Source: an uncultured Atopobiaceae bacterium
GTDB taxonomy: Bacteria > Actinomycetota > Coriobacteriia > Coriobacteriales > Atopobiaceae
Length of the DNA stretch: 64,000 nucleotides
Direction: 5' to 3'
Assembly (NCBI GenBank): GCA_944322145.1
Contig: CALUNW010000006.1
Coordinates: 124,001-188,000, forward strand
In this document: positions 1 to 64,000 of the stretch, in pieces
How positions within the stretch are numbered: position 1 is the first letter of the stretch
How the letters are laid out: each line of letters opens with the position of its first letter
Program-made: the position numbers and the translations under genes
Notes under the pieces: generated by a model
What the model saw: the letters and a program-made list of their open reading frames with translations, nothing else
What the model was told of the DNA's origin: nothing
Databases searched by the model: none

Positions 1-904
1 TGAGCTGGTGACGGCGCGCGATCTCAACGATCTGCTCGAGCACCTCGCGCGGGTAGACCGCGCCCGTGGGGTTGTTGGGGTTGATGATGACGATGGCCTT
101 GGTGTTGCTCGTGACCTTGGACTCCATGTCAGCGAGGTCGGGCGTCCACTCGGCCTGCTCGTCGCAGAGGTAGTGGACGGGGGTGCCGCCCGCGAGCGTG
201 GCGCACGCGGTCCAGAGCGGGTAGTCGGGGCTCGGGATGAGAATCTCGTCGCCGGTGTCGAGCAGTGCGTTCATGCAGAGCTGGATGAGCTCGGAGACGC
301 CATTGCCCGTGTAGATGCCGTCCATGCTCGCGTTGGGCAGATGCTTGATCTGCGCGTACTGCATGATGGCCTTGCGCGCGGAGAAGAGGCCGCGGGAGTC
401 CGAGTAGCCCTCGCAGTCGGGCAGCTGCTGGCGCATGTCATGCACGACCTCGTCGGGCGTGCGGAAGCCGAAGGGCGCGGGGTTGCCGATGTTGAGCTTG
501 AGGATGCGCAGGCCTTCGTCCTCCATGCGGGCCGCCTCGTCGGCCACGGGACCGCGGACGTCATAGAGGACGTTGTCGAGCTTGTTGGACTTCTTGAACT
601 CACGCATGGTCGTGCTCCTTTTCGTGGACGTGCTGGCAGAGGGAGTCGTGGGGGCGGTCTCAGGCCGCGCGGCAGCTCGCGCGCCGTCCCCCGTGGCAAG
701 CCACGCCTCCGGGACGCCCAGGATGTCCGCAAGCAGGCGCAGCGTCGCCGCGCGCGGGACGACCTTGCCGCTCACATATTGGCTGACCTGGCTCTTTCCG
801 AGCTTCTCGCCGCGCTGTGCCGCGGCGTGGATGAGGTCCGCCTGCTTGAGGCTCTTCTCGCCCATCGCCCGCCGAAGGCGGTCCGCAAAGGTCTCCTGGG
901 TCAT
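1..904 (-). CDS. XRE-type HTH domain fused to AlaA-like PLP aminotransferase (C-terminus off the window)
   Basis: One open frame runs from ATG at 904 off the left edge (301 codons visible, no stop). Residues 1-65 form an XRE/HTH_3 DNA-binding domain (MTQETFADRLRRAMGEKSL then KSQVSQYVSGKVVPRAATLR). Residues 75-99 are a low-complexity A/P/S/T linker. From Met100 (607) the sequence is an alanine-aminotransferase (AlaA-type, fold-type I PLP enzyme) start, MREFKKSNKLDNVLYDVRGP, followed by the conserved NPNNPTG motif. The catalytic lysine would lie beyond the edge. Both starts have ribosome sites: AGGAGA before 904 and AAAAGGAG before 607, so a free aminotransferase may also be made internally. 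AlaA enzymes interconvert alanine/2-oxoglutarate and pyruvate/glutamate. The architecture resembles MocR regulators but with an XRE rather than GntR module. Fusion seen directly; regulatory role inferred. Confidence 0.85.
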   Translation of the reverse strand, partial: MTQETFADRLRRAMGEKSLKQADLIHAAAQRGEKLGKSQVSQYVSGKVVPRAATLRLLADILGVPEAWLATGDGARAAARPETAPTTPSASTSTKRSTTMREFKKSNKLDNVLYDVRGPVADEAARMEDEGLRILKLNIGNPAPFGFRTPDEVVHDMRQQLPDCEGYSDSRGLFSARKAIMQYAQIKHLPNASMDGIYTGNGVSELIQLCMNALLDTGDEILIPSPDYPLWTACATLAGGTPVHYLCDEQAEWTPDLADMESKVTSNTKAIVIINPNNPTGAVYPREVLEQIVEIARRHQL

Positions 905-917
905 CCGGTCTCCTGTG

Positions 918-995
918 GTTCAATTCTGGCAACAAAATTGAACTTCTCTCGCAACAAGTTCAATGTCGACACTCTAACACAGATTCAAATTGAAC
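918..995 (-). promoter_or_regulatory. Paired GTTCAATT/AATTGAAC operator-like inverted repeats upstream of the HTH-aminotransferase
   Basis: GTTCAATT at 918-925 pairs with AATTGAAC at 936-943 (8-bp arms, 10-nt spacer). A second pair, GTTCAAT at 958-964 with ATTGAAC at 989-995, follows. They lie just upstream of the ATG at 904 and are AT-rich in a GC-rich region. This is the expected position for autoregulation by the XRE domain encoded next to it. The second pair overlaps the last codons of the neighbouring methyltransferase. Confidence 0.55.
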
Positions 996-1772
996 TTTCC
1001 GAGAATAGACATCCTGGTTTTTATTCTCACGGCACGCATGCGCAGGCGCGTGTAGTCAACGAACCAGGTCCCGTCCCGCAGCATCGTGGGTCGAAGCTCC
1101 GCCACCGCCTCCGAGACGATCCCCTCTGCCTCTGCGGAATCCATCCCGTCAAAGGGGCGCCTCACGAACATGCGGATCCAGTTTGCCATGCCGTCGGGCC
1201 CGACCTGAGCCGTCGGACGGTCAAAGAGCGTCGCGTAGGTCACGCGCATGCCCGCCGCCTCGACGAGCGGCGCGTACTCCCCCACCGTGGGAAAGAAGAA
1301 GGGCACCTCGTAGGCCAGGCCTCGACGCGAGAACGCATTGGCAAGCGCCTCGTGAACCCGCGCGCCGCAGGCGTGACCGCCCATCTCTAAGACGAACTCC
1401 CCGCCGGGCGCGAGCGCGCGGGCGACGCACGAAAGCGCGCGGCTGGTCCGCCCGGTCGATCCAGTGGAGCACGGCGTTGGAGAAGACCACGTCGACGGGC
1501 TTGGCAAGCTCGAAGCACGTCGCGTCGCCCTCGATGAAGCACAGGTCCGGGTGTTCCCGCCGGGCCACGTCCAGCATCTCCGGCGAGGCGTCCATGCCAA
1601 CGACGTCCAGCCCGCGCTCCGCAAGCTCCGCCGTGAGCACACCGCTTCCGCAGCCCAGGCCCAGACACCGCGCGCCCGGCCGCGCACCGACGAGGTCGAC
1701 GACCGCTCCACCGTACGCCGGCACGAACGAGAAGTTCCTCCGGTAGCCCTCCGCATCCCAGCTGATGTTCAT
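974..1772 (-). pseudogene. Class I SAM-dependent methyltransferase, frameshifted
   Basis: The 5' half reads MNISWDAEGYRRNFSFVPAY from ATG 1772 (RBS GGGGGAGAAG), with motif I LGLGCGSG and VVGMDASPEMLDVA, typical of trans-aconitate/ubiE-like methyltransferases. It continues to HWIDRADQ near 1445. The expected continuation (RALSCVARALAPGGEFVLEM, then a Tam-like C-terminus to the TAG at 974) lies in a different frame. Removing one base around 1435-1445 restores a ~265-residue protein. The two halves are otherwise well preserved, so this is a recent frameshift or a sequencing error. The last residues (GKFNLNLC) are encoded by the operator-like repeats of the next gene. Confidence 0.7.
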
Positions 1773-1818
1773 CTTCTCCCCCGCTCTTATCGGTCTCATC
1801 CTCTACTATGAGTCAAAG

Positions 1819-1851
1819 TGATTCAAAAGGGGTCTGACCCCTTTTGAATCA
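1819..1851. repeat. 33-bp palindrome, family A
   Basis: Perfect palindromic arms TGATTCAAAAGGGG / CCCCTTTTGAATCA around a 5-nt centre (TCTGA). It lies between the divergent methyltransferase (start 1772) and nth (start 1877), so this copy is in a promoter region rather than at a gene end. Confidence 0.95.
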
Positions 1852-1876
1852 TAGGAGCGTTGCCGAGGGGAACCTG

Positions 1877-2539
1877 ATGCCCAGAGAGACCAAGCAGGCA
1901 AAGATCGACCGCGCCGTCGAGGTGTGCAGGCGTCTTGACGAGAAGTACGGTCCGGTCGAGTGCTTTCTCGACCATGCGAGCCCCTTCCGGCTGACCATTG
2001 CCGTGCTGCTCTCCGCCCAGACGACAGATGCCCAGGTCAACAAGGTGACGCCGGCGCTCTTTGAGCGCTTCCCCACACCCGAGGCCATGGCCGCGGCATC
2101 GCCCGCCGAAGTCGCCGAGTACATCCATAGCCTGGGCTTCTACAAGTCGAAGGCGCGCCACTGCGTCGAGTGCGCGCAGATGATAGTCTCCGAGTTTGGC
2201 GGCGAGGTTCCGCACACGATGGAGGAGCTCACGCGCCTTCCCGGCGTGGGGCGCAAGACCGCCAACATCGTGATGAACGTGGGCTTTGGCATCATCGAGG
2301 GCATCGCGGTGGACACGCACGTCAACCGCATTGCGCACCGGCTGGCGCTCTCGCCCAAGACGCACGAGAAGGAGCCTCTCAAGACCGAGCAGGACCTGCT
2401 CAAGCTGCTGCCGCGCGAGCTCTGGGGGCCCGTCAACCACCAGTGGATCAAGCACGGGCGCGACACGTGCTCGGCGCGCTCCCCCAAGTGCGACGGCTGC
2501 GTCCTCGAGGACATCTGCCCGAGCGCCCACCGCTGCTAG
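1877..2539 (+). CDS. nth: Endonuclease III (DNA glycosylase/AP lyase)
   Basis: A 220-residue base-excision-repair enzyme removing oxidised pyrimidines and nicking at abasic sites. It has the HhH motif LPGVGRKTANIV (about residues 120-131, including the catalytic Lys), the catalytic Asp in AVDTHVNR (about 145), and a C-terminal [4Fe-4S] cluster motif C-x6-C-x2-C-x5-C (about residues 198-214). The length is normal. The start ATG at 1877 has GAGGGG upstream; the longer open frame begins inside the preceding palindrome and is not credible. The stop at 2537-2539 abuts the 51-bp-arm hairpin that follows. Confidence 0.97.
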   Translation: MPRETKQAKIDRAVEVCRRLDEKYGPVECFLDHASPFRLTIAVLLSAQTTDAQVNKVTPALFERFPTPEAMAAASPAEVAEYIHSLGFYKSKARHCVECAQMIVSEFGGEVPHTMEELTRLPGVGRKTANIVMNVGFGIIEGIAVDTHVNRIAHRLALSPKTHEKEPLKTEQDLLKLLPRELWGPVNHQWIKHGRDTCSARSPKCDGCVLEDICPSAHRC

Positions 2540-2646
2540 GGCCTTCAAAAGGGGACGGGTACAGAACCGCAGGTAAAACCTGTCAAAAGTTACTCACTTT
2601 TGACAGGTTTTACCTGCGGTTCTGTACCCGTCCCCTTTTGAAGGCC
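2540..2646. repeat. 107-bp nested palindrome with perfect 51-bp arms between convergent genes
   Basis: Arms 2540-2590 and 2596-2646 are perfect reverse complements with a 5-nt loop (TACTC). The outer part carries TTCAAAAGGGGAC, the same end as family A palindromes, with a longer unique palindrome nested inside. It starts directly after the nth stop and ends 3 nt from the stop of the convergent UvrA-like gene, so a bidirectional terminator role is likely. Confidence 0.95.
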
Positions 2647-2649
2647 GAT

Positions 2650-5142
2650 TTAAAGATAGCGGCCCGTGATGCTCTGCTCGCATGCCGCGACCTGCTCGGG
2701 CGTACCCGCGCACACGATGCGGCCGCCCGCGTCGCCCCCGCCGGGCCCCATGTCGATGACCCAGTCGGCCGCGGCGATCATGTCCAGGTCGTGCTCGATC
2801 ACCACGACCGTGGCGCCGTTGTCGATGAGGCGCTGCAGCACGCCGAGCAGCACCTCCACGTCGAGGGGATGCAGGCCGATCGTGGGCTCGTCAAACACGA
2901 AGAGCGCGTCGGCCTGGTTGCGCGTGAGCTCGCTCGCGAGCTTGAGACGCTGGGCCTCGCCTCCCGAGAGCGCCGGCGTGGCCTCGCCCAGCGTGAGATA
3001 GCCGAGACCCAAGTCGTGCAGGACCTCCAGCTTCCCCTTTGCCGAGCGCAGGCTCGTCTCCGCAAGGACCTCGCGCGCCTGGTCGACGGTATAGGACAGC
3101 AGCTCGGGCAGGCTCACGTCTCCGGCGAGCCGCACCTCCCACGCCGCGCGCCCGTACCGCGAGCCGCCGCAGTCCGGGCACGGTATGTCAACGTCGGGAA
3201 GAAACTGCACGTCGAGGGAGATCTGCCCCGTGCCGTCGCACGTGGGGCAGCGCAGTGACCCGGTGTTGTAGGAGAAGGCGCCCGCCTTGAGGCCGCGCTC
3301 GCGCGCCTCCGGGAGCTTGGCGTAGGCGCGGCGCAGGTCGTCGAGGACGCCGGAGTAGGTGGCCACCGTCGAGCGCACGTTGGCGCCGATGGGCGTCGCG
3401 TCGATGAGGTTCGCGCGACGCAGCCCCGCAGCATCGACGGAGCGCACGTGCGCCGGCAGCGCCTCGCCCGCGATGGCGGCGCGCAGGGCGGGCACCAGGC
3501 TCTCCAGGACGAGCGTCGTCTTCCCCGAGCCGGACACGCCCGTCACCGCGGTGAGCCTCCCGCGCGGAATCTCCGCCGAGAGCGGTCGCACGGTATGGAT
3601 GGCGCCGGTCTCAATCCGCAGCGCACCGGCCGAGAAGACCTCGCTTTCCGCCGTCCGCTCGCGAGCGCGTACGCGCCGGGCGCCGGAGAGGAAGGGGCCA
3701 ATTCTCGACTCCGGGTTCTTCTCGACCTCCGCGACGCTGCCCTGGGCAATAACGCGCCCGCCCGCGGCGCCCGATCCGGGGCCAATCTCGATCAGGTGGT
3801 CCGCATGACGCAGCACGCGCACGTCATGGTCCACCAGCACGACGGAGTTGCCGTCGGACAGCAGGTCGTCCACGACGCCGAGCAGCCCCTCCACGTTGGA
3901 GGGATGAAGTCCGATCGACGGCTCGTCCAGCACGTAGAGCACGCCCGTCGTCCGGTTGCGCACGGCGCGGGCGAGCTGGACGCGCTGGCGCTCGCCGGTG
4001 GAGAGCGTCGAGCTCGCGCGGTCAAGCGAGAGGTACCCCAGGCCCAGCTGCTGGAGGCGGCAGATGGGCTCGTCGGTCTCCGCGCAGATCGTGCGGGCCA
4101 TCTCGCGCAGCTCGTCCGGCACGAGGCCGGGCACCCGAGGAACCCACGCGGCAAGCTCGTCGAGCGTCATCGCCGTGGCGTCCGCGAGGCTCATGCCGTC
4201 GATCTCGGGTGCGCGCGCGGCAGCCGAGAGGCGCGTGCCGCCGCAGTCCGGGCACACGTCCTCGCGGAGGAACCGGGAGACGCGCGCGAGGCCCTTCTCG
4301 TCCTTGGCCTTGGAGAGGGCGTTCTCAACCGTGTAGACCGCATTGAAGTAGGTGAAGTCCAGCTCGGCGAAGCCCTCGCCATTCTTGGGCTGGTAGAGGA
4401 TGTGCTTCTTGACGGCAGGGCCGTGGAAGACGATGTCGCGCTCCTCGGGCGTGAGCTCGCGGAACGGCACGTTGGTGCGCACGCCCATCGCGCCGCAGAC
4501 CTGCTTCATGAGGTCCCACATGAGCGAGCCCCAGGGCAGGACCGCGCCGTCGTCGATGGAGATGCTCTCGTCGGGCACGAGCGACGCCTCGTCAACGGTG
4601 CGGACGACGCCCGTTCCACCGCAGGTGGCACAGGCACCGCCGCTATTGAAGGCGAGGTCCTCCGCGCCGGGCCCCATGAACTCGACGCCGCAGACCGGGC
4701 AGCGCGTCGCGCGGCCGAGCGCCACGTCCATGCTCGGCGGCACGCGGTGCCCGTTGGGGCACACGTGACTGCCGAGGCGCGAGAAAAGAAGCCGCAGGTA
4801 GTTGAGGAGCTCCGTCGACGTGCCGAAGGTGGAGTGAACGCCGGGCACCGCCGGGCGCTGCCGCAGGGCGAGCGCCGCCGGAACGTGCAGCACCTCGTCG
4901 ACGGTGGCGCGCCCCGTCTGCGCGATGCGACGGCGCGTGTAGGTGGAGAGGGCGTCGAGGTAGCGCCGCGACCCCTCCGCGTAGAGCGTGCCCAGCGCGA
5001 GCGAGCTCTTTCCCGAGCCGGAGACGCCGGCGATCCCCACGAGCTCGTTCAGGGGGATGTCGACGTCGATGCTCTTGAGGTTGTGGACGCGGGCGCCCCG
5101 AACCTCGATGTGGTCCGGGGCGGCCTCGGCGCGCGCGGTCAT
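2650..5142 (-). CDS. UvrA-like excinuclease ABC ATPase (UvrA2 type)
   Basis: An 830-residue protein with two ABC ATPase modules. Walker A motifs are GVSGSGKSS (about 39-47) and GVSGSGKTT (about 533-541). Signatures are [14 protein letters not shown] and [15 protein letters not shown], and CxxC zinc-finger pairs are present (CPVCG, CATCGG, CPDCGG, CPTCDG). True UvrA is about 940 residues; this shorter form matches UvrA paralogs (UvrA2/DrrC-like) associated with DNA-adduct or drug tolerance. Its exact substrate cannot be told from sequence. ATG 5142 lies 2 nt from the stop of the upstream deformylase-like gene, so the two are co-transcribed. Confidence 0.9.
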
Positions 5143-5143
5143 G

Positions 5144-5563
5144 CTAGACCAGCTTGCCCTTGCAGTGGTCGACCATGTGCTGAATCATCTGGGCGGTCCA
5201 GCCGACGTAGTCGCGGCGACGGGCCTTGAGCTGACCGTCCACGAGCTCGTCGAAGGACACCTTGACCTTGGCGAAGCGCGTGACCTTGGTGACCTCCTCG
5301 TGCGTGAGGCAGTTCTCCTCGACCTTGGCCCCGCCCAGGCCCATGAGGACCTTGGGGTTGTACATGACGTGGACCTCGTCCTTGTCGTCCTGGAAGGCGA
5401 TGATGGCCTTGGTCACGCCGATCTGGTTGGCGGCGAGGCAGACTGCGTCATCGATGGCGGCGAGCGTGTCGACGAGGTCCTGCGCGACCGGGGCGTCCTC
5501 GGCGGTCGCGGGCTCGCACGGAGTGGAGAGGATGGCGTCGTCGTGCACCAGGTCCTTGATCAT
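5144..5563 (-). CDS. Peptide deformylase-like protein lacking the catalytic Glu
   Basis: 139 residues in the short PDF subfamily seen in Clostridia and Coriobacteria. Motif 1 is LAANQIG (43-49). Motif 2 is ENCLT (83-87) where EGCLS is usual. Motif 3 is H129-M-V-D-H133 where HExDH is usual. The metal ligands Cys85, His129 and His133 are present, but the catalytic Glu at position 130 is Met. Classical PDF removes the N-formyl group from nascent proteins; this copy may be inactive or repurposed, and another def gene is expected elsewhere. Start ATG 5563 has the upstream purine run AAAGGACCC. Co-transcribed with the UvrA-like gene 2 nt downstream. Confidence 0.85.
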
Positions 5564-5638
5564 GAGGGTCCTTTCGAATTGCGGTATGCTGCACACGCAA
5601 TTATAGCGGGCCGACACCGCCGGCGAGGGGGGACGGAC

Positions 5639-6214
5639 ATGTTCAACGTCGTGCTCGTGGCGCCGGAGATTCCGGCCAACACGGGAAACATAGGGCGCAC
5701 CTGTGTGGTCACGGGATCGCGCCTGCACCTCGTGGGCCCGCTCGGGTTCTCGCTGGACGAGAAGAGCCTGCGTCGCGCGGGCCTCGGCTACTGGGAGAGC
5801 CTCGACGTCACGGTGCATGAGAGCTGGGAGGCGTTTCTCACGACCGCGGGGACGGACGCGCGCCTTCACCTGCTCACCAAGAAGGCCCGGCGCACCTACG
5901 TCGAGGCCAGCTACAAGGACGGCGACTACCTCGTCTTTGGCTGCGAGAGCGTGGGGCTGCCCGAGGACCTTCTCGCCGCTCATGCGGATTGCTGCGAGCG
6001 CATCCCCATGCTGCCTGACACCGCCTCGCTCGACAACGCGTCAAGCTGGGGCTCCGACGAGAAGAACGACCACGCCGCACTTCTCGCCCAGGACGTCTGC
6101 GGCAACTTCGTGAACCCGGAGGACTACCGCATCAGCGCGCTCAACCTCTCCAACGCCGCGGCCATCGCGCTCTACGAGGCCCTGCGGCAGACGGGGTTCG
6201 CCGGCATGGAGTGA
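5639..6214 (+). CDS. trmL: tRNA (cytidine/uridine(34)-2'-O)-methyltransferase TrmL
   Basis: 191-residue SPOUT-class methyltransferase that 2'-O-methylates the wobble nucleotide of tRNA-Leu. It starts [22 protein letters not shown], the family signature, with the knot region [13 protein letters not shown] and a C-terminal [24 protein letters not shown] 5639 follows a purine-rich GCGAGGGGGGAC ribosome site. Divergent from the deformylase-like gene. Length slightly above the ~155-residue E. coli protein, mainly through loop insertions. Confidence 0.95.
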
Positions 6215-6309
6215 GCCGAGGCCCCGTCGAAGAGGCGCGCGGCAAGGTCGGCGGCTCCGACCTGCGTCACCAGATAAAACGTCACTTGAGCCCCGGCATC
6301 CCGTTCCCG

Positions 6310-7440
6310 TCACCCTCCGTAGCGAGCCAGTATCTCTCCGCGACGCTCGGCAAGGAACTCCCCCATGAACGGGATTGAAAACGTGACGTACCCCGGGGCA
6401 GTCTGCTCGATGATCTGCCGGGCGATGAGCTGGCGGCGATAGGGGCTGAGGTAGCCTGTGCTTTTTCCCAGACGCGCAGCAATGTCAGACGTCGACACCA
6501 CCCTAGCGGGAGCCTCGCTCATGGCAAGCGCAAACTCCACCGCCGTCCTGGGCAGGCCGGCGATTGCCGTTTCCGGCACCGCCTCCTTGAACTCCTCCAT
6601 CGCCTCCCCAATGCCCTTCTCGGCATCTACAGAAGAAATCACGATGCCGCCATCGCTCCTCTCGCGGCACCTCAGCCAGGCGGCGCGCCAGATATGATAT
6701 CCCACCAGCTGGATTAGATAGGCATATCCCGCCGTCGCTGACGCCGCCCTCTCGAGGGCCGCATCCTCGATGGAGAAGCCGGATTCCTCGACGGCCGTTC
6801 GAAGCGAGTCGCTCACCTCATCAATGGGGATGGCGTCGAGCTCCTCTGGCTTCGCCCTGCGCAGGAACGTCATGGCCTTGCCGTTCAGAAGATCGAGGAC
6901 CCCCGTCGTGATGCCCGCGAACACGAGGGCTATGTTTTGGTCCTCTCTAATCAGGAACTGAACTGCCGTCGCAATCTCCAGCACGTCGTTGCGCGATGCA
7001 TCCTGGACCTCGTCCATCGTCACAAGAAGCCCCTTACCGCGCGACGTCATCTCCCGTGCCTTGCGCTCAAATACCGTCTCGAAATCCTCGGAGTCCGATG
7101 TCGCGCGACTTGCCTCGACGGTGACGGACCCCACGCCCACCTTAATCGTGTTGGGTTCAAGTGCCGCAACCTTCAGCAGCTTCTTTCTGATTGACTCGAG
7201 AAGATCGCCCGACGCCGACACGTTGACGACAAGCCAGCCTTGCTCGCCCGCAATCGAGGCCAACTCCGAGAGAAGCACGGTCTTTCCGGAGCCTCGAGGA
7301 CCCGTGATGCGCATCAGCCGTCCCGGAGCTCCCTCGCCATTCTCGAGCCCCTCGATAAAGTCGTTGATGACCTTGTCTCTACCGACCAGCACCGGCGGCA
7401 TCTTGCCTGCCGTCGGCTTGAAGGGATTGCGATACTTCAT
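6310..7440 (-). CDS. AAA-family ATPase with winged-helix C-terminus (archaeal-ATPase-like)
   Basis: 376 residues. Walker A GPRGSGKT (47-54), Walker B LLVTMDEVQD (about 138-147) and a sensor-like LVFAGITTGV. The C-terminal part (AARLGKSTGYLSPYRRQLIARQIIEQ) looks like a winged helix, as in Orc1/Cdc6-like or archaeal-type P-loop ATPases common in accessory regions of gut actinobacteria. Substrate unknown. Its codon use is visibly less GC-biased than its neighbours, and it sits beside a tandem repeat and a truncated gene, suggesting acquisition by transfer. No partner gene is evident. Confidence 0.75.
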   Translation of the reverse strand: MKYRNPFKPTAGKMPPVLVGRDKVINDFIEGLENGEGAPGRLMRITGPRGSGKTVLLSELASIAGEQGWLVVNVSASGDLLESIRKKLLKVAALEPNTIKVGVGSVTVEASRATSDSEDFETVFERKAREMTSRGKGLLVTMDEVQDASRNDVLEIATAVQFLIREDQNIALVFAGITTGVLDLLNGKAMTFLRRAKPEELDAIPIDEVSDSLRTAVEESGFSIEDAALERAASATAGYAYLIQLVGYHIWRAAWLRCRERSDGGIVISSVDAEKGIGEAMEEFKEAVPETAIAGLPRTAVEFALAMSEAPARVVSTSDIAARLGKSTGYLSPYRRQLIARQIIEQTAPGYVTFSIPFMGEFLAERRGEILARYGG

Positions 7441-7480
7441 CCTGCCGTCCTTCCTCTAGAAACGCCTCCTATCATCCCTT

Positions 7481-7524
7481 CGCATAAGACGCATAAGACG
7501 CATAAGACGCATAAGACGCATAAG
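7481..7524. repeat. 9-bp tandem repeat CGCATAAGA, about 4.9 copies
   Basis: CGCATAAGA is repeated head to tail from 7481. It starts 40 nt upstream of the ATPase start codon at 7440 and lies just before the truncated GNAT remnant. The period is 9, with four identical full copies plus a partial fifth. Copy number is likely to vary between strains. Confidence 0.95.
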
Positions 7525-7548
7525 CACGGAGAGGAGCTTCTTGGATAG

Positions 7549-7986
7549 TTTCTCTCCGAGACGGAGATCGCCGAGATCAAGCCGTTCGTCCCGCAGGCGC
7601 TCGCAGGCGTGGAGACGCTCGCCGTGGCCGAGAGAGGCGACGCGCCCGTGGGCTTCATGGGCGTGGAGGGCGGCCGTCTGGAGATGCTCTTCCTCGACCC
7701 GGGGGCACGCGGCCAGGGCCTCGGCCGACAGCTCCTCGAGCACGGCATCGAGCACCTCGGCGTGGGCGAGCTCACCGTCAACGAGCAGAACCCGCAGGCC
7801 GTGGGCTTCTATGAGCACCTGGGCTTCTCGACCTACCGTCGCACCGAGCTCGACGAGGAGGGTCGCCCCTACCCGCTGCTCTACATGCGCCTGTTAATTG
7901 GGGATAGTCCCCAATTAACATGGCCGAGGAACGCGTCGAGCGCGGCGAGGCCGGAGGACAGGCGCTCGGCGACATGCTGCATGTGA
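7549..7986 (+). pseudogene. 5'-truncated GNAT N-acetyltransferase (YjaB-like)
   Basis: The frame is open from just after a TAG at 7546 and reads FLSETEIAEIKPFVPQALAG, then the GNAT core GGRLEMLFLDPGARGQGLGRQLL (acetyl-CoA-binding R/QxxGxG/A loop) and the C-terminal VNEQNPQAVGFYEHLGF. Members of this family normally begin about 25-30 residues earlier; that part is absent, and sequence upstream becomes the 9-bp tandem repeat. A GTG at 7609 could start a still shorter product. The natural end near MRL (about 7893) runs into a palindrome and reads on for 31 codons. Probably non-functional. Confidence 0.7.
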
Positions 7987-8498
7987 TTGCCGGGGCCGAG
8001 CGTCACGTCCACCGTGCAGCCGCGCTCGCTCAGGATGTCCGCGCAGGCGGCGAGGTCCTCCTCGACGTGACGAAACGGCAGGCCCGCGCGCTTCTCCTTC
8101 TTCCCCACCGAGAAGTACGCGTAGCGCCCGGAGCCCTCCGGCGCGTTCGCGCGCAACCAGTCGATCCAGCCCTCGTACCAGACCGAGCCCGAGAGGCACG
8201 CGCACGCCGAGAGGCGCGGCTCGCGCGCGAACGCGTAGAGCGCGAAGAGCCCGCCGAGCGAGTAGCCGCAGATGGCGTGGGGTCCGGGCACCCGGTCGAG
8301 CAGCTCGGCGAGCGAGGCGAGCGTCTCGTCCGCGCGACCGCCGAAGTCCTTCTCGCCCGGGCGCAGCGCTGGAGCGGGCCACGGCGTGAGCGCATCGCCC
8401 CAGTCCCCCACGGGCACGCGCGTCACGTGCGAGCGCAGGCCGGCCGTCACCTCAGCCACAGGTAGCGGGTGCTCAGGCGAATCGATGACGTAGATCAC
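7881..8498 (-). CDS. Alpha/beta-hydrolase, esterase-like
   Basis: 205 residues from GTG 8498 (strong RBS AAGGAG 6 nt away). The nucleophile elbow is GYSLGG (Ser80), with a C-terminal His in GPGNHMQHV (about 172-175). This resembles the esterase D / IroE-like family of predicted hydrolases (IPR000801 type). The long open frame upstream is non-coding. The last ~13 residues (HVNWGLSPINRRM) are encoded by a 29-bp palindrome and overlap the convergent GNAT remnant, so the original C-terminus was probably lost when the palindrome arrived. Substrate unknown. Confidence 0.8.
   Translation of the reverse strand: MIYVIDSPEHPLPVAEVTAGLRSHVTRVPVGDWGDALTPWPAPALRPGEKDFGGRADETLASLAELLDRVPGPHAICGYSLGGLFALYAFAREPRLSACACLSGSVWYEGWIDWLRANAPEGSGRYAYFSVGKKEKRAGLPFRHVEEDLAACADILSERGCTVDVTLGPGNHMQHVAERLSSGLAALDAFLGHVNWGLSPINRRM
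7892..7920. repeat. 29-bp palindrome, family C
   Basis: Arms TGTTAATTGGGGA / TCCCCAATTAACA. It sits in the overlap of two convergent reading frames and is translated in both. Confidence 0.95.
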
Positions 8499-8573
8499 GC
8501 GCGGCTCCTTCTCCCAAGGGTGCTCGAGCCCATTTTGACAGAGACCCTTTCGGTCCTTTCCCCAAATTTCCCC

Positions 8574-8620
8574 TTGCACTGTGTATAGGTGTGTATATAC
8601 TGTACTTACCGGGTATACAC
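8574..8620 (+). promoter_or_regulatory. Promoter and GTGTATA operator of the GntR/ABC operon
   Basis: TTGCAC (8574-8579), 16-nt spacer, TATACT (8596-8601). Overlapping are GTGTATA (8581-8587) and its complement TATACAC (8614-8620), plus GTGTATATAC (8591-8600). YtrA-type GntR proteins bind GTxTA-n-TAxAC palindromes over their own promoters, so autorepression by the next gene is inferred. Confidence 0.75.
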
Positions 8621-8669
8621 GGTTGGCTCGTGGGAGACGTCCTGGCGAGCCGGCACGGAAGGACGCGAT

Positions 8670-9038
8670 TTGGACATCATCATCTCCAACTCCAATGGCA
8701 AGCCCATCTACGAGCAGATCATCGACCAGATCAAGGCGGCGATCGTCTCGGGCGAGCTCGCGGAGGGCGAGCAGCTCCCCAGCATCCGCGCCCTGGCCAA
8801 CAGCCTGCGTGTGAGCGCGATCACCACCAAGCGCGCCTACGCGGACCTGGAGGCGGCCGGCCTCATCGAGACCGTGCAGGGCAAGGGCTGCTTCGTCGCG
8901 GGCGGAAACGCCGAGCTCATCCGCGAGGAGCAGCTCCGCCAGGTGGAGGCGCACATGGCACGCGCGGTTGACGCCGGGCGCGCGATGGGCCTGACCGACG
9001 ACGAGCTTGTCGAGATGTTCGCCCTGACGCTGGAGTGA
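8670..9038 (+). CDS. GntR-family regulator, YtrA subfamily
   Basis: 122 residues from TTG 8670 with GGAAGGA upstream. It has a wHTH GntR domain (KPIYEQIIDQIKAAIVSGEL, then LPSIRALANSLRVSAITTKRAY) and a short C-terminal dimerisation helix region, the YtrA layout. This subfamily typically represses a linked ABC exporter and responds to cell-envelope antibiotics or exported compounds. It is first in an operon with the ATPase and two permeases downstream. A family B palindrome (9046-9074) lies between it and the ATPase. Confidence 0.92.
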   Translation: MDIIISNSNGKPIYEQIIDQIKAAIVSGELAEGEQLPSIRALANSLRVSAITTKRAYADLEAAGLIETVQGKGCFVAGGNAELIREEQLRQVEAHMARAVDAGRAMGLTDDELVEMFALTLE

Positions 9039-9045
9039 CGAAAAG

Positions 9046-9074
9046 TGATGAAAAGGGACTGTCCCTTTTCATCA
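9046..9074. repeat. 29-bp palindrome, family B
   Basis: Arms TGATGAAAAGGGA / TCCCTTTTCATCA with a 3-nt centre. It lies 7 nt after the gntR stop and 14 nt before the ATPase start, and may partly attenuate transcription into the transporter genes. Confidence 0.95.
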
Positions 9075-9088
9075 GAAAGGACGTCATC

Positions 9089-9979
9089 ATGAGTGGCAAC
9101 CTCATAGAGGCCCGCGGACTCACAAAGCACTACGACGGGTTCTCCCTTGAGAGCGTGGACCTCACCGTCAACGAGGGCGAGGTCGTGGGCTTCATCGGCC
9201 AGAACGGCGCCGGCAAGTCCACCACCATCAAGGCCCTTCTCGGCCTCATCAAGCTCGACGGCGGCGGGGCGCAGGTCCTCGGCACCCCGAGCGACGAGCT
9301 CTCCCACCCCTCCGGCGCTGCCGTCAAGGAGCGCGTGGGCGTGGTCTTTGACACCGTCTCCCTCCCCGGGCACCTGCGCGTCTCCGACGTGGGCCGCATC
9401 TACCGGAGCGCCTATGCCTCCTGGGACGCGCACGCCTTCGACCGGCTCGCGCGCGAGCTCGACCTCGACCCCAAGAAGGCCGTGAAGGACCTCTCGCGCG
9501 GCATGGGCATGAAGCTCAGCCTCGCCTGCGCCCTCGCGCACGACCCGCAGGTCCTCATCCTCGACGAGGCCACGGCCGGTCTCGACCCGATGGCGCGCGA
9601 CGAGGCGCTCGATCGCCTGCGCGAGTTCGTGGCGCGCCCGGGCCGCGCGATCCTCATGAGCAGCCACATCACGAGCGACCTCGAGCGCATCGCGGACCGC
9701 ATCGTCTGCATCGACGCAGGACGCATCGTCTTCGACCTGCCCAAGGACGTCATCACCGACGAGACGGGCATCGCGCGCTGCCGCGTGGCCGACTTCGAGC
9801 GCGTGGCGGCGAGCGGGGTCGTACCTGAGCGCGAGCTGCGCTACCTGCGCCACGACTACGGCATCGACGTGCTCGTGCCCGACCGCTTTGCCTTTGCCGA
9901 AAACTTCCCCGAGATCCCCTGCGACCGCATGACCATCGACGACTACATGGCTCTCACCCTGAAGGGCGGTGTCCGATAA
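9089..9979 (+). CDS. ABC transporter ATP-binding protein (ABC-2/drug-export type)
   Basis: 296 residues from ATG 9089 (RBS AGAAAGGA). Walker A GQNGAGKST (37-45) and Walker B VLILDEATAGLD are present. The signature is LSRGM instead of LSGGQ, a variant common in YtrB/BcrA-like ATPases, followed by an H-loop SSHIT. The C-terminal ~80 residues are the regulatory extension of this group. It energises the two ABC-2 permeases encoded next, and its stop overlaps the next ATG by 1 nt (TAATG). Confidence 0.93.
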   Translation: MSGNLIEARGLTKHYDGFSLESVDLTVNEGEVVGFIGQNGAGKSTTIKALLGLIKLDGGGAQVLGTPSDELSHPSGAAVKERVGVVFDTVSLPGHLRVSDVGRIYRSAYASWDAHAFDRLARELDLDPKKAVKDLSRGMGMKLSLACALAHDPQVLILDEATAGLDPMARDEALDRLREFVARPGRAILMSSHITSDLERIADRIVCIDAGRIVFDLPKDVITDETGIARCRVADFERVAASGVVPERELRYLRHDYGIDVLVPDRFAFAENFPEIPCDRMTIDDYMALTLKGGVR

Positions 9980-10704
9980 TGAAGCGCGCCTACCTCATCG
10001 AGCTCACCATCTTCCGCGACTACGGCAAGCAGCTCTTGGCCCTCGGATTTCTCGTGGCGGTGCTCGTAGGCTGCGGGATGCAGACCGTGCTCGCCGCCCC
10101 CTCGATCATCACCTGCATGTTCTTCATGATGGGCGCCATGGGAGCAGCCGCCTACGACGAGCAGAACGACTGGGGGCGCTTCCGCCTCACCCTCCCGCTC
10201 TCCCGCCGCGACGTGGTGCTCGGCCGCTACGCCGCCATCGTGACGCTTGGCCTCGGCGGCATGGCGGTGGGTCTGCTCGCCGCCTTCGCGATCAGCGCCG
10301 TGACCGGCGCGGTGGAGCTGCCCGGCGAGCCCTCCCAGGCGCTCACGCTCGACCCCGGCACGCTCTCCGGGATGGCCTTCGCCACGACGTTCTGCCTGCT
10401 CATCGGCGCGACCGTGGCCTCAGTGGTGACGCCGATCTACTTCCGCCTGGGCCAGACCAAGGCCACGCAGCTCCTGCCCACGATCATCGTCATGCTCTTC
10501 GTGCTGCCCGTGGTCTTCCTCGGCAACAGCGGGCTTCTCGACGGGGCGCTGCCGGGCGCCGAGCAGATCGCGGCCTTCCTCGCCTACATCGAGACTCCCG
10601 GGGGTCTGTTCGTGGGCTGCGCTGGCATGGTCGCGGCGGCCGCCGTCATCCTCGCCGTCTCCGCCGCGCTCTCCCTCAGGCTCTACGAGACGCGCGAGCT
10701 CTAG
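9979..10704 (+). CDS. ABC-2 type permease
   Basis: 241-residue integral membrane protein with six predicted hydrophobic segments. It begins MKRAYLIELTIFRDYGKQLL, with the conserved inter-helical stretch YDEQNDWGRFRLTLPLSRRDVVLGRYAAI shared (nearly word for word) with the second permease. Translationally coupled to the ATPase by a TAATG overlap. Partner of the ATPase in export; the paralogous pair may form a heterodimeric channel. Substrate not deducible; membrane-active antibiotics are an inference from the YtrA regulator. Confidence 0.9.
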   Translation: MKRAYLIELTIFRDYGKQLLALGFLVAVLVGCGMQTVLAAPSIITCMFFMMGAMGAAAYDEQNDWGRFRLTLPLSRRDVVLGRYAAIVTLGLGGMAVGLLAAFAISAVTGAVELPGEPSQALTLDPGTLSGMAFATTFCLLIGATVASVVTPIYFRLGQTKATQLLPTIIVMLFVLPVVFLGNSGLLDGALPGAEQIAAFLAYIETPGGLFVGCAGMVAAAAVILAVSAALSLRLYETREL

Positions 10705-10783
10705 AGCGCGGGCACAGGTGAGAAGGGCGGGGCGCCGCGGGACCTTCCCCGCGGCGCCCCTCGCAAAAGATTGGAGCACGAAG

Positions 10784-11509
10784 ATGCTGCACGCCTACCT
10801 CGTTGACATGACCGTCCTCCGGGACTACTCGCGGGCGCTCCTCGGCCTCGGGTTCTTCGTCGCCGCGTGCGTGAGCCTGGGCATGCGCACCACCGTGATG
10901 GCCCCGGGGCTTCTCACGATGATGTACCTTTTGCTCGGCGTGTCCGGGACGAACTCCTTCGACGACGACAACGGCTGGGGGCGCCTTCGCCTCACGATGC
11001 CGCTCTCCCGCCGCGACGTAGTGCTCGCCCGCTACGGCGCCATCGTGACGCTCGGGCTCGGCGGTCTGGTCGCCGGACTGGCAACGGCGCTCGTCCTCGC
11101 GGCGGTCGCGCACGTCGTCCCACTGCCGGGCGGACTGTCCCCCGCCTTTGCGCTCTCCGGGGACGCCCTGCTGGGCATGACCCTCTCCGCGGGGGCGCTC
11201 TTTGCCGTCGGGTCGCTCTGCGCGGCCGTGGAGACTCCGCTCTTCTTCCGCTTTGGCAACACCAGGGCGACGCAGTACCTGCCGCTCGTGCCCCTCGTCG
11301 CGCTGCTCTGCCCCATCATCGTGCTGGGCGGAAGCGGCATGATCGACGAGAGCACGCTCACGGTCGAGGGCATCGCGGGGGCCCTGAGCTCCGTCTGGTC
11401 GTCCGCGGGCGCGGTGGCGTGCCTCGCCGGGCTGCTCGCGCTCTCGGCCGCCCTTCTCGGCCTCTCCGCCGCACTCTCCCTGCGTCTCTACGCGACGCGC
11501 GAGCTCTAG
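10784..11509 (+). CDS. ABC-2 type permease, paralog of the upstream gene
   Basis: 241 residues with the same layout as the upstream permease (MLHAYLVDMTVLRDYSRALL; FDDDNGWGRLRLTMPLSRRD), so a tandem duplication that has diverged. ATG 10784 is preceded by a 79-nt gap that contains CCGCGGGACC / repeats of GGGGCGCC and GATTGGAGC as ribosome site. It completes the transporter operon with the 27-residue membrane peptide following. Confidence 0.9.
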   Translation: MLHAYLVDMTVLRDYSRALLGLGFFVAACVSLGMRTTVMAPGLLTMMYLLLGVSGTNSFDDDNGWGRLRLTMPLSRRDVVLARYGAIVTLGLGGLVAGLATALVLAAVAHVVPLPGGLSPAFALSGDALLGMTLSAGALFAVGSLCAAVETPLFFRFGNTRATQYLPLVPLVALLCPIIVLGGSGMIDESTLTVEGIAGALSSVWSSAGAVACLAGLLALSAALLGLSAALSLRLYATREL

Positions 11510-11522
11510 CAGAAAGGGCGCC

Positions 11523-11606
11523 ATGAACCTCGACCTCACCGTTCTCTTTGTGATCTTCCTGCTTCTCGTTGCCGTCCCGCTGAGAAACGCACGGCGCCGG
11601 CGCTGA
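11523..11606 (+). CDS. 27-residue single-span membrane peptide at the operon end
   Basis: ATG 11523 with AGAAAGG ribosome site, 13 nt after the permease stop. The product is MNLDLTVLFVIFLLLVAVPL followed by RNARRRR: one hydrophobic helix with an Arg-rich inside tail, the usual form of a small transporter-associated protein. Spacing, ribosome site and amphipathic layout support translation. Function unknown; a small accessory subunit of the ABC exporter is a reasonable guess. Confidence 0.55.
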   Translation: MNLDLTVLFVIFLLLVAVPLRNARRRR

Positions 11607-11763
11607 GGGGCCGGGCGTCCCCACCAGGGCGCGGCCGCCCGAGCGCGTGCCGGAATCGGGCGGGCCGCAGCTCGCCGAAGCTCCTGGGCCGGTCGCCCAT
11701 GCGCCCCCGCCACCCTATAATGGCGAGAAGAGACCCGCACGCCCTGCAGTGGGGAGACCGAAC

Positions 11764-12372
11764 ATGAGCTTTGACGTGAGCAAGCTGGAGTGGACGCGCC
11801 CGCCCGAGGATTACCGCATCTCCCCGGGGCGCATCGAGATCGTCACCGAGCCGCACACCGACCTCTGGCAGCGGACGTACTATCACTTTCGCAACGACAG
11901 CGCGCCCGTCCTGCAGATGAGCTGCGACGAGAGGTTCTTCTCGTTTGTGGTGCGGACGGAGTTTGCGGAGAGCCACCACCGCTTCGACCAGTGCGGCGTC
12001 GTCGTGTACCTCGACGCTGAGAACTGGCTCAAGGGGTCGATCGAGTACGAGAACGAGCGCTTCCAGCACCTGGGCAGCGTCGTGACCAACCACGGCTACT
12101 CCGACTGGGCCACCACGGAGATCCCCGCCGGCGTCTCCTCCATGTGGTATCGGCTGAGCCGCCGGGAGGACGACTTCTGCATCGAGTGCTCCGAGGACGG
12201 CGTCACGTTCCACCAGATGCGCGTCTGCCACCTGCACGAGGCCACCGGCACGGTGCGCTTTGGCGTCTACGCGTGCAGCCCGGAGGACTCCAGCTTCCGC
12301 GCGATCTTCACCAACATGGACCTGGGCGAGTGCGCGTGGCGGGCGCACGACGGCCAGGCCCCGGACCTGTGA
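11764..12372 (+). CDS. DUF1349 (concanavalin-like lectin fold) protein
   Basis: 202 residues. The sequence is a DUF1349/beta-xylosidase C-terminal type jelly roll: [18 protein letters not shown], then [34 protein letters not shown] and the C-terminal [19 protein letters not shown]. Family members are cytoplasmic, probably carbohydrate-related, and are often near hydrolases. A TATAAT lies at 11716-11721. The stop overlaps the GTG start of the next gene (GTGA), so they form one transcript. Confidence 0.88.
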
Positions 12373-13229
12373 CGGGCGTCGTGGCCGGCCGGGAGGCGGG
12401 CGAGGGGCGCACCGCGGCGAGCGTCGCCGAGAGGGACCTCTGGACGGAGCACGACGGCATCCGCGTGTACGGCCGGCTGCGCGTGCCGGACGCGGGGCCC
12501 GCGCCCGAGTCCGCCCCGGCCGCCGGATCTACTCCCGCAGGTCCGGGCACCGGCCCCGCATCCGCCTCACGACCTACCGTGATCTGCTCGCCGTTCTTTG
12601 GCGGAGACCACAAGACTGCCGGAGAGTGGGCGGCCCCGATCGCCGGGGCGGGAATCGTCACCTGCGCCATCGACTTCTTCGGCGGAGCGCCGGGCTCCCG
12701 CTCCGGCGGCCTGACCACGGAGATGTCCGTGCGCACGCAGGCGGCCGACCTCTGCGCGATGCTCGATGCCGTGCGCGCGCTGCCCGAGGTGGACCCCGCC
12801 CGCGTCTACCTGCTCGGTCAGAGTCAGGGAGGCTTCGTGAGCACGATGGTCGCCGACGAGCGCCCGGCCGACGTGGCAGGCCTCTTCCTGCTCTATCCCG
12901 CGCTCGTGATCCACGACGACGCCGTCGGGCGCTTTGGGTCCCCGGACGCCGTGCCGCAGACGTACGAGATGTGGATGGAGCTCGGCCGCCGCTACGCCGT
13001 GGACGCCATGGCCTGGGACCCCTACGAGCACATGGGCTACCCGGGCCCGGTGCGCATCTGGCAGGGAGACGCCGACCCGCTCGTGCCGCTCGCCTACGCC
13101 GAGCGCGCCGCGCGGACCTACGCGAGCTGCGAGCTCGAGGTCGTCCGCGACGCGGGCCACGGCTTCTTCGGCATCCGCAAGCGGCGCATCACAGAGCAGA
13201 TCGTGGCGGCGGTCCTCGGGAGGGACTAG
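12369..13229 (+). CDS. Alpha/beta-hydrolase (dienelactone-hydrolase/acetylxylan-esterase-like)
   Basis: 286 residues from GTG 12369, which overlaps the preceding stop by 3 nt. The nucleophile elbow is LLGQSQGG (Ser), the acid is in [11 protein letters not shown] and the His is in RDAGHGFFG: a complete catalytic triad. An Ala/Pro/Gly-rich insert (about residues 40-70) precedes the core. Translational coupling to the DUF1349 protein suggests joint action on a glycan or glycoside ester; substrate unknown. Confidence 0.88.
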
Positions 13230-13372
13230 GACGCCACGCGCGACGCGGTCCCTCGCCTGCGGCGAGCCGCCCCCTCTTCACCTGCGACGAGTCGCTGGCT
13301 ACCTCCCCTTTCACACCTTCCCTTTCACCTATAATGGGCAGCTGCAACCACCCGCGCGAGAAAGGCGCAGCC

Positions 13373-14737
13373 ATGGACATCACACCGCAGGAAGTTGCCG
13401 AGACCCTCTCGATGGTCTCCGAGCAGAACCTCGACCTCCGCACGATCACGATGGGCATCTCGCTCGCGGGCTGCGCCGACGAGGACATGGGCCGCATGTG
13501 CGACAAGGTCTACGACCGCATCACGCACACCGCCGAGCACCTCGTCGAGACCGCCGACGACCTGCAGGCCGAGTACGGCATCCCCATCGCCAACAAGCGC
13601 GTCTCGGTGACGCCGATCGCCCAGATCGCCGCCGGCTGCCCGGACGAGGACCTCTCCCCGCTCGCCCACGCCATGGACCGCGCGGCCGCGACCCTCGGCA
13701 TCGACTTCATGGGCGGCTACTCCGCGCTCGTCCAGAAGGGCATGGGCAACGCCGACCGTCGTCTCATCGCGTCCGTCCCCGAGGCACTGGCCACCACGGA
13801 CCGCGTCTGCTCCTCGCTCAACATCGCCTCCACGCGCGCCGGCATCAACATGGATGCCGTGCTGCTCTCCGCCGAGACCATCCTCGAGTGCGCGCGTCGC
13901 ACGGTCGACATCGACTGCTACGGCGCGGCCAAGTTCGTCGTCTTTGCCAACATGGTCGAGGACTCGCCGTTCATGGCGGGCGCCGTGCACGGCTCCGGCG
14001 AGGCCGACGCCGTCATCAACGTGGGCGTCTCGGGCCCGGGCGTCATGGCCGCTGCGCTAGCGGAGCTGCCCGAGTCCGCGAGCCTCATGGACGTGGCCGA
14101 GAAGATCAAGCAGACCGCCTTCAAGATCACGCGCGCCGGCGAGCTCATGAGCCGTGAGGCCAGCCGCCGCCTGGGCGTGGAGAAGGGCATCGTGGACCTC
14201 TCGCTCGCCCCGACGCCGGCCGCGGGCGACTCCGTGGCCAAGATCCTCGAGATCATCGGCGTCGGCGAGTGCGGCGGCCCCGGCACCACCTGCGCGCTCG
14301 CCCTGCTCAACGACGCCGTCAAGAAGGGCGGCGTCATGGCCTCCTCGAGCGTGGGCGGCCTCTCCGGCGCCTTCATCCCCGTCTCCGAGGACGCCGGCAT
14401 GATCCGCGCCGCCGTCGACGGCGCCCTCTCCCTCGAGAAGCTCGAGGCCATGACCTGCGTGTGCTCGGTCGGCCTGGACATGATCGCCGTGCCCGGCGAC
14501 ACCTCGGTGGAGACCATCGCCGGCATCATCGCCGACGAGATGGCGATCGGCGTCATCAACACCAAGACCACGGCGGTGCGCCTCATCCCGGCCATCGGCA
14601 GGGCTGAGGGCGACATGCTCGAATTCGGCGGCCTGTTCGGCTCGGCGCCGGTCATGCCCGTCAACCAGTTCGCGGGCAGTGTCTTCGCGCATCGCGGCGG
14701 CCGCTTCCCCGCCCCGCTCAACAGCCTCAAGAACTAG
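13373..14737 (+). CDS. UPF0210 (DUF711, PFL-like) family protein
   Basis: 454 residues, normal length for UPF0210. It begins [30 protein letters not shown] and has the typical [34 protein letters not shown] and [19 protein letters not shown] motifs. Structures show a pyruvate-formate-lyase-like barrel, but biochemical function is unestablished. In many genomes it follows an ACT-domain gene (UPF0237); none is adjacent here. TATAAT at 13330-13335; RBS GAAAGG before ATG 13373. Followed by a strong terminator. Confidence 0.93.
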
Positions 14738-14756
14738 GCGACCCACCAGCCAGCGA

Positions 14757-14797
14757 AAAAACGCGCGGCCCGATGCTCTTCTCGGCCGCGCGTTTTT
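14757..14797 (+). terminator. Rho-independent terminator after the UPF0210 gene
   Basis: A 14-bp stem (14757-14770 with 14784-14797): ACGCGCGGCC / GGCCGCGCGT flanked by an A-run on the left and T-run on the right. The loop CGATGCTCTTCTC contains the same CTTCTCGG motif that makes up the adjacent tandem array. Confidence 0.9.
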
Positions 14798-14803
14798 CTC
14801 TGC

Positions 14804-14888
14804 CCGAGGTTCTTCTCGCCCCGAGGCTCTTCTCGGCCCGAGGTCCTTCTCGGCCCGTGGTCCTTCTCGGCCCGGGGCCCTTCTCGCC
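14804..14888. repeat. 17-bp tandem array, five copies
   Basis: Five contiguous 17-bp units starting at 14804, 14821, 14838, 14855 and 14872, consensus CCGAGGTCCTTCTCGGC. Each unit is itself a weak hairpin (CCGAG / CTCGG). Units differ at one to three positions, so this is a diverged tandem array rather than slippage alone. Confidence 0.95.
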
Positions 14889-14893
14889 CCAGT

Positions 14894-14990
14894 AAACCTC
14901 ACAGGTAGTGTTACTCAAAAAAATTTCTCTAATTGTTAGCCATATCGATTAAATTACTAGATGTGGTAGTAACCACTACCTGTGAGGTTT
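14894..14990. repeat. 97-bp AT-rich element with 17-bp terminal inverted repeats, copy 1
   Basis: AAACCTCACAGGTAGTG (14894-14910) and its reverse complement (14974-14990) bound an AT-rich core that includes a second small hairpin GTGGT / ACCAC next to the right arm. Copy 2 at 16219-16315 has exactly the same length and ends. The AT content contrasts with the GC-rich surroundings. Confidence 0.92.
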
Positions 14991-15027
14991 CCGCGCGAGG
15001 CACCCCGACAGGAGCCCTGCCGCAACC

Positions 15028-16143
15028 CTACGCCCGAGGCATCAGCATCAAGTAGAGTTTGTGGCGGCGGAGCTCCTGGAGCGGCGTCGCCTCGGGCAGT
15101 TCGACGTCCAGCGCGCAGGCAAGCTGCCTTGCCAAAAGGGACAGTCTCGGCAGAGACCTCGCCATCTGCGACGTCACCCTGAACACGCGATACCCCGCCG
15201 CCGTGAGGATGTTTGCGCGCGCTGCGTCCCTGCTGAGCTGGCCCTTCCCGCGAGCTGCGTGGAACTCGGCGCTGTCATACTCGAGCGCAACCCCCTGGTT
15301 CTGCCAGAGGAAATCCGGGGTCACGACATCGCGGTCAGAGAGCGCATCGCGAAGATGCCGCACGTCAATCACCTGGTTGAGCCGCGGCCGCTCGAGCCCA
15401 AAGCCGCCAAAGTCAACGGGCAGCGTCAGCATGAGCGCAAGCGCCGTCTCCATGGGCGAGGCGGAGCCCTCTAGCATGAGCTCGCCAACGCGACGCGCGC
15501 GGATCGTGCCCTGAGACTTCCCGACCTCCGCAATAGCCCGCTCGAGACTGCACGCGTCCAGAAGCCGCGGGGCATGATACGCCGTCTTTCCGGACTCGAC
15601 GCCCAGTCGATACGTGCCGGCAAACTCGCAGGCAACTACCGTCGCGGCAACAAGGCGACGGATGCGCTCCCACTCCAGGGGGTGGTCGATCACCTGCTTT
15701 GCCTCCTGGTCGAGGGTTGTCACGACATCGGCCTCCGCGCGCACGGCGGCAACGTGCGCATCGAGAAGAGAATCGAGCTTCCCCTGGGTTGAGCAGAGCT
15801 GGACAATGATGAGTTCAGGGCCGCTGACCAGCAGATTGTCCGACACGCGCAGAAGGGATTCCCGCGGGACGATGCCACCCCACACGTGGAAGCGAGCCTC
15901 GTCGCCGTTGCTGCGCGACGTCTGTGTGGGCACCAGGAGGTCGGCGGGCCGTGAAGTCAGGCCGATCCCGGAGAGAGCCTCCGCAACGTGCGCCGCCCTG
16001 AAGGCGCGCTGCCCAGAGACGCACGCGTCCCGAGCCAGGCGCGTCGCGTCCCGCGGGATGCGCGGAACCCGCGGGCTCTTCTCGGCAGAATAGAGCAGAC
16101 GAAGCGCATCGCAGGCGGACTCGTGACTCAGGACGGCGTACAT
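15028..16143 (-). CDS. Putative nuclease-fold protein (AbiEi/DUF559-like C-terminus), bracketed by repeats
   Basis: 371 residues from ATG 16143 (RBS GAGAGGGG); an earlier GTG lies inside the 97-bp element and is unlikely. The N-terminal half (HVAEALSGIGL, then LLVPTQTSRSN and VSDNLLVSGPELIIVQLCS) resembles AbiEi-type regulators. The C-terminal ~95 residues read TPDFLWQNQGVALEYDS, then SRDAARANILTAAGYRVFRVT, a layout like Vsr/DUF559 PD-(D/E)xK nucleases, with Asp277, Glu288 and Asp290 as candidate metal ligands. Function not established. Flanked by matching 97-bp elements and oppositely oriented 17-bp repeats, it looks like a self-contained cassette, possibly defence-related. Confidence 0.6.
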   Translation of the reverse strand: MYAVLSHESACDALRLLYSAEKSPRVPRIPRDATRLARDACVSGQRAFRAAHVAEALSGIGLTSRPADLLVPTQTSRSNGDEARFHVWGGIVPRESLLRVSDNLLVSGPELIIVQLCSTQGKLDSLLDAHVAAVRAEADVVTTLDQEAKQVIDHPLEWERIRRLVAATVVACEFAGTYRLGVESGKTAYHAPRLLDACSLERAIAEVGKSQGTIRARRVGELMLEGSASPMETALALMLTLPVDFGGFGLERPRLNQVIDVRHLRDALSDRDVVTPDFLWQNQGVALEYDSAEFHAARGKGQLSRDAARANILTAAGYRVFRVTSQMARSLPRLSLLARQLACALDVELPEATPLQELRRHKLYLMLMPRA

Positions 16144-16218
16144 GACGGCCCCTCTCGGCGGTTGGAGAGCGGGCAACGCCGGGCCGCTGGCTTTTCCGTG
16201 CGTCGGCGCACTGCCCAC

Positions 16219-16315
16219 AAACCTCACAGGTAGTTTCTCGCTAAAAAATATCTTATCTTAGTATGGATTTTAATTTAGCTAACGCTTGTGGTACGTACCA
16301 CTACCTGTGAGGTTT
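16219..16315. repeat. 97-bp AT-rich element, copy 2
   Basis: AAACCTCACAGGTAGT (16219-16234) with its reverse complement at 16300-16315; core AT-rich, with the internal palindrome GTGGTACGTACCAC next to the right arm. It is 75 nt upstream of the start of the bracketed gene and could carry its promoter. Same orientation and length as copy 1; the cores are only partly alike. Confidence 0.92.
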
Positions 16316-16340
16316 TCCGGCGAGCGGCGTCGATTTGCGG

Positions 16341-16374
16341 GCGAGAAGAACCTCAAACGAGAAGAACCTCGGGC
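16341..16374. repeat. Two tandem copies of the 17-bp motif in inverted orientation
   Basis: CGAGAAGAACCTC occurs at 16342 and 16358 (period 16). This is the reverse complement of the unit in the 14804-14888 array (CCGAGGTTCTTCTCG), placing inverted copies on the two sides of the cassette. Confidence 0.85.
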
Positions 16375-16388
16375 CGGCAGGCAACGCC

Positions 16389-17312
16389 CTACCCCAGGAA
16401 GCGGACCTCGGGCTCCAGGCGCACGCCAAACTGACGCTCGACCTCGTCCTGCACGTGCTCGATCACGGCGTGGACGTCGGCGGCGGTCGCGCCCCCCACG
16501 TTCACGACGAACCCGGCGTGCTTCTTGGAGACGGCGGCGCCGCCCACCTGATAGCCCTGCAGCCCGGCGTCCATGATCAGCTTGCCCGCGAAGTGGCCCT
16601 CGGGGCGCTTGAACGTGGAGCCGGCGCTCGGCAGGTCAAGCGGCTGCTTCTCCTCGCGCTGGCGCATGAGGTCGTCCATCGTGGCGCGGATCTTCTCGGG
16701 GTCGCCCTTGCGCAGGGCGAAGGTGGCGGCCAGCACCACCAGGCCGTCCGTGGCCACGCGGCTGTGGCGATACCCCAGGTCGAGGTCGGCCGCGTCGATC
16801 GTCTCGAGGGAGCCGTCGGGCGTGACCACGCGCACGCACTTGAGGACGTCGGCCATCGACCCGCCGTAGGCGCCCGCGTTCATGAAGCAGGCCCCGCCCA
16901 CCGAGCCCGGGATGCCGCACGCAAACTCCAGGCCCGAGAGCCCCAGCTCGCACGCCATCTCCGAGGCCTCGCGCAGGTCGACGCCCGCCTGGCACGTCAT
17001 CTCCTCGCCGTCCACGGACACGCCGACCAGCCCATCCGCCACGGCCACGATGACGCCGCGGTACCCCTCGTCCGAGACGAGCAGGTCAGAGCCGCGGCCC
17101 AGAACGAAGCGCTGCGCCCCGGCCTCGTCGCAGGCGCGCAGCACGTCGCGCACCTCGTCAAAGTCCTCCGGGATCACGTAGAGGTCGGCAGGGCCGCCCA
17201 CCTCGAAGGTGGTGTGCTCGCTCATCGGCTCCATCTCGAGGACGTTGTCCTCGCCAACGATGGCGCGCAGGCGCCAGGCAAGCGGCTCTCTGCCGCCGTC
17301 GCTCTCTGACAT
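16389..17312 (-). CDS. murB: UDP-N-acetylenolpyruvoylglucosamine reductase (type I)
   Basis: 307 residues. MurB uses NADPH/FAD to make UDP-MurNAc in peptidoglycan synthesis. FAD-binding motifs VGGPADLYVIPED, LGRGSDLLVSDEGYRG and GGACFMNAGAYGG are present. The catalytic Ser lies in PSAGSTFKRP and the final Glu in LEPEVRFLG. DLGYRHSR (Tyr loop) marks the type I family. Starts at 17312 with AGAGGGGAAACC before the ATG. Divergent from the FMN-controlled ribU gene. Confidence 0.97.
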   Translation of the reverse strand: MSESDGGREPLAWRLRAIVGEDNVLEMEPMSEHTTFEVGGPADLYVIPEDFDEVRDVLRACDEAGAQRFVLGRGSDLLVSDEGYRGVIVAVADGLVGVSVDGEEMTCQAGVDLREASEMACELGLSGLEFACGIPGSVGGACFMNAGAYGGSMADVLKCVRVVTPDGSLETIDAADLDLGYRHSRVATDGLVVLAATFALRKGDPEKIRATMDDLMRQREEKQPLDLPSAGSTFKRPEGHFAGKLIMDAGLQGYQVGGAAVSKKHAGFVVNVGGATAADVHAVIEHVQDEVERQFGVRLEPEVRFLG

Positions 17313-17394
17313 GGTTTCCCCTCTGTGGTCTGACAGGCAAGCCCAGTATAGCAGCGCGCACGCGCGCGATTAGTGCTACACTCGCGCTGTCAGT

Positions 17395-17524
17395 TTCAGG
17401 GCGGGGTGAAAGTCCCCACTGGCGGTGACGGCGGCGTGCGCGCCCCGAAGTCCGCGACCCGCGAATACGCGGCTGACCCGGTGAGAGTCCGGGACCAACG
17501 GTCACAGTCCGGATGGAAGAAACG
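17395..17524 (+). ncRNA. FMN riboswitch (RFN element)
   Basis: The conserved RFN blocks are present in order: TTCAGGGCGGGGTGAAAGTC, CCCACTGGCGGTGAC, CCGCGAATACGCGG, a GGTGAGAGTCCGGGACC block and CAGTCCGGATGGAAGAA. The last block ends just before the ribU ribosome site GGAGG (17524-17528), so FMN binding most likely blocks translation start of the riboflavin transporter. Confidence 0.96.
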
Positions 17525-17533
17525 GAGGCCATC

Positions 17534-18109
17534 ATGGCTGCTTCCACGCATGTCTCGCACGACACCCACTCCACCACCGCAGGCGGCGCCTGGTCCACCA
17601 GACGCATCGCGACGACCGCGCTCTTCTGCGCGCTAGCCTTCGTCCTCACCTTCGTGGAGATTCCCATCTTCCCGCCGGCGCCGTGGCTCATGTACGACCC
17701 GTCGGGCATCGTCGCCTTTGTCGCCGCCCTCGCGTTTGGCCCGAGCACGGGCGCGATCGTCGTCATCCTCCCCTGGGTGCTCAAGACACTGTTCACCTTC
17801 AACGTCTGGGGCCACGTCATGGCGATTGTCGCCGGCGTGGCGCTCTGCGTCCCCGCCGCCCTCATCGCCCGTCGCATGGGCGGTGCGCGCGGCCTCGCCG
17901 TCGGCATGGTCGCTGGCGCCGCGATCGCGCTTGCCGCGTGCATCGTCGGCAACATTGTCGTCACCCCGCTCTACACCGCCGTCTCCACGGCCGACGTCAT
18001 CGCCATGATCGTGCCGATCCTACTGCCGTTCAACGCCCTCAAGATCGTCATCAACTGCGTCGTGACGGCCCTCATCCAGAAGCCCGTCACGCAGGTGGTC
18101 TCCCGGTAG
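17534..18109 (+). CDS. ribU: Riboflavin ECF transporter S component
   Basis: 191-residue membrane protein with about six helices. ECF S-component features include LCALAFVLTFVEIPIFPPAPWLMYDPSGI near the N-terminus and a long amphipathic C-terminus, FNALKIVINCVVTALIQKPV. It binds riboflavin at the membrane and is driven by the EcfAA'T module encoded immediately downstream. Expression is controlled by the FMN riboswitch directly upstream. ATG 17534 is preferred over the ATG at 17513 because GGAGG lies 5 nt before it and the earlier codon falls inside the riboswitch. Confidence 0.94.
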   Translation: MAASTHVSHDTHSTTAGGAWSTRRIATTALFCALAFVLTFVEIPIFPPAPWLMYDPSGIVAFVAALAFGPSTGAIVVILPWVLKTLFTFNVWGHVMAIVAGVALCVPAALIARRMGGARGLAVGMVAGAAIALAACIVGNIVVTPLYTAVSTADVIAMIVPILLPFNALKIVINCVVTALIQKPVTQVVSR

Positions 18110-18127
18110 CCGGCAGGCGAGAAGAAC

Positions 18128-19894
18128 GTGACCTCCGCACCCGTCCCCATACGCCTCTCACACGTGAGCCTCGTCTACGAGGGGGGCGTCGTCGCGCTTG
18201 ACGACGTCTCCCTCGAGGTCGCGCGCGGCGAGCGCATCTGCGTGCTCGGAGCAAACGGATCCGGCAAGTCGACGCTCGCCTCCGTCATCTGTGGGCTTCT
18301 CGCCCCCGACGCGGGCGCCGTCGAGCTCGTCGGCGAGCGCGTATGCTCAGACGGGCGCCCCGACCTCGAGGCATATCGCCGGGCCCGGCGCAACCTGGGC
18401 CTCGTCTTTCAGAACCCGGACGACCAGATCGTAACGAGCGTCGTCGAGGACGACGTCGCCTTCGGGCCGGAGAACCTCGGCCTCCCGCGCGAGGAGATCG
18501 CCGCCCGCGTGGCTCGCGAGCTGCACCGCGTTGCGCTCGACGACTATGCCGCAGCGGACCCCTCCCGCCTCTCGGGCGGCCAGAAGCAGCGCGTCGCCAT
18601 CGCCGGAGCGCTCGCCATGGAGCCCGACGTGCTCGTGCTCGACGAGCCCGGGTCGCTCCTCGACGTGCGCGGCCGCTCCGCCATCCTGCGCGTGATGGGC
18701 AGGCTCGCCAAGGCAGGCACCACGCTCGTGCACGTGACCCATTTCATGGAGGAGGCCGTCGAGGCGGACCGCGTGATCGTGCTCGATCGCGGGCGCATCG
18801 TGCTCGAGGGAACGCCCGACGAGGTCTTTGCACACGGCACGGAGCTGTTGGAGCTTGGCCTCGAAGTGCCGTTTGCCGCGCGCCTCTCCCAGCGCCTCGG
18901 CCTTCCCTGGACCTGCAGCGAGAAGGACGTGGTGGACGCCATCGCCGGTGTCCCATTTGGGGACAGGACGCTTTTGGGACATCGGCCCGATGTCCCAAAA
19001 GCGTCCTGTCCCCAAATGGGACACCTCATCTCAGTCGAGCACGCGTCCTTCTCGTACAGCGGGCGTGCCCAGGCGCTCGACGACGTTTCGCTCGAGGTCG
19101 CGCCCGGGGTGTCCACGGCGATCATCGGGCAGACGGGGTCGGGCAAGTCGACGCTGCTGCGTCTGCTCTGCGGCCTCGAGGTGCCCGACTCCGGGCGCGT
19201 CGTCGTCGCCGGCAACGACACCTCAACCAAGCGCGGACGAAAGGCCGTGCGCGGGGTCGTCGGCTACGTGATGCAGCATCCCGAGCGCCAGCTCTTCGCA
19301 GAGACGGTCGAGAAAGACGTGGCGTTTGGCCCGCGCAACCTGCGGCTTTCCGCAGACGAGGTAAGCCGTCGCGTGAACCGGGCGCTCGAGCTCGTCGGGC
19401 TCGCCGGCAAGCGCGAGGCATCCCCCTTCCAGCTCTCCGGAGGCCAGCGCCGCCTCTGCGCGCTCGCGGGCATCCTCGCCATGGAGCCCGAGGTCCTCAT
19501 CCTCGACGAGCCCACGGCCGGCCTCGACCCGCGCGGCCGTGCGATGCTTCGCCGCGTCCTCGGGCGCCTCCGCGAGCGGGGCATCACCCTCGTTCAGGTC
19601 ACGCACTCGATGGAGGACGCCGCGCGCTGCGACCGCGTCGTCGCCCTCGACCAGTCGCGCCTCGTCGCCGTCGGGACGCCGCGCGAGGTCTTCTCACCCA
19701 AGAACGAGGAACGCCTCACGAAGGGCGGCCTCGGCATCCCGCGCTCGCTGCGCGTGGCACGCGAGCTCGAGCGCCGGGGCTGGCCCGCGCTCGGCGAGCC
19801 TCTCACCACAGACGAGCTTGTCGCGGCGATCAGTGAGACGTTGAATGATTCAAAGGGGGACTGTCCCCTTTTGAATCATCGGGAGGTGAGGTAG
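18128..19894 (+). CDS. ecfA: Energy-coupling factor ATPase, tandem EcfA-EcfA' fusion with palindromes in the ORF
   Basis: 588 residues from GTG 18128. ABC domain 1: Walker A GANGSGKST, Q-loop FQNPDDQIVTSVVEDDVAFG, signature LSGGQKQR, Walker B VLVLDEPGSLLD. ABC domain 2: Walker A GQTGSGKST, Q-loop MQHPERQLFAETVEKDVAFG, signature LSGGQRR, Walker B VLILDEPTAGLD. Both sites look catalytically complete. The inter-domain linker (about residues 274-300) is encoded by a 79-bp perfect palindrome at 18947-19025. The last ~17 residues (LNDSKGDCPLLNHREVR) come from a second palindrome at 19845-19879. Adjacent to ribU and ecfT; energises vitamin uptake. Confidence 0.92.
   Translation: MTSAPVPIRLSHVSLVYEGGVVALDDVSLEVARGERICVLGANGSGKSTLASVICGLLAPDAGAVELVGERVCSDGRPDLEAYRRARRNLGLVFQNPDDQIVTSVVEDDVAFGPENLGLPREEIAARVARELHRVALDDYAAADPSRLSGGQKQRVAIAGALAMEPDVLVLDEPGSLLDVRGRSAILRVMGRLAKAGTTLVHVTHFMEEAVEADRVIVLDRGRIVLEGTPDEVFAHGTELLELGLEVPFAARLSQRLGLPWTCSEKDVVDAIAGVPFGDRTLLGHRPDVPKASCPQMGHLISVEHASFSYSGRAQALDDVSLEVAPGVSTAIIGQTGSGKSTLLRLLCGLEVPDSGRVVVAGNDTSTKRGRKAVRGVVGYVMQHPERQLFAETVEKDVAFGPRNLRLSADEVSRRVNRALELVGLAGKREASPFQLSGGQRRLCALAGILAMEPEVLILDEPTAGLDPRGRAMLRRVLGRLRERGITLVQVTHSMEDAARCDRVVALDQSRLVAVGTPREVFSPKNEERLTKGGLGIPRSLRVARELERRGWPALGEPLTTDELVAAISETLNDSKGDCPLLNHREVR
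18947..19025. repeat. 79-bp palindrome inside the ecfA coding sequence
   Basis: Perfect 39-bp arms (18947-18985, 18987-19025) about one central base. The outer part CCCATTTGGGGACAGG resembles the other nested palindromes in the window. It is not a multiple of three yet is read through without a stop, supplying the linker between the two ATPase domains. Confidence 0.95.
19845..19879. repeat. 35-bp palindrome, family A, within the 3' end of ecfA
   Basis: TGATTCAAAGGGGGACTG... paired with CCCCTTTTGAATCA; one mismatch (AAAG for AAAA). Read in frame as the C-terminus of EcfA, stop codon following at 19892. Confidence 0.93.
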
Positions 19895-20698
19895 GTGGCG
19901 CTTAAGATCTCGATCGGCCAGTACTACGCTGCGGCGTCTCCCGTCCATGCGCTCGACGCCCGCGTGAAGCTCTGGTGCGTCCTCGCAACGCTCGTGGCGA
20001 TCTTTTGCGCCGCCAATGCGGCCCAGCTCGTGCTTGCCGTCACCTTCGTCGCCGTGCTGCTCGCCCTCTCCCGCGTCCCCGCCGGGCGCGTCGTCGCCTC
20101 CGTCCGGCACCTCATGGCCTTTCTCGCCGTGCTGTCGCTCTTCAATCTTCTCTTCGTGAGGACGGGCGCGGTCGTGGCGGCCCTGGGACCGGTCTCGGTG
20201 ACCTCCGGAGGCATCACGGCCGCCGTGCTCTACACCGCGCGCTTCGCCCTCGCGCTCGTAACGGGGTCGCTCGTCATGCTCACCACCACGCCCACGCAGC
20301 TTGCGGATGCCTTCGACCGGATGCTCTCTCCCCTCTCTCGCGTCGGCCTGCCCGGCCACGAGATCGCCATGGTCTTCTCGCTCATGATGCGCTTCGTCCC
20401 CACGCTCGCCGACGAGACCTCGGCCATCATCGACGCGCAAGCCCTGCGCGGAGGCGCCTTCGACGAGGGCGGCCCCGTCCGCCGCGTCCGTTCGATCGTG
20501 CCCGTGGTGGTGGCCCTGCTCGCGAGCGGCCTGCGCCACGCCGACGGGCTCTCCCGCGCCCTCGACGCCCGCTGCTACGAGGGAGGCGCCGGGCGCACCC
20601 ACCTCCATGAGCAGCACCTGAGCGCGCGCGAGGCGGCGGCTGCGGCGCTGACGGCGAGCTTCGTCGTCCTTCTCGCCCTCCTGGGGCTTCTCTTCTAG
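19895..20698 (+). CDS. ecfT: Energy-coupling factor transporter transmembrane protein
   Basis: 267 residues from GTG 19895, beginning right after the EcfA stop, with GGGAGGTGAG upstream. It has about five membrane helices and the EcfT coupling-helix motifs (RLK-type region: DAFDRMLSPLSRVGLP; DAQALRGGAFDEG with the A-R-G type signature). It docks S components such as RibU to the EcfA-EcfA' ATPases. The ribU-ecfA-ecfT order implies a mostly dedicated riboflavin system, though EcfT can be shared. Confidence 0.92.
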   Translation: MALKISIGQYYAAASPVHALDARVKLWCVLATLVAIFCAANAAQLVLAVTFVAVLLALSRVPAGRVVASVRHLMAFLAVLSLFNLLFVRTGAVVAALGPVSVTSGGITAAVLYTARFALALVTGSLVMLTTTPTQLADAFDRMLSPLSRVGLPGHEIAMVFSLMMRFVPTLADETSAIIDAQALRGGAFDEGGPVRRVRSIVPVVVALLASGLRHADGLSRALDARCYEGGAGRTHLHEQHLSAREAAAAALTASFVVLLALLGLLF

Positions 20699-20812
20699 CG
20701 GTTAGATTGATGTCCTCAAGATGGGCCCGAGCGTCCCGCGAACGGTAGCTTATTTGCCGTAGAATACAGTTATCTATAACGCTCCGTACGGCACCCCAGG
20801 AGGTAGCAGCGC

Positions 20813-23800
20813 ATGGTCTCTCGCATCTTCGTGGAGAAAAAGGCTGGGTTCGACGGCGAGGCAAAGTCTCTCGAGCGCGAGCTCAAGACGCTCCTCGGCA
20901 TCAGCTCCCTGAGCAGCCTGCGTCTCATCAACCGCTACGACGTCGAGGGCATATCGCCCGAGCTCTTTGAGAGCTGCGTGTCCACGGTCTTCTCTGAGCC
21001 GCAGACCGACGTCGCCACCACCGAGATGCCCGAGGTCGCGCCCGGCGCCGTCGTGTTTGCCGTGGAGTTCCTCCCCGGCCAGTTCGACCAGCGCGCCGAC
21101 TCTGCGAGCGAGTGCATCCAGCTCATCTCCCAGGGCGAGCGCCCCATCGTGCGCTCCGCAAAGGTCTACGTGCTCGAGGGCGCGCTCTCCGAGGATGACG
21201 TGGCCGCCATCAAGCACTACGTCATCAACCCCGTGGAGGCGCGCGAGGCGAGTCTCGAGCCGCGCGAGACGCTCTCCCAGCGCTATCCCGAGCCGGCGGA
21301 CGTCGAGGTGCTCGAGGACTTCCTGACGCTCGACCAGGCGCAGCTCCAGGCCTTCATCGACGAGCGCGGCCTTGCCATGGACCTCGCGGACATCACCTTC
21401 TGCCAGAGCTACTTCGCCGGCGAGGGCCGCGTCCCCACGATCACCGAGATCAAGATGATCGACACCTACTGGTCTGACCACTGCCGCCACACCACCTTCG
21501 GCACGGCGCTCGGCCACATCCAGTTTGACGACCAGGTCGTGCGCGCCGCCTTCGACCGCTACATGGAGATGCGCCACGAGCTCGGGCGCGACGCCAAGCC
21601 CGTGTGCCTCATGGACATGGGCACCATCGGCGCCAAGTGGCTCAAGCACACCGGCCAGCTCAAGAACCTCGATGAGTCCGAGGAGATCAACGCCTGCACC
21701 GTCAAGGTCAAGGTCGACGTCAACGGCGCCCTCGAGGACTGGCTGTTCCTCTTCAAGAACGAGACCCACAACCACCCCACCGAGATCGAGCCCTTCGGCG
21801 GCGCGGCCACCTGCATCGGCGGCGCCATCCGCGACCCGCTCTCCGGGCGCAGCTACGTCTATCAGGCCATGCGCGTCACCGGTGCTGCTGACCCCACGGT
21901 CCCGGTCTCCGAGACCATGGCCGGCAAGCTCCCGCAGCGCAAGCTCGTCACCACCGCCGCGGCGGGCTACTCCAGCTACGGCAACCAGATCGGCCTGGCC
22001 ACCGGCCAGGTCTCCGAGCTCTATCACCCCGGCTACGTGGCCAAGCGCATGGAGATCGGCGCCGTCGTGGGCGCCACCCCGGCCTCCCACGTGCGCCGCG
22101 AGTGCCCGGCGCCGGGCGACAAGATCGTGCTGCTGGGCGGGCGCACCGGCCGCGACGGCATCGGCGGCGCCACCGGCTCCTCCAAGGCCCACAACGTCGA
22201 GTCCCTCGAGAAGGACGGCGCGGAGGTCCAGAAGGGCAACCCGCCCATCGAGCGCAAGCTCCAGCGCCTCTTCCGCCGCGAGGACGCGTGCCGCCTGATC
22301 AAGCGCTGCAACGACTTCGGCGCCGGCGGCGTCTCCGTGGCCATCGGCGAGCTTGCCGACGGCCTGGACATCGACCTCGACCTCGTGCCCAAGAAGTACG
22401 AGGGTCTCGACGGCACCGAGCTCGCCATCTCCGAGAGCCAGGAGCGCATGGCCGTGGCCCTGGCGCCCGCCGACGTCGAGGAGTTCATGCGCTACGCCCA
22501 CGAGGAGAACCTCGAGGCGACCGTCGTCGCCACCGTCACCGCCGAGCCGCGCCTGCGCATGCACTGGCGCGGCAGCGTGATCGTGGACGTGAGCCGCGAG
22601 TTCCTCGCCTCCAACGGCGCGCCCAAGGCAACCTCCGTGCGCGTGGAGGCCCCGCAGGAGTTCGAGCGCACCTGGCTCGGCGACACCGTGACCGACAAGA
22701 TGCGCTCGCTCGTGACTGACCTCAACGTCGCCTCCAACAAGGGCCTCTCCGAGCGCTTTGACTCCACGATCGGCGCCGCCACGGTCCTCATGCCCTTCGG
22801 CGGCCGCACCCAGCTCACGCCCACGATGGCCATGGTCGCCAAGCTTCCCGTGGACGGCGAGACCACCACGTGCTCGGGCATGGCATGGGGCTTCAACCCC
22901 TACCTCATGAGCGCCAACCCCTACACCGGCGCCTACCTCTCCGTGGTCGAGTCCATCGCGCGCATGGTCGCCGCCGGCTTTGAGCACGAGAGCCTCTACC
23001 TCACGTTCCAGGAGTACTTCGAGCGCCTGCGCGACGACCCGCGCCGCTGGGGCAAGCCCACGGCAGCCCTGCTCGGCGCCCTCATGGCCCAGGTCGACCT
23101 CGGCATCGCCTCCATCGGCGGCAAGGACTCCATGTCCGGCAGCTTCGAGGACCTCGACGTGCCGCCGACGCTCGTCTCGTTTGCCACGGGCCTCGGCACC
23201 GTCGAGCATGTGACGTCGCCCGAGTTCAAAGGTGCCGGCCACCGTGTGCTGGTCATCGTCCCCGACTACGCCGACGACGGCCTCACCCCCGACCCCGAGG
23301 CCTTCCTCTCCACGCTCTCCCTCGTCGAGGGCATGGTCGGGCGCGGCGAGACGCTCGCCATCTCCACGCCCGGCTACGGCGGCGCCGCAGAGGCCGCGTT
23401 CAAGATGTGCGTGGGCAACCAGATCGGCCTCGAGATCGCGCCCGCCTTCGGCGCGGACGCCCTCTTCTGCCCGTCCTACGGCAGCTTCATCGTGGAGCTC
23501 GCCGACGATGCCCCGGTGCCCGGCGCGCCCGCCGGCGTGACTGTCTCCGCCTTCGGCACCACGACCAACGCCTACCAGCTCGTCGTCTCCGGAGAGGCCA
23601 TGGACCTGGCGGAGCTCCAGGAGGCCTGGGAGGGCGCCATCGAGTCCGTCTTCCCGTACCGCGCGGAGGGCGAGAAGGTCGAGGCGGTCTCGTTCGACCT
23701 CGCCGCCTCCGGCGCGACGCGTCCGACGCCAGCCGTCCACGTCGCGCGCCCGCGCGTGATCATCCCCGTCTTCCCGGGCACCAACTGCGAGTACGACACC

Positions 23801-24547
23801 GCGCACGCCTTCGAGCGCGCCGGCGCCAAGGCCGACGTCTTCGTCATCAATAACCTCACGCCCGAGGCTGTGGCCGAGAGCACCCACGAGCTCGCGCGCC
23901 GCATCCGCGAGAGCCAGATCATCATGATCCCGGGCGGCTTCTCCGGCGGCGACGAGCCCGACGGCTCCGCCAAGTTCATCACGGCGTTCTTCCGCGCTCC
24001 TGAGGTGACCGAGGCGGTGCGCGAGCTGCTCCAGTCCCGCGACGGCCTCATGCTGGGCATCTGCAACGGCTTCCAGGCCCTCATCAAGCTGGGACTGGTG
24101 CCCTACGGCGACATCCGCCCGATGGACGACGCCTGTCCCACCCTCACGTTCAACACCATCGGCCGCCACCAGAGCCGTCTGGTGCGCACGCGCGTGGCGT
24201 CCACGCTCAGCCCCTGGCTCTCCAAGTGCGAGGTCGGCGACGTCCACAACATCGCGATCTCCCACGGCGAGGGCCGCTTCGTCGCCTCTCCCGAGCTGCT
24301 CGAGAAGCTCATCGCCGCCGGTCAGGTGGCTACGCAGTACGTGGACGAGGACGGCGTGCCCGGCATGAGCCTCGACGTGAACCCCAACGGGTCCGTCCTG
24401 GCCATCGAGGGCATCACCTCGCCCGACGGCCGCATCCTCGGCAAGATGGGTCACACCGAGCGCTCCGGCGCCGGGCTCTACAAGAACGTGCCGGGCAACG
24501 CGTACCAGCCGCTCATCGAGGGCGGCGTGGCGTACTTCACGGCATAG
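20813..24547 (+). CDS. purL: Phosphoribosylformylglycinamidine synthase, large single-chain type
   Basis: 1244 residues. Converts FGAR to FGAM with glutamine in purine synthesis. The N-terminal PurS-like region is followed by the AIR-synthase-fold domains (VKMIDTYWSDHCRHTTF-like: IKMIDTYWSDHCRHTTF, then ETHNHPTEIEPFGGAATCIGG). A C-terminal class I glutamine amidotransferase starts around PRVIIPVFPGTNCEYD, with the nucleophile Cys1084 in GICNGFQ. Length and order match the large bacterial FGAM synthase type. RBS AGGAGGT before ATG 20813; a TTGCCG/TATAAC-like promoter lies at about 20754-20780 (weak, 15-nt spacer). Confidence 0.96.
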   Translation: MVSRIFVEKKAGFDGEAKSLERELKTLLGISSLSSLRLINRYDVEGISPELFESCVSTVFSEPQTDVATTEMPEVAPGAVVFAVEFLPGQFDQRADSASECIQLISQGERPIVRSAKVYVLEGALSEDDVAAIKHYVINPVEAREASLEPRETLSQRYPEPADVEVLEDFLTLDQAQLQAFIDERGLAMDLADITFCQSYFAGEGRVPTITEIKMIDTYWSDHCRHTTFGTALGHIQFDDQVVRAAFDRYMEMRHELGRDAKPVCLMDMGTIGAKWLKHTGQLKNLDESEEINACTVKVKVDVNGALEDWLFLFKNETHNHPTEIEPFGGAATCIGGAIRDPLSGRSYVYQAMRVTGAADPTVPVSETMAGKLPQRKLVTTAAAGYSSYGNQIGLATGQVSELYHPGYVAKRMEIGAVVGATPASHVRRECPAPGDKIVLLGGRTGRDGIGGATGSSKAHNVESLEKDGAEVQKGNPPIERKLQRLFRREDACRLIKRCNDFGAGGVSVAIGELADGLDIDLDLVPKKYEGLDGTELAISESQERMAVALAPADVEEFMRYAHEENLEATVVATVTAEPRLRMHWRGSVIVDVSREFLASNGAPKATSVRVEAPQEFERTWLGDTVTDKMRSLVTDLNVASNKGLSERFDSTIGAATVLMPFGGRTQLTPTMAMVAKLPVDGETTTCSGMAWGFNPYLMSANPYTGAYLSVVESIARMVAAGFEHESLYLTFQEYFERLRDDPRRWGKPTAALLGALMAQVDLGIASIGGKDSMSGSFEDLDVPPTLVSFATGLGTVEHVTSPEFKGAGHRVLVIVPDYADDGLTPDPEAFLSTLSLVEGMVGRGETLAISTPGYGGAAEAAFKMCVGNQIGLEIAPAFGADALFCPSYGSFIVELADDAPVPGAPAGVTVSAFGTTTNAYQLVVSGEAMDLAELQEAWEGAIESVFPYRAEGEKVEAVSFDLAASGATRPTPAVHVARPRVIIPVFPGTNCEYDTAHAFERAGAKADVFVINNLTPEAVAESTHELARRIRESQIIMIPGGFSGGDEPDGSAKFITAFFRAPEVTEAVRELLQSRDGLMLGICNGFQALIKLGLVPYGDIRPMDDACPTLTFNTIGRHQSRLVRTRVASTLSPWLSKCEVGDVHNIAISHGEGRFVASPELLEKLIAAGQVATQYVDEDGVPGMSLDVNPNGSVLAIEGITSPDGRILGKMGHTERSGAGLYKNVPGNAYQPLIEGGVAYFTA

Positions 24548-24562
24548 CCTGACAGCAAGGTT

Positions 24563-24634
24563 AGCTGCGCCCGGACTTCTCGCCGGCTCACTGGCTTCTC
24601 CAGAAGTCGCCGGCCGAGAAGTCCGGGCGCAGCT
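24563..24634. terminator. Long hairpin after purL
   Basis: AGCTGCGCCCGGACTTCTCG (24563-24582) pairs with its reverse complement (24615-24634), with an inner stem CCGGC / GCCGG. It lies 16 nt after the purL stop and ends just before the DMT exporter, so probably terminates purL transcription. No T-run follows, so it may be Rho-dependent or only stabilising. Confidence 0.7.
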
Positions 24635-24672
24635 GCGTGCAGGTTCAGAAGCTTCAACCGAGAGGTCATCAC

Positions 24673-25623
24673 GTGAGCAATCCCGAATCCAAGCCCTTCA
24701 TCGCCACGCTGCCGGGTGTGGTGCTGGCGTGCCTGGCGGCGTGCTTTCTGTGGGGGTCGGCGTTTCCGTGCGTGAAGATCGGCTACGAGCTGTTTGCCGT
24801 CGACGCCGCGGACGTGCCGTCGATCCTGGCCTTCGCGGGCACGCGCTTCGTCATCGCGGGGCTCATGGTCGTCGCGGGCATGAGCGTGGCCCGGCGGCGC
24901 GCCTTCGTGCCCGAGCGGCGCGACCTGCCCGCCATCGGCACGCTCTCCCTCTTTCAGACCGTGCTGCAGTACGTCCTTTTCTACGTGGGCCTCGCCAACT
25001 GCGCCGGAGTGACGAGCTCGATTCTGGAGGCGAGCAACTCCTTTCTCTGCGTGCTCCTGGCCGCGCTGGTCTTCCGCTTCGAGCGTCTCACAGGACGCAA
25101 GGTGCTCGGATGCCTCGTGGGCTTTGCGGGCGTGGTTCTTGTAAACGTGACGGGCGAGTCGGGAGGCTTTAGCTTCACGCTCGCCGGGGAGGGCATGGTG
25201 CTTGCGTCGACGCTCGCCGCCGCCACCTCGAGCAACCTCGCCAAGCGCTTCTCGCGCGACCACGACCCCGTGCTGCTCTCGGGCTGGCAGTTCGTCCTCG
25301 GCGGAGCGATCATGCTCGCCGTGGGCCTGGCCGCGGGAGGCCACGTCGCTCCGGCGGATGCGGCCAACCCGCTCCCGGCGCTCGCGCTTCTCGCCTACCT
25401 AGGCTTTATTTCCGCTGCCGCCTACTCGCTGTGGTCGCTCGCGTTGGCGGCCAACCCCGTCTCGCGCGTGGCGGTCTTCGGCTTCATGAACCCCGTCTTC
25501 GGCGTGCTGCTCTCCGCGGTCCTTCTCGGCGAGACCGACGTCGTGAGCCCCGCCGTCGCGGTGGCGGCGCTCGTGCTCGTGAGCCTGGGCATCGTCATTG
25601 TGAACCGCCCGGAGAAGGACTGA
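24673..25623 (+). CDS. DMT-superfamily transporter, EamA family
   Basis: 316 residues from GTG 24673, with the CCGAGAGGTC ribosome site upstream. Two EamA repeats (first: CFLWGSAFPCVKIG, then SLFQTVLQYVLFYVGLANCAGVTSS; second: LAAATSSNLAKRF, then YLGFISAAAYSLWSLALAANPVSRV) give about ten helices. Family members export amino acids or metabolites or act as uptake systems; substrate not deducible here. Confidence 0.9.
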   Translation: MSNPESKPFIATLPGVVLACLAACFLWGSAFPCVKIGYELFAVDAADVPSILAFAGTRFVIAGLMVVAGMSVARRRAFVPERRDLPAIGTLSLFQTVLQYVLFYVGLANCAGVTSSILEASNSFLCVLLAALVFRFERLTGRKVLGCLVGFAGVVLVNVTGESGGFSFTLAGEGMVLASTLAAATSSNLAKRFSRDHDPVLLSGWQFVLGGAIMLAVGLAAGGHVAPADAANPLPALALLAYLGFISAAAYSLWSLALAANPVSRVAVFGFMNPVFGVLLSAVLLGETDVVSPAVAVAALVLVSLGIVIVNRPEKD

Positions 25624-25683
25624 CGCACCGCCGCTGGCCGACTCGCCCCCCTTGCCGAATGCCCCGTCTCGCGCCTTTCAGAA

Positions 25684-25712
25684 GCGGGGATACTCAAGGC
25701 ACGTATCCCCGC
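25684..25712 (+). promoter_or_regulatory. Hairpin in the serpin leader
   Basis: GCGGGGATAC (25684-25693) pairs with GTATCCCCGC (25703-25712), 9-nt loop, ending 15 nt before the ATG at 25728 and just ahead of the GGAGGGAG ribosome site. It may act in translation or as an operator. Confidence 0.5.
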
Positions 25713-25727
25713 AGCGGAGGGAGCGCC

Positions 25728-26987
25728 ATGAGACGCCCGCGTCAGCTTCTTGCCCCCGTTCTTCTCGCCTGCCTTCTTGCGCTGGGACTCGCCGGCTGCC
25801 AACAGGCGCTCTCGCTCACGGCGACCGACCTCACCGCCGACGTCAAACCCGCCTCGGAAGCCTCCGTCGAGATGGCCGACGCAACGGCCACCTATGACTT
25901 TGCGCTCGACCTGCTCCGCGAGAGCACGGCCGAGGCGCCTTCGGAAAACACGCTCGTCTCCCCGCTCTCGGTGCTCTACGCGCTCGCCATGGCCGAGAAC
26001 GGGGCGGACGGCGAGACGCTCACGCAGATGGAACAGGCCACCGGGATGAGCGTCGAGGAGCTCACGGACACCCTCCAGGCCTACCTGCAGCTCTCGAGCT
26101 CATACGACGGGCCGCTCTCGCTCGCCAACTCCGTCTGGATGCGCGACTCCGACGGCCTGTCCGTGGAGGACGCCTTCCTCGAGGCGTGCGGCGGCAAGCT
26201 CGGCGCGCAGGTCTTCTCGGCGCCCTTTGACGACTCCACCGTGGCAGACGTCAACGCCTGGATCAGCGAGAAGACCCACGAGATGATTCCCGAGATGCTC
26301 AGCCAGCTCCCCGACCAGGCGCAGCTTCTCCTGGCAAACGCACTCGCGTTCGAAGGCGCATGGGAGGAGCCCTTCGACTCCGCGCTCGTCACGCCGGACA
26401 CGTTCACCCGCGAGGACGGCGTCGAGCAGGACGTGGACATGATGCACTCCACCGAGAACTCCTATTTCGAGAACGACCTCGCCGCCGGCTTTGCCAAGCC
26501 CTACGAGGACCACGACTACCGCTTCGTGGGTCTGCTTCCTAACAAGGGCGTCACGGTGGCGGAGCTGCTGGAGAGCCTCGATGGGGAGGGCCTGGCAGAA
26601 CTGCTGACCCCGAAGGAAAACACCGTCGTGCTCGTGAGCCTGCCCACGTTCACGAGCAGCTACGACATCGAGCTCTCGGACGCGCTCCGGGCGCTCGGGG
26701 TGACGGACGCCTTCGACGCCGAGGCCGCGGACTTCTCGCGCATGGGCAGCTCGGACGCCGGACCGCTGTTCATCGGCAGCGTGCTGCACAAGACGTTCAT
26801 CGACGTCGACGAGGAGGGCACGCGCGCTGCGGCGGCAACGGTCACAACGATGGACGGCGCCGCCGCCCCCATCGAGGAGGAGCCCGAGGTCAAGGAGGTC
26901 ATCCTGGACCGGCCCTTCGTCTACCTCATCGTCGACGCGCACACGATGACGCCCATCTTCACCGGCACCCTCATGTCCGCCGAGTGA
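25728..26987 (+). CDS. Serpin-family protease inhibitor, predicted lipoprotein
   Basis: 419 residues. Signal peptide with lipobox LAGC (LLACLLALGLAGC). Serpin core features: NTLVSPLSVLYALAMAENGA, SLANSVWMR, LLLANALAFEGAWEEPF, FVGLLPNKGVTVAELLESL. The reactive-centre hinge EEGTRAAAATVTTM (about 361-375) has the small residues required for inhibitory loop insertion, and the C-terminal FDRPFVYLI-like motif reads LDRPFVYLIVDAHTMTPIFTG. Likely inhibits serine or cysteine proteases at the cell surface, plausibly host or competitor enzymes. RBS GGAGGGAG. The TGA stop comes from a palindrome. Neighbour of the sigma/anti-sigma pair. Confidence 0.93.
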   Translation: MRRPRQLLAPVLLACLLALGLAGCQQALSLTATDLTADVKPASEASVEMADATATYDFALDLLRESTAEAPSENTLVSPLSVLYALAMAENGADGETLTQMEQATGMSVEELTDTLQAYLQLSSSYDGPLSLANSVWMRDSDGLSVEDAFLEACGGKLGAQVFSAPFDDSTVADVNAWISEKTHEMIPEMLSQLPDQAQLLLANALAFEGAWEEPFDSALVTPDTFTREDGVEQDVDMMHSTENSYFENDLAAGFAKPYEDHDYRFVGLLPNKGVTVAELLESLDGEGLAELLTPKENTVVLVSLPTFTSSYDIELSDALRALGVTDAFDAEAADFSRMGSSDAGPLFIGSVLHKTFIDVDEEGTRAAAATVTTMDGAAAPIEEEPEVKEVILDRPFVYLIVDAHTMTPIFTGTLMSAE

Positions 26988-27030
26988 TTCAAAAGGGGAT
27001 TCAAAAGGGGACAGTCCCCTTTTGAATCAT
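26985..27030. repeat. Family A palindrome with an extra left half-copy
   Basis: A 14-bp half (TGATTCAAAAGGGG, 26985-26998) is followed directly by an almost complete 32-bp palindrome (26999-27030). The first TGA is the serpin stop codon. Confidence 0.93.
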
Positions 27031-27037
27031 GCTCCCG

Positions 27038-27068
27038 ATGATGAAAAGGGACTGTCCCTTTTCATCAT
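27038..27068. repeat. 31-bp palindrome, family B
   Basis: ATGATGAAAAGGGACTG with its complement CCCTTTTCATCAT. Only 7 nt beyond the family A copy above, so two palindrome types sit in tandem between the serpin and the sigma-factor gene. Confidence 0.95.
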
Positions 27069-27121
27069 TACGGGAACAATATGCTCCTCTCGCGCATGTT
27101 AGGGGCGAGGAGGTGAGGGGC

Positions 27122-27697
27122 ATGACCGCCAAGCAAGTTCAACGCACCGAGAAGTTCATGCGGCACGCGATGGCCGCGCACGGCAACTCGGTCTATCTCG
27201 TCGCCCTCGCGCAGACGCGCTCCGAGGCCGACGCCCAGGACGTGGCGCAGGACGTCTTCTGCCGTCTGCTCACGGACGGCACCGCGTTCACGAGCGACGA
27301 GCACCTGAAGGCCTGGCTTTTGCGCGTGACCGTCAACCGATGCCACGAGTTCCACCGGTCGCCCTGGAGCCAGCGGGTGGAGAGCGCAGACGACGCGGGT
27401 CGCGAGCTGCCGGCGCCGGATGCGCCAGCCGAGGACGCGGCCCTCGCGGAGCTGCGCGCGGACCCGGTCTGGCAGGCGCTCCAGGCCCTGCCCGAGAAGC
27501 TCCGCGTGGCGGCGCTGCTCCACTACGTGGAGGAGTACTCGACCGAGGAGATCGCCCGCATCGTGGGCAGCCCGCCGGCGACGGTGCGCACGCGCCTGCA
27601 CCGGGCGCGCAAGCAGATGAGAGAGACGCTCGAGTCCCCCGCGAGCCCCGCAACAAACCCCGCAAAGGAGAAGAACTATGGACAGGCACACGCTTGA
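27122..27697 (+). CDS. ECF-subfamily RNA polymerase sigma factor
   Basis: 191 residues. Sigma region 2 is AQDVAQDVFCRLLTDG and KAWLLRVTVNRCHEF; region 4 is LPEKLRVAALLHYVEEYSTEEIARIVGSPPATVRTRLHRARKQM. ATG 27122 with GAGGTGAGG ribosome site. It overlaps the next gene by 20 nt, the usual coupling of an ECF sigma factor with its anti-sigma. It may control the adjacent serpin or an envelope regulon; target promoters are not identifiable here. Confidence 0.93.
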   Translation: MTAKQVQRTEKFMRHAMAAHGNSVYLVALAQTRSEADAQDVAQDVFCRLLTDGTAFTSDEHLKAWLLRVTVNRCHEFHRSPWSQRVESADDAGRELPAPDAPAEDAALAELRADPVWQALQALPEKLRVAALLHYVEEYSTEEIARIVGSPPATVRTRLHRARKQMRETLESPASPATNPAKEKNYGQAHA

Positions 27698-28739
27698 GCA
27701 GTTCCGCACGCGGGCGCGCAGGGTGGCGCTGCCCGAGGGCGTTCACGAATCCGTGCTGGACGAGATCAGAGTCGAGAAGGGCGAGCGCGCCCGCGGCCCG
27801 CGTCGGCCGCGACGGCCGCAGCGGAGCATGACGCGGCGCGCGGCCGTAGGCGCGGGGCTTGCCGTCCTGGGCAGCGCCGCCGCACTTCTCGCCCTCTCCG
27901 TGATCGTGCGCCCCGGAGAAGGCGACCCCGCGGCGGCAGAGGGCAACTGGTTTGCCCTCAAGGCATACGCCGACGGCATCTCCCAGGGCGAGAGCACCGT
28001 TCTGGCCCAGCGCAGCATCAGCCTCGCCGGGTCGCTCGGCGGCAGCGAGGGGTCCGGCTGGTATGCCGCCCACAGCATCGACCTGCGCTGCGAGGGAGCC
28101 AACATCGACCGCATCGACTACGCGATCGAGGGGGAGTTCGTGAGCCCCGAGGGACAGCCGGACGAGGGCTTCGCCGGCAACGCGGTGTGGTTCGACGCGC
28201 AGTACAGCCGGCCCTACGAGCTGGGCGAGGGCGAGGCCTACCCCGATCACGGCGGAGCGGGCGCGGGCTTCAGCGTCTCCTACGAGGAGCAGCAGGCCGA
28301 CGAGGAGAGCTTCAACCGCCAGGTCTGGACGAGCTTTCCGACCGACGACGAGATTCGCGAGGCGCGCGCCGCGAAGGACGCCCTGCCGATTGACGCGGCC
28401 TCGCTCGACGAAGAGGTGGCGCGCTGGGAGGCGCTCAACAGGTTCCGCTTTGTCCTCGAGCGGAGAAGCGCGGACATCCTTGCCCAGACCACGCTCGTGA
28501 TGACGGTCACCTTTGCCGACGGGAGCGAGCAGGTCAAGCGCTACCGCATCTCCCCGAGCGAGGACTTCGACGAGACGTATCAGGGCTATCTCGACTCCCA
28601 GGCGCGCAACGGCGCGATCCTCAGCTATTACCGCGACGTCGAGCCCAAGCCCGAGGAATACCTCGAGGCACAGGAGGCGACCGACGGGCTCTACGCCAAC
28701 TGGCCCGATCTCTACACCATCACCGAGGTCACGGAGTAA
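27678..28739 (+). CDS. Probable membrane anti-sigma factor
   Basis: 353 residues. Cytoplasmic N-terminal ~50 residues (MDRHTLEQFRTRARRVALP..., Arg-rich), one membrane helix (about 54-78, AAVGAGLAVLGSAAALLALSVIV), then a large acidic extracytoplasmic domain with no family I recognise. Overlaps the sigma-factor gene by 20 nt, the main reason for calling it its anti-sigma partner; a sensing role for the outer domain is inferred. Confidence 0.7.
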   Translation: MDRHTLEQFRTRARRVALPEGVHESVLDEIRVEKGERARGPRRPRRPQRSMTRRAAVGAGLAVLGSAAALLALSVIVRPGEGDPAAAEGNWFALKAYADGISQGESTVLAQRSISLAGSLGGSEGSGWYAAHSIDLRCEGANIDRIDYAIEGEFVSPEGQPDEGFAGNAVWFDAQYSRPYELGEGEAYPDHGGAGAGFSVSYEEQQADEESFNRQVWTSFPTDDEIREARAAKDALPIDAASLDEEVARWEALNRFRFVLERRSADILAQTTLVMTVTFADGSEQVKRYRISPSEDFDETYQGYLDSQARNGAILSYYRDVEPKPEEYLEAQEATDGLYANWPDLYTITEVTE

Positions 28740-28745
28740 ACGAGA

Positions 28746-28784
28746 CCGCCCCGACGTCCTTCTCGCAAAGAAACGTCGGGGCGG
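28746..28784. terminator. Hairpin after the sigma/anti-sigma genes
   Basis: CCGCCCCGACGT (28746-28757) pairs with ACGTCGGGGCGG (28773-28784); loop CCTTCTCGCAAAGAA. No T-run. Lies between convergent genes, followed at once by a family B palindrome. Confidence 0.7.
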
Positions 28785-28789
28785 CGAAA

Positions 28790-28818
28790 TGATGAAAAGG
28801 GACTGTCCCTTTTCATCA
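28790..28818. repeat. 29-bp palindrome, family B, at the malic-enzyme stop
   Basis: Arms TGATGAAAAGGGA / TCCCTTTTCATCA. On the minus strand its leading TGA is the stop codon of the malic enzyme. Confidence 0.95.
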
Positions 28819-29994
28819 CAGGCGGGCGACGCCGGAGGTGCGGGCGGCCTCGGCCACGGCGGCGGCGACGGCGGGCGCCACGCGCTCGTCGAAGGCGCCG
28901 GGGATGATGTAGTCGGCGGCGCGGTGCTCGTCGTCGACGAGGCCGGCGATCGCGTAGGCCGCGGCCTCCATCATGTCGTCGTTGATGTCCGAGGCGCGCA
29001 CGTCGAGGGCGCCGCGGAAGATGCCCGGGAACGCGAGCACGTTGTTGATCTGGTTGGGGAAGTCGGAGCGGCCCGTGGCGGCCACGGCGGCCCCGGCGGC
29101 CAGCGCCTCGTCCGGCATGATCTCCGGCACGGGGTTGGCGCAGGCGAAGACGATCGGGTCGGCTGCCATCGTGCGGACCATGTCCTGGGTGAGCACGCCC
29201 GGGGCCGACACGCCCACGAAGACGTCGGCGCCGCGCACGGCGTCGGCGAGGCTGCCCTTCACGCCCTCGCGGTTGGTCCACGTGGCGATCTCGGCCTTCT
29301 CGGGGTTGAGGCCCTCGCGGCCCTCGTAGATGGCGCCCGTGCGGTCGCAGATGATGACGTCCTTCACGCCCATGCGCTGCATGAGCTTGGCGATGGAGAT
29401 GCCCGCGGCGCCGGCGCCGGAGAAGACCACGCGCACGTCGGAGAGCTCGCGTCCCGTGAGGCGGCACGCGTTGATGAGCGCGGCGCAGGTCACCACGGCC
29501 GTGCCGTGCTGGTCGTCGTGGAAGACGGGGATGTCGCAGGACTCCTTGAGGCGGCGCTCGATCTCGAAGCAGCGCGGCGCGGAGATGTCCTCCAGGTTGA
29601 TGCCGCCGAAGCTGCCGGCGATGAGCTCGACGGTGCGGACGATCTCGTCCACGTCCTTGGAGCGCACGCACAGCGGGAACGCATCGACGTCGGCGAAGGT
29701 CTTGAACAGGGCGCACTTGCCCTCCATGACCGGCATGCCCGCCTCGGGGCCGATGTCGCCCAGCCCCAGCACCGCGGTGCCGTCCGTGACCACGGCCACC
29801 AGGTTGCCGCGGCGGGTGTAGGTGTAGGAGTCGTCCACGTTCTCGGAGATCTTGAGGCACGGCTCGGCGACGCCCGGCGTGTAGGCCACGGCCAGCTCCT
29901 CGGGGCTGGTGATCGGCGCGCGGGTGATCACCTCGATCTTGCCCTGCCACTCGCGGTGCTTGTCGAGCGCGTACTGCTTGGCGTCCTCAGCCAT
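28816..29994 (-). CDS. NAD(P)-dependent malic enzyme
   Basis: 392 residues. Oxidatively decarboxylates malate to pyruvate. Has VAYTPGVAEPCLKI, the malate-binding VFHDDQHGTAVVTCAALINA, the NAD-binding VVFSGAGAAGISIAKLM and the conserved GRSDFPNQINNVLAFPGIFRGALD. ATG 29994 with GGGAG ribosome site; the more upstream frame is weak. The minimal length corresponds to the short bacterial (SfcA/MaeA-like subgroup without C-terminal phosphotransacetylase). Stop codon taken from a palindrome. Confidence 0.95.
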   Translation of the reverse strand: MAEDAKQYALDKHREWQGKIEVITRAPITSPEELAVAYTPGVAEPCLKISENVDDSYTYTRRGNLVAVVTDGTAVLGLGDIGPEAGMPVMEGKCALFKTFADVDAFPLCVRSKDVDEIVRTVELIAGSFGGINLEDISAPRCFEIERRLKESCDIPVFHDDQHGTAVVTCAALINACRLTGRELSDVRVVFSGAGAAGISIAKLMQRMGVKDVIICDRTGAIYEGREGLNPEKAEIATWTNREGVKGSLADAVRGADVFVGVSAPGVLTQDMVRTMAADPIVFACANPVPEIMPDEALAAGAAVAATGRSDFPNQINNVLAFPGIFRGALDVRASDINDDMMEAAAYAIAGLVDDEHRAADYIIPGAFDERVAPAVAAAVAEAARTSGVARL

Positions 29995-30121
29995 GGAAAC
30001 TCCCATCTCACGGGGCCGGTCGTGCTCCGGCCGTCTTGGCGATAAGAACCATGTGCAAGTGTACTCATTTTGGAGGCTTGCCGAGCGCTCGAACAAGCGC
30101 GGTTAACGTGCTCGCGCACCG

Positions 30122-30197
30122 TTCGTTCACCGCGCTCAAACGACCAAATATTGAGGCAGTCGGAGCCAAATTTGGTCGTTTGAGCGCGGTGAACGAA
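30122..30197. repeat. 76-bp palindrome with perfect 28-bp arms
   Basis: TTCGTTCACCGCGCTC... at 30122-30149 pairs with 30170-30197 across a 20-nt loop. Different in sequence from the GGGGAC families. It occupies the upstream side of the malic-enzyme gene, between it and the NlpC/P60-like gene. Confidence 0.9.
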
Positions 30198-30261
30198 GCG
30201 GGGCAGCAAGTGCGCAGACGGCGAGAAGAACCGCGCGGCGGCAACGTCGCCGGAGCAACCC

Positions 30262-30777
30262 TCACGCGAGCGAAATCGCGCCAATCCAGCCCCAGCGCGG
30301 CTCGGACGCCACGCCATACGATGAGAGCCAGAGCTCGAGAGGCACCCGGCGCACGCAGCCGTCCACACAGTCCATGACCACGTTGTCTCCCACGTAGAGA
30401 CCCACGTGCCCGTAGTCCCAGCCGCCCGCACCATACGGATCGCGCCCCACGGCGACGATCATCCCCACCAGCAGGTCGCGCGTGTCCGTGAGGTGGCAGA
30501 ACCCGTCGTAGAGCGCTCGCGCGTCGCCGCTCACGTAGCCCATGCCCAGCCTGGAGAACGCGCGCTCCACCCACGCCGCGCAGAGGTCCTCCCCCATCGG
30601 CGCCGTCCCGTGCGCGCACTCGACGAGCCGTCGCTGCGGCGCGCCGGCGTCCATGAGCGCCTGCGGCTCATGACCCGCCGGCACTTCTCGCCAGGCGGGA
30701 AATCCAAAGATCGTGGTGACGCCGTCGGCCGCCAGAAGGCCGCGCGCGGACAGCGCCGCAAGAAGCCGCTCCCTCAC
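30262..30777 (-). CDS. NlpC/P60 (CHAP-like) fold protein without signal peptide
   Basis: 171 residues. A Cys66 in MGEDLCAAWVERAFSRLG and a His124 in YGHVGLYVGDNVVMDCVDG give the Cys/His pair of NlpC/P60 or CHAP peptidases, with the usual spacing. No signal peptide or wall-binding repeats. It could cleave a murein fragment or act on a cytoplasmic substrate; assignment rests on the motif only. Confidence 0.65.
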   Translation of the reverse strand: MRERLLAALSARGLLAADGVTTIFGFPAWREVPAGHEPQALMDAGAPQRRLVECAHGTAPMGEDLCAAWVERAFSRLGMGYVSGDARALYDGFCHLTDTRDLLVGMIVAVGRDPYGAGGWDYGHVGLYVGDNVVMDCVDGCVRRVPLELWLSSYGVASEPRWGWIGAISLA

Positions 30778-30793
30778 CGCACCTCCCTCCGGT

Positions 30794-30824
30794 GAGTCAA
30801 AAGGGGTCTGTCCCCTTTTGACTC
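30794..30824. repeat. 31-bp palindrome, family A variant
   Basis: GAGTCAAAAGGGG / CCCCTTTTGACTC around TCTGT. Arms start GAGTC rather than GATTC. In the divergent spacer between the NlpC-like gene and galE. Confidence 0.93.
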
Positions 30825-30901
30825 TACGGCAGCGGGAGACCGACGTATACTTGAAACTTAGGGGGAAACAGTCAGGAAGACGCTACAACGAAAGGACTTC
30901 C

Positions 30902-31957
30902 ATGAGCGAGAAGATCGCACCCCAGGACACCTGTGTGCTTGTGACGGGCGGCGCCGGCTTCATCGGCAGCCACACCGTCGTTGAGCTGCTTACGGGCGGC
31001 TATCAGGTCGTCATCGTCGACGACCTCTCCAACGCCTCCCCCAAGGTCATGGACCGCATCAAGACCATCGTCGGCGACGAGGCCGCAGCAAACCTCACCT
31101 TCTACGAGGCCGACGTCAACGACCGCGCCGCGCTCGCCAAGATCTTTGACGCCCACCACCCGAGCCGTGTCATCCACTTTGCTGGCTACAAGGCCGTGGG
31201 CGAGTCCGTGAGCAAGCCGGTCGAGTACTACAGCAACAACATCGGCAACACCCTCACGCTCGTGGACGTCATGCGCGAGCACGGCTGCAAGTCGATCATC
31301 TTCTCCAGCTCCGCCACCGTCTACGGCGACCCGGACTCCCTGCCGCTCACCGAGGAGAGCCCCAAGAAGCCGGCGACCAACCCCTATGGCTGGACCAAGT
31401 GGATGATCGAGCAGATCCTCACCGACCTCCACACCGCCGACCCGGAGTGGAACGTCGTGCTGCTGCGCTACTTCAACCCCATCGGCGCGCACCCCTCGGG
31501 CCTCATGGGCGAAGACCCCAAGGGCATCCCCAACAACCTCGTGCCCTACGTCGCGCAGACTGCCATCGGCAAGCGCGACGCCGTCCACGTCTTTGGCAAC
31601 GACTACGACACGCCCGACGGCACCGGCGTGCGCGACTACATCCACGTCTGCGACCTCGCGTCCGGCCACGTCGCGGCGCTCTCCTGGATGAACGGCCGCA
31701 CCGGCGTCGAGATCTTCAACCTCGGCACCGGCACGGGCACCTCGGTGCTCCAGATCATCGAGGCGTTCTCCAAGGCGTGCGGCCACGAGATTCCCTACGT
31801 CGTGGACCCGCGCCGCCCCGGCGACGTCACCGCCAACTACGCCGACTGCACCAAGGCGCGCGAGCTCATGGGCTGGGAGGCCAAGTTCGACGTCGAGGAC
31901 ATGTGCCGCGACTCCTGGAACTGGCAGTCCCACAACCCCGACGGCTACGAGGGCTAA
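30902..31957 (+). CDS. galE: UDP-glucose 4-epimerase
   Basis: 351-residue extended SDR enzyme converting UDP-Gal and UDP-Glc. NAD-binding GGAGFIGSH (residues 16-24), catalytic Ser in SSSATVYGDP and the YxxxK in NPYGWTKWMIEQ; sugar-binding GVRDYIHVCDLASGH. TATACT at 30846-30851 as a -10 and AACGAAAGGACTTCC before ATG 30902. Followed 23 nt later by the polyprenyl synthase gene. Confidence 0.96.
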   Translation: MSEKIAPQDTCVLVTGGAGFIGSHTVVELLTGGYQVVIVDDLSNASPKVMDRIKTIVGDEAAANLTFYEADVNDRAALAKIFDAHHPSRVIHFAGYKAVGESVSKPVEYYSNNIGNTLTLVDVMREHGCKSIIFSSSATVYGDPDSLPLTEESPKKPATNPYGWTKWMIEQILTDLHTADPEWNVVLLRYFNPIGAHPSGLMGEDPKGIPNNLVPYVAQTAIGKRDAVHVFGNDYDTPDGTGVRDYIHVCDLASGHVAALSWMNGRTGVEIFNLGTGTGTSVLQIIEAFSKACGHEIPYVVDPRRPGDVTANYADCTKARELMGWEAKFDVEDMCRDSWNWQSHNPDGYEG

Positions 31958-31980
31958 GGGAAGGCAAAGCGAGAAGGACC

Positions 31981-33024
31981 ATGGAAGAGCTCTTCGTCAC
32001 CTACCTCAAGGAGCGCCTGTCCCTCGTCGAGGGCGCGCTTGCGGACGCGGCGGCCGCGCCGCTTACTGACGGCGCGGCCCGCGACGACCTTGACCGCTAT
32101 CTCTACGGCCCGCTCGAGCGCTTCACCGCCTCGGGCGGCAAGCGCGTCCGGCCCGTGCTCGCGCTTCTCGGGGCCGAGGCGGTGGGGGGCCGCGCCGAGG
32201 ACGCGCTCTCGTGCGCGGTGGCGGTAGAGCTCTTCCAGAGCGCCGCCCTCATCCACGACGACATCGCCGACGAGGGCGAGCTTCGGCGCGGCGAGCCGTG
32301 CCTGCACCGCGTCGAGGGCGAGGGCCTTGCCATCAACGCCGGCGACCTCGCCCTCACCCAGGTCTTCGAGGTTCTTCTCGCCGACGAGGGACTTGTCGCG
32401 GAGCGCAAGGTCCGCGTCATGGGCGAGATCGCCCGCATGGAGCGTCACACCCTCGAGGGCCAGGCGCTCGACCTGGGATGGGTGCGCGACGGTCGCTGGG
32501 ACCTCACGACCGACGACTACCTCTACATGGTTCGGAGCAAGACCGCCTGGTATTCCGCCGCAGTCCCGCTCTACGTGGGCGCCCTCGCGGCGGGCGCGTC
32601 CGAGGAGGCCGCTCGGGACCTGCTCGAGCTGGGGCTCTCTGCGGGCGTTGCCTTCCAGCTTCAGGACGACCTGCTCAATCTCGTGGGCGATGCGGCGGCG
32701 CAGGGCAAGGACTTCCGCTCGGACGTCACCGAGGGCAAGCGCACGCTCGCCGTCGTCTGGGCGCTCGAGCATCTTGACGCGGCAGATCGCGCCGAGCTTG
32801 TGGGCCTTCTCGACGCGCACTCCGCCGCGCCCGCCGACCTCGAGCGCGCCGTGCGCCTCATCGAGCTCGGCGGGGGCATCGAGAGGTGCCGCGCGCTGGC
32901 TCGCGAGCTCGCCGCGGACGCAAAGCGTCAGGCGGACGCGCTCCTCGAGGCCGGTCACATCTCGGTTGAGGCTCGCGACCTGCTAGTCTCTATGGCAGAC
33001 TTCTTCGTGGAGCGCGCGGGCTGA
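31981..33024 (+). CDS. Trans-polyprenyl diphosphate synthase
   Basis: 347 residues. Elongates allylic diphosphates with IPP. First Asp-rich motif HDDIADEG (93-97, DDxxD), second QLQDDLLN (about 227-230, DDxxN rather than DDxxD). GGKRVRP is present for substrate binding. Chain length of the product cannot be set from sequence, but the region around 85-92 (VELFQSAALIH) lacks a large residue, fitting a long-chain (octaprenyl-type) synthase. In an operon after galE; RBS GAGAAGGACC. Confidence 0.9.
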   Translation: MEELFVTYLKERLSLVEGALADAAAAPLTDGAARDDLDRYLYGPLERFTASGGKRVRPVLALLGAEAVGGRAEDALSCAVAVELFQSAALIHDDIADEGELRRGEPCLHRVEGEGLAINAGDLALTQVFEVLLADEGLVAERKVRVMGEIARMERHTLEGQALDLGWVRDGRWDLTTDDYLYMVRSKTAWYSAAVPLYVGALAAGASEEAARDLLELGLSAGVAFQLQDDLLNLVGDAAAQGKDFRSDVTEGKRTLAVVWALEHLDAADRAELVGLLDAHSAAPADLERAVRLIELGGGIERCRALARELAADAKRQADALLEAGHISVEARDLLVSMADFFVERAG

Positions 33025-33059
33025 CGTCCGCGCCCACCTCACGTACGCAAGGAGAGGCA

Positions 33060-33971
33060 ATGGAAACGATTCTGGAGGGCGCTCGCGGCGCCGCGGTCGA
33101 GGACATTCAGGAGCGCCTGGAATCGCTCGGCTACGAGATCGACGCTGCTGAGACGAAGGATGCGAGCTTTGGGCCGTCCACCGGGACCGCCGTCGCGCGC
33201 TTCCGCCTCGACCACGGGCTCTCGCTCGGCAAGGAGGTCGACGCCCCCACGTGGATCGCCCTCGTCGACGAGTGCTACCAGCTCGGCGACCGCACCCTCT
33301 ACCTGCGCCTCCCCAACTACCACGGCAACGACGTGCGCCAGCTCCAGGAGCGCCTCAACATCCTGGGCTTCTCGTGCGGCGAGCCGGACGGCGTCTACGG
33401 CGTGCACACCGAGGCGGCCGTCAAGCTCTTCCAGGAGAGCATCGGCGTCCTCGCCGACGGCATGGCGTTCCCGGACACCTTCGACGCCATCGAGCGTCTC
33501 AAGCACGTGTGGGCGGGCAAGCCCGCGGCGGGCCCGCACCCCATGGGCGGCATGGGCTTCGCTCGTGCCGCGAGCGTGCTGGAGACCGCGCGCATCTCCA
33601 TCACTGCCGACGATCCCATCTCGCGCAACATCGCGGGCCGCATCTGGAACCTTGCCCACGCCACGGTGGACGACTGCGGCCTCGAGCTCGTGGACAGCCG
33701 CTCCGACGCCACGACCGGGGCCCTCGTGGAGCTCTCCACGCAGCCGCTCCCGGACAACGTGGCCTCGGGCCTCGGCAACGTCATGCTCGACGACTTTGAG
33801 ACCCTTCCGATGCGCCTGCGCACCGCCATCCAGAGCTCCAGCGCCACGCCGCGCGCCGCGCGCATCGAGGTCCCTGTGGGGACCGGCGCCTTCACCATGG
33901 GCGACGCCCAGACCTACGCCGTGCTGCTGCTCGACGCCATCTGCGCCGCCTTCGAGGGCCTCGACCTGTAA
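33060..33971 (+). CDS. Protein with two peptidoglycan-binding (PG_binding_1) domains
   Basis: 303 residues. First domain: AVEDIQERLESLGYEID with GTAVARFRLDHGLS; second: RQLQERLNILGFSCGEPDGVYGVHTEAAVKLFQESIGV. The C-terminal ~120 residues carry no zinc ligands like an amidase, so no catalysis is apparent; they might be a relic of the amidase domain seen in CwlM. No signal peptide. Probably a regulator of cell-wall synthesis in the CwlM style, inferred. RBS AAGGAGAGG. Confidence 0.8.
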   Translation: METILEGARGAAVEDIQERLESLGYEIDAAETKDASFGPSTGTAVARFRLDHGLSLGKEVDAPTWIALVDECYQLGDRTLYLRLPNYHGNDVRQLQERLNILGFSCGEPDGVYGVHTEAAVKLFQESIGVLADGMAFPDTFDAIERLKHVWAGKPAAGPHPMGGMGFARAASVLETARISITADDPISRNIAGRIWNLAHATVDDCGLELVDSRSDATTGALVELSTQPLPDNVASGLGNVMLDDFETLPMRLRTAIQSSSATPRAARIEVPVGTGAFTMGDAQTYAVLLLDAICAAFEGLDL

Positions 33972-33974
33972 ATT

Positions 33975-34059
33975 GGGGACGTGTTTTTTCGTGCAGACCG
34001 TTTGGGACAGGTTATGTAGAAACCTGTCCCAAACGGTCTGCACGAAAAAACACGTCCCC
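33975..34059. repeat. Nested palindrome with perfect 39-bp arms
   Basis: GGGGACGTGTTTTTTCGTGC begins at 33975 and pairs with its reverse complement ending 34059; loop ATGTAGA (34014-34020). The ends are GGGGAC and GTCCCC, as in the short families, with AATT to the left and TTTTGAC to the right, i.e. family C and A flanks on one element. It sits 3 nt after the preceding stop and before tRNA-Gln. Confidence 0.95.
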
Positions 34060-34113
34060 TTTTGACACAGCGAGGTCCTTCTCGATTCCTGATACAATCT
34101 CAGACGGCGGCAC

Positions 34114-34188
34114 AGGGGTATCGTCCAATGGTTAGGACAGTGGTTTTTGGTGCCATCAATGTGGGTTCGAATCCTACTACCCCTGCCA
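34114..34188 (+). tRNA. tRNA-Gln (UUG), CCA encoded
   Basis: Acceptor stem AGGGGTA/TACCCCT, D-arm TCGTCCAATGGTTAGGACA, anticodon loop TTTTGGT (anticodon TTG at 34147-34149), T-arm GGGTTCGAATCC, discriminator G and encoded CCA. TACAAT at 34093-34098 is a probable -10. Confidence 0.95.
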
Positions 34189-34250
34189 CCCGCCGCCTTC
34201 GCGTTATCATGCTTCTGTAAAGGGGACACACGTCGCTTGGAGGCTCATCC

Positions 34251-35645
34251 ATGCCCATGACCGCGATTATCCTCGCCGCGGGCGAGGGAACGCGCATGAA
34301 GTCCCGTCACCCCAAGGTCATGCACAAGCTCCTCGACCGTCCGCTCGTCTCCTGGGTCACGCGCGCCGCGCGCGAGGCCGGGGCCGAGCGGATTATTGTT
34401 GTCGTGGGCCATGGCGCGGACGAGGTGCGGGCTCATCTCGCGAACGAAAAGGACGTCGAGTGCGTCGAGCAGACCGAGCGCCTGGGCACCGGCCACGCGA
34501 CGCGCGTGGCACTCGAGGCGACCGGCGTCTGCTCGGGCCCGGTCGTCATCCTGAACGGCGACCTCCCGCTCGTCTCCCCTGAGACCGTGCGCGCATTCGC
34601 CGAGTCGGTGGATGACGACAAGCACGCCGCCGCCATCCTCACGATGACCCCGCCCGACCCGTTTGGCTACGGCCGCGTCGAGCTCGCCGCCGACGGCACC
34701 GTCGCCCGCATCGTCGAGCAGAAGGACTGCACCGAGGAGCAGAGCGCAAGCCTGCTCGAATGCAACGCCGGCTGCTACGCCTTCGACGGGGCGCTTCTGG
34801 CAGCGCACATCGGCGAGATCGGCAACGACAACGCCCAGCACGAGTACTATCTGCCGGACATGGTCGAGATCCTGCGCGGCCACGGCCACGCCACCACCAT
34901 CGTCCACTGCGACGACTACCGCGAGGCGCTCGGCGTCAACTCTCGCGTTCAGCTCGCGGAGCTCTCCGCGCTCGCGCGCGACGCCATCAACACGCGCCTC
35001 ATGGAGCAGGGCGTCACGATGCTCGACCCCGCGACCACCTGGATCGGCCCGGACGTCACCGTCGGGCGCGACACCGTCCTTCTCCCCATGACCATGCTCT
35101 GGGGCGCCACGACCGTGGGCGAGGAGTGCGTCCTCGGCCCCAACACGCGCCTCACCGACTGCACCGTCGCCGACAACGTCTCCCTCGAGGAGACCGTGGG
35201 CGTGGACGTCACCATCGAGAGGGACGTCACCTGCGGGCCGCGCGCCTATCTCCGCGGCGGCGCCCACGTGCTCGAGGGCGCCCATGTGGGCACGCACGTG
35301 GAGATCAAGAACTCCACGATCGGCCGCGGATCAAAGGTCCCGCACCTCTCCTACATCGGCGACTGCACCATGGGCGCCGGCGTGAACATCGGCGGCGGCT
35401 CGATCACGTGCAACTACGACGGCGTGCACAAGAACCGCACCACCATCGGCGACAACGTCTTCGTGGGGTCCGACACGATGATGGTCGCCCCCGTCACGAT
35501 CGGCGACGGGGCCCTCGTGGGCGCCAGCTCCTGCGTCGTCAAGGACGTTCCCGCGGACGCGCTCTATCTCGAGCGCGCTGACCAGCGCATTGTTGAGGGG
35601 TACGCCTCCCGGCGACTCGAGAGACTCAAGAAAGGTGATGCCTAG
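34251..35645 (+). CDS. glmU: Bifunctional GlcNAc-1-P uridyltransferase / GlcN-1-P acetyltransferase
   Basis: 464 residues making UDP-GlcNAc. N-terminal uridyltransferase signature LAAGEGTRMKSRHPKVMHKLL (residues 7 on). C-terminal left-handed beta helix with hexapeptides (IGRGSKVPHLSYIGDCTMGAGVNIGGG), the catalytic His/acetyl-CoA part NIGGGSITCNYDGVHKNRT and the final SCVVKDVPADA. RBS TTGGAGG. Stop abuts the prs start with no gap, so glmU-prs-pth form an operon with the terminator inside. Confidence 0.97.
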   Translation: MPMTAIILAAGEGTRMKSRHPKVMHKLLDRPLVSWVTRAAREAGAERIIVVVGHGADEVRAHLANEKDVECVEQTERLGTGHATRVALEATGVCSGPVVILNGDLPLVSPETVRAFAESVDDDKHAAAILTMTPPDPFGYGRVELAADGTVARIVEQKDCTEEQSASLLECNAGCYAFDGALLAAHIGEIGNDNAQHEYYLPDMVEILRGHGHATTIVHCDDYREALGVNSRVQLAELSALARDAINTRLMEQGVTMLDPATTWIGPDVTVGRDTVLLPMTMLWGATTVGEECVLGPNTRLTDCTVADNVSLEETVGVDVTIERDVTCGPRAYLRGGAHVLEGAHVGTHVEIKNSTIGRGSKVPHLSYIGDCTMGAGVNIGGGSITCNYDGVHKNRTTIGDNVFVGSDTMMVAPVTIGDGALVGASSCVVKDVPADALYLERADQRIVEGYASRRLERLKKGDA

Positions 35646-36644
35646 ATGTACGAGAACCTGAGCGAGCCCATTCCCCTGAAGAAGGAGATCAAGCTCTACA
35701 CCGGCACCGGCAACCCCGCCCTTGCCGAGAAGATCTCTGACATCCTTCACCTCGAGCTCCAGGGCCTCAAGATCGAGAAGTTCGCCAACGGCGAGATCTA
35801 CGCGCGCTTCGACGAGTCCATCCGCGGCGACGACGTGTTCTTCATCCAGTCGCTCTCCGGCGTCAACGTGAACGACCTCCTGATGGAGACCCTCGTCGTG
35901 GCCGACGCCGCCAAGCGCGCCTCTGCCTCCAAGTTCACCGCCGTGCTCCCCCACTACTGCTACGCGCGCCAGGACCGCAAGGCCGCTGCCCGCGAGCCCA
36001 TCACCGCCCGCCTCGTCGCCAACCTCCTCGAGGCCGCCGGCGTGGACCAGGTCATCACCATCGACCTGCACCAGGGCCAGATCCAGGGCTTCTTCGACAT
36101 CCCCGTGACCCACCTCACGGCGCTCTACCTCATCGGCGACTACTTCAAGCAGAAGGACTTCGACTGGGAGAACACCGTCGTGGTCTCCCCCGACATGGGC
36201 CGTGCCAAGGTCGCCAAGCGCCTCTCCGACTATCTGGGCTGCGAGGTCGCCATCGCCCACAAGAGCCGCCCCAAGCACAACGCATCCGAGGTCATGGGCA
36301 TCATCGGCAACATCCAGGGCAAGACCTGCATCGTCAACGACGACATGATCGACACCGCGGGCACCCTCTGCAACTCCGTCCGCAAGCTCAAGGAGATGGG
36401 CGCCGGCGACATCTACGTCTCCGCGACCCACGGCATCTTCTCCGGCGAGGCCATCCAGCGCCTCCAGGACGCCCCGCTCGTGGAGTGCGTAGTCACTGAC
36501 ATCATCCCGTGTGAGGCCGCCAACAAGCCCGGCTCCAAGATCAAGTCCATCTCTGTGGCAAACGAGCTCGCCGAGGCCATCAACAGCGTGTACATGCGCC
36601 GCTCGGTCTCCGAGATCTTCGGCGGCCAGGGTGCCGAGATCTAG
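35646..36644 (+). CDS. prs: Ribose-phosphate diphosphokinase (PRPP synthetase)
   Basis: 332 residues producing PRPP from ribose-5-P and ATP. Class I motifs: FANGEIYARFDESIRGDDVFFIQSL, DLHQGQIQGFFDIPVTHL and the PRPP loop VNDDMIDTAGTL. Starts directly at the glmU stop and is followed by a 29-31-bp palindrome and a UUCG-loop terminator. Confidence 0.97.
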   Translation: MYENLSEPIPLKKEIKLYTGTGNPALAEKISDILHLELQGLKIEKFANGEIYARFDESIRGDDVFFIQSLSGVNVNDLLMETLVVADAAKRASASKFTAVLPHYCYARQDRKAAAREPITARLVANLLEAAGVDQVITIDLHQGQIQGFFDIPVTHLTALYLIGDYFKQKDFDWENTVVVSPDMGRAKVAKRLSDYLGCEVAIAHKSRPKHNASEVMGIIGNIQGKTCIVNDDMIDTAGTLCNSVRKLKEMGAGDIYVSATHGIFSGEAIQRLQDAPLVECVVTDIIPCEAANKPGSKIKSISVANELAEAINSVYMRRSVSEIFGGQGAEI

Positions 36645-36645
36645 T

Positions 36646-36676
36646 CTGTCAATTGGGGACAGTCCCCAATTAACAG
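36646..36676. repeat. 31-bp palindrome, family C
   Basis: CTGTCAATTGGGG / CCCCAATTAACAG with one mismatched position; 1 nt after the prs stop. Confidence 0.93.
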
Positions 36677-36694
36677 AAAAGTTTGATGTTGCGC

Positions 36695-36722
36695 GCGGGG
36701 CCGTCTTCGGACGGCCCCGCCC
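36695..36722 (+). terminator. UUCG-tetraloop terminator after prs
   Basis: GCGGGGCCGTC (36695-36705), loop TTCG, GACGGCCCCGC (36710-36720), then CCTTT. A compact stable stem with the classic cUUCGg loop. Confidence 0.85.
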
Positions 36723-36739
36723 TTTCGCAAGGAGGTGCA

Positions 36740-37285
36740 GTGATCAGAATCGTCTGCGGCCTCGGCAACCCCGACGCCGAGTACGCCCGCACCCGGCACA
36801 ACGCCGGCTTTGCCACCATCGACGCCGTGGCGACGCGTCAGGGCGTGCGCTACTGGAAGTCCGAGGCGGGCGCCCAGGTCGCCCAGATCACGGTGACCGA
36901 CAAGGACGGCGAGAAGCGCGAGGTCCTTCTCGCCAAGCCGATGAGCTACATGAACACCTCGGGCGGGCCGCTCTCCAAGCTGGCGCGCGCCCACCGCGTG
37001 CGCCCCGAGGAGATTCTCGTGGTCCACGACGAGGTGGACCTGCCCGCGGGCGAGGTCAAGCTCAAGCTGGGCGGCGGCCTCAACGCGCACAACGGCCTGC
37101 GCTCCATCGCCGACAAGCTCGGCAGCCGCGACTTCGCGCGCGTGCAGTTTGGCATCGGCCGCCCGCCCGGACGCATGCAGGTCGCTGACTACGTGCTGCG
37201 CGAGCTCAAGGGAAACTTCCTCGAGGACTTCGAGCTCACCGTCGAGCGTGCGGCCGACCTCGTGGAGCAGACCCTGCGCGGCTGA
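36740..37285 (+). CDS. pth: Peptidyl-tRNA hydrolase
   Basis: 181 residues from GTG 36740, RBS AAGGAGGTGC. CGLGNP and TRHNAGF carry the catalytic His20; MSYMNTSGG, HDEVDLPAGEVKLKLGGGLNAHNG and FARVQFGIGRP are the remaining family motifs. It frees tRNA from peptidyl-tRNA drop-off products. Follows prs after a terminator, so partial separation from it is expected. Confidence 0.96.
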   Translation: MIRIVCGLGNPDAEYARTRHNAGFATIDAVATRQGVRYWKSEAGAQVAQITVTDKDGEKREVLLAKPMSYMNTSGGPLSKLARAHRVRPEEILVVHDEVDLPAGEVKLKLGGGLNAHNGLRSIADKLGSRDFARVQFGIGRPPGRMQVADYVLRELKGNFLEDFELTVERAADLVEQTLRG

Positions 37286-37325
37286 CGGCCGCCCTCACCC
37301 CGTCAAGAAAACAGAGAAATGTACG

Positions 37326-37366
37326 AGCACCCCGCTCTTCTCGCCTGGCGATAAGAACGGGGTGCT
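37326..37366. terminator. Hairpin after pth
   Basis: AGCACCCCG (37326-37334) pairs with CGGGGTGCT (37358-37366), with an inner stem from TTCTCGCC / GGCGATAAGAA. No clear T-run. The rest of the 37286-37599 spacer shows TACAAT (37523-37528) as the likely -10 for nfnA, and otherwise nothing recognisable. Confidence 0.65.
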
Positions 37367-37599
37367 TCATCTACCTGCGATTATGCAACTCATGCCAGAA
37401 GCCGCGACTGAAAAGGTCGCACATTTCTCCCGACAGCACGCCAAACCGCCTCCGCTACGCGCACGCCTCCGCCGCCCGCCGCTCTTCTCGCCCGCCCACG
37501 GAGGAATGCGCGGTCACTCGGGTACAATGAGGGGTGTTGGAAAGGCCCTGCCAGGAGCCGGGCCGCCAAATGAGGGAATGCAGGAGAGGAGTGCGGTTA

Positions 37600-38442
37600 A
37601 TGTACAAGATCCTCGAAAAGACGCAGTTCTCGGAGAAGGTGTTCAAGTTCCGCATCGAGGCGCCCCGGATGGCCAAGCACGCTCACGCCGGCCAGTTCCT
37701 GATGGTGCGCGCCAACGAGACGGGCGAGCGCGTCCCGTTCACGCTTGCGGGCTGGAACGCCGAGGAGGGCTGGGTCGAGTTCATCTTCATGGTGATCGGC
37801 AAGACCACGGAGATGCTGTCCACCTACAACGAGGGCGACTCCATCAAGGACGTCACCGGCCCGCTGGGCGTCCCCACCGAGATGGCGGACGGCCCCTGCG
37901 CGGTCATCGGCGGCGGCGTCGGCCTGGCCATCGCCTACCCCGTTGCCCGCCACCTGGTCGAGACCGGCCACGAGGTCCACGCCATCATGGGCGCGCGCAC
38001 CAAGGACCTGCTGCTGCTTGAGGAGCAGTTCCGCGAGCTGCTGCCGGACGACCACATCCACATCACCACCGACGACGGCTCCTACGGCGAGAAGGGCGTG
38101 GTCACCGCCCCGCTCGAGCGCCTGCTCCAGGAGAAGGCCGTCACCCAGGTCTTCTGCGTCGGCCCCGTGCCGATGATGAAGTTCTCCGCCCTCACGGCCG
38201 AGAAGTACAACACGCCCATCACCGCGTCGCTCAACCCCATCATGGTCGACGGCACCGGCATGTGCGGGTGCTGCCGCGTGGAGGTCGACGGGCAGACGAA
38301 GTTCGCCTGCGTCGACGGTCCCGACTTCGACGCCACCAAGGTCGACTGGAACGACCTTCGCGCGCGTCAGGCCGCGTATCTCACCGAGGAGGGCCAGTCC
38401 CTCAAGGCCTATGAGGAGGCGAACTGCGCATGCCACAGGTAA
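37600..38442 (+). CDS. nfnA: NADH-dependent reduced ferredoxin:NADP+ oxidoreductase, subunit A (NfnA)
   Basis: 280 residues of the FNR-like FAD/NAD-binding family (GltB-small/SudB/NfnA). FAD domain around GQFLMVRANETGERVPFTLAGW, NAD domain VIGGGVGLAIAYPVARHL, and a C-terminal 2Fe-2S cluster from GTGMCGCCRVEV with FACVDGPDFD. It overlaps nfnB by 13 nt. With NfnB it forms the electron-bifurcating complex coupling ferredoxin/NADH oxidation to NADP+ reduction, useful in a fermentative anaerobe. Could also be a sulfide dehydrogenase-type homolog. Confidence 0.88.
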   Translation: MYKILEKTQFSEKVFKFRIEAPRMAKHAHAGQFLMVRANETGERVPFTLAGWNAEEGWVEFIFMVIGKTTEMLSTYNEGDSIKDVTGPLGVPTEMADGPCAVIGGGVGLAIAYPVARHLVETGHEVHAIMGARTKDLLLLEEQFRELLPDDHIHITTDDGSYGEKGVVTAPLERLLQEKAVTQVFCVGPVPMMKFSALTAEKYNTPITASLNPIMVDGTGMCGCCRVEVDGQTKFACVDGPDFDATKVDWNDLRARQAAYLTEEGQSLKAYEEANCACHR

Positions 38443-39830
38443 ACGGTCGCTTTGTTCCGGACATGAAGTCCCCGCGCACGCCGGACAACGAGGAGCCGGC
38501 AGCCGAGCGCGCGTGCGACTTCCGCCCCGTCGACAAGGGCTTCACCAAGGAGATGGCGCTGGCCGAGGCCGAGCGCTGCATGGACTGCAAGAAGCCGTTC
38601 TGCGTTGACGGCTGCCCCGTCAACATCAACATCCCCAAGTTCATCGAGAAGATCCGCGAGGAGAAGTTCGGCGAGGCGCTGGACATCATCCGCGAGGACT
38701 CGATGCTCCCCGCCATCTGCGGCCGCGTCTGCCCGCAGGAGAACCAGTGCGAGGGCAAGTGCATCCGCGGCAAGAAGGGCGACCCGGTGGCCATCGGCCA
38801 GCTGGAGCGCTTCCTCGGCGACCAGCCCGAGCTCGCCTCCAAGCCCAAGATGGCCCCCAAGAACGGCAAGAAGGTCGCCGTCGTGGGCTCCGGCCCGTCC
38901 GGCATCACCTGCGCCGGCGAGCTCGCCCGCAACGGCTTTGACGTCACCGTCTTCGAGGCCTTCTTCACCGGCGGCGGCGTTCTCGTCTACGGCATCCCCG
39001 AGTTCCGTCTGCCCAAGGCCGTCGTCAAGCGCGAGATCGACGGTCTGGAGGAGATGGGCGTCAAGTTTGAGTACAACTCCGTCGTCGGCCGCATCACCGA
39101 CGCCGAGGAGCTCTTCGCTGAGGGCTTTGACGCCATCTACATCGCCACGGGCGCGGGCCTGCCCAAGTTCCTCAACGTCCCGGGCGAGAACCTGCCCAAC
39201 GTCTTCTTTGCCAACGAGTACCTCACGCGCGTGAACCTCATGAAGGCCAACCGCTTCCCCGAGTACGACACGCCCACCAAGCACGGCAAGAACGTCGTGG
39301 TCTTTGGTGGCGGCAACGTCGCCATGGACGCGGTGCGCACCGCCAAGCGCCTGGGCGCCGAGCGCGCGATCATCGCCTACCGCCGCACCGAGGACGAGAT
39401 GCCCGCCCGTCGCGCGGAGCTGCACCACGCCAAGGCTGAGGGCGTCGAGGTCATGCCGCTCGTCGCCCCGCTGGAGTTCGTGAAGGGCGAGGACGGCGCC
39501 GTCTGCGCGGTGCGCGTCCAGAAGATGGAGCTCGGCGAGCCCGACGCCTCCGGGCGCCGTCGCCCGGTGCCCATCGAGGGCGCCGTCGAGGAGATCCCCT
39601 GCGACGTGGCCATCTCCGCCATCGGCACCAACGCCAACCCGTTTGCCAAGATGATCGGCGACATCAAGCTCAACAAGTGGGGCTACATCATCGCCGACGA
39701 GGACGGCCGCACCTCCGACCCGCGCATCTGGGCCGGCGGCGACATCGTCACCGGCGCGGCCACGGTCATCCTGGCCATGGGCGCCGGCAAGACGGCTGCT
39801 GCAAGCATCACGAGGACGCTCGTCGGGTAG
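38430..39830 (+). CDS. nfnB: NADPH-dependent glutamate-synthase-type subunit (NfnB-like)
   Basis: 466 residues. N-terminal [4Fe-4S] cysteines in CMDCKKPFCVDGCPVNI and CGRVCPQENQCEGKC; FAD motif VVGSGPSGITCAGELA; NADPH motif VVFGGGNVAMDAVRTAKRL; second ATGAGLPKFL. The C-terminal GGDIVTGAATVILAMGAGKTAA ends the family. Size and pairing with the 280-residue NfnA match the bifurcating NfnAB of Clostridium kluyveri; a homotetrameric NADPH GltA is the alternative. Confidence 0.9.
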   Translation: MPQVNGRFVPDMKSPRTPDNEEPAAERACDFRPVDKGFTKEMALAEAERCMDCKKPFCVDGCPVNINIPKFIEKIREEKFGEALDIIREDSMLPAICGRVCPQENQCEGKCIRGKKGDPVAIGQLERFLGDQPELASKPKMAPKNGKKVAVVGSGPSGITCAGELARNGFDVTVFEAFFTGGGVLVYGIPEFRLPKAVVKREIDGLEEMGVKFEYNSVVGRITDAEELFAEGFDAIYIATGAGLPKFLNVPGENLPNVFFANEYLTRVNLMKANRFPEYDTPTKHGKNVVVFGGGNVAMDAVRTAKRLGAERAIIAYRRTEDEMPARRAELHHAKAEGVEVMPLVAPLEFVKGEDGAVCAVRVQKMELGEPDASGRRRPVPIEGAVEEIPCDVAISAIGTNANPFAKMIGDIKLNKWGYIIADEDGRTSDPRIWAGGDIVTGAATVILAMGAGKTAAASITRTLVG

Positions 39831-39857
39831 CGAGAAGAACGTCTGGTCGTAGCTGAC

Positions 39858-39926
39858 GGCCCCGCCGATTTCCACGCAGGAGTGCGCTTCGCGAAACTCC
39901 TGCTTAGGAAATCGGCGGGGCCTTTT
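39858..39926 (+). terminator. Terminator after nfnB
   Basis: GGCCCCGCCGATTTCC (39858-39873) pairs with GGAAATCGGCGGGGCC (39907-39922), followed by TTTTGC. The long loop holds a second stem GCAGGAGT/ACTCCTGC. Confidence 0.85.
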
Positions 39927-39994
39927 GCTATCGATGATGAGGTTCTTCTCGTCTGGGACCGCCGAAGGGCGTCTGTCGGGTTTGGCGGGGTGTC

Positions 39995-40145
39995 GCCCGC
40001 ACTTGGCGGCGCGCGCCATCAAGTGCGGGCTAGAGCGCACTCGATGCGCGCACTTGAGCGCAAAACTCGGGAGGTAGGCCGCACTCCCCGGCCTGCCGCC
40101 GACACAACGCCCGCACTCGATGCCCGCACTTATGAGTGCGGCCCG
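39995..40145. repeat. Cluster of GCACTT/AAGTGC repeats
   Basis: GCCCGCACTTG (39995-40005) pairs with CAAGTGCGGGC (40020-40030). Further GCACTCGATGC and GCGCACTTGAGCGC copies follow at 40037-40062, 40111-40123, and CCGCACTTATGAGTGCGG (about 40124-40141) is itself a hairpin. No gene is visible; the cluster lies between the terminator of nfnB and the end of the nucleotidyltransferase gene. Confidence 0.75.
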
Positions 40146-40154
40146 CATGAGTCG

Positions 40155-41549
40155 TCACTCCCAGCCGGGGTCCTCGAGATTGCGGAGGTGGAAGAGGTAG
40201 TCGAGGAGGCGATAGGTCTTCTCGGCAAGGTCCTTCTCGCCGACGCCCCGCTCGACGACGTACTCGTCGAAGAGACGGTTGCTCGTGGTCTCGAGGCAGC
40301 CCGTCGTGAGCTCCATGAGGATGCGCGGCTCGAAGATCCCAACGCGGATGCATTTCCCTTCCACAAGATAGGGCGCATTGCGCTCGGTAGGTAAGATCCT
40401 ATAGGCAACAAACTCCAGCTCGGCGCCATCGATTCCCAGATGAAGCTCGATGTTGTGACGCATGGCCCAAAGGCTTGTCTGCGAGACCTCCTCCAGGGGC
40501 ATGCGCTCCACGTCAAGGTGCCCCTCGAGCCAGACGCGCAGCTCCTTGGGCGACTTGGTGCCGGGCACAATCTTGTGATCTGGCCACCAGGGGATGCGCG
40601 GCGCCGCGTCGTCGAGCTCCACGCGCGCCACCGCGACCACCGGGTCACTCTCGAGCCCCTCGCAGAACTCCTCGTAGGTTCGCGGGCTCGCGATGGGCAC
40701 ATCGACACTCAGCACGTTGCCGCGCTCTGCAAAGAGCGCGGCACCCAGACTCTCCTTCGCCCACGTGAGAAAGCGGACGTCGAGCTTTGCGGCAAGGCCG
40801 TCGCCGGCGTTGTCGAGAAACGCGTCGAGGACGTTATGGATGGCCTGCGCCGCCTCCAAGAAGTCGCCGCTCCCCAGGCTGGCATAGATTGCCTCGAGAA
40901 GCTGGTAGTCCTCGGCCGGAATAACCTCATTGATCTTCTTCAGACCGAGAAACGCGTAGCGCCGGTCGTAGAGGCTACGAACCAGCACGGAAAGCTCCCC
41001 TACCGCATCGCTCATGATCTTGGTGGCCCAGGCGTCGTTTCTGCGCCCGTAGGCAGAGCTCGCCTCCACAAGGCAGTAGAGCACAGACGAGAAGTGCCGG
41101 CAAAGCTCCTCGTCCGTCACGTCGGCGCGCGTGGGCGTCACGTCCGCGAAGAGGCCCGCCGAGTCATATGCCGCGACGACGGGGTCAAGGCTGCCGACCT
41201 GCTCGGGCTCGGCAACGTAGAGGTCCACGTGGAGGGCGTCGGAGAAGATGGCCACCTTCTGCGGCAGGCCGAAGTCGACGTCCTCGATGAACACGACGCC
41301 GCCATAGGCGCTGAGGTACTTCTCGCGCCGCGCCAGCACGGCATCGCGGTTCTGGGGAGAGACGACGAGGTAGAGGTCGATGTCGGAGAACTCGTCCGCG
41401 TCTCCACGGGCAATCGAGCCCTTGAGGAGAACCGCCTCGCACAGGCCGTCGGCCATCACCGCGTCGGTGATGGCCGCAATCGCCTCGTCAAGGCGCGCGA
41501 TGCCCGTGATTCGCCTGATGCCCGTGATGCGCTTCTCGTCCAACGTCAC
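40155..41549 (-). CDS. Nucleotidyltransferase-fold protein of unknown function
   Basis: 464 residues from GTG 41549, RBS GGGGAGGG. An NTase core LLKGSIARGDADEFSDIDLY (residues 41-60; Asp56 and Asp58 as metal ligands), as in kanamycin/streptomycin nucleotidyltransferases and MNT-type toxin partners. The rest, including the helical middle and WYMRHNIELHLG-like C-terminal region, is not from a family I can name. Residues 7-17 contain a short duplicated RITGI (a 15-bp duplication). It is transcribed with an XRE regulator 20 nt upstream, a layout shared by some toxin-antitoxin or resistance modules. Confidence 0.6.
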   Translation of the reverse strand: MTLDEKRITGIRRITGIARLDEAIAAITDAVMADGLCEAVLLKGSIARGDADEFSDIDLYLVVSPQNRDAVLARREKYLSAYGGVVFIEDVDFGLPQKVAIFSDALHVDLYVAEPEQVGSLDPVVAAYDSAGLFADVTPTRADVTDEELCRHFSSVLYCLVEASSAYGRRNDAWATKIMSDAVGELSVLVRSLYDRRYAFLGLKKINEVIPAEDYQLLEAIYASLGSGDFLEAAQAIHNVLDAFLDNAGDGLAAKLDVRFLTWAKESLGAALFAERGNVLSVDVPIASPRTYEEFCEGLESDPVVAVARVELDDAAPRIPWWPDHKIVPGTKSPKELRVWLEGHLDVERMPLEEVSQTSLWAMRHNIELHLGIDGAELEFVAYRILPTERNAPYLVEGKCIRVGIFEPRILMELTTGCLETTSNRLFDEYVVERGVGEKDLAEKTYRLLDYLFHLRNLEDPGWE

Positions 41550-41568
41550 CCCTCCCCAGGTCCAAACG

Positions 41569-42135
41569 CTACTCCAGCGAGATGGTCACGTGGTCGCCGT
41601 TGCCGCAGTCGACGTCAAGAAGCGTGCCCTTCTCGCCGTGCTTGATGGCCTCGGAGACAAGGTCCAGGTCAACGTCGGCGTTGTTGAGGTTCAGATTGAC
41701 GTTGCCGGGCATCTTCTTTCCGGCCCCGAGCACAAAGCTCGCGAGGCCGAGCGGAACGTTGATGTTGACGTCATCGCCGTCGTCGCCGTCGTGGACCTGA
41801 ATGTGCAGGGCGTGCGGGCGACCACCGCGATCAGGACGCGGCGCGGGCTCCGGCTCCGGCCCGAACGCGGCACCGGGCTCCGCGGGCGCCACCCCCCGCA
41901 CCGGCACAACGTCGCGCACGATGGGCGCCACGCCCAGAAGCTGGTCCACGCTCACGCCAAACGTCTTGGCGAGCTCCGGCAGCAGCATGATGTCGGGCGC
42001 GCTGAGGCCATTTTCCCACTTGCTCACCGCTTGTGCCGTCACGCCCATCTTCATGGCAAGGCGCTCCTGCGTCATGCCGTACTCCAGGCGCAGCCGTGCG
42101 ATGCGGCGTCCCAGCGTCTCGTTCTTCTCGTCCAT
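41569..42135 (-). CDS. XRE regulator fused to a YvlB/LiaX-type C-terminal domain
   Basis: 188 residues from ATG 42135 (RBS GAAAGGACC). The HTH at the N-terminus reads RIARLRLEYGMTQERLAMKMGVTAQAVSKWE. After a Pro-rich linker the C-terminus reads IQVHDGDDGDDVNINVPLGLA and VDLDLVSEAIKHGEKG with GNGDHVTISLE, resembling the beta-strand domain of YvlB/LiaX envelope-stress proteins. It precedes the nucleotidyltransferase and may sense an envelope signal; the fusion is seen, the role inferred. Confidence 0.75.
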   Translation of the reverse strand: MDEKNETLGRRIARLRLEYGMTQERLAMKMGVTAQAVSKWENGLSAPDIMLLPELAKTFGVSVDQLLGVAPIVRDVVPVRGVAPAEPGAAFGPEPEPAPRPDRGGRPHALHIQVHDGDDGDDVNINVPLGLASFVLGAGKKMPGNVNLNLNNADVDLDLVSEAIKHGEKGTLLDVDCGNGDHVTISLE

Positions 42136-42546
42136 GGTCGGTCCTTTCCTCGGGCTTCTGCGTGCGGCTCCCACTGTGACATCCCCCTTGGTTGAGTTCC
42201 ACCAACCATCTGACGAGTTACGATTCTACCCGTTTACCAGCGAGGACAACCAGCGGTTGTGCGAGAGCGCCAGCATCCGCACGACAGCATGGCGAAAGAA
42301 CCTACGCGTGCATTGAGCCGAGTGCGTCGACAGGCTCGTCGCAGCCTCGAGTAGGGGCCGTTCGCTAAGAGGGTTTGACCCCCGTACGTGGGCGTGCTAC
42401 CCTCTCGAGCAGAATCGCATAGACACCGCCTCCCGCCGGGGAGGCACACGAGCGTTGACCCTGCATCGTTAGGCCTTAGAAGATGCGGGGTTAGCGCTCT
42501 TTCTCTATGCCATGGGGGAGCTCGTTGAGCCAAAACGGAGGCTGAC
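42136..42546. other. 410-bp intergenic region with hairpin leader
   Basis: No open frame with a ribosome site. A GC-hairpin around CCTCCCGCCGGGGAGG (about 42429-42444) and an imperfect stem (CCCTGCATC at about 42459 with GATGCGGGG at about 42483) lie before the PNPOx-fold gene, so a structured leader is possible. I see no known riboswitch consensus. A stretch on the plus strand (42225-42316) reads like a short coding remnant, unsupported. Confidence 0.3.
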
Positions 42547-43038
42547 ATGTTTCGTGAGATGAGACGCAAGAAGCAGGCGCTGTCGCCCGAGGAGTGCGAG
42601 GAGGTGCTCGAGCGGGGCAGCTCGGGCGTGCTCGCGGTTCTCGGCGATGGAGGGTATCCGTATGCGGTGCCGCTCAGTTACGTCTACGCGGATGGTAGGC
42701 TCTTCTTCCACTGCGCGAAGGCTGGGCACAAGCTCGACGCCATCACGCGCGAACCCAAGGCCTCCTTCTGTGTGTTGGATCAGGACCGTGTGGTACCCGA
42801 GGAGTACACGACCTACTTCCGCAGCGTAATCGTCTTCGGGCGGGCGGGCGAAATCAAGGACGATGCAGGGCGGCGCACCGCGGCGGAGCTGCTGGCCCAG
42901 AAGTACTGCCCCGAGGAGAGCGCCGAGGGCGTTACGGCGGAGATTGACCGTTTCTGGCGCACGCTCTGCATCCTCGAGCTGGTGCCGGAGCACATCAGCG
43001 GCAAGGAGGCCATCGAGCTCACCCGGCAGCGCGGCTGA
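42547..43038 (+). CDS. Pyridoxamine-5'-phosphate-oxidase-fold flavoprotein (NimA-like)
   Basis: 163 residues with the FMN-binding split-barrel pattern: GSSGVLAVLGDGGYPYAVPLSYVYADGRLFFHCAKAGHKLDAI. This group includes NimA nitroimidazole-resistance and other F420/FMN proteins; the exact activity is not fixed by sequence. RBS GGAGGCTGAC before ATG 42547. The end is shared with groEL through a convergent hairpin. Confidence 0.85.
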   Translation: MFREMRRKKQALSPEECEEVLERGSSGVLAVLGDGGYPYAVPLSYVYADGRLFFHCAKAGHKLDAITREPKASFCVLDQDRVVPEEYTTYFRSVIVFGRAGEIKDDAGRRTAAELLAQKYCPEESAEGVTAEIDRFWRTLCILELVPEHISGKEAIELTRQRG

Positions 43039-43087
43039 GCACCCCCAGCAACTCCGGTCGAGGACCTTCAAGGCCTGAAACGAGAAG

Positions 43088-43152
43088 GCGCCCCCGACCT
43101 TCCGGAGAGAAGTTTCTCGAAGAGCACTTCTCGAAGGAAGGTCGGGGGCGCC
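43088..43152. terminator. Bidirectional hairpin between the PNPOx-fold gene and groEL
   Basis: GGCGCCCCCGACCTT (43088-43102) pairs with AAGGTCGGGGGCGCC (43138-43152), with an inner TTCTCGA / TTCTCGAA stem. Convergent genes end on either side. Confidence 0.8.
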
Positions 43153-43177
43153 GACTAGCGCGTGTCAGGCCTTGAGC

Positions 43178-44863
<1,686 letters not shown>

Positions 44864-44864
44864 G

Positions 44865-45155
44865 TTAGTCCTCGATGACGGCGTAGATGTCGTCGGCGCG
44901 CAGGAGCAGGAAGTCCTCGCCGTCGATCTTGACCTCGTTGCCGCCGAACTTGCCGTAGTAGACCTCGTCGCCGACCTTGACGTCGATGGCGATGCGCTCG
45001 CCCTTGTCGTTGAGCTTGCCGGCGCCCACGGCCACGACCTGGCCGCGCTGCGGCTTCTCCTGGGCGCCGCTCGAGATGTAGAGGCCCGTCGAGGTCTTCT
45101 CCTCCTTGGGGGCCGGCTTCACGAGGACGCGATCACCCAGCGGCTTAAGAGTCAT
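44865..45155 (-). CDS. groES: 10-kDa co-chaperonin GroES
   Basis: 96 residues: [20 protein letters not shown], the mobile-loop region [13 protein letters not shown], and [24 protein letters not shown] 45155 with GAAGGAGG upstream; the longer frame is not credible. No CIRCE inverted repeat is visible upstream, so HrcA control is not supported. Confidence 0.97.
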
Positions 45156-45377
45156 GTTCAAGAACCTCCTTCTGAGGCGCCCATGCGGGCGCACCTTTGC
45201 AGCGCTCCGGTCTCGGGCGCCGCGCTATCCAACGTTCTGAATCATACCCAGACAGGCGGACTTATACCACCTCGCGTAAAAAAATCTTCCAAGTCGCACT
45301 TAGATTTTCTGAGGCACCGCGGAGCAGGCGAGAAGAGCGCGCCGGACCGACAGATTGTCGTCCGCGGCGGCTGTCGC

Positions 45378-45443
45378 CGAGTAAGAGTTATGTGCGAGAA
45401 GTGCGCCGATTTTGGTAGTTCATTCGCAGAAAACTCTTACTCG
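45378..45443. repeat. 66-bp imperfect palindrome with 12-bp perfect arms
   Basis: CGAGTAAGAGTT (45378-45389) pairs with AACTCTTACTCG (45432-45443), AT-richer than its surroundings. It is in the 368-nt spacer (45156-45524) between the divergent groES and lipoprotein genes, the only structured feature I see there besides weak promoter-like AT stretches. Confidence 0.7.
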
Positions 45444-45524
45444 ATGCGCCGTCGGACCGACCGGGCGCCGTGGACGGGCCACTCTGCTACGATGAGGCCA
45501 CGCGACTCCAAGGAGGGCAGACCC

Positions 45525-46649
45525 ATGATGAGCCGTGTCCGATGCCTGCTCAGGCCGCTTTGTGCCTGCGCGCTCGCCGTTCTTCTCGCCGCATGCTCGC
45601 GCGAACAGCCGCCGACCGGCACCGTTCGCGTGGAGACGGATGACGCAGTGGTCAACGCCGCGATGCTCACCCATGGCTACACCTGGGACGGCGTCGCCAG
45701 CGACCCCGTGGCGCCAACCGATCTTGCCGATGACGACGTTCCCGACCTCGACCTCGACGGCACGGCAGAGGTGCGCACGTCCTTCTCGCAGCCCGCTACC
45801 GAAATCGAGGTCGTGCGCTATGCCGATGACGGGAGTCTCGAGGGCGTCGAGTGCGCGCTCGAGGACGGCGCCGCGACCTTTGATGTCGAGCCGGGCTGGC
45901 GCTACTACGTCGGCGCCTGGTTCGAGGACGGAGACGCGGGATACCTCTTTGACGCCAAGGGAACCGAGGGAGAGGGGGCTGCGATGGACGAGTTCGTGAG
46001 CACCGCGATGGTCGTCACGTTTGATGACGGCGAGATCCTCTTTGTGGACCAGGAGAACGAAAGCCCCTACTACCCCACCCTGCCCGAGGACGCGCCCGAG
46101 CTCACGGCTGGCAACATCGTGCGCGTGACCGGCAACGGCATCATGCTGGAGAGCTATCCCGGGCAGTACCCGGGCATCACCAAGGTCGAGGTGATCGAGG
46201 AGGGCTCGCCCGCGGACGCCGAGAAGTACGACGAGCTGGTGGCACAGATCTGGCAGCCCAAGGACCCGAGCGAGCCGCCCTACGCCTCCGTCGAGTACGC
46301 AACCGAGCTCGCCACGGTGTCTCTCATGCCCGCGAGCAATGGCTACACCTGGAGCTTCGAGGAGAACGGCGAGGGCCAGACCATCGTCGCGGACGTTCCG
46401 CACCCGACCCAGCTGGCGGTCGACGACCTGCCCGACGCGCGCGTGGACGGGCCGACCGAGGTCACCGCGAGCTTTGACGTCGAGGCGACGGGGCTCACGG
46501 TCACCCGCTGGAGCGAGGATGCGCTCGACGCCGAGGGCGAACAGGTCGCAGTCGAGGACCTCTCGTTCACCGTGGAGCCGGGGTATCGCTATGCCCTTAA
46601 CGCCACCTTTGAGCAGGGCGAGACAGCCTTCGTCTTCACCGTGAGGTAG
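45525..46649 (+). CDS. Lipoprotein with two internal beta-type repeats
   Basis: 374 residues. Signal peptide with lipobox LLAAC (residues about 17-23). Two copies of one domain: GYTWDGVASDPVAPTDLADD to EPGWRYYVGAWFEDGDAGYL (about 49-145) and GYTWSFEENGEGQTIVADV to EPGYRYALNATFEQGETAFV (about 270-370). Between them is a DUF3221-like stretch (TAMVVTFDDGEILFVDQE). Surface-exposed; function unknown. ATG at 45525 with AAGGAGGG; a second ATG follows directly at 45528. Confidence 0.85.
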   Translation: MMSRVRCLLRPLCACALAVLLAACSREQPPTGTVRVETDDAVVNAAMLTHGYTWDGVASDPVAPTDLADDDVPDLDLDGTAEVRTSFSQPATEIEVVRYADDGSLEGVECALEDGAATFDVEPGWRYYVGAWFEDGDAGYLFDAKGTEGEGAAMDEFVSTAMVVTFDDGEILFVDQENESPYYPTLPEDAPELTAGNIVRVTGNGIMLESYPGQYPGITKVEVIEEGSPADAEKYDELVAQIWQPKDPSEPPYASVEYATELATVSLMPASNGYTWSFEENGEGQTIVADVPHPTQLAVDDLPDARVDGPTEVTASFDVEATGLTVTRWSEDALDAEGEQVAVEDLSFTVEPGYRYALNATFEQGETAFVFTVR

Positions 46650-46664
46650 GACCCGGCGCTGGCC

Positions 46665-46733
46665 GTGACAATTAGGACAGGTTGGATTGTCACACGCTCT
46701 CGGTGTGACAATCCAACCTGTCCCAATTGTCAC
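46665..46733. repeat. Nested palindrome with 31-bp arms
   Basis: GTGACAATTAGGACAGG at 46665 pairs with the sequence ending 46733 (one mismatch), loop GCTCTCG. The arms contain GGACAGG and TGTCCC, fitting the GGGGAC family. Between convergent lipoprotein and nadE genes; a shared terminator is likely. Confidence 0.93.
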
Positions 46734-46766
46734 GTCCTGCCCTAACTGCCACCGCCCGCGCCGGGG

Positions 46767-48707
46767 TCACAGCGTCTCGAGCTCAGCGAGCCAGAGGGCT
46801 GAGCAGGCGTCCGAGGGCATGCGCAGGTCGCCGCGCGGGCTCACGGCAGCCGAGCCCACCTTGGGGCCGTCGGGCAGGCAGCTGCGCTTGAACTGCTGGG
46901 CGAAGTAGCGCCGGTAGAAGACCTTGAGCCAGGAGAGGATCGTGGCGTCGTCGTACTTCTCGCCCAGCGCATAGCGGGCAAGGCGGTAGACCTTGGCCGG
47001 GTTGGTGCCACGGCGCAGGACCTCGTAGAGGAAGAAGTCGTGCAGCTCATAGGGGCCCACGAGGTCCTCGGTCTTCTGCGCGATCTTTCCGTCGCCCGTG
47101 GCGGGCAGGAGCTCCGGCGAGACCGGCGTGTCCAGCACGTCGAGAAGAACCTCGGACTCCGCGGCGTTTCCGCAGGTGTCGGCCACGTAGCGCACGAGGT
47201 GGCGCACAAGCGTCTTGGGCACGCTCGCGTTGACGGCGTACATGGACATGTGGTCGCCGTTGTAGGTGGCCCAGCCGAGAGCCAGCTCGGAGAGGTCACC
47301 GGTGCCGATGACGAGGCCGCCCTCCTGGTTGGCCACGTCCATGAGGATCTGCGTGCGCTCGCGCGCCTGGGCGTTCTCGTAGGTGACGTCGTGGACGGAC
47401 TCGTCGTGCCCGATGTCGGCGAAGTGCTGGCGCACGGAGGCGGCGATGCCAATCTCGCGCAGCTCGGCACCCACGGTTCGGGCGAGCTCGCAAGCGTTGT
47501 TGTAGGTGCGGTCCGTGGTGCCGAAGCCGGGCATGGTCACCGCGATGACGCCGTCGCGCGGAAGTCCCAGCAGGTCGAAGGCGCGCACGGTCACGAGCAG
47601 GGCGAGCGTGGAGTCCAAGCCGCCCGAGAGGCCGATCACCGCGCGGCGCGAGTGCGTGTGCGAGAGGCGCTTGGCGAGGCCATGGGCCTGGATGGCAAAG
47701 ACGTCCTCACAGCGCCCCTCGCGGCGGGTGGGATCGGACGGCACGAAGGGATGCGGGTCCACGTAGCGGGTGAGTGAGGTCTCGCGGGAGGCCGCGCCGG
47801 CGCCCAACGAGAAGGGCACGGTCACGTAGCCGCACTCCTCGGCCGCAGCCGCGCACTCGAAGGTGGACATGCGCGTGCGCTCGGCCGCGAGGAGGCGGGC
47901 GTCGATCTCGGAGACCGCGTGGCCGTCACCGAAGGGCCTGCCCTCCGCGAGCAGGCGGCCGTTCTCGGCCACGAGGTCGTGCCCGGAGAAGACGAGGTCC
48001 TGCGTGGACTCGCCCGTGCCGGCGCTCGCGTAGACGTAGCCGCAGAGAAGGCGCGCGCTCTGGCCGGTCACGAGACTTCGGCGGTAGTCCGCCTTGCCGA
48101 CGACGGCGTTGGAGGCGCTCAGGTTGCAGATCAGCGTGGCACCGGCCTGCGCGTGCGCGATCGAGGGGGGCGCGGCAACCCAGAGGTCCTCGCAGATCTC
48201 TGCCGCGACCACGAGCTCGGGGAGCTCCAGGCACGAGAAGAGCAGGCTGGTGCCCATAGGCACGTTCTTCTCGCCCGCGATGGAGACGGCGACGGGGTCG
48301 ACGGGGCCGGAGACGAAGTGGCGCCCCTCGTAGAATTCGTTGTAGGTGGGGATGTGGGTCTTGGGCACGAGCCCGAGGACCATGCCGCGCGAGACGACGG
48401 CGGCGCAGTTGTAGAGCTTGCCGCCCGCGCGCACGGGCACGCCCACGAGAAGCAGCGCGTCGAGATCCGCCGTGGCAGCGGCAAAGTCGGCGAGCCCGGC
48501 GTCGGCGGCGCGGATGAGCGCGTCCTGCCAGAAGAGGTCCTCGCAGGTGTATCCGGAGAGCGCGAGCTCGGGAAGCACGATGACGACCGCGCCGTCCTTC
48601 TCGGCAGCCTGGCGCGCCGCCGCCACGCAGGACTCCACGTTGAAGGCAACGTCCGCGACCCGCACCTCCGGCGTCACTGCCGCAACCTTGACGAACCCGT
48701 CCCTCAT
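46767..48707 (-). CDS. nadE: Glutamine-hydrolysing NAD+ synthetase
   Basis: 646 residues. The N-terminal nitrilase domain has the Glu47 (IVLPELAL), Lys116 (LVPKTHIPTYNEF) and Cys172 (AEICEDLW) triad that releases ammonia from glutamine. The C-terminal NAD-synthetase domain has the ATP pyrophosphatase loop IGLSGGLDST (about 365). Last step of NAD synthesis. ATG 48707 with TAAGGAGG upstream. Confidence 0.97.
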   Translation of the reverse strand: MRDGFVKVAAVTPEVRVADVAFNVESCVAAARQAAEKDGAVVIVLPELALSGYTCEDLFWQDALIRAADAGLADFAAATADLDALLLVGVPVRAGGKLYNCAAVVSRGMVLGLVPKTHIPTYNEFYEGRHFVSGPVDPVAVSIAGEKNVPMGTSLLFSCLELPELVVAAEICEDLWVAAPPSIAHAQAGATLICNLSASNAVVGKADYRRSLVTGQSARLLCGYVYASAGTGESTQDLVFSGHDLVAENGRLLAEGRPFGDGHAVSEIDARLLAAERTRMSTFECAAAAEECGYVTVPFSLGAGAASRETSLTRYVDPHPFVPSDPTRREGRCEDVFAIQAHGLAKRLSHTHSRRAVIGLSGGLDSTLALLVTVRAFDLLGLPRDGVIAVTMPGFGTTDRTYNNACELARTVGAELREIGIAASVRQHFADIGHDESVHDVTYENAQARERTQILMDVANQEGGLVIGTGDLSELALGWATYNGDHMSMYAVNASVPKTLVRHLVRYVADTCGNAAESEVLLDVLDTPVSPELLPATGDGKIAQKTEDLVGPYELHDFFLYEVLRRGTNPAKVYRLARYALGEKYDDATILSWLKVFYRRYFAQQFKRSCLPDGPKVGSAAVSPRGDLRMPSDACSALWLAELETL

Positions 48708-48720
48708 CCCAGCCTCCTTA

Positions 48721-48753
48721 TGATTCAAAAGGGGACAGACCCCTTTTGAATCA
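48721..48753. repeat. 33-bp palindrome, family A, at the RAYT stop
   Basis: TGATTCAAAAGGGG / CCCCTTTTGAATCA around ACAGA. On the minus strand its leading TGA is the stop codon of the transposase gene. Confidence 0.95.
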
Positions 48754-49527
48754 CTCTGCTCGATCGGCCCTCGTTCTTCTCAGTTTATTTGTTACGCGTG
48801 TAATTGTGCAGGTTCCAATTCCGGTCAGCCGTTCAATTTGCTTAACGGACAGGCCAACGTCGCGCAAATCCAGGAGCCTCTGGTCTCGCTCCGCCTTGGG
48901 AAGCGCTCTCACCTCATGGGCGGGCAGTTCGCCCAGGGCAATGCGCGCAACATCGCCCATCTCGTCATCGGAAACCCGGGCGCGGCGGTCAAAGCGATAT
49001 GCCCGTCTCTGCTCAGGATGACTGTAGGCGATAAACCCCTCAGCTCCGCCAAGCATGTCCAAGACAAGTCGTGTGTCGGCAATCTCCGCAGACCCCACGT
49101 ACTCGCGATAGCTACTCCACGGGTACTCCGCCGCCGGACAAATCCCGGCGTTTGCCGGATTGTCATGCACGTAGCGAATAGCCTGAAGCAGGTACGCTTC
49201 GTTCTCGACGGGGCAGCTCTTGAACCGGCTTTCAAAGACGTGGCCCACCCTCCCCGACTTGCGGTTGAATCGCTGCGCATAGTCGCCGGAGAGTCTCTGC
49301 ATCATCTCGCTCAGCGCCTGTGTCGGGTCCTCCAGCACAAGGTGCACGTGGTTCTCCATAAGGCACCAAGCCAGAACGTGGATCCCTGCGTCTCCCGCCC
49401 TCTTTGCAAGGAGCTCGAGAAAAGCGCGGCGATCCGCATCGTCCTCAAAGATTATCTGCTTGCCGTTTCCGCGCAGAATCACATGGTAGAAGCCCGACTC
49501 GGCAGTTGCTCTTGGCGCTCGCGGCAT
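48751..49527 (-). CDS. REP-associated tyrosine transposase (RAYT, TnpA-like)
   Basis: 258 residues. Y1 HUH transposase with the His60-x-His62 motif in MENHVHLVL and the RAYT-type AIRYVHDNPANAGIC followed by YPWSSY; Tyr119 is the probable nucleophile. The C-terminal ~45 residues form an HTH (LRDVGLSVKQIERLTGIG) not found in IS200 TnpA. RAYTs process hairpin-tipped REP DNA. Two family A palindromes bracket the gene (48721-48753 and 49618-49650), the first supplying its TGA. No IS200/IS605 ends are visible. A single complete gene; activity is inferred. RBS GGGGGAGGGG. Confidence 0.9.
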   Translation of the reverse strand: MPRAPRATAESGFYHVILRGNGKQIIFEDDADRRAFLELLAKRAGDAGIHVLAWCLMENHVHLVLEDPTQALSEMMQRLSGDYAQRFNRKSGRVGHVFESRFKSCPVENEAYLLQAIRYVHDNPANAGICPAAEYPWSSYREYVGSAEIADTRLVLDMLGGAEGFIAYSHPEQRRAYRFDRRARVSDDEMGDVARIALGELPAHEVRALPKAERDQRLLDLRDVGLSVKQIERLTGIGTCTITRVTNKLRRTRADRAE

Positions 49528-49617
49528 AAAGACCCCTCCCCCGGATAAGACTTAGGTGGAGACTCTCATACCCAAGGGAGGGGACACACTTTCAGACAGA
49601 TTCAGGTTGACGAGAAA

Positions 49618-49650
49618 TGATTCAAAAGGGGTCTGTCCCCTTTTGAATCA
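49618..49650. repeat. 33-bp palindrome, family A, at the GlnQ-like stop
   Basis: TGATTCAAAAGGGG / CCCCTTTTGAATCA around TCTGT. Supplies the TGA of the ABC ATPase and lies 91 nt upstream of the RAYT start. Confidence 0.95.
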
Positions 49651-50445
49651 CCCCTCGAGGTAGCGGGCGAGGAACTCGCGGGTGCGGGGGTGCTCGGGGG
49701 ACGAGAAGAGCTTGGAAGGCGCGCCCTTCTCGGCGATGACGCCCTTGTCCATGAAGACGACCTCGTCGGAGACGTTCTTGGCGAACGCCATCTCGTGCGT
49801 GACCACGACCATCGTCATGCCCTCGGCGGCCAGGCGTCGCATGACCTCGAGGACCTCGCCCACGATCTCGGGGTCGAGAGCGGAGGTGGGCTCGTCGAAG
49901 AGCATGAGGTCGGGCTGCATGCAGAGGGCGCGCGCGATGGCGACGCGCTGCTTCTGGCCGCCGGAGAGGTTGTTGACGTCGGCGCGCGCGAAGTCGGCCA
50001 GGCCCACCGACTCGAGGTGGCGCATCGCGACCTCCTGGGCCTCGGCCTTGCCCATCTTCTTGAGGGTCACGGGCGCGAGCGTGCAGTTGTCGAGCACGTT
50101 CATGTTGTTGAACAGGTTGAAGCCCTGGAACACCATGCCGATCTTCTCGCGCAGGCGGTTCACGTCCACGTGCTCTGCCGCAAGGTCGGCGCCATGGAAC
50201 CACACGTGGCCGGCGTCGGGCGTCTCGAGCAGGTTGATGCAGCGCAGGAGCGTCGACTTGCCCGATCCGGAGGCGCCGATGATCGTGACCACCTGACCGG
50301 GCATGACGTCGAGGTTGATGTCGCGCAGGACTTCCAGGTCGCCGAAGCTCTTCTGCAGGCCCTCGATGCGGACCATGGGCTCGGCGGCGGAGGCGGCGTT
50401 CGCGGCCCCGGCGGAGGCCGCGACGTTCAGGTTCTTCTCGCTCAT
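49648..50445 (-). CDS. Polar amino-acid ABC transporter ATP-binding protein
   Basis: 265 residues. Walker [11 protein letters not shown]-loop [18 protein letters not shown], signature LSGGQKQR, Walker [16 protein letters not shown]-loop THEMAFA. GlnQ/ArtP-type sequence. Forms an importer with the permease (4 nt upstream) and the Tat-lipoprotein binding protein; substrate specificity not deducible. Confidence 0.94.
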
Positions 50446-50448
50446 GGC

Positions 50449-51609
50449 TTACTCCTCCACCTTCACGGGCTGGTCGGACGTGCTGCCCATGGTCTCGGCC
50501 TTCACGTTGAAGCGCTTGGCGAACTTGCCGAGCAGCCACGACGCGATCGCCGTCATGATGAGGTAGAACACGGCGGCCACGAGGTAGGCGTTGAGCTGCC
50601 TGTAGTAGATGCCGGCCACCGTGGACGCGGCGAAGGCCAGGTCGAACACGCCGATGACGGAGAGGACCGACGAGTCCTTGATGTTGATGACGAGCTCGTT
50701 GGAGAGGCCGGGGATGGCGAACTTGATGCCCTGCGGGAAGACGACCCTCACCATGGCCTGCCACTGAGAGAGGCCAAGCGAGCGTGCGGCCTCCATCTGC
50801 CCCTTGTCGACGGACTCGATGCCGCCGCGCAGCACCTCCATCATGTAGGCGGTGGAGTTGAGCGAGACCACCACGAGGCCGGCGATGAAGCGCGACCAGA
50901 TGGCGTTGGTCTCGCTGACGCTGAGGCCAAAGCCGCTCACCACGGCAAAGCCCGCGTAGTAGATGATGACGCCCTGGACGAGCATCGGCGTGCCGCGAAC
51001 CACGGTGCTGTAGACCTTAGCAAACCACACGCCGATCTTCTTGAAGAAGCGCACGCAGTCGTTGTCGGAGCGGTCAATCTGCATGATGCGCGCAAAGACC
51101 AGCAGGAGCGCCAGGAAAAACGCTATCAAGGTACCAAAGACGGCCAGCTCGATGGTCGTGATGATGCCGGTGATGTAGGTGTCGCGGCCCTGCTGGAACA
51201 TGTAGAGCACCTGGGCGAGCATATCGTCGGGCATCTTCTCTGCGGCGGCCGCCACCTGCCAGGCGCTCGCCAGGCCCATGGCCCAGCGGTCAACGAGAAG
51301 GACGGCGGTTATCGCCCAGATCACGTAGGAGCCCACGCGCAGCGCACGAGCCACGGCCGGCTTGGTGAAAGGCGCCGTCTCCGCGTAGTTGTGCCAGTGG
51401 GTCAGCTTGAACAGCAACGCCAAGGCGGAGAGCACGAGCCACGCCACCAGGACGTAGTACATCACGAGCTCGACGGTGAAGGCGCTCGCCAGGAAGGAGA
51501 GCTCGGGGCGCGTCGAGCTCGACAGCAGCATGCCGAGAAACGCCACGACGCTCGTGCCCAGCAGCACGTAGCGGTGGTCGCGCGTCACGAAGTCACGCAG
51601 TTTTGACAT
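50449..51609 (-). CDS. Polar amino-acid ABC transporter permease with N-terminal extension
   Basis: 386 residues. The C-terminal half is a HisM/GlnP-type permease with the EAA-loop GGIESVDKGQMEAARSLGLSQWQ and the TM GTPMLVQGV motif. The N-terminal ~160 residues carry several additional helices absent from classical permeases. Co-transcribed with the ATPase (3 nt between) and the binding protein upstream. Confidence 0.92.
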   Translation of the reverse strand: MSKLRDFVTRDHRYVLLGTSVVAFLGMLLSSSTRPELSFLASAFTVELVMYYVLVAWLVLSALALLFKLTHWHNYAETAPFTKPAVARALRVGSYVIWAITAVLLVDRWAMGLASAWQVAAAAEKMPDDMLAQVLYMFQQGRDTYITGIITTIELAVFGTLIAFFLALLLVFARIMQIDRSDNDCVRFFKKIGVWFAKVYSTVVRGTPMLVQGVIIYYAGFAVVSGFGLSVSETNAIWSRFIAGLVVVSLNSTAYMMEVLRGGIESVDKGQMEAARSLGLSQWQAMVRVVFPQGIKFAIPGLSNELVINIKDSSVLSVIGVFDLAFAASTVAGIYYRQLNAYLVAAVFYLIMTAIASWLLGKFAKRFNVKAETMGSTSDQPVKVEE

Positions 51610-51690
51610 TCAGGACTCCTCGCGGTTCTTGTCGTTCTATCGCCGTGAACGGGACGAGGGCCAAGGCCCCCGCCCCGCTCGGGTCGAAAA

Positions 51691-51723
51691 TGATTCAAAA
51701 GGGGACTGTCCCCTTTTGAATTA
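51691..51723. repeat. 33-bp palindrome, family A, at the binding-protein stop
   Basis: TGATTCAAAAGGGG / CCCCTTTTGAATTA. The last arm base pair differs, changing the expected TGA on the minus strand to TAA, the stop codon of the binding protein. Confidence 0.93.
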
Positions 51724-52656
51724 CGCAGGCTGGCGATCCATGCAATCCTGCCACATCTCGAGGCGCTCCTCCTCGGTGATGCCGGCAATGATCTCGTTCA
51801 GGCGATCGAGCATCTCGTCCTGGCCCTTGGCAATGGCCGCGTTGTCCGGGTTGCTCGGGTCGGAGAAGCCCTCGCCCTCCTCGAGCTCGACCTTCATGAG
51901 GTCGGGGTAGTTCTCGAGCAGGTTGGGCAGCGACATCGAGGAGAACGTGATGGCGTCGCAGGTGCCGTTCTCGATGGCGTCGACGACGAGCGGAACCGTA
52001 GCGACGGGCGTCATGTGGTTGACGTCGGGAATCTCCTCGATGAGGTCGTCGTAGAAGGTGTCCTTCTGGCCGAGGACGGAGGCGCCGGAGAAGTCGGAGA
52101 GCTTGGTGGCGTCGGCGTAGTCGCTGTCCTTCTTGACGACGATGATGACCTCGTCGTCGATGTAGGAGTCGGTGAAGTCCGCAGACTCGGCGCGCTCCGG
52201 GGTGACGGACATGCCGGCACAGATGATGTCGATGGTGCCGTTGTTGAGGGAGTCGACGAGTGCGCCGAACTCCATCTTCACCGCGACGGGCTCCATGCCC
52301 AGCTCCTCGGCGATGCGCTTGGCGATCTGCACGTCGTAGCCGTCGGCGTAGGCGCCCTCGACGTTCTCGATGGGGATGGTGGTGTCGGAGGCCTCGGTCG
52401 CCTGCCAGTTGTACGGGGCGTAGGCGGCCTCCATGCCAACGCGGAGGGTCTTGCCGTCGCCGAGGGTCGCGGCCTCGTTGGTGTCGGCGGCGTCATCGGC
52501 GGCATCATCGGCGCCATCCGTGGTGGGCTCCTGCGCGGCGGGGCCGCAGCCGGAAAGGACCATCACGCCTCCCATGCCCGCCACGAGGCTCGAGAGCTTG
52601 AGGAAGTCGCGGCGAGAGACTCTGTCAGATACGTACACGTGCGGGGTGGCCTTCAT
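51721..52656 (-). CDS. Amino-acid ABC transporter substrate-binding lipoprotein, Tat-type signal
   Basis: 311 residues. SRRDFLKLSS is a twin-arginine signal and LSGC a lipobox, so a Tat-exported lipoprotein. SBP family 3 core: LRVGMEAAYAPYNW, GYDVQIAKRIAEELG, and ICAGMSVTPERAESADFTDSYIDDEVIIVVKK. The acidic linker (TTDGADDAADDAADTNE) tethers it. Partner of the permease and ATPase downstream; its stop is TAA from a palindrome. Confidence 0.94.
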   Translation of the reverse strand: MKATPHVYVSDRVSRRDFLKLSSLVAGMGGVMVLSGCGPAAQEPTTDGADDAADDAADTNEAATLGDGKTLRVGMEAAYAPYNWQATEASDTTIPIENVEGAYADGYDVQIAKRIAEELGMEPVAVKMEFGALVDSLNNGTIDIICAGMSVTPERAESADFTDSYIDDEVIIVVKKDSDYADATKLSDFSGASVLGQKDTFYDDLIEEIPDVNHMTPVATVPLVVDAIENGTCDAITFSSMSLPNLLENYPDLMKVELEEGEGFSDPSNPDNAAIAKGQDEMLDRLNEIIAGITEEERLEMWQDCMDRQPA

Positions 52657-52825
52657 GGTGGTTCCTTTCCCTTTTTGAGTAATCCCCTTCCGCGCGACGC
52701 AACCGGAGGGGACCCATTCCCCTCCCCCTTGCAACTTAATGCGAGAAAGTTACGCGCACGTCGGCAGAATACCGCGGGACGATAAGAACCACAAGCTGCT
52801 ACCATTCTAGAAACACCGCCGTAAC

Positions 52826-52906
52826 GGGTGATTCAATTGGGGACAGACCCCTTTTGAATCACCGGACTAATGATTCAAAAGGGGTCTGTCCCCAATTGAA
52901 TCACCC
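52826..52906. repeat. Inverted pair of chimeric palindromes, perfect 36-bp arms
   Basis: Arms 52826-52861 and 52871-52906 around CCGGACTAA. Each arm is itself nearly palindromic: its left end is family C-like (TTCAATTGGGG) and its right end family A (CCCCTTTTGAATCA), so it is a hybrid. Lies in the divergent spacer upstream of the cysteine desulfidase and the binding protein. Confidence 0.95.
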
Positions 52907-52925
52907 GCATCATCTGGAGGACGCC

Positions 52926-54212
52926 ATGGACCAGGAGACCTACGACGCCTACGTCGCCATCCTCGAGGAGGAGCTCGTCTGCGCGATGGGCTGCACCGAG
53001 CCCATCGCCGTGGCCTATTGTGCCGCGCTCGCCCGCCAGGCGCTCGGCTCGCTGCCGGAGCGCGTGGACGTGGCCGCCTCCGCCAACATCATCAAGAACG
53101 TGAAGAGCGTCGTCGTGCCCAACACGGGCGGCGCGCGCGGCATCGAGGCCGCCGCCGCGGCGGGCGTGGTCGCGGGAGACGCCGAGGCCAAGCTCGAGGT
53201 CCTTGCCGGCGTTACCGGCGAGCAGGTTGCCGAGATGCATGATTATCTCGCCGCTCACGAAGTCAGCGTGACGCCCTCCGAGCGCCCGTGGATCTTCGAC
53301 ATCCAGGTGCGCGTCTCGGGCGACGGCCACGAGGCGTTCTGCGAGATCGCGGGCGCGCACACCAACGTCATCCGCGTGGAGCGCGACGGCGAGGTTCTTC
53401 TCGACCAGCCCTTTGAGGAGGACGCGGGCGAGAAGGACGCCGGGACGGACCGCAGCTGCCTCTCCATCGAGAAGATCGTCCAGTTTGCGGACGAGGTGAA
53501 CCTCGAGGACGTCAAGCAGGTGCTCGGACGGCAGATCGCCTGCAACACGGCCATCGCCCAGGAAGGGCTCCACGGCGACTGGGGTGCGAGCGTGGGCAAG
53601 GTGCTGCTCGCCGCCTACGGCGATGGCGTCGCCAACCGCGCCAAGGCCTGGGCAGCCGCCGGCTCCGACGCGCGCATGAGCGGCTGTGAGCTTCCCGTGG
53701 TCATCAACTCCGGCAGCGGCAACCAGGGCATCACGGCGAGCGTGCCCGTGATCGTCTACGCCCGTGAGCTGGGCGTCTCACACGAGGAGCTGCTACGGGC
53801 GCTCGTGGTCTCCAACCTCGTGACCATCCACCTCAAGACCGGTATCGGCCGCCTCTCCGCCTACTGCGGCGCCACGAGCGCGGGAGCTGGCGCGGCGGCC
53901 GGCATCACCTACCTCTACGGCGGACGCACGCACGAGATCTCCCACACCGTGGTCAACGCCATCGCCATCGACTCCGGCATGGTCTGCGACGGCGCCAAGG
54001 CGAGCTGCGCCGCCAAGATCGCGAGCGCCGTGGAGGCGGGCCTTCTGGGCATGCAGATGCAGCGCCAGGACAAGCAGTTCTACGGCGGCGACGGCATCGT
54101 GGTCAAGGGCGTGGAGAACACGATCCGCAACGTGGGCGTGCTCGCGGCTCAGGGCATGCGCGAGACCGATCGGACGATTATCGAGCTCATGTGCGGGTCC
54201 GGCGCGTGCTAA
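52926..54212 (+). CDS. L-cysteine desulfidase (CdsB/CyuA, UPF0597)
   Basis: 428 residues. Converts cysteine to pyruvate, sulfide and ammonia with a [4Fe-4S] cluster. Cys residues in LVCAMGCTEPIAVAY, the family's KNVKSVVVPNTGG, the NSGSGNQGITASVPV loop and MVCDGAKASCAAKI are present. Start ATG 52926 with GGAGGACGCC ribosome site. A related serine/cysteine ammonia-lyase activity is the main alternative. Confidence 0.9.
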   Translation: MDQETYDAYVAILEEELVCAMGCTEPIAVAYCAALARQALGSLPERVDVAASANIIKNVKSVVVPNTGGARGIEAAAAAGVVAGDAEAKLEVLAGVTGEQVAEMHDYLAAHEVSVTPSERPWIFDIQVRVSGDGHEAFCEIAGAHTNVIRVERDGEVLLDQPFEEDAGEKDAGTDRSCLSIEKIVQFADEVNLEDVKQVLGRQIACNTAIAQEGLHGDWGASVGKVLLAAYGDGVANRAKAWAAAGSDARMSGCELPVVINSGSGNQGITASVPVIVYARELGVSHEELLRALVVSNLVTIHLKTGIGRLSAYCGATSAGAGAAAGITYLYGGRTHEISHTVVNAIAIDSGMVCDGAKASCAAKIASAVEAGLLGMQMQRQDKQFYGGDGIVVKGVENTIRNVGVLAAQGMRETDRTIIELMCGSGAC

Positions 54213-54298
54213 CCCTCCGGGAGCGGGCTGCCGACAAGGTCCGGCGCTCGGACAGTCCTCGCCGCTAAGAACGCGGCTGCGGAACTCGCGGCGGGTTC

Positions 54299-54841
54299 TT
54301 ATCGCCCCGCCCGCGCGGTGGCGTTATCGGCGCCTTGGGATGGGGTTTTGGCTGGCGTCTGTTCTAGCTCGAGGAGGGCCTGCTTGCGGTCGAGGCCGCC
54401 GGCGTAGCCGGTGAGGGAGCCGTCCGCGCCAACCACGCGGTGGCACGGGATAATCACGCTGATGGGGTTCCTGCCCACGGCGGCCCCAATGGCGCGGGGC
54501 GACGACCCCAGCTTGGCTGCGAGCTTGCCGTACGTGCGCGTCTCCCCGTACGGGATGGTCAGAAGCGCGCCCCACACGCGACGCTGGAACGCGGTGCCGC
54601 GCGGCGCAAGCGGGACGTCCGCCACGTCCGGACGATCACCCGCGAAGTACGCGTCCAGCCAGCGACGAGCGGCGAGAAGAACCGGCGAGTCGGCGAGCTC
54701 GCCTGTCTCCGCGTCCTTCTCGGCGTCGCCCAACCCGCGCGCAAAGTAGCGCTGCCCGTAGAACCACGCGCCGACCAGACCGGCATCGTCCGCCGCGAGC
54801 AGCATCTTTCCCAGCGGGGATTCGAAGTCGCAGGTACGCAT
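54299..54841 (-). CDS. ogt: Methylated-DNA-protein cysteine methyltransferase
   Basis: 180 residues. O6-alkylguanine repair; active-site Cys133 in VIIPCHRVVG, with GTAFQRRVWGALLTIPYGETRTYGKLA and AVGRNP preceding it. Starts 1 nt after the alkA stop (TGACATG), so the two repair genes are one operon. Normal length. Confidence 0.95.
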   Translation of the reverse strand: MRTCDFESPLGKMLLAADDAGLVGAWFYGQRYFARGLGDAEKDAETGELADSPVLLAARRWLDAYFAGDRPDVADVPLAPRGTAFQRRVWGALLTIPYGETRTYGKLAAKLGSSPRAIGAAVGRNPISVIIPCHRVVGADGSLTGYAGGLDRKQALLELEQTPAKTPSQGADNATARAGR

Positions 54842-54842
54842 G

Positions 54843-55499
54843 TCACACCTTTCCCGACGACAACTTGGTCTTGGGCGCATAGTCGCGCATGCCGGGAACG
54901 ACGCCGCCCGCCACGGCCCAAAGATAGAGGCTGGCCACGCTGCCGTAGGGACTGTAGCGACGCCGGTACTTCTCGAAGAGCTTGCGCGTAATCCTGCGAT
55001 GATGGTAGACCATGCGCAGGCCACGCTGGATGGCCAGGTCATCAAAGGCCAGCACGTCGGGGCGCTCAAGACAGAAGAGCAGGATCATCTCCGCCGTCCA
55101 GCGTCCGATTCCTGGTAGCGCACAAAGCGCCGCAATGGCCTCCTCGTCCGGCATCGCCGCCACCGCGGCAAGGTCGAACTCACCGTCCGAGACGCGCCGC
55201 GCAAACTCCCGTATGTAGTCCACTTTCCGGAAGGTCATCCCAACGGATTGCAGCTCAGCAGGGGTACGCGCAAGCACGTGCGCTGAGTCCACCGTACCCA
55301 GGAGCTCCTGCAGGCGCGCCCATATCGTCGCCTGCGCCTTAGTGGAGACTTGCTGGCCTACGACGTGGTGCACCACGGAAGAGAAAAGGTCAGGGTCCAC
55401 CTCGCGGCGCACGGGGCCGATCTTCTCGATCAGCTCGCCGAGCACAGGATCGCGCGCCTTGAGGTAGTCCGTCTCCGCCCATCCATACCGGAAGTACAT
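54843..55499 (-). CDS. DNA-3-methyladenine glycosylase II (AlkA family)
   Basis: 218 residues, HhH-GPD family. HhH LPGIGRWTAEMILLF (128-142), catalytic Asp in VLAFDDLAIQRGL (153 or 154). Removes N-alkylated bases. Begins ATG 55499; transcribed with ogt, a typical alkylation-repair pair. Lacks the N-terminal AlkA regulatory domain. Confidence 0.93.
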   Translation of the reverse strand: MYFRYGWAETDYLKARDPVLGELIEKIGPVRREVDPDLFSSVVHHVVGQQVSTKAQATIWARLQELLGTVDSAHVLARTPAELQSVGMTFRKVDYIREFARRVSDGEFDLAAVAAMPDEEAIAALCALPGIGRWTAEMILLFCLERPDVLAFDDLAIQRGLRMVYHHRRITRKLFEKYRRRYSPYGSVASLYLWAVAGGVVPGMRDYAPKTKLSSGKV

Positions 55500-55508
55500 C
55501 GTACCCCC

Positions 55509-55962
55509 CTACGTACTCTTTCTCGCCACCATCATGCACCATTGCTGCCAAAACCAGACCCCGCCGCCTCTCAAATGGGGCGAGAAACCCGTGGGCGAGC
55601 CGCCCGCAAGCTCGGCATGAAGAGAGCGGCTGATTTCCCTAGCATCATGGTCCGGTGTTCCCGTGAGCTCGAGCCAGGGTTCGAGGCGCTGCTCCATGGG
55701 CGTTACCTCGACGCTCGCCACCTCAAGAACATGCTCATCCCCGCCAAGCTCCAGGACCTCAACAAGATGTTGCAGGTAGTCCGCGCGAGAGAAGTTCCGC
55801 GACGGATCGTCAAAGCCCGCGGCCTGCCGGGGAAAGGATTTCCGCACCGCCTCGAGGTTCTTCTCGGCCACGCGAATCAAATCCCCCAGCGCGTCATCGG
55901 AGTCCTCCGGTGCCTTCGCGCAGCGTCACCTCAAAAAGCACGCAGACGTTTCCTTCGACCAC
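55509..55962 (-). pseudogene. Frameshifted hypothetical gene
   Basis: The start reads VVEGNVCVLFEVTLREGT from GTG 55962 (RBS AAAGAAAGGGG). The frame then breaks near 55905; one base shift gives EDSDDALGDLIRVAEKNLEAVRKSFPRQ and continues to the stop at 55509. Family not recognised. A frameshift or sequencing error is the likely cause; without it the protein would be about 150 residues. Confidence 0.5.
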
Positions 55963-56062
55963 TGAAGCCCCTTTCTTTCTATATGTTCATTTGACTACAA
56001 TTCACTCGACGCAGTCTTCTAAAAATGTCAGATACTCTCTTGATATCGTCAGATTGGGTCTC

Positions 56063-56950
56063 ATGAACACAAAGGGTGAGAAGTACCCCAACTCGGCGAA
56101 CCTCAATGCCGGAACCGACTTTCCCTACACCGTGCTCGACGTGATCGATGACGTCATGAGCCCGCGGCAAAACGAGGGCTTCCGCATCATGCACTGGCAC
56201 GATGACCTGCAATTCATCTTTGTATGGGACGGAGTCGTCGAGCTGTGGACGCTCGCAGAATCGCTTCGAATTGCCCCGGGCGAGGGCGCGTTCATCAATC
56301 GGGGCGTCATCCATCGCGTGGGACGCGACGGACCGTGTCACTACACAAGCCTCCTCTTTCCCGAGCGCTTCCTCTGGTTCTATCCGGAATGCCCTGCCCA
56401 GGCGCTCGTCGAGCGCATCGTGGGAAACGACGCGCTGGCGGTGCTGAAGCTCGCGCCGCAGACCCCTTGGGAAAAGCGCGCGCTCGACACGCTTCGAGAG
56501 CTCGCCGCACTCAGGCGCGACGGCATGGCGAGCGACGAGGAGTACGCCTACCGGGTTCTCGTTCTTCTCGCCCGCACCTGGCTTGAGATTGCGACGAATA
56601 TCGAGCCGACGAGGAGAGCCGGAGCGGATGTGCGGCGAGCGCGAGTCCGCGACGCGCTCTCGTTCATGGAGGCGCGCTATTCCGAGGCGCTTTCCCTGTC
56701 CGACCTTGCCGATGCCGCACACGTGAGCGTCTCCGAGCTTGGCCGCGACTTCCGGGCCTGCCTGGGAACGACACCTTGGCGCTATCTCACCGAGTACCGC
56801 CTTGGCCGCGCGGCGCGGCTGCTGCGTGCGACCAAGCTTCCCGTAGCGACCGTCGCGGCTCGGACGGGCTTTGCAAGCCCAAGCCACTTTGGGAAGCTCT
56901 TCCGCGAGCGAACGGGCCTCTCGCCCCGCGCCTATCGCGCTGCAAAATGA
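56063..56950 (+). CDS. AraC-family transcriptional regulator
   Basis: 295 residues. N-terminal cupin-like sensing region (RIMHWHDDLQFIFVWDGVVELW, then GEGAFINRGVIHRV), C-terminal two-HTH AraC domain (LSDLADAAHVSVSELGRDFRACLGTTPWRYLTEYRLGRA; PVATVAARTGFASPSHFGKLFRERTG). The ligand is unknown. ATG 56063; a weak ribosome site. Its TGA stop is in a palindrome shared with the convergent gene. Confidence 0.92.
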   Translation: MNTKGEKYPNSANLNAGTDFPYTVLDVIDDVMSPRQNEGFRIMHWHDDLQFIFVWDGVVELWTLAESLRIAPGEGAFINRGVIHRVGRDGPCHYTSLLFPERFLWFYPECPAQALVERIVGNDALAVLKLAPQTPWEKRALDTLRELAALRRDGMASDEEYAYRVLVLLARTWLEIATNIEPTRRAGADVRRARVRDALSFMEARYSEALSLSDLADAAHVSVSELGRDFRACLGTTPWRYLTEYRLGRAARLLRATKLPVATVAARTGFASPSHFGKLFRERTGLSPRAYRAAK

Positions 56951-56980
56951 TTCAAAAGGGGTCTGTCCCCTTTTGGATCA
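56948..56980. repeat. 33-bp palindrome, family A, giving stops to two convergent genes
   Basis: TGATTCAAAAGGGG / CCCCTTTTGGATCA (one mismatch). The left TGA ends the AraC gene; the right end read on the minus strand is the TGA of the tsaB-rimI-tsaD gene. Confidence 0.95.
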
Positions 56981-59434
56981 CTCCCAGGTGGGAGGGACGG
57001 GGGCGTCGGGGGTGGCCCAGGTGCCCAGGGCGGCGTTGGGGTCGGCGTCCAGCGTGAGGGGCGAGAAGGACCCGGCGTTGTAGCTCCTCAGGGCCGCGAT
57101 GCCGATCATCGCCGCGTTGTCGCCGCAGGCGCGCATGGGCGGCACGGTCACGCGCACGCCGCGCTTCTCGAGCGCCTTCTTGTACGCCGCGCGCAGGCCC
57201 GGGTTGGCCGCCACGCCGCCGCCGACGCAGAAGTCGGCAACGCCGGTCTCCTCCACGGCCGTCACCGCCTTGGCCACCTGCACGTCGATCACGGCCGCCT
57301 CGAAGCTCGCCGCCAGGTCCGGCAGGTTGATCGCGCGACCGGCACGGTTCTCGCCCTCGATGTAGGTGATGACGGCGGTCTTGAGGCCGGAGAGGCTGAA
57401 AGAGTAGTCCCCGCTGTGCATCATCGCGCGCGGGAAGTGGATGGCCTTGGGGTTGCCCTGCGCAGAGAGCTTGGAGATCACGGGTCCGCCGGGGTATCCC
57501 AGGCCGAGCGCCTTGGCCACCTTGTCGAAGGCCTCGCCCACCGCGTCGTCGATCGTGGCGCCCAGGAGCACGTAGTCGCCCCAGGCGCGCACGTGCACGA
57601 GCATGGTGTTGCCTCCGGAAACGATGCTCGCCACGAAGGGCGGCTGGAGGTCCGGCGTCTCGAAGAGGTTGGCCATGAGGTGGCCCTCGAGGTGATGCAC
57701 GGCAATGAGCGGCAGGTCAGCGGCCGCACAGAGGCCCTTGGCAAAGGCCACGCCCACCACGAGCGCGCCCACCAGGCCCGGCCCCGCCGTGACGCCCACG
57801 GCCGCGAGGTCCGCCGGCGCGAGCGTGTCAACGCCGAAGTGCTCGCCTGCGCGCGCGAGCGTCTCCTCGAAGACGCCCACGATGGCCTCGGTGTGCTTGC
57901 GGGAGGCGATCTCCGGCACCACGCCGCCAAAGCGCGCGTGGAAGTCGATCTGCGTTGCCACGACGCTCGCGCAGACCACGCCATGACTGTCCGTCACGGC
58001 CATGGCGGTCTCGTCGCAGGAGGACTCAATCGTGAGGATGAGCGGCCCCGCTGCGGCAAGCGCGGCGCGGGCCTCGGCCGAGCGCTCGCCGGCCACGATC
58101 GGCCAGGGGCGGATGGACGGCGCGGGCTCCGGGCGGCCGGTCGCGATCACGGCGTCCGCGGCGAGCGGCAGCGGGGCGCGCAGGATGAGGGCGTCGTGAC
58201 CGGCGCCGTAGTAGCCGGGCCTCCGACCCTCCTCCATGAGGCCGAGCGCGCCGTAGAGGGCGCGGGCCGGCTCGTTCTTCTCGTCCACCTCGAGAGAGAT
58301 CGTCTGCGCCCCGAGCATCTGCGCATCGTAGGCCACGCGCGCGACGAGGCGCGTGGCGATGCCCGCGCGCCGACGCGCCGCGTCAACGACGACCTCCTCG
58401 ACCTCGAAGTCCGCCCCCGCGAGCACGCCGCCCGCAAAGCCGATGACGGTCCCCTGGTCGTGCGCGACCCACCAGCTGCGACCGGGCTGGGAGAGCTCCT
58501 CGTAGAACATCCTCTCCGTCCACGGCGTATGCGCGGAGGCCTCGTAGGCGGCGGCCTCGAGGGCGGCAACGGCGACGGTATCGTTCAGCGTCATCGGTCG
58601 AAGCTGCAGGTGGATGCCCGCGAGCGCGTCATCTACGCCGGTGAGCTCCACGGTCGCCGGCTCCTTGAGGCCCAGCCTCGTGCGCTCGGCCTCCTCGGCG
58701 TCGGAGAGGCGCGTGTAGATGGGAAGGACCAGCGCCGGGTCGCCGGGCTGCGCGGACGCGCCGTCAAACACGCCGGCCTCGACAGCGGCGCGCAAGAGGC
58801 CCTCGCCCGTGGGGTACCACGCCTCCTCAGGCGAGAAGGACGCGAGGCCCGCCGCCTCGAAGCGCGCGCGGTACTTGGCGAGCCCGTTGCCCGTGAGCGT
58901 GAGCTCGGCAGCATCCGCGCGCTCCGCCCACGCCGTCACGCAGGCGTCGGCCTTGAGGACGGTCTCGGCCGGGAAGGTGCGGTGCGCGCCCGCCGCGTCG
59001 AGCTCATAGATGCCGGGATAGACCTCGCCGCGCATGGCGTCGCCCGCCACTGCGAGCGTGCCTCGCGCGCCCGCGGCCTGCGCCGACCACGCCATCGCAT
59101 CGAGCGCGGAGGTGCCGTAGAGCGGCAGCCCAGCACCGCACGCGAGGCCCTTTGCCGTGGCGATGCCGATGCGCACGCCCGTGAACGAGCCCGGGCCGCG
59201 CCCCACGAGCACGGCGTCGAGGTCGCCCATCGAAAGGCCCGCCTCGGCAAGCGCGTCCTGCGCCGTGGTCACGAGCTCGACGTTGGCCTGGCGGCGGCAC
59301 AGGTGATCGCGCGCGGCCAGCACCGTCACGGCGCCGTCCGCGGCCACGCGCCCGACGGCGCAGGCCAGCATGTCCGTGGACGTGTCGATGGCAAGGACGG
59401 TCTTCTCGGCAGGATTGACGTTTTTCTCGCTCAT
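56978..59434 (-). CDS. TsaB-RimI-TsaD triple fusion
   Basis: 818 residues. TsaB-like domain at 1-235 (TVLAIDTSTDMLACAVG; VGRGPGSFTGVRIGIATAKGLA). RimI-type GNAT at about 275-435 (EEVVVDAARRRAGIATRLVARV; EKNEPARALYGALGL). TsaD domain from about 470 (ILTIESSCDETAMAV; the metal-site HHLEGHLMANL; FVASIVSGGNTMLVHV). TsaB and TsaD make t6A37 in tRNA; RimI acetylates ribosomal protein S18. Such fusions occur in Coriobacteriia; a triple one is less common. Stop codon from a palindrome. Confidence 0.93.
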   Translation of the reverse strand: MSEKNVNPAEKTVLAIDTSTDMLACAVGRVAADGAVTVLAARDHLCRRQANVELVTTAQDALAEAGLSMGDLDAVLVGRGPGSFTGVRIGIATAKGLACGAGLPLYGTSALDAMAWSAQAAGARGTLAVAGDAMRGEVYPGIYELDAAGAHRTFPAETVLKADACVTAWAERADAAELTLTGNGLAKYRARFEAAGLASFSPEEAWYPTGEGLLRAAVEAGVFDGASAQPGDPALVLPIYTRLSDAEEAERTRLGLKEPATVELTGVDDALAGIHLQLRPMTLNDTVAVAALEAAAYEASAHTPWTERMFYEELSQPGRSWWVAHDQGTVIGFAGGVLAGADFEVEEVVVDAARRRAGIATRLVARVAYDAQMLGAQTISLEVDEKNEPARALYGALGLMEEGRRPGYYGAGHDALILRAPLPLAADAVIATGRPEPAPSIRPWPIVAGERSAEARAALAAAGPLILTIESSCDETAMAVTDSHGVVCASVVATQIDFHARFGGVVPEIASRKHTEAIVGVFEETLARAGEHFGVDTLAPADLAAVGVTAGPGLVGALVVGVAFAKGLCAAADLPLIAVHHLEGHLMANLFETPDLQPPFVASIVSGGNTMLVHVRAWGDYVLLGATIDDAVGEAFDKVAKALGLGYPGGPVISKLSAQGNPKAIHFPRAMMHSGDYSFSLSGLKTAVITYIEGENRAGRAINLPDLAASFEAAVIDVQVAKAVTAVEETGVADFCVGGGVAANPGLRAAYKKALEKRGVRVTVPPMRACGDNAAMIGIAALRSYNAGSFSPLTLDADPNAALGTWATPDAPVPPTWE

Positions 59435-59664
59435 ACGCGGCTCTTCTCGCTCGAAGTTTCAACCCGTCTAGTTTAGCCGCTTCTCCCCCATTGGTGCTTC
59501 GCTGGGACGCGCTCGCCCAACGTCGGGGGCGCGCCGGAAAATGTGGCCTACAATATCCCCGACAACGAGCATACCGGGGGCTTCTCGGCGTGGTCTCGGC
59601 GCCTCGCGATCGCCCCGCATCCCAACGGAGGAGGCACGACGCGCCGACGAGCGCAGGCACAGCA

Positions 59665-62424
59665 ATGAAGTCACTCGCCCACGATCAGGCGCAGAGCATC
59701 CTCTCCGCCATCCTTGCCAACCGCTCGGTCGTCATCCTCGCGTACGACCCCGTGGCGGACGTGCTCTACCGCTACGGCACCGATCTCTCCATCGCCGAGG
59801 AGATTCCCCGCTATCGGGCGCATCTCACCAGCAAGTCGCCCATCCATCCCGACGACCGGCAGAAGCTCCGCGAGCTCTATCTGCAGTCGGAGGCGGGGCA
59901 GACCGAGGTCCGCCTGGTCATGGACGGCGCGGTCACGCGATGGAACGTCCAGACCCTCGCCACGAACGAGGCGGGCGAGAGCCGGCGGCGAACCTTCATC
60001 GCGCGCGACATCACCCGCGAGAAGAACCGGGAGCGCGAGCTCGAGGAGCAGGCCACGCGCGACCCGCTCACGCTGCTCTACAACTATGCGCACGGGCGCG
60101 AGCTCGTGAACGAGTACCTTGAGACCAAGGACCCCTACACCACCTGCGGCATGATCGTGCTCGACATCGACTACTTCAAGTATGTCAACGACACGTTCGG
60201 GCACCTCTTTGGCGACCAGGTGCTCTGCGCGCTCGCCGACCTCCTGCGAGGGCTCTTCGGCGAGGATGACATCGTGATGCGCTTTGGCGGCGACGAGTTC
60301 ACCGTCCTCATCAAGGACATCGGGCACGCGGACCTCATGCAGAAGGGCATGGAGCTCATCGAGGCCTGCCGGACGCTCTCCTTCGAGGGGAAGGACTACA
60401 CGCTCACCTGCAGCGCAGGCATCTGCTTCCTTCCCGAGAACGAGAGCGGCTACACGTTTGACGAGCTCTTCGGCAATGCCGACTGGGCCCTCTACCGCGC
60501 CAAGGAGAACGGGCGCAACCAATACGTCTTCTGCGACCACCTGCGCCGGTTCGAGCAGAGCGTCGGCGACCTCCCCGCCGTCGGCGGCATCGAGGCGCGC
60601 TACCTCCTGAACGACATCATCTCGACCGCCTTCGAGGTGTTCGACAAGTCGAGCAGCTTCCCCCTTGCGATCAACCAGCTCATGGAGATCATCGGGCGCC
60701 GCTTCCGCCTGGACCGCATCACGGTGATTCGCACCGACATCCAGGCCCAGCAGACCGGCCGCCAGTATCAGTGGACGAGCGATTACGCGCCCGAGGTCCT
60801 CTCGACCGATGCGAGCTACACCCGCGAGGACTTCGTCACCCTCTTCAACAGCTATGACGAGTATCAGACCTGCGTGCTCCAGGCGGATGACATGGGCGCC
60901 TACTCGCCCGGCGGCGCGGCGCTGCTCATGCAGGGCGGCGCCAAGACGGTGCTCTACGCCGCCATGTACTGCGAGGGCAAGTACACGGGCGCGATCTCGT
61001 ACGTCACCTGCCGAGAGAGGCGCTACTGGAGCAGGCAGAACCGCCGCGAGCTCGGCGAGGTCACCAAGATCATCTCCGCGCACCTCGCGCGCACCCTCGC
61101 CGTGGGACAGGACGAGACGCACCTCATCATGTCCGAGTACGACCCGCTCACCGGCCTCACGTCCTTCTCGCAGTTCCGCGTAGAGCTCGAGCGTCTGGTG
61201 ATCGGCGGGCATGCTCAGGACGGCTACCTGCTGTACATGGACTTCGCCGGGTTCAAGTTCTTCAACCAGCGATACGGCTACAGCGAGGGCGACCAGCTCC
61301 TCAAGGAGTTCAGCAACTTCGTTGCCAGCAGCTTCGGCCGCGAGGAGGGCGCGCTCTTCGCGCGCGTGGTCTCCGACCAGTTCCTGCTGTTCCTCCCACA
61401 CGGGGGGCACGAGGACATCACCCGGGAGCTCGAGCGGCTGTGCCGCGACTTCATCGAGACCGAGGCCCTGCGCCGGAAGGGCGCGCGCCTGAGGATGCGC
61501 GTCGGCATCTACCAGATCGAGCCCGACTGCGTGGGGGCGTCGTACGCCATCGACGCCGCAAACTACGCGCGCATGCAGGTGTCCGGCAAGCCCGGTAGCA
61601 CCTCCGGAACCGTCAGGGTCTTCGACGAGGCGCTCCGGGAGCGGCGCCGGCTGGAGAACACCGTCTACAACGAGCTCGGCGAGGCGCTCAACGACGAGAA
61701 CTTCGTCGTCTACCTGCAGCCGAAGGTGTCCCTTCGCACGGGCGAGGTCACGGGCGCCGAGGCGCTCGCGCGCTGGCAGACGCGCGACGGCGTGGTCCTG
61801 ACGCCGGATCACTTCATACCCATCTGCGAGTCGAGCGAGATGATCAAGGAGCTCGACTACTACATCTTCGAGCGGGTTGCCGCCTTCATCGCCAAGAACG
61901 AGCGCCTCGGCAGGCGACAGGTGCCCATCTCCGTCAACGCGTCGATCCTGCACGCGATGGACGACCGCGCCGCGGAGCGCTACCGCGCCATCCTCGAGCG
62001 CTACGGGATCGACGCGCGCTACACCGAGATCGAGCTCACCGAGACGGCCACGATACAGGAGTACGAGGAGGCCCGCCGCCTGTTTGGCAGGCTTCGCCAG
62101 ATGGGGATCCGCACCGCGATCGACGACTTTGGCGCCGGCTACTCCGTGCTGAACTCCATCATCGACATCCCGGTGGAGACCATGAAGCTCGATCGCGGCT
62201 TCATCAAGAACTGCACCTCGAGCGCACGCGAGATCAACTTCCTCAATAAGATCGTGCAGATGATTCAGGCGCTGGGATATCGCGTGGCATGCGAGGGCAT
62301 CGAGACGGAGGAGCAGGCGCGCATCCTCCGCGACGCAGGCTGTGACGAGGCGCAGGGATATCTCTACTCTCAGCCGCTGCCCATCGAGGAGTACGAGCAG
62401 CTCGTCTATCCCACGGACGCCTGA
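59665..62424 (+). CDS. PAS-GGDEF-GAF-GGDEF'-EAL protein
   Basis: 919 residues, cyclic-di-GMP turnover. PAS-like region about 10-125 (FIARDITREKNRERELEEQ as exit helix). First GGDEF complete (RFGGDEF about 206-212, I-site not clear). GAF-like middle. A second GGDEF-fold domain is degenerate (VVSDQFLL instead of GGDEF). EAL domain intact: GAEALARW, ELTETATIQEYEE, DDFGAGYS, KLDRGFI, CEGIETEEQ. It may both make and break c-di-GMP. ATG 59665; the spacer upstream has TACAAT at 59549-59554. RBS weak. Confidence 0.9.
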   Translation: MKSLAHDQAQSILSAILANRSVVILAYDPVADVLYRYGTDLSIAEEIPRYRAHLTSKSPIHPDDRQKLRELYLQSEAGQTEVRLVMDGAVTRWNVQTLATNEAGESRRRTFIARDITREKNRERELEEQATRDPLTLLYNYAHGRELVNEYLETKDPYTTCGMIVLDIDYFKYVNDTFGHLFGDQVLCALADLLRGLFGEDDIVMRFGGDEFTVLIKDIGHADLMQKGMELIEACRTLSFEGKDYTLTCSAGICFLPENESGYTFDELFGNADWALYRAKENGRNQYVFCDHLRRFEQSVGDLPAVGGIEARYLLNDIISTAFEVFDKSSSFPLAINQLMEIIGRRFRLDRITVIRTDIQAQQTGRQYQWTSDYAPEVLSTDASYTREDFVTLFNSYDEYQTCVLQADDMGAYSPGGAALLMQGGAKTVLYAAMYCEGKYTGAISYVTCRERRYWSRQNRRELGEVTKIISAHLARTLAVGQDETHLIMSEYDPLTGLTSFSQFRVELERLVIGGHAQDGYLLYMDFAGFKFFNQRYGYSEGDQLLKEFSNFVASSFGREEGALFARVVSDQFLLFLPHGGHEDITRELERLCRDFIETEALRRKGARLRMRVGIYQIEPDCVGASYAIDAANYARMQVSGKPGSTSGTVRVFDEALRERRRLENTVYNELGEALNDENFVVYLQPKVSLRTGEVTGAEALARWQTRDGVVLTPDHFIPICESSEMIKELDYYIFERVAAFIAKNERLGRRQVPISVNASILHAMDDRAAERYRAILERYGIDARYTEIELTETATIQEYEEARRLFGRLRQMGIRTAIDDFGAGYSVLNSIIDIPVETMKLDRGFIKNCTSSAREINFLNKIVQMIQALGYRVACEGIETEEQARILRDAGCDEAQGYLYSQPLPIEEYEQLVYPTDA

Positions 62425-62443
62425 GGCCGTGTGCGGGGCGGCA

Positions 62444-62465
62444 GGCCCCGCCCCGCCCCGCCCCG
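62444..62465. repeat. Pentanucleotide CCCCG tandem repeat
   Basis: Four direct CCCCG units between the convergent GGDEF/EAL and DUF3783 genes, with GGGGCGGC before them able to form a hairpin; probably part of a terminator. Confidence 0.7.
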
Positions 62466-62470
62466 CAATG

Positions 62471-62899
62471 TCATGAATTGGCGGCGTGCTCCTCTGCTAC
62501 GGCAGAGATCAGCCGAGCGAGCGGCCAGCTACGATTGACCTTGTTGAGCAGGGCCTTGGGGCCGACCACGCATCCCATCTCGCGGCTGCGGGCGAGAAAA
62601 ACGTTGACCTGCGCGTCCGCCAGGCCGCACAGCAGGATGAATTCGTCACACGGCGGCACCGGGCCCTCGTAGGGCATCGGCGCAGGTCTGAACCCCGGAA
62701 GCCGGGCGAACGCGCCCGCCGGGTCACCTAGGCGTTCCGGAAGCGCCGTGCGCGCCACCACGCCCATGTCGCGCAGGAGGGAGCGCACCGCCTCGCCCTT
62801 CTCGGAAGAGGGGTCAAGCCCCCAGAGCACCGCGCACGGCACGGGCCCCGAGGGCTTGACCTTCTTGCGAGCAGCCTTTTTCTGTGGCTTGCCGGCCAT
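62471..62899 (-). CDS. DUF3783 domain protein
   Basis: 142 residues. After a Lys-rich N-terminus, the CDEFILLCGL to LNKVNRSWPLARLISAVAEEH segment matches the DUF3783 pattern seen in clostridia. No characterised role. Its ATG overlaps the rubrerythrin stop (TAATG), so it belongs to the Fur-rubrerythrin operon and may serve oxidative stress. Confidence 0.7.
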   Translation of the reverse strand: MAGKPQKKAARKKVKPSGPVPCAVLWGLDPSSEKGEAVRSLLRDMGVVARTALPERLGDPAGAFARLPGFRPAPMPYEGPVPPCDEFILLCGLADAQVNVFLARSREMGCVVGPKALLNKVNRSWPLARLISAVAEEHAANS

Positions 62900-63483
62900 T
62901 AGCCGAAGTAGCGCTCGAGCAGGCCCTTGAGAGCCTTGCCGTGACGAGCCTCGTCACGGGCCATCTCGTGGACGGTGTCGTGGATGGCGTCGAGGTTGTT
63001 CTTCTTGGCGCAGGTGGCGAGCTCAGTCTTGCCCTGCGTGGCGCCGAACTCGCAGTCGACGCGCCAGGCGAGGTTGGCCTTGGTGGAGGCCTTCATGTTG
63101 GGCTCGAGCTCCTCGCCGAGCAGCTCGGCGAACTTGGAGGCGTGCTCGGCCTCCTCGTAGGCGGCCTTCTCCCAGTACAGGCCGATCTCGGGATAGCCCT
63201 CGCGGTGAGCGATGCGGGCCATGCAGAGGTACATGCCGACCTCGGAGCACTCGCCGTTGAAGTTGGCCTTGAGCTGCTCGAGGATGTAGGCCTTGTCCTC
63301 GTCGGAGATGTCGGGGTTGTCCTTCACGGTCTTGCCGTAGATGCCGTACTCGTGCTCGGCGGCGAGCTTGAGCTCGCCCTCGACCTTCTCGAACTGGCTC
63401 GCGGGGGCCTTGCAGACCGGGCACTCCGCCGGCGGCTCCTCGCCCTCGTAGATGTAACCGCAGACCTTGCAAACCCACTTCAT
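62899..63483 (-). CDS. rbr: Reverse rubrerythrin (rubredoxin at N-terminus)
   Basis: 194 residues. Rubredoxin Cys5-x2-Cys8 and Cys21-x2-Cys24 ([17 protein letters not shown]) come first. The diiron ferritin-like domain follows, with E-x-x-H pairs [27 protein letters not shown] and [11 protein letters not shown]. Reduces hydrogen peroxide. Same order as clostridial reverse rubrerythrins. ATG 63483 (GGAGGTACGCC). Next after a Fur-family regulator; a PerR-like relation is likely. Confidence 0.95.
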
Positions 63484-63551
63484 GGCGTACCTCCTTGTTG
63501 TCGTCCTACGGCCGGGCTCCCTGCCCCGCCGCCCTCTCCTATGCACACGGC

Positions 63552-63950
63552 CTAGGCCGTAGTTGCCAAATCTTCCTGACACGCAGGGCAGATGCCGTCG
63601 AACTGCAGCGAGTGACTGGTTATCTGGTACCCAGATGCCCGTGCAGCCACCTCGTCAACGTCGCCCAGCACGGGAATCATCACGTCGTCGACACGACCGC
63701 AGCAGGTGCAGCGCACGTGATAATGCGCAAAGGTCTGATGGTCAAAGCGGTCGGCGCCGTTGTTGATCCTCACACGCCCGATCTTGCCCTCGTCGGAGAG
63801 CTTTCCCAGCGTGCGGTAGACGGTCGCGCGGCCGATGCTGGGATGCTCGACGTGGACCGCCTCGTAGACCTCATCGGCGGTGGGGTGGTTGGCCAGCCGG
63901 CGCAGCTCGTCTTCGATGATCGACCTTTGCACGGTGTTCCTGCTCGTCAT
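63552..63950 (-). CDS. Fur/PerR-family regulator
   Basis: 132 residues. HTH around [34 protein letters not shown]. Metal-site [20 protein letters not shown] gives His/Cys ligands; two CxxC (CTCC and CPAC) bind structural zinc. Position upstream of rubrerythrin argues for PerR-like peroxide sensing. RBS GAGAGGGGGC before the ATG; promoter-like TATGCT / TATAGT stretches on the minus strand near 63974-63990. Confidence 0.92.
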
Positions 63951-64000
63951 GTCTCGCCCCCTCTCGTGCTGAGGGAACTATAGCATATTGAGACTGAATC

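Follow-up and report, generated by a model that had tools for sequence, protein, structure and literature searches.

The 64,000-nucleotide stretch of DNA analysed here, referred to as the window, carries a cassette of the TIRYT type, in which a Y1 HUH transposase that, from sequence and model, fits subclass 2.1 lies between two inverted 33-bp palindromes, with its seat between nadE and an ABC transporter gene. Each of the three such transposases of the genome has its own palindrome family, and the abundance of the palindromes is linked to the presence of the cognate gene. New here is the finding of palindromes of other families at orthologous intergenic sites of related species, often of the family that belongs to that species' own transposase. 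The spread and persistence of the palindromes of Y1 transposases can now be tested, as genomes that are 90-94% identical differ in the family present at places that agree almost to the base. Moreover, tens of palindrome copies are tied here, in Coriobacteriia, to a transposase subclass in which REP-like sequences had been reported absent. None of the papers listed for Coriobacteriia in the open part of PMC deals with such repeats by its title.

The transposase cassette and its classification

The transposase gene (48751..49527, minus strand) is a complete open reading frame with a product of 258 amino acids, which matches the Y1_Tnp profile PF01797 with an E value of 3.9e-14. In an alignment of 51 sequences, N59, H60, and H62 of the NHVH motif are near-invariant, and Y119, N123, and P124 are invariant. 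The AlphaFold2 model of the protein (pLDDT 92) has as its top PDB match the REP-associated tyrosine transposase 4er8 (E 3.9e-8); a PDB search with the sequence returned no match. Judged by the motif, the catalytic tyrosine, the domain, and the predicted fold, the product is a member of the Y1 HUH transposases (IS200/TnpAREP superfamily). Its helical C-terminal part (helices 187-257 in the model) looks like a helix-turn-helix, for which the sequence gives weak Pfam matches below the cut-off (Trp_repressor, E 0.003; HTH_7, 0.18).

The gene lies between two palindromes of the family named A here, both given on the plus strand: a left terminal palindrome with the core ACAGA on the 3' side of the gene (48721..48753) and a right one with the core TCTGT on its 5' side (49618..49650). 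The two are exact reverse complements of each other and form 33-bp terminal inverted repeats, and the sequence-only reading was right in describing a complete transposase gene between two 33-bp palindromes. The stop codon of the transposase lies inside the left palindrome, which abuts the apparent ribosome site of nadE (46767..48728, minus strand, TTG start in the ORF listing), the neighbour that marks the seat of the transposase across species. On the other side, the neighbouring ABC ATPase reading frame ends in the last three bases of the right palindrome, which form its stop codon.

TIRYT elements, or TIRtrons, consist of a Y1 transposase with inverted repeats bearing the motif GGGGWSAS and, as described in the accessible part of the paper that introduced them, some of the repeats are self-complementary, form moderately abundant families, and occur as dimers or clusters (Di Nocera 2013, PMC3733652). 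The cassette shares their defining trait, since the core GGGGACAG is present in both of its exactly reverse-complementary ends and fits GGGGWSAS. It departs from the accessible part of that description in that here each gene has a family of its own, and the family found at a shared address varies. The main text of the same paper makes no mention of Collinsella, Olsenella, Atopobium, Eggerthella, or Actinobacteria.

By sequence and model, the transposase belongs with subclass 2.1 of Quentin (group 1 of Bertels), the TIRYT of Di Nocera. As far as the accessible text of its description goes, TnpAY1 of subclass 2.1 have the motifs NHVH and Y..NP, a C-terminal helix-turn-helix, a median length of 238 amino acids, and few, divergent copies per genome (Quentin 2018, PMC6006769). 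The protein of the window has both motifs, the length of about 240 amino acids, and the C-terminal helix-turn-helix, the last by the weak Pfam matches and the model helices. In the same text, an automatic and a manual search found no REP-like sequences in the subclass, and the TIRYT repeats are noted; this absence is a published property of subclass 2.1, not a defining one.

The sequence-only reading had called the gene a RAYT accompanied by REPs. A HUH transposase paired with palindromes is indeed present and, like RAYT/TnpAREP with their REPs or REPINs, it combines the HUH fold and a single-copy gene with cognate dispersed hairpins and inverted doublets. Unlike in those systems, the repeats lack a GT[AG]G foot (of ten own addresses compared on their left side, one has GTAG, which there ends in a stop codon), the conserved core occupies the middle of the palindrome, and NCBIfam NF047646 (REP_Tyr_transpos) scores 62.8 bits against a cut-off of 80. 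The element falls outside the canonical RAYT/TnpAREP on both the foot and the profile, and subclass 2.1 or TIRYT takes the place of that name.

Palindrome families and their cognate genes

All hairpins of the window had been taken for one family of about 20 members. That grouping was rejected, as their arms split into at least four families; the A family has ten palindromes in the 64 kb, and about 20 is reached only by pooling several families. Besides the cassette ends, the A family comprises solo palindromes at 1819..1851, 19846..19878, 51691..51723, and 56948..56980, a variant with GAGTC arms at 30793..30825, a palindrome that follows a further A half arm and precedes a B-family palindrome (26985..27068), and the doublet 52829..52903, in which ACAGA comes before TCTGT in the order of the transposase ends. 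The B family, with GATGAAAAGGG arms, has four members, the other three being at 9045..9075, 28789..28819, and 44834..44864, and the C family (AATTGGGGA) has two, at 7891..7921 and 36646..36676. One doublet of the CCCAAAAG type is found at 18950..19022 (all of these on the plus strand), and three hairpins of further, unlisted families lie at 2578-2608, 34002-34032, and 46684-46714. The last of them resembles the ends of a transposase of G018 (locus L113; relatives are numbered from G001 onward and homologue loci carry L numbers). The window also contains a tandem array of a 17-bp unit resembling CGGCCCGAGGTTCTTCT, with a start-to-start spacing of 17, at 14766-14901.

In the genome of the window (G000; 2.40 Mb in 25 contigs), the A pattern AAAAGGGGNCNGNCCCCTTTT is found at 86 places with up to three mismatches and the reversed pattern at none, which rules out a chance origin and supplies the genome-wide count that the sequence-only reading had proposed; with stricter arms, 48 copies are counted. 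The oriented core GGGGWCTGTCCCC matches 61 times forward and 60 times in reverse, against none in the control. A close-pair pattern gives 35 pairs, again with no reversed control match; in 33 of them the members stand head to head, the order of the two cassette ends, and the exceptions are C11:19289 and C14:9418. Among the 100 of the 121 oriented cores that were listed, all 26 close pairs are head to head.

The other two transposase genes of the genome are 57% and 43% identical to that of the window. The second (G000:C11:74139-74900), with an open frame, has long double palindromes with CCCAAAAG arms on both sides, and the third (G000:C11:34433-35167) is flanked by AATTGGGGAC palindromes. Both of these families are also present in the window, as the doublet 18950..19022 and the C family, respectively. 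Each of the three transposases is thus shown to have its own palindrome family.

The same arrangement is found among homologues. At least one transposase match is present in 57 of 100 genomes, the own genome included, and flanks were read at 113 loci, a set that leaves aside many fragments and distant matches. Matching inverted ends (inverted-repeat score of at least 14) occur in 103 of the 109 homologues with both flanks readable, against 3 of 102 for outer flanks and 22 of 400 for mismatched pairs. In this, and in having several palindromic families and tens of copies, the elements are unlike the published subclass 2.1. In a collection of named species, 62 of 80 loci (the best 80 of at least 568) have inverted ends, with 0 of 72 in the outer control. 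Outside Coriobacteriia, as judged by record title, the proportion is 50 of 66, and 39 of these 50 carry a GGG[AT]C-type core. Within the order such a core lies upstream of the gene at 89 of 113 loci, and 47 of the 89 genes have a stem of at least 6 bp around it (control 8%), so that the hairpin is common but not universal there. The arms vary from gene to gene, and the core corresponds to the TIRYT motif GGGGWSAS. In two cases, L020 (G023, left end) and L051 (G016, right end), palindromes lie in short tandem duplications beside the transposase, with the joins inside the palindrome.

The abundance of the palindromes, counted in incomplete assemblies, is linked to the presence of the cognate gene. 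In the six genomes of the genus with an A-type gene there are 25-61 A palindromes, against 0-22 in the other 25 (p 8.9e-5). S2 palindromes number 4, 18, 30, 40, and 43 in the five genomes with an open-frame S2 gene, 19 and 4 in G018 and G025, where the gene is broken, and 0-7 in the other 24 genomes (p 2.3e-4, with the S2 gene of G002 counted as intact). This gene of G002 (L109:2400-2560) carries an insertion of 27 low-complexity residues that follows the core domain and keeps the frame, and its genome has only four S2 palindromes. Genomes with the S3 gene have 12, 18, and 64 S3 palindromes, one with a remnant has 4, and the other 27 have 0-38 (p 0.009). Among the latter are G011 with 38 (76% complete), G001 with 16, and G006 with 15, in which a cognate gene is lacking, as well as G024 with 20, in which S3-like ends are present at the nadE seat and the gene is split over two contig ends; as G024 was counted as being without the gene, the test is conservative.

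How far the generic core RGGGNCNGNCCCY exceeds its reversed control correlates with gene number across all 100 genomes (Spearman 0.63); this excess alone was used because the control reaches up to 73 per genome. Outside the genus, the median excess is 13 with a homologue and 2 without (p 2.9e-4), yet G019 (40), G026 (24), and G081 (48) have an excess of at least 20 without a listed homologue.

The proposal that palindromes and enzyme belong together is borne out by the three genes with three families, the inverted ends of the homologues, and the counts of the A family. Equal abundance in relatives lacking the gene, which had been named as an outcome against it, is largely not seen. Exceptions are G018 and G025, with 22 A copies each and no cognate gene among the matches listed, and family B, with 28 copies in the own genome, 16 in G018, 9 in G006, and 0-5 elsewhere; among all transposase matches of G000, G018, and G006, none has B-family ends. 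The enzyme may also mobilise these palindromes, as was proposed.

Other families at shared addresses

Many members of the genus have a transposase, with differing arms, in the gap between nadE and the ABC ATPase gene; none is present there in G003, G004, G005, G010, G011, G015, and G019. The identities of NadE and of the transposase are discordant, at 97% and 57% between G006 and G016, 96% and 57% between G001 and G012, and 89% and 94% between G012 and G008, which led to the rejection of descent alone at the seat. The simplest reading of these sequences is that the seat allele has been exchanged between species. In the transposase tree, the 14 labelled nadE-seat rows do not form one clade (3 changes); of the five other rows of the 19-row clade, L036, L040, and L043 also adjoin nadE, and L029 and L041 have no NadE match.

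An ordinary IS200/IS605 insertion sequence was rejected as the identity of the element, the own genome having no near-identical copies. It would be highly improbable, too, that the whole cassette hops as a unit and that the palindromes are its footprints. The exact 33-bp inverted ends would suit such an element, as would the doublets, which look like two ends without a gene, but its closest companions in the own genome are the two divergent genes described above, and the transposase keeps to its seat beside nadE in many species, adjoining nadE even in G046 and G058 of other genera.

A comparison of 40 stretches from 20 relatives shows how far the families differ at the same places. Of their 105 palindromes, 55 could be mapped to the window, and 43 of these land on an own palindrome, in 22 cases of another family (with A2 taken apart from A). 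The remaining 12 comprise five on the own doublet at 52830, cases missed by the automatic hairpin detector, five on own hairpins of unlisted families, and two on palindrome-free places; the ends of the transposase itself are among the palindromes counted, and site 44834 enters many times over. Relatives hold A, A2, S4, or other palindromes at 19846, A, B, S2, chimeric, or other ones at 51691, A, A2, B, S2, or S3 at 44834, and A, S3, or S4 at 28789. At 56948 an S3 palindrome is found in G006, and some relatives have A, C, S2, or S4 at the hairpins of unlisted families. At the address of the doublet 52829..52903, relatives have A, A2, S2, S3, or S4 palindromes, and five of them have none.

Conserved addresses of this kind could belong to host elements, such as transcript ends, that are fixed by selection, with the transposase as a passenger. 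Several palindromes do lie directly behind stop codons or supply them. This explanation is nevertheless improbable, as it accounts neither for the match between the arms and the flanks of the resident transposase nor for the abundance link, and the palindrome is missing at some addresses in relatives.

The families at these addresses tend to follow the seat. At the 13 window addresses compared, 74 cells are occupied, and 41 of them agree in family with the allele at the nadE seat, with a shuffled mean of 13.7 and none of 20000 shuffles as high. The match is 35 of 61 without the own genome, and 22 of 54 when cells are collapsed to distinct groups of address, allele, and family. A narrower table of nine addresses (41 of 55, without the C-family addresses, the unlisted palindromes, and one A-like case of G014) is superseded by these figures. 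Family labels come from motif lists drawn up after inspection, with A and A2 kept as different families, and the cell tables were copied manually. Address 46684 is loosely placed, with gaps of up to 841 bases and the cells of G007, G009, G023, and G030 taken from a separate comparison, as were four S2 cells at 51692, where the left anchor is 108-109 bases off. Moreover, the cells are not independent, since the species are related (G008, G017, and G022 are close kin) and blocks are exchanged, and the shuffle figures are therefore not probabilities.

As the window addresses lie near the seat, the test was repeated at seven A addresses on C1, C3, and C4 in ten relatives. Of 70 cells, 51 were resolved and 47 of these hold a palindrome, 34 of them of a family other than A or A2. 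The seat allele is matched in 26 of the 47 (mean of the shuffles 11.4, with 28 of 20000 reaching this number), a figure in which four labels were set by eye against the automatic assignment: G006 c1_180 (A and A2, to A2), G007 c3_205 (A2 and C, to A2), G017 c3_41 (S4 motif, to other), and G014 c3_205 (no motif, to A). Mismatching cells (33 of 74 in the window and 21 of 47 far from it) include several far addresses of G009 and G014, and G030 at 44834. G018, which has only a broken seat gene, has S2 at three of the far addresses and B or C at two others; a further one carries an unlisted variant, and one is unresolved. Some of the far mismatches fit another resident transposase, as the C family is found at c4_18 in G006 and G018, both of which have C-type genes. 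The layout is also largely kept, being double in 28 of 32 cells where the own copy is double and in 6 of 15 where it is single (Fisher p 0.0014).

Common descent by itself could produce such matches, if both the transposase alleles and the palindromes had been passed down with the species or moved in exchanged blocks, the enzyme having no part in the match. G008, G017, and G022 are closely related, no window address in the match test is more than about 41 kb from the seat, and an identical S2 doublet at c3_203 in G009 and G012 indicates that blocks travel. Against this, the pattern is also seen at addresses on other contigs, and G000, G006, and G018, with a DNA identity of 90-94%, have three different families or variants at c1_163, c1_180, c3_203, and c3_205; we regard this explanation as unlikely.

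Alternatively, each family could have inserted independently at the same few intergenic sites, with older copies being deleted and nothing rewritten. Enzymes related to the Y1 transposase choose target sequences. The place of the doublet at 52830 is free of palindromes in G003, G005, G010, G019, and G023, four of the 51 resolved far cells are empty, and in G018 at c3_203 the sequence TGATTCAAGG, similar to part of an A arm, stands before the S2 doublet, a relic to be expected if a palindrome inserted beside an old copy or within it. In G007, an apparent worn A arm lies behind a different palindrome at the same address. On the other hand, the left side of ten own copies has no shared sequence, and the boundaries at c3_41 agree within one base in the own genome, G012, G014, G018, and G022, in spite of their different arms, with the single or double layout kept. 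In addition, G001, G006, and G007 share with the own doublet at 52830 an odd AATT on its outer side; in G006 and G007 the arms are of the GGGTC type. Such hot spots are a minor possibility with some weight, and overwriting in place is favoured over them, the relic of G018 fitting both and chimeras being few.

A related phenomenon is the orthoswitch, in which orthologous transposase genes of related strains go with different repeat classes and abundance mostly follows the gene (Nunvar 2013, PMC3686654). In the model given in the accessible part of that paper, the old repeats stay in place and degenerate as new ones spread, by a mechanism that "can only be guessed". The situation here is alike in that different repeat classes are found at orthologous transposases and abundance mostly tracks the gene; unlike in the orthoswitch, other families occupy the same addresses.

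A proposed route of replacement

The reading preferred here, to which we give slightly better than even chances, is that a TIRYT-type cassette maintains its cognate palindromes and that, when the seat allele has been exchanged, the new family tends to take over the addresses that palindromes already occupy. In this mechanism, in which recognition, cutting, the process of replacement, and its direction are inferred, the enzyme would most likely recognise the hairpin of its own family, with variable arms and the conserved GGGGACAG core, as single-stranded DNA, and would cut and join it in trans. This action would maintain about 50 solo and head-to-head double copies, mostly at addresses shared within the genus. 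Once the transposase allele at the seat had been exchanged for one with different arms, the new family would replace the palindromes at existing addresses, beyond the old ones merely decaying beside the new. The change of arms may run via the joining of halves, via gene conversion from a cognate copy, or via insertion and loss. As the core is constant and the arms change, the core is suggested as the cutting or guide region and the arms as the source of specificity.

In a more specific version, the resident transposase would cut palindromes of any family in the middle of the shared GGGGACAG core and join its own arms, so that a single exchange at the seat rewrites the hairpins of the whole genome with their position and their single or double layout kept. 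Palindromes with arms of different families around the core would then be half-finished products of overwriting. Such chimeras are found at L158 near 13997, L197 near 9468, and L036 near 1417, and one more is present in G020 at address 52830. Of 29 candidate rows, ten are C-family variants, 11 reflect the regular asymmetry of S4, five belong to an unrelated repeat, and three are true joins. Because clear chimeras are this few, overwriting by way of the core was given lower odds and is put forward here as a tentative, somewhat doubtful version.

The spacer of the own doublet at 52829-52903 resembles the reverse complement of that of G001, as if the whole doublet had been turned round on the spot. 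In the S2 family, close pairs mostly have the core ACAGTCAC and many single palindromes have ACAGGCAC (for example in G022 and G008). The two ends of the S2 transposase cassette differ in the same way (ACAGTCAC and ACAGGCAC), and a distinction between left and right ends is therefore possible.
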